Shown: piece after piece, positions 1-64,000 of the stretch | Layout of the letters: each line of letters starts with the position of its first letter | Numbering within the stretch: the first letter of the stretch is position 1 | DNA from: Tetraselmis striata | Taxonomy: Eukaryota > Chlorophyta > Chlorodendrophyceae > Chlorodendrales > Chlorodendraceae | Direction of reading: 5' to 3' | Length of the DNA stretch: 64,000 nt | Assembly: GCA_006384855.1 (NCBI GenBank) | Contig: VCJN01003588.1 | Coordinates: 124,001-188,000, forward strand | Made by a program: the position numbers and the translations under genes | Notes under the pieces: model-generated | What the model was told of the DNA's origin: nothing | Databases searched by the model: none | The model's input: only the letters and a program-made list of their open reading frames with translations

Positions 1-72
1 GCTCATCACGCGCGCCCTCTTCCCCCAAGGCACGACCCAAGCAGGCCATGCCCACGGAGGCGGGCGCCGCAC

Positions 73-3000
73 CCGACTCTGGATGCGGTTAAGGCTCTTC
101 ATGCCCTTGAACGCCAGCTGCGCCCAGTCGGGCATCTCCTCGACCTTCCACAGCTTCTCGTTCTCCTTGAACGGCTTGGGCTTGAGGGCCGGGACGTGCA
201 CCTCTTCGTACCCCTTCTTGGCACTACGGTACGATCCCTGTGCCATGGCGAAGAGAACGTCAGGGGCACGGCGCGGAAGGCCACATACACCTTGCTACTG
301 GCAACGCTGGCAGGGGCTTGATCAAGAGCGCACGCGCGTGTGTGTGTGTGTGTGGGGGGGGACAACCACGTATAAGGTGTATTTTGGTGGGTGTGTGTTT
401 TGGGGTTGGAGGAGGGTGGGGGTGGTGGGGGGAGGCGGACCTGCGGCAGGTTGCATGTCTTGTTGCTCATGAAATGCCCGCCGGCAGCAAAGGCCAACGT
501 GTCAAAATCAAGCGTCTGCCGCCCACTGACGGCCATGTCCCCAGCGGCCATGCCGGCCGCCACCGCGCTCTCGCCCTGCCGCAGGCGGCGCGCCTCTTCT
601 CGGATCTGGCGCTCCATCTGTGAGTATTCACAGAAGGGGTGCCCCAGGGGTGAAGTGTGAGTCCTCCTTCCTCACTGGGATTAGCACATCAGCGCACCCC
701 TCACTGAGATTGGCGGAAACGGGCAGTGCGTCAGAGCCTGGCTAGTACTGTGGCCACCTACCGCAGTCTGGCGCTCCTTTGCGCTCGCACGGCCAGTCCG
801 GAGCTGCACCAAGATGGCAGCGGCGTCCTCATTGCCAGCCATCTCCGCCTCAATGCGGCCCTTCTCATCCTCATCCTGGGGTACAGAGCGGCGACAGCAC
901 CTGGACAGTCAGCGCCAAGCTATGGTGTTCCCACCGGCATGGAGGGAGAGGGTGGAGAGCATGGAGGCATGGTGCAAGTTGACGTGCAGTGAGCACAAAG
1001 CAGGGGCGGTGGGGCGATCAGGGAGGGCGGCACCTGTGCGCGCGCCAGGCGGGTGCACCACACAATCTTGACGCGGTTCTTCAACAGCACCTTGATGAGG
1101 TCGAACTTGTCAAAGTCCAGCAGCATGACAAGCGCGTTCTCGCAGTCCTGGTCTGAGCCCTCCTCCAGCTTGGTGAACACCTCCTCCGAAAGCGTCTGCG
1201 CTGCGTTTGCGTCGATGCCGTCGAAGTACTTGGCGATCTCGCGCTGCAACCAGTACGCGTCGATCTCTGTCGCCTTGAGTCCGCTGTCACGCGCGTCCTC
1301 GCCCGCGTCCACGTCGTTGCCGGTGCGCACCTCGTGCGCGGCCATGTCTGTGTCCTCTGCGCCCTCCTCCTCATCCGCATCGTCCTCCGCCAACTCATCC
1401 ACCTCCTGTGCCACAGTCAGGCAGCCACGCCAATCAAGGGGCAGCCCTGCAGCAGGTGATTGATTGGCATACAGCGGCAAACATATGCACTGTCAAGGGT
1501 GCTAGTAGGGAGAGGACATGCCAGGCTGGCACCTGCTCGTCGTCCTCCTCCTCCTCATCCTCAAACTCCACCGCCACGCCAATGTCGTCATCGATGCCCT
1601 CCTCTGCCATCTGCGCCAAGTCTGCCTCGCTCTTGTAGTCTGTGATGAGCTTCCCCATCGCCACGAGCTGCGCAAACATGTCGCTCTCCAGCGGGCCCAG
1701 CAGTCCCTCGATCTCCTTCTGCCGCACCGGGTCCTGCAGAGTACATCGAGGCCAGCAATCAGGTTGTTGGATTGTAGGCAACCCCAGCGGCGCTGGCCTA
1801 ACCTCTCCAACTGGCTCGCACGGGATGGTTCACCACCGCGCAGAGGGCAAATAGGTTGCTGTTTGAGCTGAGCTGGCGGGTGGGGCAAGTGTCACGCTGC
1901 TGCTTTAAACCTGGCAGCTCCACAGCCTTATGTATGACGTGATAGCAACCAGCCTGTCACAAGGCTCTGTGCTTTTCGTTCCCATGTGGATGCATGAGTA
2001 CGCGTGTGGCAGTGTATGCGCCCGGAACCGTGCGCTGACCCCCGTCATCGCGCAAATATGCAAATCAGGGACACACTGATTGGTACCGTGTATGTGACCT
2101 GCGTGTGCGGGCCCACCAACACCCGGGGCTCTCGCGAGCATGCATGCCCAAAGCCCCACCCCACCCCCCACCCCCCCCCCCCCCCCCCCCGCTTCTGGGG
2201 AGTCCCTTGAGACTCCACAAGGCTTCATACTGCAGGGCTGCGCACCGTCATGCTGGGGTTCTTCAGCACTGCAAGCACCTCGTCCGCCGCGCCGCGCAGC
2301 ACGTCCTGCGGCTGGTCACCAAAGAGGGTGTGGATGGTGCCCAGCAGCGCTTCGTACGCCTCGCGCGTCTCCTTTGTGCGCGGCGTGTAGAAGCCCGCTG
2401 CCTCCAGCTCCAGCACGCTCGCCTGCGCGCCGCGCTGTGGGCACCAGCAGTCTGATCAGCGCTCTTTGCAAGGGGCAGAAGGAAGCTATGGGAGACATGG
2501 CAGAAGGGGGGGGGGGGGCAGTGGCAGCGGGGGCAGGAGCGCCACCTTGCGCTGCTTGCGCGGCATGTCCTCCAGGTCTTTGCGCTGCGACTCCCGCCTG
2601 CAGGCCAGCGACCACCGGCATGAAAACCCCGCATGGAGGCGACCACAGAGATACGAGACAGCGAAAAAAGAAAAGAATTGGAGAAAATACATTGGGGGAG
2701 GGGGTGCATACTTCTTGGCGAGATTCTCCTTGCGCTGTTCCAGCCCCTCTGGCTTGGCACGCTCCACGCGGTCGCCAAACTTGACGAGCTTGCCTTGCAG
2801 GCTCCCGGGCTCGCCAGTCGGCTCGTGCGCAGCGCGCGTCCGCTGGTCCGACGTCAGCACCAGGCTCGAGTTCTGCAGGGCGGCGCCACTGTGTCAGACC
2901 CCCCCCCCCCCCCCCCCCCCCCACCCCCTCTCCTCCTCCCCCCCCCCCTCCCCCCCCCCCCCCCCCCAAAAAAAAACAGAAAGGAGGTGCCCTGGCGGCG

Positions 3001-3264
3001 CTGCGCCGGTCTGCTTGCCGCAGGTGATGCCGACATTACGGACGAGCCAGCGAGGACAGAGTCACAGCCCAAAAAAGCTCCCGGTGCCATGTTTAGCGCA
3101 ACTCATGCCATGCATTTTGTTGCTGCTGGGCCACAGCGGCGCCCAGAGCGCCCCCCCCCTGAACCTCATATGCAGCGGGGCTGGCTTACCGCGCGGTAGT
3201 CATACTGCTTGAAGCGCGCGAAGCGCTCCGCGCCGCCTTTGCCACCCTCGTCGCGCCCACTCAT
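73..3264 (-). CDS. BRR2: BRR2 / SNRNP200 U5 snRNP helicase, N-terminal part (partial, 9 exons)
   Basis: Brr2 is the Ski2-like helicase that unwinds U4/U6 during spliceosome activation. Nine exons can be joined with GT-AG borders and agreeing phases: 3264-3190, 2872-2712, 2597-2546, 2434-2246, 1733-1533, 1405-1034, 875-762, 617-441 and 237-73, about 502 codons. The product follows human SNRNP200 from its start through the PWI-like region to just before the first helicase cassette. Diagnostic blocks are [33 protein letters not shown] (about residues 115-155), [31 protein letters not shown] and [17 protein letters not shown]. The acidic stretch [11 protein letters not shown] matches the acidic linker of the family. 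The last visible exon ends in LNRIQSR, right before the human Walker A region, so both helicase cassettes lie left of the window. The start is set by the short first exon [11 protein letters not shown].. that splices directly into the conserved NSSLVL block. A strong donor at 3684 on this strand suggests an extra 5' noncoding exon. Confidence 0.95.
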
Positions 3265-3368
3265 GGCGGCGCTCTGCGCTGGCGCCTGCACCCCGGAGCG
3301 AGCCTGTCAAGTCACCGTCGCTGCTGACGGGTTGCTGTTGGCCTTGTGTTCCGAGGCAGAGACCGAGA

Positions 3369-3400
<32 letters not shown>

Positions 3401-4577
3401 TGTGCCAGGTGATGCAGCAGCAGCAGCAGCATATTATATGCTGGCAAGAAATACGGCGGACTGGTGGGGCCGCGGTCTAGCAGAGCGGTTGAGCGGAAAC
3501 CCTGCGAAGAGGGCGGGTGCTGGGGGCGGCGGGGAGGCAGCGGGGTTGCCAACCACGCACGCAGTGCCGGAGATTGGGCCTAGATAAGCGGGCGAGAGGG
3601 GCGAGATCTGCTCGGCTGAAGCCCCCCCCCCCCCCCCCCCCCCCCCTCTTCCCACGGCTTCCACATAGCGACGCGATACTCACCGCGACAAAAAGCTGCT
3701 GGATGTCCTTGCAGCCCGCGTGTCGTTATCCGGTGCAGGGCCCTCGGGGGACGGCGCCTTGCTGGTTGGCGCGCGGTTGCTGTGTGTTAAATGCTGATGG
3801 TCGCAGCGATGCCGATCCCGCTGTGGCCTGCAGCCGCCGCCCCCTGCAGTCCCGCCGCATCCGCCAGGCCCGATCAACAGGAACAGTAGTAGCAGCCAGC
3901 AGCACTGACGCAGAACTTGGAGATACCGCCCGACTCTACCCCGTAGTGTCACCAAACAGACCATACCAGAACTATTAATTAACATGTAGAATGCACACGA
4001 AAAATTAGTATGTACTTGTGCTGTGAACACTCTCACTCAGTATCATATCACATACTAAATTTACATATACCTATACTAGCTGAATAATATAGTATTATAG
4101 TACAGTACAGGTATCCAGGTGGGGTATTATAGGTGGGGTATTATTTATAGTACAGTACAGGTATACAGGTGGGGATAACCTGTGGGGATAATCCTTACCT
4201 AAAGCAGCAAGTCGCTAGCTCCGCTGATCATCATTCGGCACTGCTGGCGGGACTTGATCTGGTCCTCGCAACCACTTGAGTCTTCTGGCGAAACAAGCCC
4301 CCAACGGAAGGCCCCACCAGCAGCCTTGCTCATCCCCTCCATGTGTAGTGACATCTCTTTCGCCAACTGCTACAGCAGACCTGGGCGCCCCACACTGCCG
4401 CGGCGGTCACATCTCGGTGGCGACGCGAACCGGCGCGCCGCCCGCCTCGGATAGTTACTACTGTGCCGCACGGTGTCCCCTTTTTATCCCCGCAAGCGGC
4501 GGCAGATGGCTCTGGCGGGCTGAGGATCGCCGCCACTTGGCAAGAGTACAGCCGGGGCAGCGCTGGGGGTCGCGAAC
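3265..4577. other. Divergent intergenic region between BRR2 and the UBZ4-AlkB gene
   Basis: No convincing coding exon is seen. The stretch probably carries both promoters. It holds a G run of about 29 bases at 3371-3399 and a C run at about 3622-3646. A good splice donor (GTGAGTATC on the minus strand) lies at 3684, paired with a possible acceptor about 20 bases before the BRR2 ATG, as for a 5'UTR intron. An AT-richer part at 4040-4200 contains two copies of a short tagtacagtacaggtat-type repeat next to ggtggggtatta and ggtggggataa motifs. Confidence 0.5.
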
Positions 4578-6967
4578 ATGTCGAAGCAGCAGGGCTTGCT
4601 CAGCTTCGCGGATTGGGGTGCGGAGAAGCAGGTGCACCTGGCAGCAGGTGGGGGCGGGAGGCAGCACCCCCCGCAGCACTCCAGGCTAGTGACCTGCCCG
4701 GTGTGTGCGCGCCTGGTGCCGCTGTCTACAATGAGTCTGCACCTGGACTCGCGGGAGTGCGCTGCCCGGGTGTCGGCGGCTGCCCCGATAGCGCTATCTG
4801 CAAATGGCAGCGGTGGCAGCAGTCATCGTCTGGCCCAGCCTGCGCCTGAGGTGACAGCAGCAGCCCAGCATGATCTCTTCACATCCTCACACAGAGGTGC
4901 TAAGGGCAGTCAGGCAGAGGCAGGCAAGGGAGATGGCGAGCAGGAGCCGGCATCGACCTCGGGACTGGTAGCCTGTCCAATCTGCGGTGGCAATGTGCCG
5001 CTGTCCACCATGAGCTTGCATCTGGACTCGCGGGAGTGCGTGGCCCGGGCGTCGGCGGCTGCACAGAGAACGCCAAACGCGCCTGGCAACACTAGTGATG
5101 ACAGCGTGGTGGTCAAGCCTGCACGCATGTCGACAGAAGCTTTCAAACGGGACCTAATCGGCTCCCCAGGCAGAGATGCCGAGATTAGCCAGGCAAGGGC
5201 CGATAGAGAAGACGGCAATCGGGACTGGGCATCGCCTACTGGGCTTGTGACGTGCCCCGTCTGCTGCCGTCACGTACCCGGTGTGCGCATCAACCAGCAC
5301 CTAGACTCTGCGGAGTGTACTGCGCCAGGGGCCAAACAGCGGTGCGGGGCCGCACTAGCAGCAATCAGCCAGAAGCAGGGTAGCAGTGGAAAGGAAGGCA
5401 GGGCGGGCAGTCCGCAAAGACTGGAGCAGGCAGTGGGGTCGCCTGGCCAGGAGCAGCCCGGAGCTGCTCAGCACGGGAATGACTGGGGTTTCCTGCTGGG
5501 GCGAAAGCCTGTAGCAGAGTACGGAGTCCACACAGTACCCCCCCCCCTTCCTTCTCCCCTTTCCAGCCCCCCTCACCCTCTGTTGGGGTGTCTGATCAGC
5601 ACTTCTGCATAGAAGCGGACTGGCCGACCCAACAGTTGCGGCGGCATACGGCAGCTGAGCATTGCTGATGCCCTGCAGGGGCTGCGGGGTGGTTGGCGCC
5701 CCACCTCCGCTGTGGTGGACATGGCCGGGTTAGACACCTTGGATGCAGGGGCAGAGGAAGAGGCAGAAGCAGCATCGGAAGCAGCAGCGTCAGGTAGACC
5801 TTGGCCCCCTCCATGGGCACCTCCAAGCTACCTGTCCACACTCTAATCAGGTTGATGAGACCCACCCTGATCGTAGGCGCGTCTCTGCAGCCACTCTACT
5901 ACGGCGCAGTGCTCTCTCCTTCCTTCAACCTGCCGGGCCACTTTGTCATAGAGAACTTTATCAGTGCAGAAGAGGAAGGTGAGCATAGCCAGGACCTCCC
6001 CCTTCCCTCTGGCCTCATGCAGCGCCAATGGTGACGCTGAGTTGCATGTTGCGTCTGGCAGACCGACTGCTGGCAGCGCTGGACCACGACACGCGCCTCC
6101 CATGGCGCCACACCCGCTTCAATGGGCACTCCCTAGTAAAGTACTACGGCGTCGAGTCAAATCTAGCGGCTCGTGCCAACAAGCTGGGGCGCGTGCCGAT
6201 GCCAGAGTGGCTATCATTTGTTATGGAGAGGATGCCACAGGTGCAGGCCAATATGTTTGGCAGTCCAAGGGCGTGGATGTGGGCTAGGCCTGAGGCCTGC
6301 TGCTTTGCCCGCAGGTCGGCCTGCCAGTGCTGCGCAAGTTCCAGCCAAATGAGTGCAATGCCATCGACTACCGGCGTGCGCTTGGGCACAGCCTTACACC
6401 GCATGTGGACGACAGGCAGCTTTCCGGGTACGGGCTCCTTGTCCCCACACATTCCCCATACCCCCCCTGGCAAAGGCCCCTCCTGCAGTCTCATGTGCTC
6501 TATCATCGAGGAAAGACTCGTGAGCCAATGACCGCGTGTTTGTGACCCTATGCCTCTGGCAGTGACATCATCTGCAACCTCAGCCTCTGCGGTGATTGCA
6601 TCATGACGTACTCTCGTGAGAAAGGCGCTGCTCACTGCGTGGACGTGCGCCTGCCGCGGCGCTCGCTGCAAGTCCAGGCCGGCGGCGTGGTGAGCGCCCT
6701 GATGCCTCTACCTGTTCAGCCCGCAATGCCCCTGCACAGATGACGAGCCATGCTGAATCATGTCGTTGCTGCCCTTGCATCCTCGTCTGTTCTTTCGTCT
6801 CGCAGCGATACGAGTATCAGCACTCCATCAGCAACGCCAACCTGCTGGCAGAGCGCCGGGTGTCTATCACCTTCCGCGAGTGCCCCCTCAGCAAAGCCAA
6901 GCCGCAGTTTGAGGGCGTCCAGTACACGCCCATGGCCAAGCGCTACAAGTGGGGCCGCAAGTTGTGA
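4578..6967 (+). CDS. UBZ4 x3 - AlkB-type 2-oxoglutarate/Fe(II) dioxygenase (ALKBH4-like)
   Basis: Seven exons fit with phase: 4578-about 5525, 5613-5793, 5877-5978, 6062-6240, 6315-6427, 6563-6689 and 6806-6967, about 600 aa. Exon 1 holds three C2HC UBZ4-type fingers, the first CPVC..HLDSREC (C40, C43, H55, C61), the second near residues 135-160 and the third near 225-250; such fingers bind ubiquitin in RAD18 and SNM1A. The C-terminal part is an AlkB fold: substrate-lid region (LPWRHTRFNGHSLVKYYGV), Fe ligands in TPHVDD (HxD), strand LPRRSL, distal His in RYEYQHSI and the 2OG-binding RxxxxxR in RRVSITFRE. Order and spacing are closest to ALKBH4. The N-terminus QQGLLSFADW resembles a weak PIP box. 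The exon 1 donor is uncertain (5525 or 5534). The substrate (DNA, RNA or protein) cannot be told; the ubiquitin modules suggest recruitment to damaged chromatin, which is inference. The gene converges with the methyltransferase gene. Confidence 0.88.
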
Positions 6968-7050
6968 CGGCTCCGGCAGACCCCATACCTCCGCCCTATC
7001 CCTTGCTTCACCGCCATGGAGAGGTAAATGCATCTTTCAGCTCAAGATGG

Positions 7051-7055
7051 TGTAA
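7051..7055 (+). terminator. TGTAA poly(A) signal of the UBZ4-AlkB gene
   Basis: A TGTAA pentamer lies 84 bases after the stop codon of the AlkB gene. TGTAA is the usual poly(A) signal of green algae. It falls within the 142-bp gap to the convergent methyltransferase gene, so the two 3' ends must be very close or overlap. Confidence 0.5.
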
Positions 7056-7109
7056 TTTTATTTCTCAGTCACCCTTAAATACGTGGAGTTTGGCAGCTAC
7101 ACATGGGGA

Positions 7110-8542
7110 CTACTCTTCTGGAGGCGCGCCGTCCATGCCAGCCAGCCAGTAGATGACACGTGACCTGCCCACAAAGTTCAGGCGGCCCTCTCGCAGCCCC
7201 GGGTGCTTGGCGCGCAGATAGCTCAGGAAGTCCTCGTACGAGCGCACAGGGCGGCCGGCTGGTGTGAGCCGGTCCGGGAACATGTCCGCAAACACGCAGC
7301 AGGGGACCACCGCAAAGGGCTTGCACAGCTGCAGCGCGGCGTCCACGATGGCCTCCGTCACCTCGTCGGGGTGCATGCCCACCATCACGCTGCAGTCCTG
7401 GCACAGTGCCAGCAGGTCGGCGTCTCTGCGCCCCGCCTCATGCGCCAGGTCGCTGCCCGCCGCGTGCGCGAGGTCCTCCCAGCGCTTCACAAACGGCGCG
7501 GCGGAGGTTGGCACGGAGAGCGGCTTGCGGGTGGGCACGCCGCCGCTATCGGCCCCGCTCAGCCGCACCTCTGCCGGCGCTGTGCGCTCCTCCACCAGCG
7601 TGCAGGGGGCGTGGTGTCTCTCCTGTGCATGGGCAGTGGCACTCAGGTTAGATTCATGTCGATAGCCCCAGGACAGAACTGGCAGCAGTGAAGCCCGTGT
7701 AGCTTGTTTACACCGGGTTCTAGGTAGCAATCACGTTCCACGCGGCTCTGTGTACGCTGCAGCTCCGATATAGTCATCAAGTAAAATACTGACCCAATCC
7801 CAATCCACAAGAGTAGTTGGAGGTCCATAAAGGAATAACGTCCGGTAAGTTTGGTTTTCGCCGTCCAATGCACCACCATCTAAGATAATGGACTGGCGAA
7901 TTGTCTGCCCTACCCAGAGATTAGAAGCGTGGAAGAGATCACAGACTGTGATGTGGGTGCGTTTGAGGGGTCAAGGCAAAGCGCTACAAAGTGTACATGG
8001 CGCAGAATATCAATGTGAATGTGAACATGGCGCGTTTGGACCATGCCGGCTATGTTGAGGGGGCGGACTCCCACGGGACACAAAGCACACACCTGCAGTT
8101 CTGCGCCTATCAGCCCTTTGCCACCGGCGATGTCCAGCACGCCGCTGCCCTCCCGCAGCTGGTCGACCCCGAACGTCTGCACCAGCCACTCCACGAACAC
8201 GCGATGCCGATTCCTCGGCGCCTCCTTCTTGTTCTTTTTCTTGATGTGGCGTCCGCGCCGCTTCCTCCGTGCCGCGTCCGGCGGTCCCTCGAACACCGCG
8301 TCACCGACCCCCAGCGCGCCGCGCCACCCGCCGCGCGACCGCCACTCGCCGGAGCCCAGGTCCACCCGCAGCCCGTGCTTCTCCATCAGCTCCGCGACAA
8401 TGCCGGTTGCATCCTCGCCCTCCTGCAGCAAGGCTTCGACGTCCAGCAACTGGTCCAGCAGGTAGGATGAGAACTTCTGCGCCCCCGGCGGCGGCAACGG
8501 CCCGGCCGCCCCCTCGCCGCTATCGCTCCGTCGCTCGCCCAT
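7110..8542 (-). CDS. Class I SAM-dependent methyltransferase (Methyltransf_32/METTL25-like)
   Basis: Two exons, 8542-8093 and 7622-7110, join in phase 0 for 320 aa. Exon 1 has a basic patch (RRKRRGRHIKKKNKK, NLS-like), then RHRVFVEWLVQTFG and the SAM-binding motif I VLDIAGGKGLIGAEL. Exon 2 starts with the post-I strand CTLVEE and carries a motif IV-like block, VGMHPDEVTEAIVDAA...PFAVVPCCVF, where the PCC signature recalls Methyltransf_32 / METTL25 / GSTCD-type enzymes. The C-terminus is RSRVIYWLAGMDG. An in-frame ATG lies 26 codons upstream (8620); the ATG at 8542 was chosen because it starts a more typical MGERRSDS sequence. The substrate is unknown; RNA is likely for relatives. The 470-bp intron could hide a small exon. 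The gene is tail-to-tail with the AlkB gene. Confidence 0.75.
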
Positions 8543-9692
8543 GGTACTCTTCACCGTCGCGGTGTCGGCGGAGCGAAGCCACACCCCGCCCTGACCGCCC
8601 AATACCCTCGGCATCGTCACTGGCCAGCACGCGAGAGTATAATAATGCTGTATGCCCAGACTTCAGTTTTCTAACCCGATTAGAGCTACCGTTGTTGCGT
8701 TTAGGGTTTTAGAGCTACCGTAGGCTCGCGGTTAGGGGCGAGTCCATGTGTCGTTTCGTCTGTGGCTGGGTCGATGGCCTTATGGCTGCTGCTGCTGCTG
8801 CTGCTGCTGCTGGATAGAACGCATGGACGACAGCATGGACGCATGCTGGGCGATGACGGCGACGGCGGCTCGTCGTGTAGGGTAGGCGCTGGGGCTTCCC
8901 CGTTAATCGAGGGTACGTCCAGTCCTGATGTAGGGTATAGCGGCAATAAGGTTCTGCCGCTGTCTCATTTGTTTGTTTCGCCCCGGGAAAGGAGTAAAGG
9001 ACTGGCAATATATCCGATGTGCCAGGGCTGCTACCCGTACTGTGCTGCATTTTTTTTACATGAGTTCTTTAACATATGCGCAGTAAACTTCTAATCCTTA
9101 TCTGTCATAGCTGTAGATAGAGCAGTAGTTATTCCAGGCTAGGGACAATTAGACGAATTGATGTCTTACGACCGCAAATAAATTTCAAGGCCTGCCACTG
9201 TTGTCGGGCAAATGTTCTAATATAGCGACTAGTCGCTATAGCCAGCTCACCACAGCAGCAACTCGATTTTAATGGCATCACGCGCGCATCAAACCCCGAG
9301 GAAAAACGAGCGCATCAAACCCCGAGGAAAGCAAACCCTGAGGAAAAACTGTGCGCTACATACGATGGATGAGGACTTCACTTTTTCTGGGGGTAGTATG
9401 GGACTACCACAGAATAGTCCTCTCTAACTTAAAAGAGCAGTTTAAAAACCCTACAACATCCACAGATAACCTAACAGTGCGCAATATGCTGTACAGTACT
9501 GATGAACATTGCTGCCCTGCCTAGAGCGCGCCGACTAGGCGCCGCCGCCATCCGTCCGACATCACGCCTTTTGCCCGTCGACCCCAGTCACACGCCCCCC
9601 CCCACCCTGCATAGCTCTATTGCCGCACGCTCCACGTCGCGCAGTGCCCTGCTTGTGGCAAGTTCCCAAAGGTTTTTGGCAGACTATTCGCT
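8543..9692. other. Intergenic region with CTG repeat and short tandem repeat
   Basis: Divergent spacer between the methyltransferase and GAR1 genes. It contains a (CTG)n run of about nine units at 8785-8813 and a degenerate tandem repeat of about 24 bases with the core gcatcaaaccccgaggaaa at 9285-9350. No coding exon is supported. The part from 9040 to 9500 is AT-richer and may hold the GAR1 promoter. Confidence 0.5.
8785..8813. repeat. (CTG)n microsatellite
   Basis: About nine CTG units in a row in the upstream region of the methyltransferase gene, on the strand opposite to it. The open frames through it (poly-Leu or poly-Ala) are repeat artefacts. Confidence 0.85.
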
Positions 9693-10690
9693 ATGCGGCC
9701 ACCACGCGGTCGCGGTGGCGGGTTCGGCGGACGTGGTGGCCGCGACGGCGGCGGCCGCTTCGGCGGCGGCGGCCGCTTTGCTGGGCGGGGCGGCGGGCGG
9801 GGCGGCTACAACGACGGGCCGCCCGACTCTGTGGTGGTGGCCGGCGAGTTTCTGCACGCCTGCGAGGGCGAGGCAGTCTGCAAGCTTACCAACGAGAAGG
9901 TAAGGCCGCCTGGCACCCATTGTCGTCGTTCCCTTGGTCCGCCATCAACCCCTGTCCCCTCATCAATATTAGGGTATCCGCAAAGTACAGGCCGACCAAG
10001 TTGCGTGGGGGGCGACTCATCTGGTCATGCACCACTCTATATCGCGACTAACAGCCACATACTTGTTTGCAGATTCCGTATTTCAACGCTCCAATCTTCC
10101 TGGAGAACAAGACCCAGGTCGGCAAGATTGAAGAAATTTTTGGGCCAATCAACAAAGCGGTGAGTGTAAATTAGCGCTGTCCCACGCTGTCCCTTATGCC
10201 GCCGTGCCAGCATGCAGCTGAGCGCATTGCTGGTGAATGCTGACGCCGATGATCCTTTCGCCCTCCTCCTCTTTTCCTGTTCACGGCAGATGTTCACCAT
10301 CAAGATGCAGGAGGGTGTCATCGCCACATCGTACAGCGCTGGCGACAAGTTCCACATCGACCCCATGAAGCTGCTGCCACTGGAGCGATTTACAGGCGGC
10401 GGTGGCGGGGGTGGCGGCAGAGGTGGAGGTCGCGGAGGTGGGCCTGACATTGCCATCTCTGTCGGCGCAGTCTGTGCCTCATGGTGCTATGCTCAATAAT
10501 GTCGATTTTATGCATATTCAATGCGCCGGTGTTTGTTGCAGGAGGCCGCGGAGGCCGTGGCGGACGCGGCGGGGGCCGGGGGCGCGGCCCTCCACGAGGT
10601 GGCGGCCGCGGCGGCAGCGGCGGCTTCAGGGGCGGTGGCCGTGGTGGCTTCAGGGGCGGCAGTGGCGGCCGCGGCCGTGGCCGCTACTAG
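9693..10690 (+). CDS. GAR1: GAR1, H/ACA ribonucleoprotein subunit 1
   Basis: Four exons, 9693-9899, 10073-10159, 10290-10437 and 10542-10690, agree in phase and give 196 aa (human GAR1 is 217 aa). GAR1 is one of the four core proteins of H/ACA snoRNPs that pseudouridylate rRNA and snRNA in the nucleolus. The N-terminal RGG domain (residues 1-40) is followed by the conserved beta-barrel core: [48 protein letters not shown] and [21 protein letters not shown] second RGG domain forms the C-terminus (FRGGGRGG, ending GRGRY). Both glycine-arginine arms are typical of the family. Exon borders are clear: AAG|GTAAGG, GCG|GTGAGT and ttgcag acceptors. The start is the only ATG before the RGG arm. Confidence 0.97.
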
Positions 10691-13600
10691 ACTGGGATGT
10701 ATACTTTCTGATCAGAATCTGATGGATCGGCCGCCACAGCAGCTTCTTCGCCATCTGCTTCCATGACTAGTATTAGATACCCAACCCCCGTCCCGATTGT
10801 GGGGCCAAAACCCTGCTCAGTAATGCGTGTCCAGGGCATCCACTTGTAATTCTCTATATCTATCCCCTGTGCGCCAGCCAATACACCGCGAGAGGGTGTG
10901 TGCTTTAGAGAGGGAAGGCCGCTGCATATTGATTGGATGAGAGTCTGTAACTGACCCCAAGCACAACCCACCTGTTGCCACGTGAGGAAACGGTGCGAGT
11001 CAGTGGTATGTTTAGCTTGCCTTGGCTTGTGGTTCCATTGCCCCTTCCCCTGTCCATGCATATGTGTAACAAGGTGTTGCTTGATTATCATGAAATACTG
11101 AAACATTGTGAAATTGAGCTTGTCCATGTCCTTTGTGCCCAACCATTGCGCCTGCGTGGACATGCGGCTGCCTGTAACGCACGATGGATGCGATTTTTTT
11201 TTGGGAATGCAGCGCGGAGCCTGGTTTCATTTGATGCTCTGCGCTATAACTTCGTGGGGTTGTGTGTTCATCATTGATGCATGGCGTATGTTGTGCTTAC
11301 GTGGGGGTGGCGGGCAGTGTACCTCGCAGCTATGTTCCGGCAATGAGTAGTTTGCTCAGCAGTCAGCCAGCAGCAGCGCGGAGTAAGCAGCAGCAGTATG
11401 CATGCCGTCAAAGTGCAGCATCATAATTTACGGAGGGCCTCGAAAGTATATTTGTACAGCGGTGCCTGTGAGGACCCTGGGAGACGATAAGGAGTGTTTC
11501 CCATAGCTATCCCTTGTGCACGTAAGCTGCTGCTGCTGCTGCTAATGCTGATGCTCTTTCAGTCGGTAGTTCTTATTACCCTGCAGAATACGGATACTGT
11601 GTACCCCGCAGCATGTACGACTGCAATAACGGAGAATGCTTGGTATACTGCGCGCAAGCCCCGAGCAGAATACCTGTGTGGGTAGGCTCGCTCCACCTGA
11701 TGAGCGCGGTGTGTAGCGACTACTCGTACTCCCGTCCCGGTACTCTGTGATATGCGCTGCTGCTGATATGGCGAGAACGGAGGCCGCCTGTTGCTGCACA
11801 GCAGAGTACTGTACACCCGCAGTTTTTCTTCCGCCCCTGGGACAGGACTAGCACCAGCCAAACCCCTGCAGCATGTCTACTATACGACGGCCGTTTATCA
11901 GGCGCGCAGCGACCCAGTGATGGAAAGCCCTGCTGGGCAGTAACATCCACCGTACTCGCTAATTTACCTGCTGCTGTACCGTTCAGTAGAGTTTTGTTTT
12001 CGACATGGGAGGCACCGGTGCTACCTGGGGAGGCACCGGCCGTATAAGGATTAGCTAAGAGATACCAGTACCTTCTCGTAGTTATGACGCGGTGCTGATA
12101 CCGTGCCATGTAGCTCGTGCCAGTGCTCGTGCCGGTATTTATGGCACCATTGCCGGTCATCCTTATTATTTAGTCAGGCCAGGGTGCCGTTAATACCGAC
12201 TGTTAAGCGTGGCGCGGACAATTCATTTTTGCTTGCACCTCGCATTTTTTTTATGTACCGTACAGTAGAATTAAATACGGTTTGCGGGGCCCAAAAATGA
12301 ATCGTTTATTTGCACCTCTGCGTCGAGTTTTTCGTGTATCATTCGTGTATTATTCTAGATTAGTTCTCCGTTATCGGTTCTTCTCTCTGCCGGGGGGAGG
12401 GGGGGGGGGCGGTCAAAAACGTTATTTATTTATCGTCGGCCGCAGGTACAGGTAGACCGTTTGTGCTGTTTGCACGGTGTGTTTGCCGTGCTCTCATTGC
12501 AATGCCAGTAGTTTGCTGTATATTATGGGCGGGAGGCGCGCGGCGCGCGCGCGTCGCCGACCCTGCCAGCATGCTGCCGCCATATCCGCAGTGTCGCGCG
12601 CCAGTGCAGCGGCTGTGCGTGGCCGCCGCTGCAGCAGCATAACGTCCGAGCCGCCGCGGTGTGTCGTTCCCCCTCAGCACACGGCATTCCCGTTGCCTCC
12701 CCGGGCATTGAGACCGATCGAGCCCCCAACCGTTGCGCTCTAGAACTACGCTCCTGGGGACGCCAGGCAGCTGCACAGAAGGCCTAGAAGGGGACAGCCA
12801 CTGCTTACACGCGCTGTGCGGCGTGGCGGCGCTAAGCCCACTCGGGCGAGGTCGTGGGTAGCCAAGTACCGTTCTGCCAAATCACAGCGCGGCTCCGCGA
12901 CCGTGGAGAGAGGAAAAATAGTATTTTTTTGGTGACCGAATCAACCGGGAGAGCGAAACGCCGAGCACGCCGAGCCCCTGCTTAAACACCGACCGTGAGA
13001 GCCAAGTCCTCAGCCGAGAGGAGAGATGACTGTCCACGGGACATGTGGCCGGCGTGTGGCTGGGGGCGAGCCCAAGGAGCGGCTGGCGGGCGGGAAGCAT
13101 GCCATCGGGCTGGAACACCTCCGGACAAGGCGAGGGCCCGCCATGGTTGATACACATAGAAATGGAAGGGGACCTATGTATTTAACACGCACCACATAGA
13201 ACGATAGATAGGGATCATTTTTACTGTACGTGATCAGGAAAGGTCTATACGTACCGGTACGTATACATACAGGGCCGCCACATATGTCTGTATAAATAGA
13301 CAGTGATGAACTGTCGCATATTATTTCACAGATTCATCCTTCAGCCGGATTGTCTGACATAGCCGGCACGCGCCAGCCCCGGCCACCCCAACCGGCACGC
13401 GCGCCCTGAGCACTCAGCCCCCATCCGCCACGCACGATGTGAGCGCCGTCGCCTCTCCTCGCCCTCTTCGCCGCGCCGCCCCCGTTCCAGGGGGGCACAC
13501 GCGCGTTGATGGGCCGTGCCGTGCCGCTCCACGGCGGTTCGTATTTTCGTAAATTTATTCTGCCCCATCCGCGCTAACCACCCTCCACTTGGTGGGTACC

Positions 13601-13780
13601 ACCCTCCACTCCCCCTCCGCCCCCGGTGCCCACTCCGCAACTGGGCCTGCTCACGCATCTACCACACGCTGGATCATTTCTGGAAGCTGGCCATGGCTGC
13701 TCCAGCGGGCTGGCCAACCTGCCTCACGCCTGACATGCGCCCCTACTGTGCTCTCACTCCCCCGCGTGGGCATTCCCTAT
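10691..13780. other. Intergenic region without a convincing gene
   Basis: About 3.1 kb between GAR1 and the kelch-BTB gene. TGTAA at 10845-10849 could end the GAR1 transcript. Small (CTG)n and (CAG)n runs occur near 11365-11390 and 11527-11545. A paired motif, gaggcaccggtg / gaggcaccggcc, lies near 12008-12045, and AT-rich promoter-like DNA lies at 13190-13330. A minus-strand open frame at 10687-11163 lies against GAR1 but matches nothing I recognise. The first exon of the kelch-BTB gene should lie somewhere in the last 500 bases. Confidence 0.4.
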
Positions 13781-13790
13781 CCCCCACAGC

Positions 13791-16700
13791 CAGCTCAAAC
13801 TGCTGCTAAGCGCAGCCGGCCAGGAGGTGGCAGGTGACCGCTCTGCACTTCTGGACAGGATACGCGAGCAGGTGATTGGTGATGTTGAGCTGGAGTGGGT
13901 GACGCACCGAATCCACACAGAGACACCCATCCGTGAGGACTGCACACTGGTGGAGCATGATGGTAGGCACCCAATTATGCTGTGCGCGCTGCTCGCATGA
14001 AACCAGGATTCGCTTCCGTGTGCGTCTCAAGCATGAGGTATGAGCTTCTTGTATTGCGGCCAACAGGGGAGCTGTACATTTTCGGGGGCCGGGACGCCAA
14101 CAGCGACTACGGCTCCCAGGAGCTCCTGAAGCTGTCACGGAAGTCGGGCATCTGGGAGGTTGTGGAGAACATCGGCACCTGGCCTGAGCGCAGGTCAGCT
14201 CTCGCCGACTCCTCTTTTGCGATTTTGATGTTGTTTAGCTGTCTCTCTGCCTGGAACTGGCTGCCCCTCGCCATGCCTGAGCAGCCGACCCTGGTGAGCA
14301 TGCTTGCCTGCGCAGGTTTGCCCATTCCGCAGTGACGTACGGCAACAAAATGTACGTGTGGGGCGGCCAGCGCGACACTAACTCAGAGCGCTACTTCAAC
14401 GACATGCACTGCTTTGACTTCCGCACGCACTACTGGCACGAGGTGAAGCAGCAGGGCAGCATCCCCGAGGCCAGGTGCGCCCCGCCATCATGCAGCCAGT
14501 GTCTAGGGTTCTGTTAGGGTTTTCGCCGTGCTATGCCGGCTCGCATGACATTCTGCCACTGAAATGGCTGCTAGGTTGGTTTTGTTTTGTGGTTCTGACA
14601 GCTGGTTCAATGCGCCAAAACGATCCCACAGATCGTACGCCAAGGCCGTCATTCACGGCAAGCACCTCCTGCTCTACGGTGGAGTGGACACTGAGCGCGG
14701 CGGAACCGGCAAGACTGAGTTTGCGGAGGGCGCTGGCACGGTGCGTTTCGCGAAATCTCTTGGCAGCGCCCTGGGCATCTCGGCCGATGTGCTGTTTAGG
14801 TCTGGCCGCTGCTCACGTCTGGCGATGTGCTTCGTCTTGGCATGCAGATCATGCAGTTTGATTTCGAGACATCCACCTGGAGCCAAACCAAAGCTGGGGG
14901 CCCGCCCACCACAAAGCCACTGCCCATTTTTCTGGAGGTCCGCGTGCCCGGTCGCTCCGCCAGCTCATAGATGTGCCACCTCTGCCGGTTGCTGATGGTC
15001 GGGTTGCCGCTGCCACTCCTCTCCTTACTTTTGTGTGGGTTTACAGGCGTTTGCGAGCCACAACGACAGCCTTTACACCATGACGTATGACTACCACAAG
15101 CAGGACCAGCCCCTGGTAATCCATAAGCTGGATCTGGGCAAGATGAAGTGGCACAAGGTGGGAGCCAGCTTGCTGTGGTGTCTGGTCGTTAGCTTCTACT
15201 CAACTTAGTGATTCCACATGTTAGGATTGAGTCTGAGTGTGCCACAATTGGCCCACCCCAGGTCAAGGCCAAGGGCAATGCGCCATCTGCCAGGACAAAA
15301 GTTGCCAGCGTGGTGCTGGGCAACCAGTGGGTTGTGCATGGTGGCCTGCAAATGGTACCCCCCCCCCCCCCCCCCCCCCCCCCCAAATCCCCCGTCCACA
15401 ACAGATGTCCTCATTTCGTACTGCCGACTGTATCGGGTACTGACAATGCGCCATCCGGCTAATAGAGTCAAGAGGAGGACGAGGGCGAGGAGGAAGAGAA
15501 GCAGCACGATCAGCCCAGTGACGAGTGCTACATATTCTCATTTGACACAGAGACCTGGACGCAGCCAGACTTCATTGGTGCGGGGCCCCAGGTTGCCCTG
15601 TTCACCACACATACCGCCATGAATGAAGGTTAGAAGGAATTGACTCTTTTGGGGTCTGTGCCAATTAGGGAGAAGCCCAATCGCTCGAGGTGGCCACGCG
15701 GCTTGCGAGCTCCTAGGTAGCATGCTCCTCGTTGGGGGACACCTTCCGAAGCAGCGCAATGACGAGGATGGTGGGAGCGAAGGCAGGTGGGTGGAGTGGC
15801 CTCTACAGACGCCACGCCAGCACGCAGGCAGTGCTTGTGGAAGCTGAGCACTGCTTGTGTTTGCCTCAGTGAGAGAGCGGATGAAGAAGAGATGAGCGGC
15901 CTGGAGAGCGATGAGAGCGGGTATACAGTCGACTCGGCGGAGATGGACGAAGTTGGCAACCATGAGGCGCACCGAGATGGTGCGGACGCGGACTCAGAGG
16001 ACCGCAGCCGTGCAGGTAAGCCTCCCTCAGTCCATTGTATATTCACCCGCTACTCGTGCACTTAATGAACCTAAGTGTGCTGCCATATTTTGGGGCACTC
16101 GCGCTGTCCCCAGGAAGTGTGGCGAGCGAGGAAGGCGAAGCAGACAGCGACCCTTCACGCTCAGACAGCCTGCACACTTCCGGGGATGAGGGGCTACTTA
16201 ACATGATCGAGGTGAACTTCTTAGTACCATTGGAGCAACTCTGGATTACTCCCTTTCCACAACTCCTCAATTTTTCCTATCTTGTCCACCAACCCCCTTG
16301 TCCTCATGCTGATGTTCAGCAGTACATACACTTGCCTTCACATCTAGAATCAACACTGCCGCTCAGCATGCCTTTATCAGAACGCGCAGTATGCACCATC
16401 GCTGTGTTTGGTAACCGTCGACGCTGAACTTGCGCTGCATTGTCCGTAGGTGCTCCGCCCCCGTCCTGCGGGTCCAGCCTGTGACCGCCTGGCCAACGTG
16501 GACTTGGCCTCTAGCCTCACCCGCTTCTTCAACTGCGAGTCGCACAGCGATGTCGTGCTGATGGTGGACAACAAGGTGAGTGATGACAGCATGCCTGCTG
16601 CGCAGCCCTGCCAAACTGAACTGTTGCTGGCCGTCACAAGCTGATGTCTTATGTTGTCGTCCGCCGTGCAGCGATTTCCCACCCACCGGCTGGTGCTGGC

Positions 16701-17901
16701 AGCCCAGAGCGAAATCTTTGATGCCATGTTCCAAGGGGGTATGAAGGAGGACACTACAGGTAAACACCGGTTGAGATGATACTCTGGACCATGAAGCCAT
16801 TTGCCAGATATGCGTACATGGCCGTTTGCGCGGAAAGGCTGGCATGGCGGTGGATTGCCTGAGACGCTGGCTGCGAAAGGTAAGCGTGATCTTGATTATG
16901 CACGCGGCTATGTACCGACGTTGCATGTGCAGGTGAGGTGGTGGTCAAGGACATGCGCCCCGAAGTGATGCGCTCGTTCCTGAGCTACCTCTACGGTTGC
17001 CTAGACGCCATTCGCCCCGACCAGGTACGCCCTCAACGGCACGCCTCTCTGCCCCTCACGTATCACAGGCAACCCACTGGGCACTCGGTGTGACCCTCTG
17101 CTAACCGTGTGACGGCATGTCCCGGCAGGCGATGGAGCTGTTCCGTGCCAGTGACCGCTACGGGGTCATAAGCCTCCGGAATGAATGCCTCCACATGCTG
17201 AAGGTGAGTGCAGTTATCTTAACAATGATTAGGGATTTTACGCTGCATGGGTTATTATGACTTTGGAAGAGGGAGTGAAGGCTCGCTGACATGTTGGGCT
17301 GCTCGCATTGTGCAGTGCGCCATCGACGCCAGCAATGCGGCAGCCATTGCTCAGCTAGCTGATGAGCACCAGTGCAGTGAGCTCTTCCAGGCATGTATCA
17401 AGTGAGTTGCCCCACCCCCCCCCCCCCCCCCCCCCCCCCGCCCCCAACTGGGGGTACCTCTCATACTGAAAGCGTCCCAGTGTTTTATAAAATGGTATCA
17501 AGCGACATGCCCTGTGTTGGCGATTTGAATGGCTGTGTGTTAATAGCCCTAACCCAATTTGAATTTCACGACAAGCTGAAAACTCGGAACCTGTGTTTGA
17601 AATGCACTGGGCTTCGTTGGGGCTTGATTTGCAGTTTGAGTTGACTGATCTGATCTATCTTTCGGGAAGCATTTGCTGCTGTGCTGAGAGCCCTGTGTTG
17701 CCTCATTGCCTGGTCGCCAGGTTCACTGCCAATTGCTCCGAGCTGCCCCGCGTCGTCGGGAGCGCAGCATACATGGACCTCATGCGGTCATATCCCGAGC
17801 TCGCGCAGAAGTTTGTGCGCCTGGCGGCGGAGATGCAGGCAGAAGCGGGGCGCACGGCGGAGGCCGCCAACAGCCGCCGCAAGAAGAAGCGCCGGCGCTG
17901 A
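13791..17901 (+). CDS. Kelch-repeat / BTB-BACK protein (first exon unresolved)
   Basis: Seventeen exons join in phase: 13791-13962, 14067-14193, 14316-14474, 14632-14740, 14848-14937, 15047-15157, 15262-15354, 15466-15628, 15717-15786, 15870-16015, 16114-16211, 16450-16575, 16672-16759, 16933-17024, 17129-17203, 17316-17401 and 17721-17901, about 660 aa. The N-terminal half is a kelch beta-propeller with blades around ELYIFGGRD, KMYVWGGQR, HLLLYGGVD, WVVHGGLQ and MLLVGGHLP. A long acidic, Ser-rich linker follows (SGLESDESGYTVDSAEMDE). Then come the BTB domain (SHSDVVLMVDNKRFPTHRLV, FDAMFQGGMKE) and a BACK-like helical tail. It ends in the basic SRRKKKRRR, a likely nuclear signal. BTB-kelch proteins usually act as CUL3 substrate adaptors, so that is the likely role. 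The order kelch-then-BTB is the reverse of KLHL proteins and resembles LZTR1. The frame before 13791 closes without an ATG, so an upstream exon is missing. Confidence 0.9.
15355..15384. repeat. Poly-C tract at a 5' splice site
   Basis: The donor GTACC of the kelch-BTB intron at 15355 runs straight into more than 20 C. It is one of the clearest examples of the donor-side C tracts seen in many introns here. Confidence 0.85.
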
Positions 17902-17967
17902 GAGGCTGGATGCCATGGAGGCAACCCTTAGTCCCTCCAATGGCTTGATTGCCCACCAGCGTTTTAG

Positions 17968-17972
17968 TTACA
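17968..17972 (-). terminator. TGTAA poly(A) signal of the PsbP-domain gene
   Basis: On the minus strand TGTAA lies about 155 bases after the PsbP-domain stop codon, inside the 224-bp gap to the convergent kelch-BTB gene. Confidence 0.4.
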
Positions 17973-18125
17973 AGTGGTCCGTAATGACTACGGCCTGCCT
18001 TGTTTGCCCTGTATTCCGGCAAAGCCCTTGTTCCATCATTTTCCTATTCTGATTAGTCCTTGAGCATAATAGATATGCAGGGCCGCTGCCGGTAGTGCCG
18101 GGTCGACTTCGGGCGGCCAGATGCC

Positions 18126-19684
18126 TCACAACACCCGAAAGGAAGTCGCCACGGCCTGGAGGAGGCCCCGCACGTTGGGGTTGCCATCCCAGCGCCCACC
18201 TGGCGCCGTCACGCGGCAGGTGTACTGCACGCCCTGAATTTATGTACAAGTACAATGAAATTGCATTCAGCCTGCTGCTGTAATAACGCAATCACCGGCA
18301 CAAGATCTGAACTGATGTGTGTAATGACACATGAATGCGCTACGCCAACCACGGCTAAATCCAGCTCAGTATGAACTGGGGCTCAATGCTCCCCGAATTG
18401 TTTTTCAGATGCACATGCAAGCGCCCGCCCCCACCTCTCCCACATATACACTATATCTATGTATGTATATAATATTGTGTCTTATATGCTTGTGTGCCAG
18501 TGGTTTATCGACGATACCGCCCCTCCCAATCAAAGCCTACCAGGCAATGTTGTGCCGCCCATTCCTAGTGATGCGCAATGGCAGACAGCTATGGGATCCA
18601 AGGCCATCATGCTGTTCTGGCCTAACCTGGGCAGCCCCACCTTGGACACCGCCATGCTCCGGAACTCGTGCGCTTGGCCAAAGAGGCCCGCGGAGACGCC
18701 GCTGTACAGAATATGCGTGATGTAGTATGTCTGCCCCCCGCGCGGAACTGCCCATGCGGACAGCAGGCGGCACCCGGGCGCCGCGCTAGCCAGCTTGGCT
18801 CCGTACTCCTTGACGGCGCAAGTATGGGCAGAGCCGCTCAGACACCAGTCTCAGGCAAACAGTAAAGGTAGGTATTGCCTATACTCGCTGCATGGCCCAC
18901 CTTTGCCGTCCCCAGACTGCGCAGCGACTTTCCTTGAGCCGGCACTCCATAGACAGCCAGAGTCTCGCCCCCAACTTCCGGGTTGTAAAACGATGCCTGG
19001 ACGCCTGATTGTGAATTTTCCAAGGAGTAATAGCGTTGTCAGATTGGCATGCGTGTAGGCAGCTCAACACAGTCTCCACAGGGGTGGCACGTACTTCCTG
19101 CGGGGTCAAGTCGTTCGACCTGCCGCCACGCCTGAGGCCGCTTAACGGTCCATGTGCCTTGCGGGCCGGTTTCTTCCAGGAGCGGTGCGGGACATCGCGC
19201 CCAGCTCACCCCGCTGCCTCAGCTCGACATTCCCCCGATGTATGGTTTAAATGTTAAAAACCAAGTAGCAAAGCAAAGCACTACCCGCACCTGCTCGCGA
19301 CCGTGACGCCGCGGCTTCCACCCTGCGTGGCGCGCAGATCGAGTTGGCATTGGTTGCACGTTCGTTACGCCCTGCTAGGCACGCAGGCCAGCAGTAATCT
19401 GCGCTATCGGCTTACGGTGCAGCGCTTCCCAGTGCCAGCTCCAGCAGCAAGGCAAGGGTGACTCGTCTCATATGATGTCCCGTGTGGCTGCTGTGCGTGT
19501 TGAAGGGCGCCCCGCATAGAGCCGCCGTTTTGAGAGGCGTTCGGTGTAGAGTCCTCGGGAATGGCAGTGGTGCCGGTGGTGGTGCCGGCACGGACGGGTG
19601 CCTCATTGCTGTGACCCCCCGGGCGACCGGAGTTGCTGAAACTGGCGGGCGTTTTCCCGGCAGATGCCAGCTGGGGGGCATCAT
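18126..19684 (-). CDS. PsbP-domain protein, thylakoid lumen
   Basis: Five exons, 19684-19416, 19213-19095, 19004-18901, 18808-18641 and 18233-18126, agree in every phase and give 255 aa. The C-terminal 150 residues follow the PsbP fold: WTVKRPQAWRQVERL, ASFYNPEVGGETLAVYGVP, SLRSLGTAK, GQTYYITHILYS, AHEFRSMAVSKGVQYTCRVT and GRWDGNPNVRGLLQAVATSF, matching the family pattern of W, FYNP, LG, YY, RHxxxSVTVxxGxLYT and W...SF. The first exon is rich in Pro, Arg and Ser, as in a plastid transit peptide. It ends with twin arginines (residues 73-74) before the hydrophobic LALLLELALGSAA, as expected for Tat-dependent import into the thylakoid lumen. PsbP-like and PPD proteins assist photosystem assembly; which member this is cannot be told. 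The start ATG is the best of two (MM) and was chosen from exon phase. Confidence 0.87.
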
Positions 19685-20200
19685 ATGGGGTGCGGGTCAA
19701 GGGGCAACGCGCCCAGCCGCTGACTGTTGGCTTGCCGCCACCTGTCCCACATTTGCGACGCTAACGCAAGTTTAAATCGACGCAACGGCACGTACAGGTT
19801 AGGTGGCACACCTATCTCTTCCCCGCTTGAACAGAACATAATTGATTGACACCGCTGTCTGGAGTCGGCCGACCATGTGTACTCTGTATCACTCGCGTTC
19901 ACCGGCAGCACTACCGCTGCACGTCCCCGCTTATTAGCCTCTACTACCTCTACTGCCGCCCATCGTACTGTAGGCAGCGTGTACCGGTACCAGGCAGGTA
20001 CCGGTAACCCTAGAGTAGGGTAGGCTAGCCCGAAATAAATATTGTAACTGAATAAGCGCAGTACATGTATAGCGACTACATAGCGACTACAGTACCTTAT
20101 CTTAGTACAGTACCTTAGCAGTACCTTATCCTTAGCAGCTCTGTAGCCGCCGCCCAAAACTGGCCGGCATCCCGCACTGGTACCAGTAAAAAGTAGTTTA
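19685..20200. other. Spacer upstream of the PsbP gene with short repeats
   Basis: Putative promoter side of the PsbP-domain gene. It contains several copies of a cagtaccttat-type 10-14 base motif at 20075-20135 and a gtaccggtaccaggcaggtaccgg palindrome-like cluster near 19980-20010. No exon is supported. Confidence 0.4.
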
Positions 20201-20218
20201 CTTCTTCCGCCCGCCAGT

Positions 20219-21483
20219 ATGACCACTTCCTCAACGATGCTCATGGGTCGGACAGCTACGCCGCGAGGCGTGGGGCCGCCTCCAAGCGGCTACTGCTGGC
20301 CATCTCGGCGACGCAGATGCACGCCGGATGGAGCGGGAAGTGGAGGCTGCGTCGGACTCGCAAAAGGAGCTGACGGCATTTCTAGACCAGGCCAACAACT
20401 CTCGGCTTCGAAATGAGGTGTGCGCTCTCCCCGCCACATGTAGGGAACGGATCTTGTTCAACCAGCTCGACGCGGCGTCAAGCATGTGGACAGTGGCCAT
20501 CCCCACCGCGCGGACAGCCATGACTCCGCATGAGCTGCGGGAGGTCGCTGCCGGGTACTTCTTTCTGCCTAGCCTGTGCTTGGCCCTGGTGGTTGGGTGC
20601 CAGATCATTCTGCCCTCGACAGAGCACAACCCCGTCATTGTTGATCTATACGTACGGCGACGCGCTCATGAACCTCCCGGCGCCTGGAGACGCTCACTGG
20701 CGTGTACAGCACGACGCTATCGCAGATGCCTTCCGCGATCACTGTGTTCACGACCTAGGTATCGCAGTACGGCGGGAGGTGGATGACTTGTTCCAGCAGG
20801 CAGTGCCTCTCGGGAACACCGTACCCAGGGATGAGCTCAAGGACCTAGTGCCGGACGCAGAGCTCTCATTTCCGGCGTTCAACGTCGTGACCGGGAGCTA
20901 TGATCCCCGGAGCTTGAAGTCCACGCTGTTGGAGTTCAAGACTATGCGGTACGGGGTCAAGTACACTTCAGTGCCCCGGGCCACGGCTGTGGATCGGTTT
21001 GAGCGCTCCCTGTTGGGCGACATACAACGGGGGTTGGCTGCGCGGGATGCGGCGTGGCACAACACAGAGCCCGGACAGAAGGGTCCTCTTCGAGACATCG
21101 TGGATATGTCGGATGGAGTACACGGGCATGGTCTTCGGCACAGTGGGTGAGGTGGGCAAGGGGGTGCACCACACAGTGCGTGGTATCGCATACTTGGCTG
21201 CGGATCGGGGTGCCCTCTCATCGCGGGGCATTCGGTGCATCACCCGGGCTCACCAGGAGGCCTTGCTCGCAAGAGATTTCCTCGGGGTCCTAAGCTTGGT
21301 GGCCGCTCGAGAGCGCGCTCGCTGCCTCATCAGACGGCGCAAATTCGTCTGCCATCCCGTTGCTGAAGCTGCACAGCACGTCCGAGGATCACCCACACAC
21401 ACACGTGCTCGCGTGGCCCGGACTCTGAACCGTGCGCGCATCACTCATCCATCCCGCCTTATGCGGGATGCGGGCCGCTTTTA
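20219..21483 (+). mobile_element. Degraded retroelement-like coding remnant
   Basis: Two long overlapping plus-strand frames carry protein-like text. One includes FPAFNVVTG and LLEFKTMRYGVKYT, with acidic and lysine residues placed as in PD-(D/E)xK-like modules. A further frame has FGTVGEVGKGVHHTVRGIAYLAADRGA and RCLIRRRKF, which recalls the C-terminal tail found after reverse transcriptase in retroelements of algae and oomycetes. No reverse-transcriptase motif is visible in this window. The copy looks old and broken in a few places. The family is uncertain. A repeat shared with 22988-23050 begins right at its end. Confidence 0.4.
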
Positions 21484-21556
21484 GGCGGCTTGCTGTGTTG
21501 ATCTTCTAATTCTCGGGAATTGTCCTTTTTGTAATTCACACCAGTAAAAGTAGTAG
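21484..21556 (+). repeat. 73-bp direct repeat, copy 1
   Basis: Nearly the same text as 22988-23050 in the same orientation: ggcggc-tgctgtgttgat, then ttctaattct, then cctttttgtaattcacacc. The tail aattcacaccagtaaaagta occurs a third time at 22802-22821. The copies bracket the 192-bp minisatellite and may be ends of one mobile element. Confidence 0.7.
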
Positions 21557-21739
21557 TCGCTAGTGGCACGCTGGGGGTGGCGCGGGCGGGCGCGTGGTCG
21601 ATGCCGCTTGGAGCCGTAGGCGTTGACTGCGCTGTCCGTGATCGTCCCGGTTTTTCGATTTCTGGCAGTACTTTATGCAGTACATCCGATGCCGGCGTCA
21701 TTCCTACCCAGCCCACAGCCCCCTCCCGACTCCTCAGCC

Positions 21740-22470
21740 CAAGCCCCAACCCCGCCCCATCCCCGCAGCCACACCACCGCCGGCGCGCATCCCCGAGTCA
21801 CCCGCGGCACCGTCCGAGGCAGCTTCACAGCACCTATCTTCGCCCGTCGGTCCGCACTTCACGGTGATGACTCCGCATGCGTGCCGCCCGCCATGGTCCA
21901 AGCCGCACCCCTCCGCCCCCCTTTCCCCAACCACACCCGCTCCCCTCCCCATCCCCGCAGCCACACCACCGCCGGCGCGCATCCCCGAGTCACCCGCGGC
22001 ACCGTCCGAGGCAGCTTCACAGCACCTATCTTCGCCCGTCGGTCCGCACTTCACGGTGATGACTCCGCATGCGTGCCGCCCGCCATGGTCCAAGCCGCAC
22101 CCCTCCGCCCCCCTTTCCCCAACCACACCCGCTCCCCTCCCCATCCCCGCAGCCACACCACCGCCGGCGCGCATCCCCGAGTCACCCGCGGCACCGTCCG
22201 AGGCAGCTTCACAGCACCTATCTTCGCCCGTCGGTCCGCACTTCACGGTGATGACTCCGCATGCGTGCCGCCCGCCATGGTCCAAGCCGCACCCCTCCGC
22301 CCCCCTTTCCCCAACCACACCCGCTCCCCTCCCCAACCCCGCAGCCACACCACCGCCGGCGCGCATCCCCGAGTCACCCGCGGCACCGTCCGAGGCAGCT
22401 TCACAGCAACTATCTTCGCCCGTCGGTCCGCACTTCACGGTGATGACTCCGCATGCGCGCCTGCGCGCAG
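21740..22470 (+). repeat. 192-bp minisatellite, about 3.8 copies, open in several frames
   Basis: Units repeat at exactly 192 bases (the same ATG recurs at 21877, 22069 and 22261). Since 192 is a multiple of 3, each frame repeats a 64-residue Pro/Ala/Ser/His-rich peptide. Two plus frames of about 295 codons and one minus frame of 234 codons stay open. Copies differ by only a few bases (for example ccccatcccc against ccccaacccc), so expansion looks recent. Whether it is translated is unknown. The plus frame that runs on after the array ends at 22562 with SRVGFRQLY. Confidence 0.85.
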
Positions 22471-22805
22471 CGGTGTGGGTCGCACCGCCAACTCCACAAG
22501 ACTCAAGACATGAAGACGGAGGCGGTGCTCATTCTCGCGTGGGCTTCAGGCAGCTTTATTGAAGTTGCCCGTAACGTTGTACTACGCGGTAGTCTCTTGT
22601 TGCTTAATACAATTACATGAGCTAGCATCAGAAGGCGATATCGGAAATCACCAAAATAAAAGGCAATCAGAAAGGTCCTCTACATCGACTGCGGGGTGGA
22701 AGCAGTAACATGAGAAGACGCAGAGTGGGCACGAGCACACGCATCAGACTTGGCCATCTGCACACCGGCAGAGAGAATGCTTAATCCAAACCAGTAAAAG
22801 TAATT

Positions 22806-22985
22806 CACACCAGTAAAAGTAAAGTAAAGTTCGCCCCGGGACATCGGCCGAAGCCGCCCCAGCACTTGACCTCGTGCGCCAACTGCAGTCGTAGGTCTGG
22901 CATAGCCCACAGACCATTGCCTCATTCGAACCCCGAAGGGCTAATGCATCAACCGGGTAATAAACGGCGTACCCGCGTACCCGCG
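22806..22985 (-). repeat. Dispersed repeat, copy A (partner at 51129-51305)
   Basis: Read on the minus strand this stretch matches 51129-51305 on the plus strand at roughly 80%. Shared blocks are ggggttcgaatgaggca, agttggcgcacgaggtcaag and cgaactttactttacttt. The piece gggttcgaat resembles a tRNA B box, so a SINE is possible, but no A box was found. Confidence 0.65.
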
Positions 22986-22987
22986 TA

Positions 22988-23050
22988 GGCGGCCTGCTGT
23001 GTTGATTTTCTAATTCTGGGGAACTGCCCTTTTTGTAATTCACACCAGTA
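22988..23050 (+). repeat. Direct repeat, copy 2 (partner at 21484-21556)
   Basis: Same orientation as copy 1, about 85-90% alike over 63 bases and about 1.5 kb away. The two copies flank the minisatellite and dispersed repeat A. Confidence 0.7.
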
Positions 23051-23496
23051 CCCGCGTACCAGGACTCGATGCGGGTACCAGCAGTACTGGCATCAATGAT
23101 ACGGGTAGTACCCGTGCAGGCCCCGCCGAGGATTGTGTACGAGGAAATACCGGTACCCGTACGACCCGGGCGCGACCACGACCTGATACGATGCAAGAAG
23201 ACAGCCGGACATACGGCGCGCGCCGCGAGGTTAGACGCAGCATATCGGGAGCAGGCCGCGGAGCTTACCACCCTGGAAGCGCAGACGACCCGACTGCCGA
23301 CTCTTCCCCGTATAATCAACCCCATCACCCGCCCGACCGTCGTAGCGAAAGCCGCGCCCGAAGGCGCTCCCTGATCACAGCCTGGCAGGACTCACGTCAC
23401 GACGCACACGGCATCGCCTTGCTCGGGGAATGCTACGCTGAGGCGAGGGGTTGCCAGAAGCGTGCCGTGTCGAGCGGCGCGGAGGGCGCGGTGAGC

Positions 23497-25531
23497 ATGT
23501 TCGCCAACGACTACCAGGGCGGACCCGCCTTCGAGGTGCTTAGCCCGCAGGTATGATTAAGCGCGACTCCCTGCCCGCCCCGCTTGACATGTCCCCTTCC
23601 TGCACCTGTGACCCTTGCGTGACACGTGGTGTTGGCGCCCGTGGTGACGGCGTGCCCCGCTTTTGATCGGGGGTGCAGGGTAGCAACCCTCTCGCCAACT
23701 GGAAGATCAGCGGCCCGGGCGCGAAGGCCACAAAAAAGGTACGTTTCGGCCTGCGATGGGACGGGGGGGGGGGGGGGGGGGGGGGAAGAGGGGGGGGATG
23801 CTGGGCGCTGAGGAGCGCGCCGCTGCCGTTTGCCCGCCTCCAGGTGTACGAGAAGGCGGTGAAGGGGTACGCGTTCAGCTGCCAGGGCGGCCATGGCTTC
23901 AAGATGCAGTTCCCCAAAGACGAGCGCAAAGGGAGTGCGTCCGCGCCCATCAGCCCCGCCTCCTTCCCTGCCCTCGACGCCCGGCCCTGGAGCCCTCTAC
24001 AGCGCTGCATGGGCACATCTTTGGGGCGTGTTGGACTAATACCGCTTGGGCGCAGCCAGCATATAGTCTGAGCCCCCCCCCCCCCCCCCCTCTCCTCCCT
24101 CTTTTCCCCCTTCGCCATCTTGGCAGTGGTGCTGCTGCAGCCGTACCTTGGCCTTCAGGTGTATATACTCGGAGGCCAGCCCTTCTCACTGGAGCTCAGG
24201 TCCCCCCCCCCCCTCCCGTCCCCACACCCACCCACCCACCCACCACCCTTTATCCTGCAAATGCTGAATACTGAACCGTATGTGAACCGTATGTATTGAG
24301 AAATTTGTCTTCGCTTATCCCCAACCCCCATTGACCCATCCCCACGGCAGCGTGACAACCGCGGACAGCACCCGCCGGCGGCTGTTCCTATCCTCCTCCT
24401 TCCAGGAAGCCAAGGCTACTGCGCTGCACGCGCAGGTGGGTGGGTGCAGACACCCCGCCTGCAGTTCCCTCATGCGGCCCGCGCAATGTGCCCTGAGAGC
24501 CCTGAGAGCCGTGAAGCAGAGAGCATTGCATCCCGTTACAGTGTTGGGTGCGGCATGCATCGTTTGTAAACAGCTGGCCGGCACAGCAGCATCCAGCTCC
24601 ATTGCCACCGCGCTCACCCCTTGCTCCCCCCCCCCCCCCCCCCGCTCCTTTCGCCTGCCTCCTCCGCCAGGTCCCGCTGCAGGCCCTTCAGCGTGACTGC
24701 TGGCTGAACCTCGCATTCAACGTGGCGTCGCTTGTGGGGGACTGCTTTGGCGGGCAACCTTTCCGCTCCCTGGACCTCATGATCCTGGGCGGCGCCTTCA
24801 AGGTGGGGAGACGTTCCTGTATCACGCGTTTCCCGGTTGCCCTCTGGTTGACTGGCTCTATCACGCGCATAGCGCAGCGTTCTCTCGAACCAGCTGAACA
24901 AACTGTAGTCAACTTTGTCGTTTTAGCCGTGTGCTGTTATGTTTAGTGCTTGCAGTCCCAATTGCTGTGATACGTTTGCTTTCTATCCATTGTCGGGGAT
25001 ATAGATGTGCTTTGGATTGCATGTAATGCATGCCACCGCCCCACCTGCTCTATTGACGACGGGTGCTGTACCGTTTGCTGCCTTTGCTCTGCAGCTGCGG
25101 AGGATATTCACACTGAAGCAGCCGCCTCCCGACACGGTCACCCAGCGGCCGGTGCCCCCCCCCCCCCCCCCCCCCTTTCCTCCTACTTTTATTTCCCCTC
25201 TGCCCCATGCACACAGTCCAGGCGGCGCCTCCACTGGCAGCATGGTAGGTAGCATGGTATGGTAGCATGGCAGCATGGTATGGTAGCACCCACATGTGCC
25301 CTCCGTGAGGTGGATGCAAACGTGGGGCCGTGGCAGCCGCTCAGTCAGGGACGCGCATGTCTGCACTGCAGCAGGCGTTGGACGCCATGCCGCTGCCCAC
25401 AGCGCTCAATTACCCGATCGGCGTGGAGCACGTCACGCAGGTGCGCTGCTTGGACGGTAGGGCTGGTGCCTGTACGGTGGAAGGAACGACCAGTGGACTT
25501 TGGGAGGCTCGGCAAGGGAGGCCAGGCAGAG

Positions 25532-25563
<32 letters not shown>

Positions 25564-28500
25564 TGCCGTGGGAGGGGAGGGTAGGGGAGGGTGCAGGGAT
25601 GTGGATGCTGAGGGCCGCTCGCCGGGGCTTCATTGTGGGCGTGTGTCCAGGTGCTGGACACGCTAGCGCAGTGCGGGTCTGCGGCAAACATGGTGCACCT
25701 CAACGGGAAGCATGACCACGGCGAGGCGGCGGGCTCCCTGCAGCTGGTAAGAGGCAGCCCCCCCCCCCCCCCCCCCCCCCCTGCTTTCTTCATTGCGGTG
25801 AACCAGGGGTGTGGAAGGGGGGTCATCGCTCTTGCGGCGCAGTGTCCCTTGTGCGTGAGTGACGCTGGTACCCTGGTCCACTGAGACGTTGGTCCGTCCT
25901 GCGCTGTGATACCTGGCCGTGGGATGCGCAGGGCATCCAGGGGGAGGCGTCGCCACCCGCCAAGCGCGGGGCCGCACAGCGGCGGGCGCACTCTGGCAGC
26001 CGCATCGCCTCCCCCGGCAGCGGCACCTCCGACTCGCGGATCCCGGGCTCCCCCTCGCGCACTGGCAGCCGCCATGGGCCTGGGCACCACGTGCCGGCGG
26101 GAAATGGCGACCCGCACGACGGGCGGCGGGTGCAGTCAGCGGCGCTGCAGCGCGCAGGCAGCCCCGGGCAAGCGGGCGCGGGGCTGGTGCCACTGGAGGC
26201 GGGGCCGCAACCGGGGGCGCGCAAGGTGGCGTCGGCGGCCAGCGGCAACGCGATCAGGGGGCGCAACTCGGGGCTGGGCCGCGTGGGCGCGCAGCGGCCG
26301 CAGCCAGCGCGCGTCCACCTGGGCCTGCAGGTGCGCGGACATCCCTTTCCCCGGCTGGGCACACCCCTCCCTGCTTCCACCGCATCGACTGTTAGGGTAT
26401 ACTTGGAACCCTTTTTACTGCCCCCCCCCCCCCCCCCCCTCGTTTCCCTTATTTTGCTCCCTTGCTCCCTCCCCTCTCTTGGTCTGCCACTTAACTCTTT
26501 ATTAACTGCCCCTGGTGGACCCGCAGGTGAATGGGTCGCATGGCTCGGCATCCGAGCAGCCCGCGCTGCCGCCGCCCAGCCCCGCCCTCGACCGGCCGCC
26601 CATGTCACCGACCCGCATGAGCAACCGCCGGTCCTCGCTCCCCCCCGGCAGCAACGGTGCGCTGGTTGGGCCGTCCAGCCCAAAGCGGTCGCCCAAGCCA
26701 ACCGAGAGGGTCCGCGCCTCCAACAGCTTCAGTGGCAATTCATCTCCGATCCACCAGGTGACCTCCCCAAGGACCCAAACACACATAAGACCGAACCCTG
26801 AATAGTATGGCATATTTGGGAATTACACACATTTCAAACCCCCGGTACTGTCAGCGACTTGGAACCTGGTACAGTATTTGGAAACCTGACAGAACCTATA
26901 CTCGTTGGAAACCCTAAAGTTCCCCCGTGTCCGATCTTTTTTGGGCACCCGCCACGGGGAGATGGTCGCGGGCCACAGTGCAGGCGCTTTGCTGCTGTGC
27001 TGGGCGACGGCGGCCTGACTCTTCCCTGGCGCCGCGTCAGGTGGAGGGCGGGCTGCCGGGCGTGGTTGGCATGAGCGCGGACAAGCGGGGCGCAGGGATG
27101 GAGCCGTGGGCCACCGAGTCGGTGCGCGTCTCGGGCAGTGTCAACTTTTCCAAGTACAGCGCCAACGGGCGCTACAGCGACGGCGACGGCGCGCCGCTGG
27201 TATCCTACCTACCCCCCCCCCCCCCCCCCAACCTCCAACACCCTCACCTACACCACCACCACCACCACATTCGGCCCCCACGTGCTGCGTGACAAACTGT
27301 GACTTTTTGGGCGTCCCAGGAGGGACTTCGGGTCAGTTGCCCGGGCAAATTATCCTTAACTGTGCACCTCAGTTCAAGCTGGACGAGGGAACATGTTTTG
27401 GGGTTGGAAAATGCCTAAACCCTGAACTCCTGCTGGGCTGGTCTCGATGTTTTAGGCAGGATAAGTAAAGCTGATATATTCAATGTTTTTTGGGGCAGAC
27501 GCTGGCTGTCATGTAACCCTGGCCAAGATTCGTTCCAAACCTAGAAACCCTTGTTACTCATGAGCTTAGACGCTATTGCGTTCATTCACCCTCCTTTGTT
27601 GTACCATTTAATTGGCTTGGCTGGTTGCAGAAACAGTGAATCGCGCCATGTTCCAAAACGCTTACCAGTCAGTAGTTGTCATCCAGACGTGGCTGATGGA
27701 GAGACTGGCTGCCCCCTTTGCCGCCACCCCCTTCTGGCGCAGAGCCCGTCCGCCAGTGGGCGCAAGTTTTGGAACGACACATCCCGGCTGCGCGCGGAGG
27801 ACGTGCCGCTGCGCCGCCAGGCGGACCACATCAGCCACAGCAGCATGAGCCGGAGCACGCTGGGCGGCAGCCCGGGCCCGTCCTCGCCCTACGGCGGGCG
27901 CGTGCCCCCGCTGTCACCCTCCCCCGGCCCGCCAGGCGACCGGTCGCTAAGCGGGCTGAAGAGCGTGCCCGCCGCGCGGACACTCAACCTCAGTATGGAC
28001 GGGCCCATCGCGAGCGACCAGCCGCCCAGCTTCTCCGGCAAGAGCAACCCCGCGCCGCCCTCCATCAGCGGCGCCATCCCGCCGCTCGGCTTTGGCGGCC
28101 CGTCACTGGAGCCGCCTGCGCCGCTCGCCAGCACGTGCGCCCCACCCCACCCACGCTACCACCACCTCTACCACCGCCACGCACCAAGTATTCCCTTTGT
28201 GGCCGGCAGCCGGTGCCAGAGCTGAGCGATGACCCGCGGTGTCAAGTAGCAGACCGATACTAACATCAGTACAAAAAGGTGGTGTTTTTCAGACGTTTAC
28301 AAGTGATATTCTAAAACTGCCTTGCACGGGCTGCAGGCCGCTTTTTAAGTTGTTTGCTTTGATATTGCATCCGTACTGCGTAAGATTTGGGTTCCTAGTG
28401 CTGCTTTTTATTATTACCCGAGTGCTTTGTTGGTGGAGAAGCTACCGGCGCCGACTCAGGAATCAGACCAGGAAGTAAAAACTCGCCGTACAGGTCAGAG

Positions 28501-28747
28501 GTCAGATGTCGACAAGACTACAGCGAAACATAGGCGAATGCTCACGGTGGTTGCATGCCGGCCCAATTTGAGGCCTGTATCACGGGTTTTTACTATATAG
28601 GTGCGCCGGCATCCGTATACTGTTGACATATTTATAAATCGCCTCGGTCTGGTTGCTGAATTATTATATGGGTATGTTATACACATATGTCAATAAATTG
28701 ATCCACTTGCACGTAGTACAGATGTATCATTGCTATTGAGTAGGTAA

Positions 28748-28782
<35 letters not shown>

Positions 28783-31700
28783 ATCACCGTCAGAGACCTT
28801 TCCGTAGGGGTGCCGACGCACCTACACGAACCTTTATTATTGGCCTCACATTGGGCTGGCATGCAACCTACATAAGATATCCGCTGTAGCATTCGTATCC
28901 GAACTCTAGCAGGCATGGCTTGTTCTTATTCGCTTATTACAGTGTCATCACATCTGTAGATGCGCCGCCCTAATGGGGATGCGCATGGAGGTGTCGGTGC
29001 TTGTCGTCCATCGTGGATGGCCAACCCGCTATCTGGAAGGCCCTTGTTTCACTCCTGGTGCGGCCGGGCTGCCACAGGTCCGCCGCAACCTGGTGCCCCT
29101 CCATCGCGGAGCACCCCGGGAAGGAGCTGGAGCTGCCGTCGCCGGTGCGCTGCAGTAACAGCAGCAATCGGGTAAGCCACCGCGACATCCCAGCCAAAGC
29201 TTCCATGACTGCCCCCCCCCCCCCCCCCCCCCTTTCTTCCTCCTTCCTGGGCCCTTTTGCGGCACCCGAAGTCCCTAAACACGGTGTAGGGGTGTAGTTA
29301 GAGTATTTCCAAAGCGGATTGCAAGAAGTTTAGATTTTGATTTAGAGTTTGAGGTTGAGTTTTAGAAGTTTAGAAGTGTAGAGTGTAGAGTGTAGAGTTT
29401 AGACTTTGACACGGAATGTTGACTAGGTCTGCATGAGGGCATTGATGGTCTTTGGGTTTAATCCACATATTAGGGTTTCAATCGACAGATGATGCAATCC
29501 TTGTTGACAATCCTCGTGCATTTACGGTTACCTGCGCGGAGAGCTCGGGCTTGACAGGGGTTACTTCGGGTTGCATGCACAGTATCTGGGGTTTGATTCG
29601 ACGGGTCTGAAGTTATAGCAGGGTGGGATACAAAGGGTTTGAGATGTTAGGGTTTAACGCTGCAGCACGGTGGGCTCAGAGGGTGTGTTGACGTGTGCCG
29701 CAGATTGAGCTGGAGGCCATGGCGGCCCCGGAGCGGCTGGAGGCGCCGGCGCAGCGGTCGTTCCAGCAGCTGGGCGCGCTGGTGGAGGAGGTCGGCGTGC
29801 GCATGGCGGACGCGGACTGGCTGATGTCGGAGAGCGGGGTGCTGCGCGCATCGGTGGCGAGCTCCGCGCGAGAGGTTTGTCCCACCCTTCCCCTCTCACC
29901 CACCGCCCCCGCCCAACACGAGAGCACGTGTCCTCTGTATGGGTGTCGGCGCACCCATGACAGAAAAGGGACCCGCAGGTACTCAAGTGGCTGAGAGACA
30001 GCGGGGCCTCCGCCGCACCCATCATTGCCGCGCAGCGTGGCCATCTGGATGTGCTAGGGGGTCTGGCAGACCACGCATCAGCGGAAAGTACGGTATTGAC
30101 CGAGCACGGGACACTTTTCGGAGCGTGTCATAAATTGGGGGTGGGGGGGGGGGGGGGGTGGGGGGTGGGGGGGGGGGGGGGGGTGGGGGGGGGGGGGGGG
30201 CGGGGGGGAGATGTGTTCTGTGATGGGACACATAGTGGCAACATGATGAGGTTACGAAGAACACTGTGCTTGAATATCAACATGCCCTACCACTGCAGGT
30301 GCAAAGCACAGACAAAGCTAATGCAGAAGCAAATCAGATGTTTCTTTTGCTGGCACGCGTTGCTTGCATTGGGTTTCTTATTGCAAGTGCGGTACCAGGT
30401 AGACTACGAGTCGCCAGGAGTCGGGCTGGGGTGTGCCCCGCGAGGCCCTTGGAGGGGGGGGGTCATTGTTTTGGACTTGTGTAGCTATGGCACACAGCTA
30501 TATGCCGCTGATGTCATGCGTCGAAGGGTAGCGCAGCCACATGTGTAACGATGACTCGACACATGGTCCTTGACATGCCGTTTTCGGTGTGTATCACCCC
30601 GCCCTGACCGGTGTGCGATGCGGCGTGATGGCCGCAGGTGGAGGACGACGAGGAGCTGGGCAGTGGCTCGCCGCCCAACGAGGCAGCGGAGCGTCTGGGT
30701 CGGAAAACGCTCAGCGTGAGCGTGGACACCGAGGAGGCGGACGTGCTGCTGGGGACGATCATGCCGGTGCCGCCGAGCGGGGGCGGGGACAGCCCCGGCC
30801 GCCCCCCGGACCAGGAGGCCGCCGCGCAGGCGAGCCAGCCTTGGGGGCCGGGCGAGCCGTCGGGGGAGTCTCACTCCAAGGACAGGTATGCGGGGCGGCA
30901 CGACTTCATGGAGGCGGCCACCGACGAGTACGGGCTGTGCGCCGCGCCCCGGGCAGGTACAGCTACACACACTTGCCCCTCCCCACCTCCTTTGCTTCTC
31001 GGCTCTTTGCGCCCCCCCCCCCCCCCCCCCCACCTCCCCCCCCCCGCCCTCTTCTTTTTCGGCCGCCCCGATGTCGTTGCCTTCCATGCCATTGTCCTTC
31101 CCGTTGCAATATCAAATGGAGGGCGATAACAACCGGCGAATAGCGATTGCCTGGGAATGCTCATTCCCTCCCATCAAGCGACGCGGTCAAATTACGAGCA
31201 TGAGAGCCCCCCCCCCCCCCCCCCCCATCTCCATCCTTTGCTTTTCAGGCTCTTTACCCCCCCCCCCCCCCCCTTAACCGCTCCCTCTCTTGGTCGCGCT
31301 TGTGCCGTTGCCTGCAGTGTCGTTGCCCTCCCCTTCAAAACTTCAAATTGGAGGCGATGACCGGCCGATAACCAATTGATTGCTAACTCCTTCCCATCAA
31401 ACTACTAGCATGACAACTACATGAGAATGTCTCCTGTTAACTTGGAACATGCTGTCAATGGGGATACATTGCCCATGCCGGCATAATTGCGGTGATTTGA
31501 CGGCGGGGAAGTGGGGAAGAGACGGCGCAATAACCTCAGACAATTCAATTTGGCGACTCTTAATCAGAAGCCGTTGATAGACACAGTCGTGCATAAGGAT
31601 CCGCGTCAAGTGTGGATCAAATAGTGTCATCGGATGCATCCGGTAGATCAAGATCGGGTCGTGATTTTGATGTTGGTACTTGAAGTTTATGTCTCAAGTG

Positions 31701-32344
31701 CATCGATCTTTGAAAAGCAGCGTGACTCGTGTGATTCATCAAGCGCAGAGCCTGTGCCCGTCCCGCATTCGGGTGACGCAGACCGAATCGTGATCTTGCT
31801 GTTTACAAGATAAATTGTCCAGTCTTTTACGGGCACTCGACCGCTCATAATTCATTGGAGCTTGAATTAAAGGAAATGACGATAAAGCCCGAATTCGGTC
31901 GGGACTTTGGCTCATGATCTTGATCGTATGAGTAAAACAGGTCATGACTCTTGCCCATCAGGCCGGGAACCCACCATGATGCGGCCCACTAGCTGTGCCC
32001 TCTGCGTGTCGCCGCGCTGCTGATAGCGGCGCAGCCGCAGTTCTGACATGCATGTGTGCTGCGGCAGGCCGGCGAGGCGACCAGCTGCTGCTGTCGGAGG
32101 ATGGATACGGCTCCAGAATGTGCCCCCCTCCCCCTCCCCCCCCTCCATCCCGCTTTCTCATCTCCTCCCCTGCCGCCGGTCCTCCACACACTCACATGTA
32201 AACACTGTGTCTGGGTAGGGGTATGGGTATGATTTATTGAGAGCGGGGCAGAGGGATATCGAATCTGGAATAATGTGGAGAGAACCTTTGCAGAGCGAGG
32301 GGGCATTGCCACACCCAACTTGAAAAGTGAAGGAATGACACCCC

Positions 32345-32375
<31 letters not shown>

Positions 32376-32685
32376 AAAACAAACACACACACGCGCGCCC
32401 TCACACACCCATCACCGAGCGAAAAGGAAACATGCACACACGTTGGCCTGTTTCCTTTTCATTATCAGAAGTGTTTATTGACATGAAGCAAAAATACGTC
32501 AAAACTGAATTTGGAATGAATAAGTTCATTTTGCGCCCCCCCCCCCCCCCCCCCCCCCCCGGCCATCACCACCATCGAATGTTATAATTTGGCTGTAGGG
32601 ATGTTTATTTAGGTTTTGATGGAGTTAGGCATTAGATTAAGAAAGCCCGTGTACTCAAGTATCGGATTTTGGACATGTTTGGCAC

Positions 32686-32734
<49 letters not shown>

Positions 32735-33071
32735 CGCAAACCTGTATGCGGCTGTGAGCGCAAATATGCGAGGCCCAGACCCGCACGCCAACCTACGTGC
32801 TGACCTCCCCCCCCCCCCCCCCCTCCCCCGCGCGCGCGACAGAGTCACGCAACCGAGAGCCTTCACGCCGCCGGTGGTGACCCCGAGCCAGGTGTTTGAC
32901 TCGCCCAGCAAGGGGCTGGCGGACACCTCGTTCGCGTCGTCGCACGGGGCAGCCCGGGCCGAAGCCGGCGATGCGGTGGACCAGAGCGTGGAGTACCGGG
33001 ACCTCATCTACGACCCCATCCTCAACTGCTACTACGACACCAAGTCCAACCAGTACTTCTCCGTCAAGTGA
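23497..33071 (+). CDS. CFAP20DC: CFAP20DC, CFAP20 domain-containing ciliary protein
   Basis: The start MFANDYQGGPAFEVLSPQG and following GSNPLANWKISG match human CFAP20DC (C3orf67). Exons in phase: 23497-23550, 23679-23738, 23844-23934, 24127-24199, 24351-24435, 24671-24802, 25095-25136 (end uncertain), 25372-25440, 25651-25746, 25932-26330, 26527-26757, 27041-27199, 27743-28134, 29078-29171, 29704-29874, 30638-30956, 32068-32119 and 32843-33071; about 915 aa. The CFAP20-like domain covers the first 200 residues (LQPYLGLQVYILGGQPFSLEL, STRRRLFLSSSFQEAK, QPFRSLDLMILGGAFKLRRI, then FTLKQPP). The middle is disordered and Ser/Pro/Arg-rich. The C-terminus EYRDLIYDPILNCYYDTKSN is the conserved end motif. 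Small exons at 25213-25240 and about 29980-30050 (VLKWLRDSGASAAP, ankyrin-like) are possible but unproven. The protein's presence suggests a motile cilium. Introns carry many C or G homopolymers. Confidence 0.94.
28135..29077 (+). other. Long CFAP20DC intron with AT-rich insert and (TG)n
   Basis: This intron of about 940 bp is AT-rich from 28260 to 28960, unlike the exons around it. It carries a (TG)n run at about 28749-28783 that explains the local open frames (TH repeats on the minus strand). The AT-rich block may be an old insertion, but no ends or coding pieces were recognised. Confidence 0.45.
30138..30207. repeat. 70-bp poly-G-rich tract
   Basis: Runs of G broken by single T or C form the longest homopolymer-like block of the window, inside the CFAP20DC intron after 29874. 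Several G-quadruplexes could form. Its exact length is likely unsure in any assembly. Confidence 0.8.
30960..31420. repeat. Duplicated segment inside a CFAP20DC intron
   Basis: Two diverged copies of about 200 bp: each has a cttt-gctttt-ggctcttt lead, a long C run, then a block shaped like gtcgttgcc-ttcc, caat-aatggaggcgat and ccggc.aata, ending near tcccatcaa.c. Copy 1 is about 30976-31200 and copy 2 about 31236-31420. The result is two similar C-tract modules in tandem. Confidence 0.6.
32536..32561. repeat. Poly-C tract
   Basis: About 26 C in a row in the last CFAP20DC intron. A second run of about 25 C followed by 13 A lies at 32341-32378, and an (AC)n run lies at 32689-32730 just before the final exon. 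Confidence 0.85.
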
Positions 33072-33105
33072 CCGCGCGGTGCCTGCCGCGTGAGTCAGTC
33101 TGTAG

Positions 33106-33110
33106 TGTAA
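33106..33110 (+). terminator. TGTAA poly(A) signal of CFAP20DC
   Basis: TGTAA followed by taataataat, 35 bases after the CFAP20DC stop codon. Position and sequence fit the green-algal poly(A) signal. Confidence 0.55.
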
Positions 33111-34064
33111 TAATAATAATGTACATGTCGGCAATGACGAGCAGTCATGCCCCCGCGGCAGTGCTCAAGTGGCAATGACGGTCACGTTGACAAGTGCGGA
33201 GCGGCTTATGTCCATGTTGAGGTATCTAGAAGCATCGTGTAGGTCGACCCGTTATTGTGAAAAGTTGACCACACTTCAGGCTACACGCTAGACCGTTGCG
33301 CGTCGAGGAGGGGTACCATGTAGGCTTCACTGACCTCCAATTAGTCCTGCAAAATGCGTCGGCAACTTGCTTGATAACTATTAAATAACGGAGCGTCGTC
33401 TGCTACCCAGGGCGCCCCGTAACTGAATTGCTGCCTGAACGATTCGTCATTGAAAGGCCGGTGAAGAGACGCCGCAAAGGTTTCACTGTAGCCAACTGCG
33501 TGCTGAGGGCGAAAATCAGCATGCAGGCGTCGACATTCAGAAGATATGGTTTGAATTGGGTCCAAATAGTGTCAATTTCGTCAGGCTGATAACCGCGACA
33601 GAAATGAAACAAGGCTGCATTGAGACGTTGGATAGATTGCAAATGACCAAATAATCATTGAAGTTACCAAAAAACAGGGAATTTTAGTGTTATGAACTAC
33701 GCCGCCTCGTTCTCGTCAATCATACGGCGGTTTTCCCGGTATCTGTAGCAAAGCCGCGACCACCTGGCGGCGCCGATATATGCCCCGCCATATAGCACAC
33801 TATACATACCATATTGACTCGTTGCCGAGTGCTTCCAGGTTAGCATGAGCCACCACATGACGGAAAACCGAAAATTATCCGAAATGCACGTGGTGGCTCA
33901 CTCGTCTGGGCGGACGGTTGCCGGTTGCCGTTTCGTCTACAATTGACCGGATGACCCCTGCTGGCAGGCACAGCAGAACCTTATTCACAGTGTTATTATA
34001 ACCGCGTCGCCACCCGTACTTCTGTCCATGAATTTGATCTCTAGCAGGCCGGGCGCGGGTTCTT
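33111..34064. other. Intergenic stretch with an unidentified minus-strand coding relic
   Basis: No gene is supported. Minus-strand frames at 33341-33642 have protein-like composition (FRPQHAVGYSETFA, HFCRGYQPDEIDTIW) but no family I recognise; an old mobile-element piece is the likeliest source. The rest, 33650-34060, shows nothing. Confidence 0.35.
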
Positions 34065-34560
34065 GTCCGCAGTGTGTGTGCGTTTCGGGGGGGGGGGGGG
34101 GGGGGGTTCGGGGGCGAGGTAGGGGGGTATATTTCGTTCTTTGATTTAGCAATAAGATATGCAAAATAATGGTGGGACATCGGGCGGCCAGCATAGAGAC
34201 AAGTTTTTACCCGCTACTGCTGCTGGCGGAAATCTCAAACCATATAATAATCCAAACAGGCGGGGGTATGTGTGTGTGTGTGGGGGGGGGGGGGGGGGGG
34301 GGGGTTAAGAGTACACAAGTGTCGTTAATACACATAGCTAACCAAAATGAAGCGCGGCACTTGCGACTGTTTGTTTCTAGTTTGGATTCTTATGTGGTCT
34401 GGGATTTCCGCCGGCAGCAATAGCAGGTTAGTACGTGTCCCTATACTGCCCGCCCGATGTCTCGCCGTTATTGTATATCTTGCTGTAAAATCGAAGAACA
34501 AGAACTGCACCCCCTCCCATCCGCGAACGCCCCTGCTGATGTTATTGCGCGACAAGAAAT
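34065..34560. mobile_element. Large imperfect inverted repeat (MITE-like)
   Basis: The arm at about 34106-34258 is the diverged reverse complement of about 34372-34527 (around 80%). Matching blocks include acatcgggcgg, gctgctggcggaaatc and aatccaaac. Weaker pairing reaches out to about 34065 and 34560. The loop of about 113 bases holds (TG)n and a G run of about 24; another G run sits next to the left arm. It looks like a nonautonomous DNA transposon or foldback element. Because of the arms, similar peptides appear on opposite strands (for example LLLLAEISNHIIIQT against LLLLPAEIPDHIRIQT). Confidence 0.7.
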
Positions 34561-34807
34561 ATATGTGAAGGTTACATGCCGCACTGCGCGTGGTGTCTTG
34601 TTATTGGGAACTAAGGGACGCATGGATAAGTCGGCCAAATAGCCTCATGGGACACAATCCTACCTCGTATCACTCGCCGGTGAGCACAATACAAGGCGAG
34701 GGCGTGGAGGCACCGCCATGGTCGCTACATTAAACACCCCACCCCTCCATGAGCAACTCCCCATCGGCCACACCCACTGGGCTATCTCCCCGACCACACT
34801 GCACTCC

Positions 34808-36951
34808 TCACCATGAATAGCTATCGACCTCGAGCTTCTCCAAGCACGGCAGTTTCTTGAACACTGCATCGCTCAGGGCCGCGACTGCAGCCGGCGGCAT
34901 TTCGTCCTCCGCACCACCGTCGTCCTCAACGTCCCTCCTCACCTAGGGGCAGATCGAGGACCCTGTGGAGGTGGATGCTGGCCAGGCCGGGGGCGGCCGC
35001 GATCGCGCGCACAAAGCGGTCCGCATCCACGGAGCCCGTTTGGCCCCACGGGACGACGAAGCTGAGGCTGAGGCTGGCCAGAGCGCGCGGCACCAGCAGG
35101 GATATGTCGCCGCCCGGGAGCAGCTCGGCGCCGTGGATGCCGGAGATGTTGAGGGTCTGCAGGGCGGGGAAGTCCCTCAGGCCCGGCTGGGGGAGGGCGC
35201 CCTCCACGAGCGCGTCCATGGTGAAGACGCTGCCGATGATCAGGGTCCCCAGGCGGGGCATCCGCCGCAGCTCGCACAGGCTTGATGCCAGGCACACGCA
35301 GTCCTGCAGCTCCAGGCTCTCCAGCCCCGGCAGCGCCGTTGCGAGGTCGCGCATGGCGCCCGGAGCCAGGCCCGCGGAGAATATGGCCATCTCGGGTGAC
35401 CTGGCGGGCCACCTGGAGACCAGCCACCTCGGCGCTGCCCACCTCGTCAATGAACACACGCGATCCGTCCCGGCGGCCGGCCTTCACCAGCCACAGCTTC
35501 CTCAGCGATGTGATCGGAGCCACCACCGCCATGAGCTCCGCGAGGTCCGCCGGCGCGTGGACCGCCAGGTGCTCCAGGTGCCGCAGCGCGCTCACCGGGC
35601 GCAGGCAGCGGGTCGGCATGCGGGCCCCCATGCGCAGCGAGCGCAGGCGCGGCAGCTGCGGGAGCAGCAGGTGCATGACGGGCTCGAAGTCCAGGCCGCA
35701 GTCCAGGCTCTCCAGGCGGGTGAGATGCTGCAGCGCCAGCAGCCCGCTGGGGTGGCGCAGGCCGCCGATCAGCTGCGCGATGTCGAGGCTGGTGAGCGAG
35801 GCCATCCCGCCGATGGCATGCAGAGCCAGCCCCAGGTCGCGCGGCCGCGCGCCCTTGGAGCTCCGCAGCCGCAGGTGCTGCAGCGAAGGTGGCGCGCGCC
35901 GCCAGCTCCCGCAGGTCCTCGTCCGACGCGTCCAGCTCCTCGATGCGGAGCTGCTGCAGGTCGCCCCCTGTACGCGCGCGCGATGTGGCCCAGGCCGGTG
36001 CCGCGAGACGCGTGGAGGGAGCCGCCCTCCAGGGTCAGGCGTGTGAGGGTGGGGAAGCGCTGCTTCAGGTTGGTGGCCCACGCGGGGGCCAGGTCGGCCA
36101 GGCTGTAGGGACAGCGCAGGATCGTGAAGTTGCGCGCCGCCGCCCTGCGTGGCAACACAGATACGCGGCAATAGTATTATGTTAGCTACGCGTGCAGAGG
36201 GGGGGGAAGAAAATACTGCAAGCAGAACATTGCCAACCACGTCAACGGTCAAGAATTGACAAAGCCGCAGTGAATGTTGTGATAGGTAAGATGCAGGACA
36301 TAGGTATATATGTAAATATATGTATATCTGCATACACGTATATATGCATCTATGTCGGATGTATATGTAGGTGTGTGCATGCATGTATGTGTGCATGTTA
36401 TTAAGGGTGCATCATAGTGCGCACGGTACAACCTCAAGTGTTGACATGCTCCGACTCTTGATAGCAAGCCAATGCCAGCAAATCAGACTAGAGTATAAAG
36501 GAGGAAAAGGGGGGGCGGGGGGGTTCAAGGGGTTGGTCACCCACCGCTTCCACTGCTTGCACACGAGCCTCGTGTTGTCCCCGTTGCCGTGCACGTACAA
36601 TGAGCCTTCCATTGTATTCCGCAGAGCGCTGAAGACACCATCCTCCACCCCCTCCGGCAGCGCAGCCCAGCCGCCACCGCCACCTCCCACCACCACGCCC
36701 TCTCCCGCCGGATCCCGCTGCACGTCCGGCCGATCGCCGCCCATGGACGGCTCCACCGGATGCGACTCCCGCAGCAGCAGCGCCCGCAGCAGCGCCGCCT
36801 GCTCGCTCGGCAGCCGCCCCTCCCGCGCAAGAGCGTCCACCGTGTGCCGAGTTGCCCGCAGGAGCAGCTGCGCTGCGCGGGCGTTCGCCGGGGCGCCAGT
36901 AGAGCCCGCCATGCTGCCGGGACCGGCACCCTCACCAGGCGTAGCGCGCAT
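34808..36951 (-). pseudogene. F-box / leucine-rich-repeat protein, frame disrupted
   Basis: Exon 1 (36951-36541) encodes an N-terminal region ending in an F-box-like block: ALPEGVEDGVFSALRN.. and RLVCKQWKRW, then the donor GTGACC. After an intron of about 400 bp, 36144-34808 encodes leucine-rich repeats: FPTLTRLTLEGGSL, LQQLRIEELDASDEDL, LHAIGGMASLTSLDIAQLIGG, LPRLRSLRMGARM, ITSLRKLWLVKAGR, ATALPGLESLELQDC, FPALQTLNISGIHG and LPCLEKLEVDSYSW before the stop. The repeats pass through different frames at about 35980, 35890, 35410 and 34950, with no room for introns, and the exon 2 phase does not match exon 1. The clean LRR text on both sides of each jump points to assembly indels or a young pseudogene. 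F-box/LRR proteins usually choose substrates for SCF ubiquitin ligases. The G-run at the 35980 jump favours a sequencing fault there. Confidence 0.6.
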
Positions 36952-37026
36952 TCGGCAACCCGTTGACTTCGGCTACGTGGTTTCTACTGTCGTACCGAGG
37001 TGGGAGTCGTCAACGATAATCGGGTT

Positions 37027-37850
37027 GGGGGGGGGGGGGGGGGGGGGGGGGTCGATAGAACTGAGGAGCGCAAGATTGCCAAGATGCTACTCTAGTGCTG
37101 AACGTCGGATACTTGCATCCCAAGCAACGAGGACCTGCAGGGAGGTGGATCGCGAGACGCCAGGGAGCTGCGAAGACGGGGGAGGCTTGGCATTCGGTGT
37201 GTGTGCTTCTGCCCAGCGCAGCAGCGTCCCGTGATTGTCCCGTGCACTTCGTGCCTGTATAAGGGTAAGGGTTAGTCGCTAATAATTATGCCCCTGCTAT
37301 CTATTAGGCCATTCGGACAAAATGACCTGGTTTAGGTCGCACCCCCCTCCATTTTGAGCCCCCCCTCCGGTTTGTTTCTAAGGATTTTCTAGTACTTTAT
37401 ATACTGCGGCACACTATGTAATTCATTTTGACATGTGGCATGCACTTCCAACAACAACGCGACGCACCATGCCGCTCCCCCACCCCAACTGCCTATGGTA
37501 AGCCACTAATATGCGGAGGGGGTGGGAAAAAAATTGAGAGAACAAGCGTTGAGTAATGCCCCAGCAAACTAGCAGAGGGCACCTGGCGGTGCTGCGGGCT
37601 CGCTCGGTGCGGCTGTTGTAGTGCTGGTTTTGGATACTATGTTGAGAGTCGTCCCGGCAACGCATGAGCTGTCGTGCGGTGCGCTGCGGTGGCGGTTTCA
37701 TCATTCCATGTACGGAATTGATTCTTGATCTTACAGCAAATTTAGCGTGCAACACGCCTCGCCGCTTGCTGCCGCCGAGCTGTTGCCCCGCCAGCCCTTT
37801 GCACATGCCGACAACATACCCACTGGGTGATGTCCCGGCGACGCAGCGGC
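37027..37850. other. Spacer with poly-G run and a degenerate lead-in to the satellite
   Basis: Begins with about 24 G at 37027-37050. The part from 37590 to 37850 has weak matches to the satellite unit that follows (gcggctgttgtagtgctggtttt and ccgtgcggtgctctgctgcgacgg-type text), so the array's left edge is blurred. No coding exon is seen. Confidence 0.4.
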
Positions 37851-39050
37851 CGTGCGGTGCTCTGCTGCGACGGTTTCAGCACTGGTTTCGGAGCAGTATT
37901 CGGAGCTGCGTTACGCCCGGCAAGCATTCCGTGTGTGGGGGGCCCTAGCCCCTCCCCCGCACCAAACTGTGTGTATGTGTTAATATCTAGTCATATAGAT
38001 AGTCTAGCGATCCCCAGCGCGAGAACAGATTCTGCGCACTTTAGGGTTGCTGGTATACATGCACTGCCGTATTGTGCAATAACCACTGCGGTGTACACTA
38101 CGGAGCGGCAGCAAGTATATTCTCGGATAGCAATCGCCGCGCTTCGAGCTGCAAATCGTACCATGTGCTGCCTATATATAGTCCACTTTATAGCCACCAT
38201 GATTTGATCTGAAATAGCCACCATATTGGGCAGCATATGCATCCGGGCGTTGCGGCGACGGTTTCAGCACTGGTTTCGGAGCATTGTTTGGAGCTGTGTT
38301 GTTCCCGGCGAGCATTCCGTGTGTGGGGGCCCTAGCTCTCCCCCAAACTGTTTGTATGTGCTGGTATGTAGACATACATATAGTCTAGCGATCCCCAGCG
38401 CGAGAACCGATCATGCGCACTTTCGGGTTGGTGGTTTACATGCACTGATGTATTGTGCGGTAAACACTGCTGCGGTGTACGCTACGGAGCGGCAGCAAAT
38501 ATATACTCGAATAGAAATCGCCGCGTTTCGAGCTGCAAATCATACCATGTGCTGGCTATATATAGTCCACTTTGCCACCATGATTTGAGCTGGAATAGCC
38601 ACCATATTGGGCAGCATCCGGGCGTTGCGGCAACGGTTTCAGCACTGGTTTCGGAGCATTGATTGGAGCTGCGTTGTTCCATGCGAGCGTTCCGTGTGTG
38701 GAGGCCCTAGCTCCCTTCCCAAACTGGTTGTATGTGCTGGTATGTAGACATATATATAGCCAAGCGATCCCCAGCGCGAGAACAGATTCTGCGCACCTTA
38801 GGGTTGGTGGTATACATGCACTGATGTATTGTGCGGTAAACATTGCTGCGGTGTACGCTACAGAGCGGCAGCAAATATATACTCGGATAGCAATCGCCAC
38901 GTTTCGAGCTGCAAATCATACCATGTGCTGGCTATATATAGTCCAATGTGCCATCATGATTTGAGCTGGAATAGCCACCATGTTGGGCAGCGTCCTGTCG
39001 GTGCCGTGCAATTTCAGTGCTATACTTGGTTTCGGAGCAGCGGCAGCCCG
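37850..39050. repeat. Tandem satellite, about 375-390 bp per unit, three units plus a partial
   Basis: Units start at about 37852, 38246, 38622 and 38990, each with gacggtttcagcactggttt near its start. Shared landmarks in order are gcattccgtgtgtgg, tagcgatccccagcgcgaga, tgtattgtgcggtaaac, ctatatatagtccac and atagccaccat. Units are roughly 85-90% alike. The last copy breaks off near 39040. All short open frames here (the repeating LYVLVCRH- and CWLYIVH-type peptides) are by-products of the repeat. Confidence 0.85.
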
Positions 39051-39059
39051 GCGGCAAGA

Positions 39060-41860
39060 CATGCCTACTACTCTTACATGTACAGTACGTCGATAGTAAA
39101 TCCAGGCCGTTCTTTCCACAAACCGCATTAGCAAGTGAGTCCGGTAGCGCGGCGGCGGTGGCGCGGAGATTGAGAGACCACAATATGATAAAGATGCATA
39201 ATATGTGTGTGCAATGGAATAGCCGGACAATGATGGCGATATTCATGAAAATGTTAAAAGTGTGGCACAGGGCAGCCTTGTGTGATTGTGCACACTGGTT
39301 TGCACTAGCAGTGTGCATGGTCCCCACCCCTATCCCTGCCCTTTACATGTTTTACAATGTCTACGGTTGGCATTGGCAAACGATACAATAGTACTAAGCG
39401 CCTCCAGTGGCCGACTTCGCAGTCGCATCCGCGGTGGCGGCTGATGCCGCCGACGCTGATGCCGACACCGCGTTGCACCGCAGGGGCGGCATCACCATCG
39501 GCTGCGACATGCGGGGCGGTGGGTGGAGGCGGCTCGGCGCACGCCCATCTTTGCGTGTCGTAGAACCGAGTCCTTGTGAAGCAGGCACCACGCGTGCGGC
39601 AGCGGATTCTCTTTGTCACTGGCTCCGGAATCCCTTGGCAGCGGCGGACCAACCCTCCTTGCCCTGACGAATACGGCGCGTAGAGTTGCGACGCCCCATG
39701 ACACACCACTACTCGCTTCGGCGCCTGCGGCTCGCAGTGGCGGGGGTTGGTATGGGCTAGTCACTGGCGCTCCGGTCGTTGCGATGCATGGTAAAGTGTC
39801 CGCGTGACTGTAACTTAGCCAGCTTGAGATCTACGGTACCGTTGGGCGTTTCGTCGTCACGGAGCTTGCGAGGCGTTAAAGTATGAGGCGAAACCCGGAG
39901 CGATTACGGATACACGCGCGAGGCGCAATGTGGGTCCAATGTACTATGGGGATGGCACATCATGCCACTAGTATCATATTACGGCAAGCGGGCGAGCCGG
40001 GCACGTCATTATTGCGACAACTGAGCCTAGCAGTAAAGTGGCGATTAACACACGGTAGATACGGGGATTACACGCCCATTATCTAGGAAAATCGCGATTA
40101 CGGGTCATTACGGTGTAATAACGAGACAGTCCGGGCGGCTAGTGGACGTCGTGGCTGTCCCCCGACAACTCAAATCCCGATATAAGAGCCAATAGTATGA
40201 GCGTCGTTCTCCTACGAGGGTGGGCTAGATGCAGTGAGACGTGTGATCCAGAAAGGCGCGGTGTTCCGGTTCATATGAGGCGGTGCGACACGCGAAATGA
40301 AAGCATGGGCATATATACATGACGCAGCTCGTCCGGACGAGTAGGCACATCCCGAAGATGACGTTGGAAGGCACAAAGCTGGCTTTGCTCCTCGGAACGG
40401 CCCACATTGTCCTCGAAGTGGGCCAGTTTGCGCACATGCGGGCGGTCTCGCTTCTTGAAATCAAGAGTATGATTGGTGTACATCATCTCCGTCTGTCGAG
40501 CGAGGGCGGCCACTTCGGCTTCGCAATGTTCAGTCTCGGCTAAGAGACGAACATGCGACTCCTCACAAGAAGCAATGTCGTTGTCCGCAGCATTTACTCT
40601 GTCTTGCAAAGGCAGAAGCGACGGTGGCGGCCCCTCCTCCAAGATTGTCGGCAGCCTTGGCGGGTCAGCATCAGGAGACGCGGCGTCACCCTCGCCGGGC
40701 GCAACAATTGTAGCAGCAGCAGCTGCCGCCGCATGCCTGCTCGTCGGCCTCATCCTGCAAATGCTCCTCGGTCATGGGACCCTTGCCCTGCGATTCATTC
40801 GAAACCGAAAAGTTACGCAATCTGTCGGAGCGCAGATTTTTATCCTCGAGCAGATTGTTGCTCAGTGCGTCTAGTGCGTATCCTTTGGCGCCTTGGTGGT
40901 GCCTCACTGATCTCGCGTTTGTGTCCTTTGTCCGAGGGGGCAGACTGCATTGGGGAGCGAGTAGGTGAATTCGGTGGCTAGAGTGCGATGTGGGCGGGTT
41001 GGAGTTCAATCGACGGTCGGGGTTGGGGTTGGGGGATTCCGGAAGGCGGGGTACCCGCGTCCAATTTTGGGGCCTATCATATCCAGCGCCCTCGCGATAT
41101 TCTGTGTTCCCGGCACTAAATCAGGGGTAGTTTGTTGCATGGCATCGTCGTCAGGTATGCGTGGCACCCATGCTCTCGTCCTTCGGGGGCCGCGATGGAG
41201 CAGCGCGTTCCAGAGACGCTCACCTTATGGCGAGGCATGCACGAATGTCGGCGGGACAATGGCCGGATGCCGGCCGATAATGGATATATCCGCATCCGAC
41301 TCCTCGTCATCCCCCAGCTGAGCCCAATACAAAGCGGTCGGCTTCCCCCTCACCCGTCACGACGACCGCCGCGCCTGCGAAGTTGCTGGCTGAGACTGTG
41401 CTACTTGCGTAGGAGCCGTGCTCGGGCCTTCCGCCTGCGGCGGGGTGGGCCTCCGCCGCCGCCGAGAGTCTGGAGGGTCCTCCGGCGGCCCGTCCTCTTG
41501 CTTAACCCCGCCCCCAAGCGACATTGCGCATGGACCGTCGTATGTAGGTACGGCTCGGTCATAAGGGCGTCCAGTGGCCCGCGCTTCACTCCGCCGCCGG
41601 TTAGCACGGCTAACAAAGGTGACTACTGACCGAGCTACGTGCCGAGGAGTGTGGATGGGCGCCGAGGGGGAGGTGGTTGTGGTTCGTTACGGCAGTCGTC
41701 TTGCATATCTTCGTGCCTCATGTTCCCGCACAATCAGCGGATAAAATAATACATTAAGGTAGAACAATAATTCTAATCAGGCATCGTAATTTGGCTCAAA
41801 AATTAGCTTCAAAACTAGGATCTCGCGGTACAGTTCGTTTTTTCTCGCATTTTGGCATGT
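39060..41860. other. Repeat-rich region without a clear gene
   Basis: No host gene is supported. A minus-strand frame at 40271-40753 encodes 160 aa with an Ala-rich start and a coiled-coil-like middle (NDIASCEESHVRLLAETEHC); a mobile-element structural protein is possible but unproven. Open frames at 39394-39764 are Ala- or Pro-rich and look spurious. 39840-40250 has balanced base composition with no features. Confidence 0.35.
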
Positions 41861-41869
41861 TCTGTGACT

Positions 41870-42800
41870 GAAAGAATCAATGCCATTGTTTGTGAACTTC
41901 CTCGAGCATTTTGTTGCTTCCATGGCACCAATTGAGTTGATCAATAGTTGCTGCCGTTGATGGGATTTTCGTATAATTCATCTAATCGTGCACTTGGTAT
42001 TGAGCATACACCGTTTGAGGTTACTTGCGGATTAACAATTCAAAAACACCTCATGACTTGTTGTTTGCCATGAAGCCAACAAAACATGTATCAGTCAGTG
42101 CTCAACAGAAAATCCAGGATGATATGAAAGACTTCCATGACTTATTCAAATCGATTTTGGCAATTCATAAGGATGAGTTTACTGTTCGTCCTACGTAGAG
42201 GCAACGAAGGGATGTTCCCGTATTAATTCAACGTTTGAGATAACGCGAGTGTTGTAACTTGCTTGTTAAAAATCAAACCTAAAGTTTATGGATATGCACT
42301 TGGGTCCTTTTCGAATTGTTGAGGAAATTGGCAATTATAGTTTCCGGTTGCAGTTGTAGTTTCCGGTTGCAGTTGCCTCCGGGAATGTAGTTGCATCCTG
42401 TTTTCCATGTGAATAGTTTCCGGCCTTGTCCGACTGCACTACCCATATTCGACCGATGTGCCAATGGTCACGGGTTCGTCTGAGGAAAACCCTGAAGGTC
42501 AGGAATATTAAATTGAGAAGATATCCGCCGTCAAAGTTGGCTTGATGCCAGGCGGACGCAAAGGATCTCAATTACAATTGTCAATTTTTGGTGCACTTTG
42601 CATATCACGCTTGTGCACCTATATGGCATGCACTGTCTTTATGATGTGAAACATGCTGTTGCTTTGCAAAGCTTTCTGGATACGCCGATGTGGCTGCAGT
42701 ATGCTGAGTCAGATGAATTTCTGCAGGATGCGGCTAAATCTCCGGCTAGCAGAATTCCAACTGCAAATTGAACATATATTGCTTTATGTTGTCCAAGGGG
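41870..42800 (+). mobile_element. Ty3/gypsy retrotransposon fossil (integrase end)
   Basis: Plus-strand text FSYNSSNRALGIEHTPFEV followed by a CG matches the end of the integrase core of Ty3/gypsy elements. A charged tail typical of the integrase C-terminus follows. Only a 3' piece remains; it is AT-rich, old and broken. No LTR was recognised. Confidence 0.6.
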
Positions 42801-42809
42801 GGAGAGATG

Positions 42810-43950
42810 TACACGGCAATAAGTGTGACAGTAATGATGGATTGTAACATATCATGCGCTATCTTTGGCATAATACTGTACGAGTGCCGGTACGCCCTAC
42901 CACGAAATAATGTGCACTCTGCGCCGGGTAAGGATTACAGGTACAGTAGCGACTACCAGTATATAACTATGGCGGATACTGGTAGGAGTGCGCGCATGTC
43001 ACGCGCACGAGTACTCGTATATCACTCTGCTGTATTATATTTAATCATGTCTGCCTGTCATGTCAGATGCACTCTTCATTGACATGCGGGACATATATTA
43101 TGTATTGCCGCACAATGACGGGGCTGACGTTCTGGCTTCTGTCTGACTCTCCATGGTGACGCCATTGTCAATGGGCGCGTGCTGCTAGAGGTCGTCCTGG
43201 CCTGATGACCAGTGAAGAAAATAGCTTGAATATTTGTAGCAGTGGGCGGTGGCATTTTGTAAAAAAATAATGTATGCTGAAAAATAACCGCAGCCTCTCG
43301 TCTCTGCACCACCACTCACACCACCTTTTTGTTTGTCTTTGAGTCTTTGGTGAGACTGTCGCATTTCTCCCCGCGCCAAAGATATCAGTTGGTGGTTTGG
43401 CAATGTAAATATGGAAAAGCTACAATATTGCCATAAACCTTGCGCATCAACTACTGATTAAGTTGGAGTTGGCGGAACACGGGTCAGAAATTTGCGGTAG
43501 TTCCCAGCATGGTTCTCAGCCATTGAGAGGGCTTTGAATTTCGGTATCAACATGTATTGGTAAATAATGTTGGTATATTAAACCGAAACATAAGGAACTA
43601 TCCAGACATCCGCAGCTCCGTACCTTGTAAAGTACGGTACCTTGCGGAACCAGGGGCATATAGCTGTGGGTAGATTGCAACCTTGCAATCCAAAACTACA
43701 GCTATAATAGGGCCATCTGCTCGTGTGACCTCTACATATCAAAAGGATCGGGTAGATCTGATTGACATTTTGATGTGCCCTATTTTCGTATTTTGGAGAT
43801 GTGGAACACTGGATGGCACTCTAGCACTGCTGTGGAGGCAGGTCAACACGATATACCTGAGGGTTGATCATTTCAGAGATCTTATACGGACCAACATATA
43901 TAGTCGTAACTTTGGCCAGGGTTGCCCTCGTACGAGAAGGTCGTCGGTCC
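42810..43950. other. AT-rich spacer between two retrotransposon fossils
   Basis: No gene or clear repeat is seen. The base composition is lower in GC than in the gene regions, in keeping with old mobile-element DNA. Confidence 0.35.
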
Positions 43951-43959
43951 GGATCAAGA

Positions 43960-45700
43960 CATGATCTTATCGATCACGGCGTTTGAAGTTAGCAGGGGTC
44001 CGTTGTGTGCTGTGAGGCATCATAGTAATGTTTTTGATATTCTTTAGCCAGTTTAATATTTGCATGGGCCAGGTTATTGATAGGTTGAAATCTTTGATAA
44101 GGTCTAGACGGGGCTGTTTAATGTGAGTAAACGGGTGGACCATGTCCAATGGGTGCGGGGGTGAAACCCGTGCACCGCTTGAAACGGAGGTGTTTTGTTG
44201 AGGACGACTCCAAGCTGTTGTAATAATGCTCGTCTGCGCCATCGGTTAATTATGGAGCTATTTGGACTGGTGTTATAACAAAAGGCTCGCAACAGCTGCT
44301 CTACGATTCTAGTAATTATTTCCATTTTGCCATCAGTCTGTGGGTGATAAGCCGTACTGAGAATAAGGGTAGTAGCCAACTCAGCAAAAGCTCTTGAAAC
44401 TATTCAGACGTGTACTTGGTATCTGTGTCACTCACCATACACACTAACGCTACGAAGATTTGTAAATACTGGTCATGTAAAGATGAGCAAGCTGCTTGGC
44501 AGCTGTCGATTTAGTAAACAATACAAAATGGGCTTTGGGAATTAGAGGTCCACAAACGTGGCAATGCTGTCATAACCATCGACCACACATAAATTGGTAC
44601 TAAAATCAAGACTGAAATCAAGGCCTACAGGGAGAAGGCAAGGGTGCAAGGCTGCAGCAGGAGCTTGGTTAGGCTGCTTCGTGAGTTTGCAGACCTTGCA
44701 ATCCTTGATATAGGAATTAATAGTCTTTTGCAAATGTGGCCAAACAAGTTTCTCTTGACAAGCGCCTCCCACTGTGCGCTCAACACCACTATGACACCAC
44801 TATGGCCAGCTGTAGTGGTGTTATGGCATTTAGCCATGTTCCTCTTCTTCAGACTGGTATGATTGTGCGCATACATTTTATCATCTAACATATGTAAGTT
44901 GGAAACTTGGTCAAGAGAGACAGCAGGTGGGTAGCACGGAGTAATAAACTTTGGATTGCGCACGTAGGCCCGTTGTAATTGTTGGACAAGGGCATTGTCC
45001 ATTTGAAAAGAGACAGTGGTAAGGGCGATCCAATCCGTGAGATGGTCAAGATCTTCCTCAAAGGATTGATGATAGAACGCGTCCAATGACTGTTTCAAGC
45101 CGGGACGACGACTGAGTGCATCAGCCATGTTCTGCTCTCCCTTTTAGTACAGGATAGTCATATTCCGCGTGAAAGCAGAGATGACTTGCATCCAACCAAC
45201 ATGTCTCCGACCCACAACTTCCTGAGTGGGCAGAAGCCTTAGTGTAGTACGATCAGTAATGACATAAGAATGGGCACAGCCTTCCAGAAAACGACGCCAG
45301 TGCTGTAGGGCAATGACAACTCCCAAAATTCAGTATCAGAAGTAGAGTAATTGAGTGAGGATTTTTGAGCGCCTTCGATAAATAGGCAATAGGGCGCAAG
45401 TAATTAGTCTTTAAGTCTGTCTTTCGCAGGACAACCCATACAGGACAACCCATACCGCATCAGTGGCTACGGTAAACTCAGCTTGAGGGGCCGTAACAGG
45501 GGCCAGAATCACCGGAGCATGTGTAAACTTGTATTTGATAGTCTGAAAGACTTAGTGTACAGATGTCCATGCTTTGATAGTATTTCATTCAGTCAGGTCA
45601 AATAGGGCTTAACAATCCTGGCAAAATATGGTACAAACTTGCGGTAAAAGCCAGCAAAACCCCCAAAATAAACATGTCCGTCCGCCATCTACGAAATCAA
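43960..45700 (-). mobile_element. Ty3/gypsy retrotransposon fossil (RT-RNase H-integrase)
   Basis: On the minus strand, in order: the end of reverse transcriptase (AGFYRKFVPYFARIVKPY, near 45600-45660), RNase H (ALQHWRRFLEGCAHSYVITD), the linker MADALSRRP, the integrase zinc-binding region (CHNTTTAGHSG, DCKVCKLTK) and the integrase core with STAYHPQTDGKMEI. This gene order is Ty3/gypsy. gag and protease are not seen and no LTR pair was recognised. The copy is truncated and old, with several breaks. Confidence 0.8.
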
Positions 45701-45709
45701 TTGCTGCTG

Positions 45710-46899
45710 CGTTGTTGCACTGCCATTTAATCGTCAGCAGTGCTCCGAAACCATATGGAAAACTCTGACGCGCATCGCCGCCGCTGCGGCCGCGACCTGA
45801 CCAGCACCCACCATCACCACGCACCAGCACGGCGCGAGTTAATACTCGCGAGGCGGCAGCGAGGGGCGACACCGCGTAATACAATCGCCGTTTGTTATCT
45901 CTGCGATACTACTACGAAACCAGCAGCAACAGGTAGAGGAGGCCGGCGCCGGGTGCTACGACGCGAACGCTCCTCTCTAGGAGGCCAGCCTTCCTGTGGG
46001 CTTCACACTGGGCCCTCCAGCGGCAACAGCAAAAATAACGCCCGGCACCCCGATCGGCACCGATATGGCCGTAGGCAGCATAGTTCGTTTCAGCGTATGG
46101 CATCGACACTACTATTTGACAGTAGCAGAGGTACGCGGATGTAATAATCAATTTGAATAGGTGGCCGCCTGATGTGCATGCGGGTGGCCGAGGGGTGTAT
46201 GTCTCCCTGAATAGATGTTAAACGAAATTACCTGGCGAAAAAGCACTACATAGACTCCGCGGGTATGTATACAGAAAGCGTAGCCGCAGAGGAATTGGGT
46301 GCGGCGGGTAGGGTGGCGATGGGGGGTTCCAATTATCAAAAAAAAAAAAAGGAGGCGGGTACTATACGCCCAGATTAGATAGTTGGCCTTCAGAGGGTTG
46401 CTTGCATGCTACGAGCAACAGCCGGCCCTGTGCGGGTTAATGCAGCCAGGCCGTAAGACAGCTGCCCGGTGTAGTTGCTGGGAGACTGGCAGGGATAAAG
46501 TTGTAGCAAATTCCAAATTTCAAATTACATAGAGTGGTATTGCATAATACAGCAGCCATGGATGATTCTCGTATCGTTGTTATGTTAGTTGTTGCTGTTC
46601 AGCGCAGCGGTGAGGGAAGCAGCCATTCCCTATTGGCGCACGCACCTAAAGACCGCATCAGCCCAGCACAGAGAAGCCACTCGGGACTCATCGAATTAGT
46701 TCGAGTAATTGCGCTTAAATGAGACAATTCCAATTATCTACTAGCCTTTTCCTCTGCCTGTCACTATCCGAGCAGCACGGCGCACGACTCATAGCAAACC
46801 ATGTTAGCAGCAGCAAGTCGTTATTTCAAACCCTAGCGGAAGTGCAACACCGGCAGAGGTCAGGCAGGCATCCTCTCGCGCGCCTCGTCGCATGCGCCC
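45710..46899. other. Spacer 3' of DA1
   Basis: No coding exon is supported. A plus-strand frame at 45740-46144 is Arg/His-rich and resembles nothing known. An A run of 13 bases lies at 46337-46350. Part of the 3'UTR of DA1 should lie at the right end. Confidence 0.35.
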
Positions 46900-49800
46900 T
46901 CAGGCATCAGGCAGGCACCCTGTCATCCGGACGTGCGAGAGCACCGCCTGCAGGCCAAACTTTCCGTACGCCTGTAGGCAGGCGCGGAAGCCGTCGCCGT
47001 AGACTGGTGAGGGGTCCGTCTCTATCTGGTGCACGCAGTAGCGCCCCAGCTCCGCCGTCCCGTGCCCCTGCCAAGCCCAGTAGCATGCAGTGCTGCCGCG
47101 TCAGCACTAGGGACTGACACTCCATATCCCAACATGCGTCAAGAGATGGAAACAAACACACACGGGAAAAATACGAGGAAGCCACATGGCACGAGTGGTA
47201 TATGTTAAAAGGATGCGAAGGGGGGACATGTAAGTAGGGACATCCGCATGCCTGCATGGCCATCATATGGGGCTGCTGCGCCCCCAGCCATAGGTGCGCC
47301 ATCAGCTGGCAGAGCCCCTCCTCCACCATCGGTAGCAGCTGCATGTCTGCGGGTAGCCTGCACGGGGCAAGGCTGCAGTTTATGGCTAGCCCAACGAAGA
47401 TCTGCAAGGGCAGAGCGGTGCTGGAATGGTGACATTGTCGCACCGCGGGGGGGGGGGGGGGGGGGGGGGGAGGGAAGGGGGGGCAGGGCACACGCTGCAC
47501 CCCCAACGTACCCCGACAGCTTGAGCCAGGCGTGCATCAGCTCGTGCGCGATGATGCTCCCGGTCAGCAGCCGCGGCATGCCAAACAGCACGAGGATAGC
47601 CGTGACGCGGGCCGTGGTGGACGGAATGTGCACCTCCTGCGGAGACAAAGCCGCGCCGTCAGCCGGCGGGCAACCCCGATATCTGCCACAGCAGCCTTAT
47701 GCGTGAACGGACAACGATCACACATGCGGCGGAGCAATGCCCCAGTCATGACTTAATGTAAATCAACGCGAGGATTCTCTCTCTCCGTCCAACATTATCA
47801 TGCTGTGCAGAGTATTGCCACTTCCCCTCCTCCCTCCCTCCTTCCCCTACCAGCCCTATGTTCAGAGCTCAGGGCTCACAGTGGTAGGTGGCTTGGAGGG
47901 GGAGACGCACCTCTGGCACCACCAGCCAACGCAAACCGCCAGGAGCCGCGCGCCGGACGGTAGTCACACGGTGGTGGATCTCACTGAGGCACAGGCCGCG
48001 GGTGTGAAAGACCGGCCCCTGGGCACAGGGCGGAGTAGCGGGCAGGGGAGGGGCAGGTGGGGATTAGACACCCCGATGCGGAGTTGAGGGGACAGGGCCA
48101 TGGGGGCACTGGGTAGCTCAATGAGCCAACCTGGCGGTGCGCGATGCCCTCTTTGTCCTCCGCGTCATTGAGCGCGCTCGACTCCACCAGCATGAGCGGC
48201 GGCCGCACCGGCAGCGGCATCGACAGCGACTCGAAGAAGTACAGCACGTCCTGGTACAACGGCTGGCAGTCTGCAGTGTCCACCACGATGCTGTCCACAC
48301 AGGTCAGGCACGAATGCCGGCCGTCCTGCAGCGCCACGTACTCCTCTCCTGCGTGCCGTGGCACATCACGCTCAGCCGCCCTCTGCGTGGGCAGGCGGTC
48401 CCCAGGCCAGCAAGTGTAGGTCAGCAGAGGCTCCCACCCCGCGCCTGCATGCGGTTGCACGAGTAGCAGCGCGGCGTGCCGTCGCTGAGGTGCTCCGGGC
48501 AGTACTTGGTTTTCCAGAAGGGGTTTTCTGAGAACCGGATGTGCTTGTCTGGCTGGGCGGGAATGTAGGACTGGCACACGCTGCACCAGGGGTGGAACCT
48601 GCAGTGAGGCCAATCAGCGGGCGCGCAGGTCATGGGGATGGGGATTTCGGGGGGGGGGGGGGGGGGGGGTGGATGCGGCGCCGCCCGTCATATTCTCATC
48701 AGATATTTCATCCACCGCAGCCTTAGTAATCACCATCCTGATGCTGTGTGGCAAGCTGCCCGTTACTGATGTGAGGCATCATGGTGCATGAGCTGATGCG
48801 CGCATGGCGGAATCTGTCCGGGTGGGTTAGGGATGCACTATGTGCCTACTAAACCCCCCCCTCCCCCCCCCCCCCCCTGCTACGCTGCCCGTGCACAAGC
48901 AGCTGCTGCTGACAGTGGAAGAGAGGCTTAACCATCCGAGGGCTTACCTATGGCCGAAGGCGCTGCAGCGTGCAGGTCAGCCATGTAAGCATCAATGACC
49001 AGAGGGAACCTTGCAGTGCATCTGTGGGGGAGTGTTTGATGAGGGGGGTGGGGAGGGGGGGGGGGGGGGGGAGGGGAGGGGGCAACGCACCTCTTTCTGT
49101 GGCATGCGGAATGGTACGCGGCGCCGTCTCGCACCGCAAACGCCGCGTCGCTGATGGGTCGGGTGCACCCGGCGCAGCAGAAGCAAGCAGGGTGCCAGCG
49201 CTTCCCCATCGCCTGGAGGTACCTGCCGCCTCCCGGTTGCAACAGTGCGCCGAGCCCGGCGGCCAGAGGACGGTTGCAGCCTGCGCATGTGCTCTGCGGC
49301 GACGCGCGGAAAGGTGTATCGGCTGGCGGGATTGCGCTGGGCGGCCTGCTCCCAATGCTGGGGGGAGATAGTCCCACGCCAGCTGCCTCCGCGTCCAGCT
49401 CCCGCTGCAGCCGCCGCGCTACCTCCTCGTCGCCGAGAATCTGAGATTGCTCAGCCCACAACGGAGGGGGTCCTTCCTCAGATTACACCTGGCTCCTGCA
49501 GTATGTCAATGTCGCACAAATAGGCGTGTTTGTAGAACAGCAGGAGGGGGGAGGGGGAGGCCTTGCCTGCTGGTGCCTGTCTGGCGTCGCGTGCTCCGCC
49601 GGCCCGCAGTCCTCCTCCGCTAGCGCGAGCGCAATGGCGCGATCCGTGGCCTCATCTGATGCGGAATCAATGTCGCCAAGGCAGAACGGGCTGTGGTAGC
49701 TGTCGCCCTCCTGTGAGGGTAGACACACAGTTCGCTGGGCTGTGACGGACCAGAGGCTTTATATTGGGGCAGGCGGAGTGTGTACATGGTGAGGCAAGAT

Positions 49801-50440
49801 AGGTGGTCACTAACTGGGTGACTGCAAGAGAGGGAGAGATAGAGAGACAGTATTTGCACGCATTCACGACTATTTACCATCATTAGCTTTTTGGCTGCAG
49901 CTTCAATATCTAAATAACTATAGCATGCACCTGTTTTATTCCGTCCCAACAGCGACCATATCAAGAAGACATATAGCAGATGTCGACGAGTCACACGAGT
50001 TCACTGCGAGAGCGGAGACTGGCTACGTGCCAACGACTGAATTGCGTGAATAATTAAACGAATGATTTGCCCGACTTGCCGTGGGGAAGGAGATCGGGTT
50101 CAGGGTACTGCACCTCAAGCATCTTGGCGCCCGGGCTTGGGCCCATGCCACTCGATACGGGCCCTACACCAGCCGCAGGCGTCATGCCTGGCCGCCCCCT
50201 CGGTGGATACGGTGTGGCGGGCGAAGCTGATGCGGCGGGCTCCGCTCTCGCGCCCTCCCGCAGGCTGGCCTGTATCGCGAATTCCATCGCGCTGGCCTCC
50301 ATCGCCGCCGCCAGCGAAGCGTCCTCGTCTTCCTGGGTGCCGGCTTGCGGTGGAAGCCCGCATGGAGTGTTGGTGGGTGTGCGCATCTCGCGGACGCCGC
50401 CCCGGTTGGGGCTCGCTGGCACGGCATGCTGCTGCCCCAT
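46900..50440 (-). CDS. DA1: DA1-type ubiquitin-activated peptidase (UIM-LIM-HEXXH)
   Basis: DA1 peptidases of plants cleave growth regulators and limit organ growth after being activated by ubiquitylation. Exons: 50440-50114, 49710-49567, 49440-49091, 48598-48438, 48348-48131, 48018-47911, 47636-47512, 47357-47252 and 47067-46900, about 568 aa (Arabidopsis DA1 has 532). UIM-like helices: [20 protein letters not shown] (about residues 37-56), [17 protein letters not shown], and [17 protein letters not shown] domain: CAGCNRPL...[16 protein letters not shown] second zinc module follows: [35 protein letters not shown]. The peptidase part has [28 protein letters not shown], the active site HELMH (about 467-471), [15 protein letters not shown] and [20 protein letters not shown], ending [12 protein letters not shown] at the start would permit N-myristoylation. 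Two borders (49567, 47252) seem to use GC donors; alternatives exist. Confidence 0.94.
47447..47472. repeat. Poly-G tract (poly-C in the DA1 transcript)
   Basis: About 24 G on the plus strand, so a C run in the DA1 intron about 40 bases after the donor at 47511. Similar DA1-intron tracts lie at 48650-48669, 48856-48877 and 49056-49071. Confidence 0.8.
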
Positions 50441-51128
50441 CCGGCCAGCAGCGACGCTCCGGCGGGGGGGGAATAAAGGGAGCGCCCAGCAGGCCGGTGC
50501 TTGGCGGCAGCTTGTCAGCTTCGACAGGGAGGCTGTAGCAGAATGAGGCAGGATGGTGAGACTACAGAACCCGGCGAGGGAATGGAACGGAGGCAGAGAC
50601 AACACGTCAGAATCCTTATATGGCGGTGCCTGTCGGCTTTTTTGCTGCTGCTGGTCGCACTTGTCGTGGCGGCTTCGCCCCAGCACAGCACGGGGCGCAC
50701 CTCAGCATCATAGCGACTAAATTCATATATGGTCGCCATATATGCTGCTGGCGACCAGCGACTACTACCCTGTACGGCTTTTTAGGGTTTAAGCCCTAAT
50801 AATGATAATGATCAGCGACTATCATGTTAATACCATTTTTAGTGGTCGCTACCGTCGCGTGGCTTGGCTCTGACGGTACCGCGTACAGGTATCGGTGGTA
50901 TGAGATAATTCTACGAACGTGCAAGGGCTTTACCCGCATATTATCCGTATTTGTACAGTCGCTACAGGGTTGTAAAAAATCCACCGCGCTAGTTTAAGGC
51001 AGTACTATCAGTGCCTCGGAGATATTTGTGGTGTTAGAAATGTCAACTGCACGGGATGAATCTCCTAGTCAGGAGGTCTCTGGATCGACTCCCGGCTCTG
51101 TCATTTCAGGGCAATATCATCCGGGCCC
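50441..51128. other. Upstream region of DA1
   Basis: The DA1 reading frame stays open for 82 more codons upstream, but the text there is low in homology and is probably 5'UTR. Text at 51055-51115 (ctcctagtcaggaggtctctggatcgactc) looks faintly tRNA-like but cannot fold into a proper cloverleaf. The rest is AT-richer promoter-like DNA. Confidence 0.4.
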
Positions 51129-51305
51129 GTGTCCCGGGTTTACCCGGTTCATGCATTGGCCCCTCGGGGTTCGAATGAGGCAGCGGTTAAATTGACATGC
51201 CGGACCTACGACTTTAGTTGGCGCACGAGGTCAAGTGTTGCTGAGGCAGCTTTGGCCGATGACCCATGGCGAACTTTACTTTACTTTCACGGGGTGTATG
51301 CCGGA
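51129..51305 (+). repeat. Dispersed repeat, copy B (partner at 22806-22985)
   Basis: Plus-strand copy of the repeat described at 22806-22985, about 80% alike, with ggggttcgaatgaggca at 51165 and cgaactttactttacttt at 51270. Text outside this block is not shared. Confidence 0.65.
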
Positions 51306-53980
51306 GTAAAGTAGGGGTACTTCACCGTAATGCAATAATAAATGTATTTCAGGCTCTCAAGGTAGACAACCTCTTCATGACCTTCCGAACCCCGCTGAGG
51401 GTTGCCTTTTTGTGTGAAAGTGCGACCATGATCGCTTGCGTGCATTATTGCGGGACGCTAAAAATTGTGTATGATTTGCCAAAGATGACATGTTGTACTT
51501 ATACTACAATGAAATATCCCCAAGGCAATAAGAGGACGAGAGCAACACGTCAAACCTCTTGTACAAGCCTCTTATAATTTATTAACGATATAGTTGACAT
51601 GATAGAACATCTAGGGTGCTATGACGTACCTAGGTGCACCAACACATTAGCGGCAAGGCAACCACTACGAGTGTCGGGTCAGTTATACTCGGACGACGCT
51701 AATTGTTGGTCGCACATGCTCGTTCGATATCATGCACGCAATGTTCGCCCATCACTTCTCCCATTAGGCGGAGGAACATTTTGTGGGGTTTGGTATCTAG
51801 AGTGTGGGGTGATGGCAATAGGCCGATATGCCGACGAGACCGCGTTACGCAATCATGCTGCCCTATGCATATGGCAGCTCTTGGGGGGGGGGGGGGGGGG
51901 GGGGGGGGGGACGGGTACCGGTTGTAAATGAATATAGGCATTTGGGTACGGTCAACATTACAAAATTCGTATTTAGCTATGCGGCACGTAGTAGACGACC
52001 GGGTAAGCACGCCATTCAGGCGCTCGATTCGGTATTAGTCCGTGGACATGACATAATTCCTATCTATGTGCGTGTGTCCGTCGTTACAACATGTTTAGTC
52101 CCGGTTCTAATAACCACATCGGTTCCCTGCCGTACCCGTACAACACTTCGGGTTCTGAATAAATCCCGAACTTCCACTACCGCGCCGCCGCGCGGCGCGC
52201 ACCGGCCCACCACCAGCAACATTAGCGCACTTACTACCAGTACGGACCAACTCACTCATTATGACTCACTGACAGCCCGTCCGCTAGGGGTCGTGCATGC
52301 ACATGAGCGGCAACCGGGAGCGAGTCAGGCACGTTGTCGGCGGGGCGGTTCCAAATCACCCGAGAGGAGGCGACCGCCCGCTCCGCCCCTCACGCACGTG
52401 CCGCGAGTGAGGGCGGCAGCCGCGGTCGAACCCGCATCAAGATCATCAACACCCGCGTCCACTGCCATTGAGCGCGGCGCCGGCGGTCGGTTCAGCACCA
52501 GCGCAGCCCGCGGGCCCGCCACGCGCTCCGCACCCCGTTGCACGTCACGCAACGAAGTGCTTGCGCGGGTCGAGTCGCAGTCCAGAAGCAGCAGCGCAAG
52601 CGCCGCGCGATGCATGCGCAAATGGATGCCGCTCGACGCGCGGAATCGGCACAACAGGCGGGGCGGCAGCAGCGCGCGGCCCGCCTCGAGCGCGAGGCTG
52701 CGCAGCTTGAGGCCCGTCTGGTGGAGAAAGACTGCGCGCTGGAAAACCTGCGCCACGCCCTTGGCGTCGCGCAGCGGTCGGCGACGGTGGCATCGACCCG
52801 GCGCATGCATGTCGACGGGTTGAAGCGTAGGCGCGCGGACACCGAGTCGCTCAGGAGGTGAACGAGGCCCCCCCCCCCCCCCCCCCCGTCCCAACGTCCG
52901 CACCGGCACCCTAGCGTGAAGCTGAACGCGCGGACAACAAGCAAGCTGGATGAATGTGCGGTGACTTGCGTGCTAGAGGAGGTTGGTGAGCGGGTGGCAT
53001 CAGCGCGGCAAGGGGAGTCGCTGCTCATACCGATGCCCTAGGGGGTAGGTGACGCGCTCGCGGCGGCGGCGTACTGCTGCCGGTCATAAACCATCCGCTC
53101 GTGACAAATTGTTGTTCCGTTGCATCGTCAAACATAAATATAAAATAGCATAATAGATATAATCCATATATATCTCGTGTTGTATGTATGATGTCATCCT
53201 CGCCCACTTGCTGCTGTTGATGATGCGCACGTCAAGCAAAGGCGATGCTTATTTGTCATCATGATTTAATTTTTCTGACCTGCATGTATGTGTCGTCATT
53301 GCAACCACAAACACGCCAAGCCTTCCGGCGCTGAGTAGGAGTAGCTGCTTCTAATTCCAGGAGCAGTTTTTTACGCACTTTTACAGCTAGATACTTGAAC
53401 TAAAAGTAGAACTAAATCAGGCTCTCAATAATTCTGCCATGCACGTGAGCACAGCACGGCTAAGAAAATCCTCCCTGCTATAAAACCGCAGGGTCACATG
53501 CGGGACACGCATATTATGGGGGCAATTCAACACGTTACATGCGGCGGTGTGTATTGTCTCTGCCACCCTACATGGAATATGAACTACCCACGCGCTCCCT
53601 TGCTGTATGATGTATGTATGGGCGGTGATGCATGGCGCAGCCATGAGATTGAGCACAAGCTATATATACCGCGTGCGGCACTATACCGGCCGTCACAATG
53701 CACGGCGTGCGTATAGACCAGAACGCAGTGTGGCGGTGTAGATTACAACCATGTAACGATTATGTTCAATAAAGGCACAAGATCAGCGGTGCTCGCTACA
53801 TGCACTGCTGGGCGAAAGTGGGCACATGCTGCTATGCACGCGCGGCGATGCGCTCAGCAAGATGCCCGTTGAGCAGTAAAGCAACCTATTTTGCTGCACC
53901 GAGGCACGCGGTGCATTGTGGTTGGGTCTAAATTAGGGCTTAGGGCCAATAATGGGATTGATAGCTAATTTCCTTGCCGG
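51306..53980. other. Repeat-like region, no host gene recognised
   Basis: A G run of about 28 bases lies at 51882-51910 and a C run of about 20 at 52868-52887. A plus-strand frame at 52538-52861 encodes a charged coiled-coil-like peptide (AQMDAARRAESAQQAGRQQR) next to other Arg/Ala-rich frames from 52190; it could be a mobile-element structural protein, without proof. 53100-53980 shows nothing. Confidence 0.35.
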
Positions 53981-53984
53981 TTGG

Positions 53985-54290
53985 TTCATTTGTGCCAAGT
54001 CGGGAAACATATCCGTCCAATTAGGTACAAAACTTAAGGGTGACGAGGGAAATAACGTGATGATTACAAGTAGTTTGTGCCGTTTGGGCTGAAACTCTGC
54101 GCAAGTTGCGACAAAACATAAGGGCGAGGGGACCGTGCTGCTACAATTAGTCTGTGCCGTCGGGGGCTGAAACTCCATCCAAGCAAGCTAGGACGAAACG
54201 TAAGTGCGAGGGAAAGGTGGTGGTTGCAAGGAGTTTGTGCCGTCAGGGGCTGAAACTCCGTCCAAGCTGGTACAAAACATACGAGCGGCG
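53985..54290. repeat. Tandem repeat of about 83 bp, 3.5 copies
   Basis: Landmarks gtttgtgccg, gggctgaaactc, caagc-ggtacaaaac and cataagggcgagg recur at about 53990, 54068, 54151 and 54232. Copies are diverged (about 75-85%). Minus-strand frames through it repeat SFSP-type peptides and are not thought to be genes. Confidence 0.7.
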
Positions 54291-54299
54291 TAAGAAGGC

Positions 54300-55676
54300 T
54301 AATTCTGTGAAAAAGTGTGCTACCAAAAATCATCATCATTATCGTCGACCCGTAAATTTCCTCGGCGCTCTGCCGCTTAGTGTCTCCTCTTCTCCGCCAT
54401 TATAAGCTCGTCCCGCTGCTCTTCTAGGCTCATTGGAGAGTTAGACCCAACCACTTCTCGAAGGCATCTGGACGCAGCCTCTGAGTATCGTCCCATGGCT
54501 TATCTATCTTTGAACAATGAGGTCATCATGGATTTCATCCCACCGATTTGCGTCTTGTGATTGTCAATGAGGACCGTCTTCAAGTTCGTGTATTTTAACG
54601 AGTGGGTCGGAAGCATATGGTCCCAAACACACAAAAGGCCGCAACGACATGAATCAAGGCGTGACAAACCGCAAATATAATTTCAAATGCGTTAAATATA
54701 ATTTTCAAGTTGATCGCATTGTTATGTCACTCAATAACCGGGTTGCACTTCTCACGCAACGCAGTTGTCCCGATTCTGGCTGTGACGTCGACGATTGTTG
54801 TCCCGCCTGTTGCTGCCATCTTCAAGTGCTTGGAGAAGAACGAGAGCGATTACATCCCGGCTTATGGTACTATTTGTTCACTGGCGGTGTGTTTGTTCTC
54901 GTCTTTCTTCTCGCGGTGTCTTTGAAATGGCCAAGCATGATGGATGTAGACGAAAACATGGGCAGGCACAACCTGCTCCGCGACCGATATTAAAAACAAG
55001 CCGGCTACTTTCCACGAATCAAATCTCACCTGCCGGGATCATCGACACAAATGTAACACAAATGTAATCATGTGTTTTTTGGACATTCCATATACACACG
55101 TATGTGCCTCTCTTGTGCATGATAGCCTTGCCTCGTGCACGCTGTTGCACATGTCCAGCGAGGTTTAGACCCGACCAGTACTTTATACAGTGTATGGGGT
55201 TCAGACTTTTCAAACAAACGGGGGCCCAACTATTGGGGTGGGGGGGGGGGGGGGGGGGGGGGGGCTAAACCAACATTAGAAAATGCGCTGATCGCCTAAC
55301 TAAAAATCGATTTAGCGCTACATTCGTTCTATCTAGCGAGATCGACGGCATACGATTGTATTCTACACATTGGTTGAGGGACACTGCGGACGAAAACAGC
55401 TCATAATTAAGGATTACTACTGCGAATTTATTTCCGGCCTCCGCGGATGCGCATATCCACCGCCCGGCATCCATCCCCTCCGCCCGGCCGTACACTGGCC
55501 TGTCACCACGCTGTCATCGATTAATTCAAATCGCATATCGACTTCCAGTCCTGAGTGAGCGAGGTCGGTATAGCAGGGCTGCACCTCACTCTCACCACCA
55601 CATTCCTAGCTGGGTCGCAGGGTGCAGCGACTAGAACTTACCTGCAGCCTACAGTCCTACACTACACCCGGCCACC
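54300..55676. other. Spacer upstream of the DGQHR gene
   Basis: A G run of about 26 bases lies at 55238-55264. A 114-codon frame at 54649-54993 has one hydrophobic segment (LFTGGVFVLVFLLAVSL) but no homology I can name and no splice context, so it is not called. 55440-55670 should hold the promoter of the gene at 55677. Confidence 0.4.
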
Positions 55677-57283
55677 ATGCTTTCCAACTTGAACCGGCGA
55701 TCCGGTTCCTTGCGGGGCGTCGCATTTCGCCGCTACCTTGCCGCGCAGCCCGACCCTGCGGAGCCTTCGAGGCCGGCGACGGATGGCGACCGCCAGGGGC
55801 GGCGGCGAGCGGGCGGCACCAGCTGGGCAGCCGTCGTGGCGGCGGTCAAGGGCACCGTGTTTGAGGCCATGGCGGCGACGGTACCGGCCCGAGACCGCGC
55901 GTTCTTTGCACAGAGGTGGGGCTTCGTGCTCCCCGACGCAACACCGAAGTCGGAAGCCACCGATACCACGGCCGCAGGTGAGCGGCAGGCGGCGTCCGGC
56001 TGATTGTTCGCCCTGTGTTCGCACTGGAGTTTCAACCGCATCTTCGCGACAACGACGTAATCCTTATGTTGTACCATCCGCGTCTATGTTGATAATATTG
56101 CTTGCCGGACATCGCGCCGCAGCATTTCATAGTATTTGGGGACATCAGAATATTTATTGCAGCAAAGAAATTCAAGATGTACCGCGCGCAAAGTTTACCT
56201 GCAGATATCATCCGGTAATATCAGGGTAACCCCTGGTCCATGGTAACATATATGGTACCTGTACCCCGTGGTAACATTTCGGGCAACTTACTGGTACCCC
56301 TTACCCTGGTAACAAAAATGGGCACTTGCTTGTCTCCTTTTCAAAACTCACCGAAAACGGTTTAATTTTCCATGGACGTTGTAGGTAGCGATCAGCAGCC
56401 AGCAGTCGGCCGCAGCCGATCGCCGCTCGCCGCGACAGGCGTCCCAGAAGCCGCCGCGATGAATCACGTCGACGATGCGCCAGAGGAGCGCTCGACTATT
56501 TCCCGTCCAAACTTCGAGGCCGTCGTGGGCGTGCCCGTGGTCGACTTGGGATATAAGCAGGTGGTGCGCGCGTCTCTGGCGGAGATGGTTACTGTGCCTA
56601 TCTGGGAGAAGCAGCGGATCCTTCGGCCCGACCGCTCCCGCCACATTGCGAAAGCTAAGCTGGCGGGTGTCGCGCGAGGCGAGGTGGCAGGCCTACCGGG
56701 TGTCATCACATTGTACCATAACCGCGCGACGGACGCGATAGGTATCTTGGACGGGCAGCACCGCCTTGGCGCGCTGATGCTGCTGTGCGAGGAGGGGGAG
56801 TGGGAGCGCAGCGTGCGCAACATCCTGGTGGATGTCTTCCGCGTCAGTGGGCCGCAGGATGTTAAGGACCTGTTCACGGAGATTAACAGCGCAGAGCCTG
56901 TTCGGCTAGTGGACATGCCGACCGAGGGGGTGGACGAAGTACTCAAGGCGGTGCTTAACGAGGCCGTGGAGGCCCTCGAGGAGGCGCACCCTGCCATGTT
57001 CAAGGCCTCACACCGCTGCCGCCCGCCGCACTTGAATAAGGACAACCTGCGCGATGAGATATACCAGGCCGAGTTCATGCCTCGGCGGAACATCATGACG
57101 ACGGCGCAGCTGCTGGCGGCCTTGTCGGAGGTCAACGAGCGACTTGGAACGCGGCGTGTAGAGGAGTGGACGGAGGAGAATAGCCGGCTGAGCCCGAAGA
57201 AAGCGTCCTTCCCCGATGCGCTGGCGAAGGCCTCCAACCACGGCTTCTATCTAGGTCTGGATGCAGCATGGGCGCGGACTTGA
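55677..57283 (+). CDS. DGQHR-domain (DndB/ParB-like) protein
   Basis: Two exons, 55677-55977 and 56448-57283, join in phase (GCA-G|GTGAGC to cag|AA) for about 378 aa. Exon 2 holds a ParB/DGQHR fold: VVDLGYKQVVRASLAEMVTV, RHIAKAKLAG, then GILDGQHRLGALMLL (DGQHR at about 202-206), ILVDVFRVSG, and LFTEINSAEPVRLVDMP. The C-terminal part has HRCRPPHLNKDNLRDEIYQA. DGQHR proteins are mainly bacterial, where DndB regulates phosphorothioate DNA modification, and they also occur in some large viruses. The first exon starts MLSNLNRRSGSLRGVAFRRY, which would suit an organelle targeting peptide. No dnd-like partner gene is nearby. The function here is unknown; transfer from bacteria or a virus followed by intron gain is inference. 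If exon 1 is wrong, an ATG at 56372 gives a 303-aa protein. Confidence 0.78.
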
Positions 57284-57477
57284 AGGCTGGACATCATGCG
57301 CCTCAAGCTAGGAGGGGCACACCAAGGCAATGCTCTTCTCTACCCTAAACTCTTCCGATTCAGAGCGTAGTGGACCTGTCACGGAGGCTTTGCGGAGGGC
57401 AAGTGCCCAACGCTGTGCCGTGCGGCGCTGTTAGATCTGCACGATGCCATCGTTTGGTGTTAGTTTGGCTAAATATG

Positions 57478-57482
57478 TGTAA
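57478..57482 (+). terminator. TGTAA poly(A) signal of the DGQHR gene
   Basis: TGTAA lies 195 bases after the stop codon, in an AT-rich context, as expected for a green-algal 3' end. Confidence 0.45.
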
Positions 57483-57567
57483 TTGATAACCCAAATATCC
57501 ACGCTTGTTGCAGCAAGGTGTACTGCAGACTCAAAGCCATCTGCCTAGGGGTGACAAATGAGCAATA

Positions 57568-58150
57568 ATGGTGCCCATGACGCCCATGTTTATGAGGGCG
57601 CAAATGCCGGTGGGTAATAGTGGTGATGGTAGTAAAGGGGGGGGGGGGGGGGAAGGGGGGTGCTTATATGGTCTGGGATGGGTTGTCTACTCTTGCAATA
57701 ACAGATGGCAATACCATAACTTGCTTCGGCTTCCTATGAAGTACCCCCCCCCCCCCCCCCCCCCCCTTTTTCAGGTGTCCTTGTGCCGGGCCTACTCCTT
57801 GCAAGTCTCATACTACGGCCTTGTAAATGCAACCCAATGTAAAATGTGCCTTGACCTCTCTCTCCACTGAACGCAAGGCCTGTCAGTTGTCACATTCTAG
57901 CTCTGTAGGAATCAAATGCACTGGAGTGGCAATCTCAGACGATGCAGAAGATGGAGTACTAGTCAACGTATTTGGGATAACAGAGGCTTGCAACAGAGGA
58001 GCAGCAAGGAAGGTGGCAAAACACTGTAGCAGGTGTGCCGTGAGGGCGACTCTGGCTGAGCTGCAATTTCGCTTGGCTGTCCAGCGAATCCACGAGCGAG
58101 CAGGAGAGAGAGAGCGAGCTGCAGACAACTATTACAGAGTGCGCTTCTAG
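57568..58150 (+). other. Possible small spliced gene or long 3'UTR, unresolved
   Basis: A stretch with intron-like looks: GAA|GTACC runs into about 23 C (57744-57766) and ends tttttcag|GTGTCC. Frames on either side give HNLLRLPMK and VSLCRAYSLQVSYYGL, or a 107-aa frame from 57827 with AISDDAEDGVLVNVFGITEA and AELQFRLAVQRIHERAGERE. No family is recognised. It lies between the DGQHR stop and the convergent OR gene, so it may only be untranslated sequence. Confidence 0.3.
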
Positions 58151-58161
58151 ACGTGTGTGTG

Positions 58162-58184
58162 TGGGGGGGGGGGGGGGGGGGGGG
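58162..58184. repeat. Poly-G tract
   Basis: About 22 G after (TG)n in the gap before OR, followed by agcgcagctgcgct, a short palindrome. Confidence 0.8.
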
Positions 58185-58360
58185 AGCGCAGCTGCGCTCA
58201 CAACACCCACATCTGATGGCAGTGTTTCGCGGCTCTCATAGTATGCATACTTGCTTAGCTAAGTCAACGGGGCTTCGCCCCGGCGTCTGCTGTGAATAGA
58301 CACACATGCAGTGAGGCGTAGGTAATACCGGATCTGGATGTCCAGAAAGCCGCTTCCGCC

Positions 58361-59431
58361 TCAGTCAAAAGGGTCTATGCGTGGGTCATGCTCAGTGGCC
58401 ATCATTTTCCCGGTGCACAGGCAGGCAGTGCACGCCACCTTGCCTGTACCACTGCAGGTGGCGCACATGCAGCGCTTGTTGTTCACCACAGTGGTGCCCG
58501 CGGCGAAGCAGTTGCCACAGGTAATGTAGCCGGTGCCCTCGCAGTAGGCGCAACGCGCCTTGGCCTGCCGCTTGACATTATTCTCCTCCACCACCAGCAG
58601 CGCTGCCAATACGCCCACTGCACCGCCGCAGAACGAAGCCACGATGGGGTCGACTTGGCTCAGCTGCGTGGGCAGGTGGATGGACTCGATGAAGTCGGAG
58701 TACGACTGGCCGCCAATGCCTAGCTTGACCTCCAGAATTGGCGCCACAAGCCCGCCAAACATGATGATGGCAAAGATGACGACGCCGAACAGGAGGTAGT
58801 AGTTCTTAATGGTTTTGGCGTTGAGAGGGGGCGCAAAGGGCAGCGCGGAGGGGAACTCCTCGTTGATGAAGGCGTCATCCGTGATGCCGGAGCTGCGCTT
58901 CTTCAGGCGCTCCTGGATTCTCAAGCGCCGCACCTCCTCCATGAGCAGGAAGATCCTGTTGCGCCGGACCTCAATACTGGCGCGAACCTCACTCAGCTGC
59001 ATGTCTGCGAAGTCCTTCACCGCGGTGGGGCTCTCGATGATGCAAAAGTTGTCTGGCAGCGCAATGGACTCGGCCCTCCCGAGCTCCTCCATCGAGCTGC
59101 CCGAGGGCTGCTCCTCCGCCGCCCCCCGCGCTGAGACACATGGCCGCGCGCCGCCGGGCAAGCATACCGTCCCACGGTGCAACTGTGGCCTGTAATGCCG
59201 CGGACCAGCGCGGGCCACCGCGACTAGTCTCGCCGGCGCCACTGGCAGCGAGACAGGGCGGTTCCGTTGGAAGCCGGCCAACGGTCTGGGCCGCATCATC
59301 CCAGCTGCACCTGACTTGGCCACTGTGGGGGCCGTGCTGACGTCACGCGGTCCGTGGCTCGGGCGACGCTTGCGCAGGTAGGGGGGATCACTAAAAAGCG
59401 GCGACGCCTGAGATGTGTATCGTCCAGACAC
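58361..59431 (-). CDS. OR: ORANGE (OR) plastid DnaJ-type zinc-finger membrane protein
   Basis: Single-exon gene of up to 356 aa. OR stabilises phytoene synthase and promotes carotenoid build-up and chromoplast formation in plants. The match to Arabidopsis OR is strong: NFCIIESPTAVKDFADMQL, RRNRIFLLMEEVRRLRIQ, FGGLVAPILEVKLGIGGQSY, HLPTQLSQVDPIVASF and ASEHDPRFDPFD-like end (TEHDPRIDPFD). Two membrane spans lie at about 211-233 and 262-282. Four CxxC zinc motifs follow: CAYCEGTG, CGNC, CATCSGTG and CTACLCTG (about 294-341). The N-terminal 100 residues are Arg/Ala/Pro-rich, as for a plastid transit peptide. The ATG at 59431 is the longest choice; an MM pair near residue 45 is another. The lack of introns stands out against its neighbours. 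Confidence 0.96.
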   Translation of the reverse strand: MSGRYTSQASPLFSDPPYLRKRRPSHGPRDVSTAPTVAKSGAAGMMRPRPLAGFQRNRPVSLPVAPARLVAVARAGPRHYRPQLHRGTVCLPGGARPCVSARGAAEEQPSGSSMEELGRAESIALPDNFCIIESPTAVKDFADMQLSEVRASIEVRRNRIFLLMEEVRRLRIQERLKKRSSGITDDAFINEEFPSALPFAPPLNAKTIKNYYLLFGVVIFAIIMFGGLVAPILEVKLGIGGQSYSDFIESIHLPTQLSQVDPIVASFCGGAVGVLAALLVVEENNVKRQAKARCAYCEGTGYITCGNCFAAGTTVVNNKRCMCATCSGTGKVACTACLCTGKMMATEHDPRIDPFD

Positions 59432-61390
59432 GCTCCTGCTCGCTCTTGGCCTCGTCTTGCGTGACTGCCGCCAGGAATTCGCAAGGGTAGGTCGCGCGCT
59501 GACGAGGCAGCCCAGCGAATGCGCCCGTTGAGCGATACTTGAGCCGTAGGGCTGCTTGAGGACTTATCTGCGAGGCGGCGGCGGCGCTCGCGCGGCGCGC
59601 GGCGGGTTTGATACGGGTTCCAGGATTCGACTGCTGCTTCGCTACAGGCGGGTAGCTCGCATATATCATCAGCGCGGGTGCGGTCGAGCGGCAGATGAAT
59701 AAATATATAAATAGCCTAGCGACTGTATATGTACACCCCTCCACATAAGTCCGGGTTTTGCATTTTCGATCGCAAAGCGCATGCACGGGCGAGGATAACG
59801 CCGGCTGCATGTGCATACATGCTAACTACAGTGGGAATAGTTCGGGCGAACGCCTATTGTGCGCTTTATACCCACCCGCGCGACAACACGACCATTTGTG
59901 GGCGCCCTTTCAAAAACGCGAAATCAGTGCATGATGCGTTGGCGCCAGAAAATTGTGGGTTGCGCCAACCGTCCAAATCTATGAAAATTGCGGCACTCGT
60001 CGCACCAAACTCGGTGGATACGGCCCTTGGCATAAGTTGCACACACTGTGCGTGTAGGCCATTGAAAGCATGTCGCTATAGGCACGATGTGACACCCCAA
60101 CGACAAGTTGGCCACTATGGGGAGCAATTTTGGGGTGAAAATGCTGCTGTTTCTGTGGCGAACGCTGGTAGGAGAGGCGCTCGATGGCCCCCTTGGCGTA
60201 GGGCAATGCTCTACTATTAATGGGGGCGCGTGGTGGAATGCCAGTTGCACCGTTTCGTGGGCGGGGTGGCGCGGTAGGGGCGTGGACTTTAATTAATATG
60301 AAATTCCTTGAAAAATGCTGTGGAAAATGGCATTTTGGCTGGTAGATGTGTGTATCGCTAGGCGGCGGCACATGCCAAGTGTTGGTGATTCGTGGTCATC
60401 CACACACATAACGCTCTCGCACAGCCGAGTATGGGGCTTAGACACGCACTTGGCGCAAAGCCACGCGCCCGACATGGGTGGGCACATAACAATGGCAGTG
60501 AGGGGCAATTTGGATGATCATCTTTGGGGATTTTTTCCGGGGCCCCCAAAAATCGATTTTTTGATTTTGAAAGATCGTTTTCGACGCAAATTTGAACGAG
60601 GAATCGCGTGGTATTTTTAAAAAGTTTTTCTGAGCAACCTCTGAGAAGTTATAGCGTTTTAGAGCCAAGGGGGTGTTGTTGCGCGTGGCCGACACTAATG
60701 CCACACCAGTATCGCAACGCGACATGTACCGGCCGCCGCCCACACGGCTGCACCCCAACCAAATGCACCCGAGCCCCTTGCCAATGTGTTTCCTCACGCG
60801 TTCATGGCCACCCCGCCGTTTGGTTGTCTATTCACGCGCGTCGGCGTGTGCGTGATACCGACCCCGGTTTTGGTGCAGTTGCAGGCGACGCCCATCCACG
60901 CACCAAGTGCAGCGTGACACCCTAGTCAAAGGTCTTTAAGCTTCGGTTTGAGCCACTCGTCATGCAGGTTTTATAAAACCCTCTGAGATTCCAGGGTTTC
61001 ATCTCATATACCCTACGTTCAGGTACCCTAGACTTCTGAAGTCTTGAGACTGCCGAAAAGGGACCCCAAACTTATGTGCAGGGGTGTATTTCAAAGTTGA
61101 GTCTGGTTCTGCCAAAACGCTCGCGCAGGCTGGTTTACACAGTCAAGAGCCAAAATTGGCAGGAAGGTAAAGTGAAAAGCGTGGAGGGAAAACGGAGTCA
61201 GGGATGGCGCTGCGTGTAACGCAGCGAAAACTGGAAGATGGCATGCTCAGCTGTGATGGCTGCTTTTATGTCTACTCGTGCTGCACCCAAAAAGGGCGCA
61301 ACGACAGGTGCCTAGTTCCCGTACCACTGAGCAGCACTTGTAGGCTGAAAATCGGTGAGGTCAAGGGAGGAAACCCCATAAACTAGTTTA
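59432..61390. other. Intergenic region, no gene recognised
   Basis: Several frames of 60-160 codons occur on both strands (for example 59729-60220 plus, 59979-60371 minus) but none has a family match or codon signal that I trust. 60500-61100 is AT-richer with runs such as aaaatcgattttttgattttg. The OR promoter should lie at the left end. Confidence 0.4.
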
Positions 61391-61399
61391 GATGATTTC

Positions 61400-63655
61400 G
61401 AAGTTGAGTCTGGTTTTGCCAGTTATGAGCGAACGGAGAGAGCGGTGGATTGACGGAGAAGGGGTAGCGCCAAGTCATGAAAGAGGCACCGGGAAGGCCA
61501 CCGCTGCGGAGTCCTGTTGGACTTGGAAGTGGCGGAGGGGGGCGATGTGGCCAAAGAATAACCATGCGCTAGGTGAAGGAAGAACGTTGGGGTCGATGTA
61601 GTCCAGAACGACGTCGGAGTTAGTGGCCCAGCCGCCTTGGTAGCGAATGCGGGACAATGGCACTCCGATGGCGTTGGCGGCAGACGCTACTCCCTTGCAA
61701 AGGATGCTGTGTGAGGTCCAGGAAGTGCCGGCGGGAGGGGCAGCACCAACAAGATGGACGGCTGTAGACAGCCAGTCCGGCATTGTAGCGGCGGTCCAAG
61801 GTTTTGACAGCTCGCTAGGGGTGACCGCCCAGAAGTTTGTTTAAGCCAAGGCAACGGCGACCAGGGGGACAGATTGGACGTTGTCGATGAAGTGTTGCAG
61901 GAGACGTGCAACTCGGGGGTGTTGTGACACCGGAAGGAGAAGCACGCGCAGTTCGTCGGGTCCCGTCGGCCAGCGCGGCCTTTCTCGCGGTACACCTGCA
62001 GGGTAATGTTATAATCGTCGACACGCACATCCCGCACTCGGCAGGAGACGCCAGTAAGTCCCCTGGCAAAGAACATGAAATTTACAACCGAGGCCACGAG
62101 CGAGGGCCCGGAAGTCGTGCTGGTACTCGGACGATAGTAGCACTGGTCGCCTCCAGCGGGCTGATGTTCTCGGAGTCGTGACAGAACTCCGCGAACTGAG
62201 ACAGTCTGCCGGCGTAACTCCTGAGTGTCTGAGCGGTGAGGGAGCTGGAGAGCAGGTCGAGCGTCCGCTGTCCTAGCTCGTCTGAGCCGAAAGCATCTTG
62301 CAGTCGAAATCGCAGTGAAGCACCCCAAGGAGCGACAGCTTCGGGCTCGTCAATTACGTAAGTGCGTCGTTTTACCGACAGAGTACCAGGAGGGCGACTG
62401 TTGTTTGCAAAGTACTCGGCAGCAGCGGTTAGGCTCCCGGCGGTTGGCCGGTAGTTGCTGGACGGGTTTGCAGTAGCACCAGTACGGGGTTGCGGGGCTA
62501 GGTTCGGGTAAGCAGAGGGCCGCCCCGCGCGCCCTTCGCGCTCGTAGCGCCTATCACGCGCGTAACGCACACGCGCGAAGCTTGGTCGTTGCGAACCAGT
62601 TGTAACACACCGTGTGACAACCGACGGACGCAGTGATGAAATGGTACGGGAGGCGGTTGGTTGAGCCGCCATGTGCATGTGTGCGGATGGTTGAGCCGCA
62701 TTCGGCTGTAGCTGTGAGAAGCGCCGCACCGAGGAAGGTCTAAATGAAGTCTGTAAGGTGGGGGGGTCAGGTCTTGACACATGGCGCTCATCCCGCCGTT
62801 GAGCTGCAAGGGTGCGCTTTGCGGCGGTCACCGAAAGGTGGCCTCGCAAAGCTCCAGCAGCTCCGACGAAAGGCGTCCCACACCGTCACTCGTGCTCACC
62901 TTCGCGGCAACGCCCGCGTCCACCGCCACGTCCCTCTCCACGCATGCGCCCTGCACCTGCCGCCGCTACCCGAGCAGTAGCGGTTGCGTTGGCGATGCTG
63001 GCCATTGTTGCCTCGAAGACGCGACGCTCGTAGTCCCTCATGAGGTCCCCAAAAATCGCGGAACCCAGATGCTCAGAAGCAGGCTGAAAGTGTTGGGCTC
63101 GCAGAACGTCCAGAACACCTTGGTCACCGTGCACACGCTTGACCTCATTAAGCCTCCGTAAGAAGGCCAATCGAAAGCGAATACCCTTGTCGATGGCTTC
63201 GGCGTGGTTCCGAGCTCTCGCGAGGTATGTAGGGGGTGAAGTCCCGACTGGCAGCAGGGACGTAGGGCAACAGCTCGTCGAGAGCCACGAAAAGTGTGGC
63301 CATGTGGGCGCCGAAACACGACATCCATAAATACATACTTCTCATGGGCCGGTAAACGCCGGTCATCCTGCTTGAGGTACTCGTTCGTTAGGTCGGTGCT
63401 CAAGGGGAAGAGTCTAGGCACTCGGCTGACCGGTCGAACGGCCTCGTAACCAGAGTATGCTCGCTGCAGTAGCTCGAGCACCGCGAGGTAGTCATCCTCG
63501 TCACTCACGGATTTTGCTCCGACACGGCCGCTCTGGGCTAGTGCCGCAGCATCGGTCATATCCGCGTGCGCATGAAGAACGGGACAGCCAAGCCCTTCCG
63601 GGTCGGCTAGGGTTACAGCTAGGGTTCCATACCCGGTTGAGACCACAGGCAAGGC
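61400..63655 (-). mobile_element. Tyrosine-recombinase mobile element fossil (DIRS- or Crypton-like)
   Basis: On the minus strand: TAQTLRSYAGRLSQFAEFCH (N-terminal SAM-like domain of a tyrosine recombinase), NFMFFARGLTGVSCRVRDV, and a catalytic end with TSHSILCKGVASAANAIGV, IRYQGGWATNSDVVLDYI. Upstream frames at 62886-63652 (RRLNEVKRVHGDQGVLDVL, YERRVFEATMASIANATA) may be a structural protein of the same element. Recombinases of this type occur in DIRS retroelements and Cryptons; no reverse transcriptase is seen here, so the class is open. The element is broken in a few places and looks middle-aged. Confidence 0.65.
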
Positions 63656-64000
63656 ACCTGATTGGTTAGGGTTCCAGGTTCCATACCCTAGCCATAGCCC
63701 TGAGCGAGGTGCAAGGAGACATACCCGAGATCATAGACCCGCCCAAGCACACCTCGGCGGGACTTCTATGGGAACTCAAATAGTACCTCTTATCCGGACC
63801 TCTAACAGGGACCCCTAAGGTAGACTACATGCAGAAGACGAAGTATTGTAGTGCGGTTGGTGCAAGGCGCAAGACTCATGGTGGCCGCAGCCGAGTAGCA
63901 GTATAGGACTTAATGAGTACAATTAGACAAGGGCGGTGCGTAATGCGTCTGGCGCGCGGTGCGCGCATGGCGCGCGTGCGATTAGCACTTAGCGTGACGT
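63656..64000. other. Right edge, low-complexity repeats
   Basis: Contains several copies of a ggttccataccc / agggtt-type motif around 63600-63690 and a gcgcgcatggcgcgcgtgcg palindrome near 63960. No gene is seen before the window ends. Confidence 0.4.

Follow-up and report, generated by a model that had tools for sequence, protein, structure and literature searches.

A probable green-algal gene that seems to join three ubiquitin-reader-like fingers to an AlkB-type demethylase

Can a single polypeptide both read ubiquitin and remove methyl groups? The question is raised by a 64-kb stretch of forward-strand DNA from Tetraselmis striata, the whole of which was analysed here (the window), where a probable green-algal gene, judged from its sequence, seems to join three ubiquitin-reader-like fingers to an AlkB-type demethylase. 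The parts of the literature covered by our searches held no description of UBZ-type fingers joined to AlkB; within that literature the domain order is new, and both kinds of component domain are known.

Exon layout and the proposed join between fingers and AlkB

The gene comprises seven exons with GT–AG borders on the + strand, joined in frame to encode 606 amino acids and closed by the stop codon TGA at 6967 (table 1). A first-pass annotation of this DNA had placed the gene at 4578–6967, and our reading of the window, together with in-frame joining of GT–AG exons, gives exactly these coordinates. The introns measure, in order, 78, 83, 83, 74, 135 and 116 nt. Starting exon 3 at the alternative position instead of 5877 would give a protein of 595 residues.

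Table 1. Features of the proposed gene, with positions counted from the first letter of the window.
Feature	Position	Strand	Description
Exon 1	4578..5534	+	319 aa; ATG 4578; begins PIP-like and carries the three fingers and a pair of homologous linkers
PIP-like QQGLLSFADW	4587..4616	+	residues 4–13; QxxLxxFA, degenerate
Finger 1	4695..4760	+	residues 40–61; CPVCARLVPLSTMSLHLDSREC
Finger 2	4974..5039	+	residues 133–154; CPICGGNVPLSTMSLHLDSREC
Finger 3	5253..5318	+	residues 226–247; CPVCCRHVPGVRINQHLDSAEC
Exon 1 donor	placed 5535	+	5511, 5519, 5526, 5582 and 5588 likewise frame-compatible
Proposed intron 1	5535..5612	+	78 nt, 74% pyrimidine; contains TAG 5610–5612, which closes the exon-1 frame
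Exon 2	5613..5793	+	linker from fingers to AlkB; contains ATG 5721, where a separate AlkB gene might begin
Exon 3	5877..5978	+	AlkB domain begins here; alternative start 5910
Exon 4	6062..6240	+	AlkB N-terminal part (alignment to NMAD-1)
Exon 5	6315..6427	+	AlkB HxD motif; His503 and Asp505 at 6402–6410
Exon 6	6563..6689	+	AlkB region between HxD and distal His
Exon 7	6806..6967	+	distal His559 (6821–6823), Arg571 (6857–6859), Arg577 (6875–6877), stop TGA
TGTAA	7051..7055	+	sole copy on the + strand within 4300–7300; this is the chlorophyte-type polyadenylation motif

Exons 1 and 2 are in the same frame, and the lone stop between them lies within a pyrimidine-rich stretch that is the size of an intron. 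The pyrimidine content of this stretch compares with 47–62% in the other five introns. Its removal would place the fingers and the AlkB domain in a single fused protein, which on the sequence we consider probable. Eighteen GT/AG pairs for the exon 1–exon 2 splice keep the frame open, and the precise junction is not fixed by the sequence. Direct splicing of exon 1 to exon 3 with exon 2 skipped is also possible, as 46 GT/AG pairs fit by length alone; 41 of them use donors past finger 3, so that three fingers would still precede AlkB.

A reading as two neighbouring genes would end a triple-finger protein of 344 aa (ATG 4578) at the TAG and start an AlkB gene near ATG 5721. If intron 1 is retained the exon-1 frame does indeed close there, ATG 5721 is in the frame of exon 2, and exon 2 itself has no clear coding preference by a codon score that is a weak guide. 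The stop and the ATG are, however, just 108 nt apart, the 18 splice pairs hold the frame open across the junction, and TGTAA is absent from the + strand between 4300 and 7050, its first copy beginning 84 nt past the AlkB stop, although at a + strand density of 0.78 per kb its absence over 2.4 kb is weak evidence. The readthrough from 5535 to 5609 also speaks against a continuous finger gene, being 76% pyrimidine and having the lowest in-frame codon score of the stretches tested (−0.45). We therefore regard two genes as unlikely.

The codon score, which derives from an AlkB codon usage table of only 227 codons, separates coding sequence poorly. Exon 1 scores −0.08 in its own frame against −0.27 and −0.30 in the others, whereas exon 2 scores −0.14 against −0.11 before ATG 5721 and −0.24 against −0.11 after it. 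Intron 4, at 0.13 in its first frame, outscores exon 1, which is why the score guides only weakly.

The window sequence is GC-rich; this, the short introns and the DA1-like and LIM matches given below are in keeping with a green alga. On its − strand, 923–1492 encodes an N-terminal helicase PWI domain (PF18149, 6e-31), as in the spliceosomal helicase Brr2, and 7110–8660 is a convergent neighbour gene in which a methyltransferase-like DIAGGKGLIG was seen by eye and of which the two ORFs scanned have no Pfam match at 0.01. A retrotransposon-like stretch (44628–45143, −; MADALSRRP) was likewise recognised by eye and has no Pfam match at 0.01. Pieces of a DA1-type gene occupy 47208–50701 (−), where Pfam finds a LIM domain (4e-11) and a DA1-like peptidase (9e-17) in two ORFs; UIM-like helices were noted by eye in the neighbouring ORF 50057–50701 (−), which has no Pfam match at 0.01. 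This region may encode a second ubiquitin-linked protein.

The triple-finger array and its class

Exon 1 encodes three fingers, as the first-pass annotation had it, with the ligands Cys-Cys-His-Cys arranged as C-x2-C-x11-H-x5-C in all three; the spacing from His to the last Cys is here corrected to x5. A looser pattern, C-x2-C-x11-H-x3-5-C, matches these three fingers only in the six frames of the 64-kb window. When the exon-1 protein was shuffled 20 000 times, a single pattern match arose in 21 shuffles and two or more in none, which rules out a chance motif.

Successive fingers lie exactly 93 residues apart, both times, and comparison of exon 1 with itself peaks at offset 93 (76/226 identities; the runner-up has 29/295). 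Linkers 1 and 2 are homologous (25 of 67 positions identical, with none of 10 000 shuffles equally good); the segment downstream of finger 3 resembles neither, with 6/67 identities to each. The two linkers share a DL-x2-S-x2-R...SQA pattern. Together, the 93-residue periodicity and the homologous linkers indicate that the array arose via tandem duplication of a finger–linker unit. Fingers 1 and 2 have diverged with pN 0.13 and pS 0.48, against pN 0.42 and pS 0.54 in their linkers; for the finger cores the values are 0.32 and 0.89 (2 and 3) and 0.28 and 0.77 (1 and 3), all of them rough, being drawn from 26 to 59 codons. This pattern indicates that selection has held the finger more than the linker since duplication. 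A pseudogene or non-coding repeat is unlikely, given pN below pS in the fingers and an intact domain for AlkB.

What kind of finger is this? Compared with solved structures, exon 1 alone finds RAD18 (0.021) and WRNIP1 (0.041). A profile of the three fingers gives 21 matches at E up to 10, headed by the UBZs of RAD18 (5.3e-7 and 1e-6) and WRNIP1 (2.7e-4), with FAN1 at 0.0084 and, lower down, a lysine-biosynthesis protein (0.016), GTSF1 (0.083) and weaker ones; SAKe6BR, presumably a designed protein to judge by its name, appears at 0.001 via six very weak stretches. The alignments to RAD18, WRNIP1 and FAN1 reach HLD or one residue further and stop short of the last Cys, which in the algal fingers lies two residues further along than it does in RAD18. 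The interval of x5 in 3/3 fingers compares with x3 in RAD18 and x4 in FAN1; these two differ from each other, which suggests that the class tolerates some variation in spacing, and x5 is absent among the members compared.

Pfam finger models all score below their cut-offs: CEP104_ZnF is best (2.1e-5, 25.1 of 27.4 bits) and PRP21_like_P second (1.5e-4, 22.1 of 28.2 bits), and the others include zf_UBZ (4.7e-4, 20.2 of 25.6 bits), Sgf11 (E 0.0011) and zf-WRNIP1_ubi (1.3e-3, 19.7 of 26.4 bits). Scanned singly at E up to 1, one finger of the three matches zf_UBZ and one of three zf-WRNIP1_ubi. WRNIP1 is reported to contact ubiquitin via Pro21-Val22 and Asp37 (PMC4370504). The distance of 16 residues places these contacts, in the WRNIP1 sequence, at the PV within CPVC and at the aspartate of HLD; at the same positions the three fingers have P-V, P-I and P-V, and Asp in every case. 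AlphaFold, run on three-row alignments for fingers 2 and 3, predicts a beta-beta-alpha fold with a mean pLDDT over residues 11–30 of about 90 for finger 2 and 82–86 for finger 3, and of 84 and 76, respectively, over residues 31–40, the region of the last Cys. Among the best 50 of 79 Foldseek matches to the finger 2 model at E up to 10, the RAD18 UBZ ranks first and second, Sgf11 third and the WRNIP1 UBZ fourth (0.6 Å over 21 columns); every one of these E values exceeds 0.3.

The profile, the contact residues and, weakly, the predicted fold support an assignment of the fingers to the UBZ4 type. We call them divergent rather than canonical UBZ4, owing to the x5 spacing and the Pfam scores below cut-off; the UBZ4 identity proposed at first pass thus stands in this qualified form.

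The AlkB catalytic domain

The C-terminal part matches Pfam PF13532 (2OG-FeII_Oxy_2) at E 2.4e-10, its 41.4 bits exceeding the cut-off of 31.2. The complete catalytic set that had been read from the sequence, namely HxD, the distal His and Rx5R, is present, and the alignment to solved structures agrees. The NCBIfam models, which serve prokaryotes, leave the AlkB domain unmatched.

Ten sequences of solved structure match the domain at E up to 10. Four are of NMAD-1 (1.5e-15 to 6e-15), followed by ALKBH8 (2.6e-10), two of ALKBH7 (~8e-4), an ankyrin protein (0.57) and the uncharacterised P8A3.02c (1.1 and 1.2). These ten include neither ALKBH2 nor ALKBH3, chains of which we take to belong to the library searched; an ALKBH2/3-type repair enzyme is accordingly unsupported. 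The local score is higher for NMAD-1 (182, against 144 for ALKBH8), whereas the fraction of identical columns is higher for ALKBH8 (50/168, against 49/185), so that the subfamily could be either ALKBH4 or ALKBH8. By sequence, then, the domain appears to belong to the ALKBH4/ALKBH8 neighbourhood, with NMAD-1 (of the ALKBH4 type) and ALKBH8 nearest.

The preferred substrate reported for NMAD-1A is N6-methyladenine (6mA) in DNA with bubbles or bulges; the human protein closest to it, according to the same authors, is ALKBH4, for which 6mA DNA and methylated actin are the possible substrates (PMC10815869). That source also counts Chlamydomonas as one of the organisms whose DNA contains 6mA. ALKBH4 is described as missing from plants (PMC3493508), so that both readings of the domain would be of interest: in one the green lineage would have an ALKBH4-like enzyme, and in the other an ALKBH8-like enzyme would stand without its partner domains. 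The passages covered of a microalgal survey (PMC11312118) mention neither ALKBH4 nor ALKBH8. Searches of viral contigs with the AlkB domain, exon 1 and the fingers returned 19, 4 and 10 pattern-matching stretches, and those of prokaryote genomes with the AlkB domain and the fingers 13 and 21, none of them confirmed; neither is a collection of eukaryotes, and both are unsuited to finding orthologues of an algal gene.

Possible roles and comparison with known systems

Our preferred reading, which we hold to be about evenly balanced between right and wrong, is of one protein of ~606 residues in which three divergent UBZ4-type fingers bind ubiquitin and an active AlkB dioxygenase is thereby recruited to it. 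Each finger alone would bind ubiquitin weakly, and the array of three would bind tightly to a polyubiquitin chain or to a cluster of ubiquitylated chromatin proteins. Docking of the array would put the 2-oxoglutarate/Fe(II) dioxygenase beside methylated nucleic acid, or methylated protein, from which the methyl group would be removed oxidatively. K63 chains are the reported ligands of the RAD18 and WRNIP1 UBZs, whereas the FAN1 UBZ appears to recognise mono-ubiquitylated targets (PMC4370504), so either kind of target is possible for the algal array. More specifically, and as a tentative suggestion that we ourselves doubt, the protein could be a green-algal single-chain reader and demethylase, in which the UBZ4-type array counts or clamps chromatin ubiquitin and delivers an NMAD-1/ALKBH8-like enzyme, possibly erasing N6-methyladenine from the alga's DNA where chromatin is ubiquitylated. 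One protein would then do the work for which animals use the ALKBH3–ASCC complex.

The fingers of a fused protein might instead dock on chromatin proteins or on nucleic acid and so target an NMAD-1-like enzyme independently of ubiquitin. The finger of Sgf11 docks on the nucleosome, and Sgf11 ranks third in Foldseek and has a sub-threshold Pfam match; CEP104_ZnF and PRP21_like_P outscore the UBZ models in Pfam, GTSF1 appears in the profile search, and in NMAD-1A a hypothetical zinc finger and the C-terminal domain are reported to contribute to nucleosome binding (PMC10815869). Nevertheless, it is the UBZs of the repair proteins RAD18 and WRNIP1 that top the profile list, and the contact Pro-Val/Ile and Asp are retained in 3/3 fingers, which makes docking of this kind decidedly unlikely.

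The first-pass annotation had suggested a link to stalled forks or damaged chromatin. In the form considered here, the UBZ array would read PCNA–ubiquitin and bring the enzyme to stalled forks, where it would repair alkylated DNA. UBZs, including those of FAN1 and RAD18, are reported to serve the Fanconi and other DNA-repair pathways, translesion synthesis among them (PMC4267625), and the extreme N-terminal QxxLxxFA resembles the PIP-box of MSH6, RQSTLYSFF. A canonical PIP-box, however, reads Q-x-x-aliphatic-x-x-aromatic-aromatic (PMC6881253), and QQGLLSFA departs from it in having Ala at the final aromatic position, so the PIP-like N-terminus once proposed is degenerate and a role with PCNA is only a possibility. 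The AlkB domain, moreover, is nearest to NMAD-1/ALKBH4 and ALKBH8, with ALKBH2 and ALKBH3 missing from its ten structure matches at E up to 10. Both observations weaken the case for fork repair, which we judge very unlikely.

Returning to the fused, ubiquitin-reading protein, a natural cis fusion, if true, would suggest that a link between ubiquitin and AlkB has arisen more than once. It would also offer a simple single-protein system for studying ubiquitin-guided AlkB action, and would suggest ubiquitylated chromatin as the place where an ALKBH4/8-like enzyme acts.

Each part of the proposed protein has known counterparts. Like the UBZs of RAD18, WRNIP1 and FAN1, the algal fingers have CPxC, a Pro in the beta-hairpin, an HLD helix, the Cys-Cys-His-Cys order and, by prediction for fingers 2 and 3, a beta-beta-alpha fold; unlike them, they occur as three tandem copies apparently fused to a dioxygenase, and have H-x5-C in place of the H-x3-C of RAD18 and the H-x4-C of FAN1. 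ALKBH8 is an RNA-modification enzyme with an RRM and a methyltransferase domain; the list of 12 Pfam families matched by the algal protein includes neither. The AlkB domain of human ALKBH8 has LPRRSL in common with the algal protein, and both proteins have Arg-x-Ser-x-Thr-Phe-Arg beyond the local alignment. The best solved relative of the catalytic domain is C. elegans NMAD-1A, a DNA N6-methyladenine demethylase, to which HxD, the distal His and Rx5R align, and which is described as having an N-terminal extension of its own with a hypothetical zinc finger (PMC10815869), as against the triple-finger array of the alga. A precedent for a ubiquitin-guided dioxygenase is the ALKBH3–ASCC complex, reported to be localised by K63 chains that ASCC2 binds through its CUE domain (PMC8800115). 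The logic proposed for the algal protein is the same, but in cis: reader and eraser are separate proteins in ALKBH3–ASCC, whereas in the alga, if they are fused, they would share one chain and use a different ubiquitin-binding fold.
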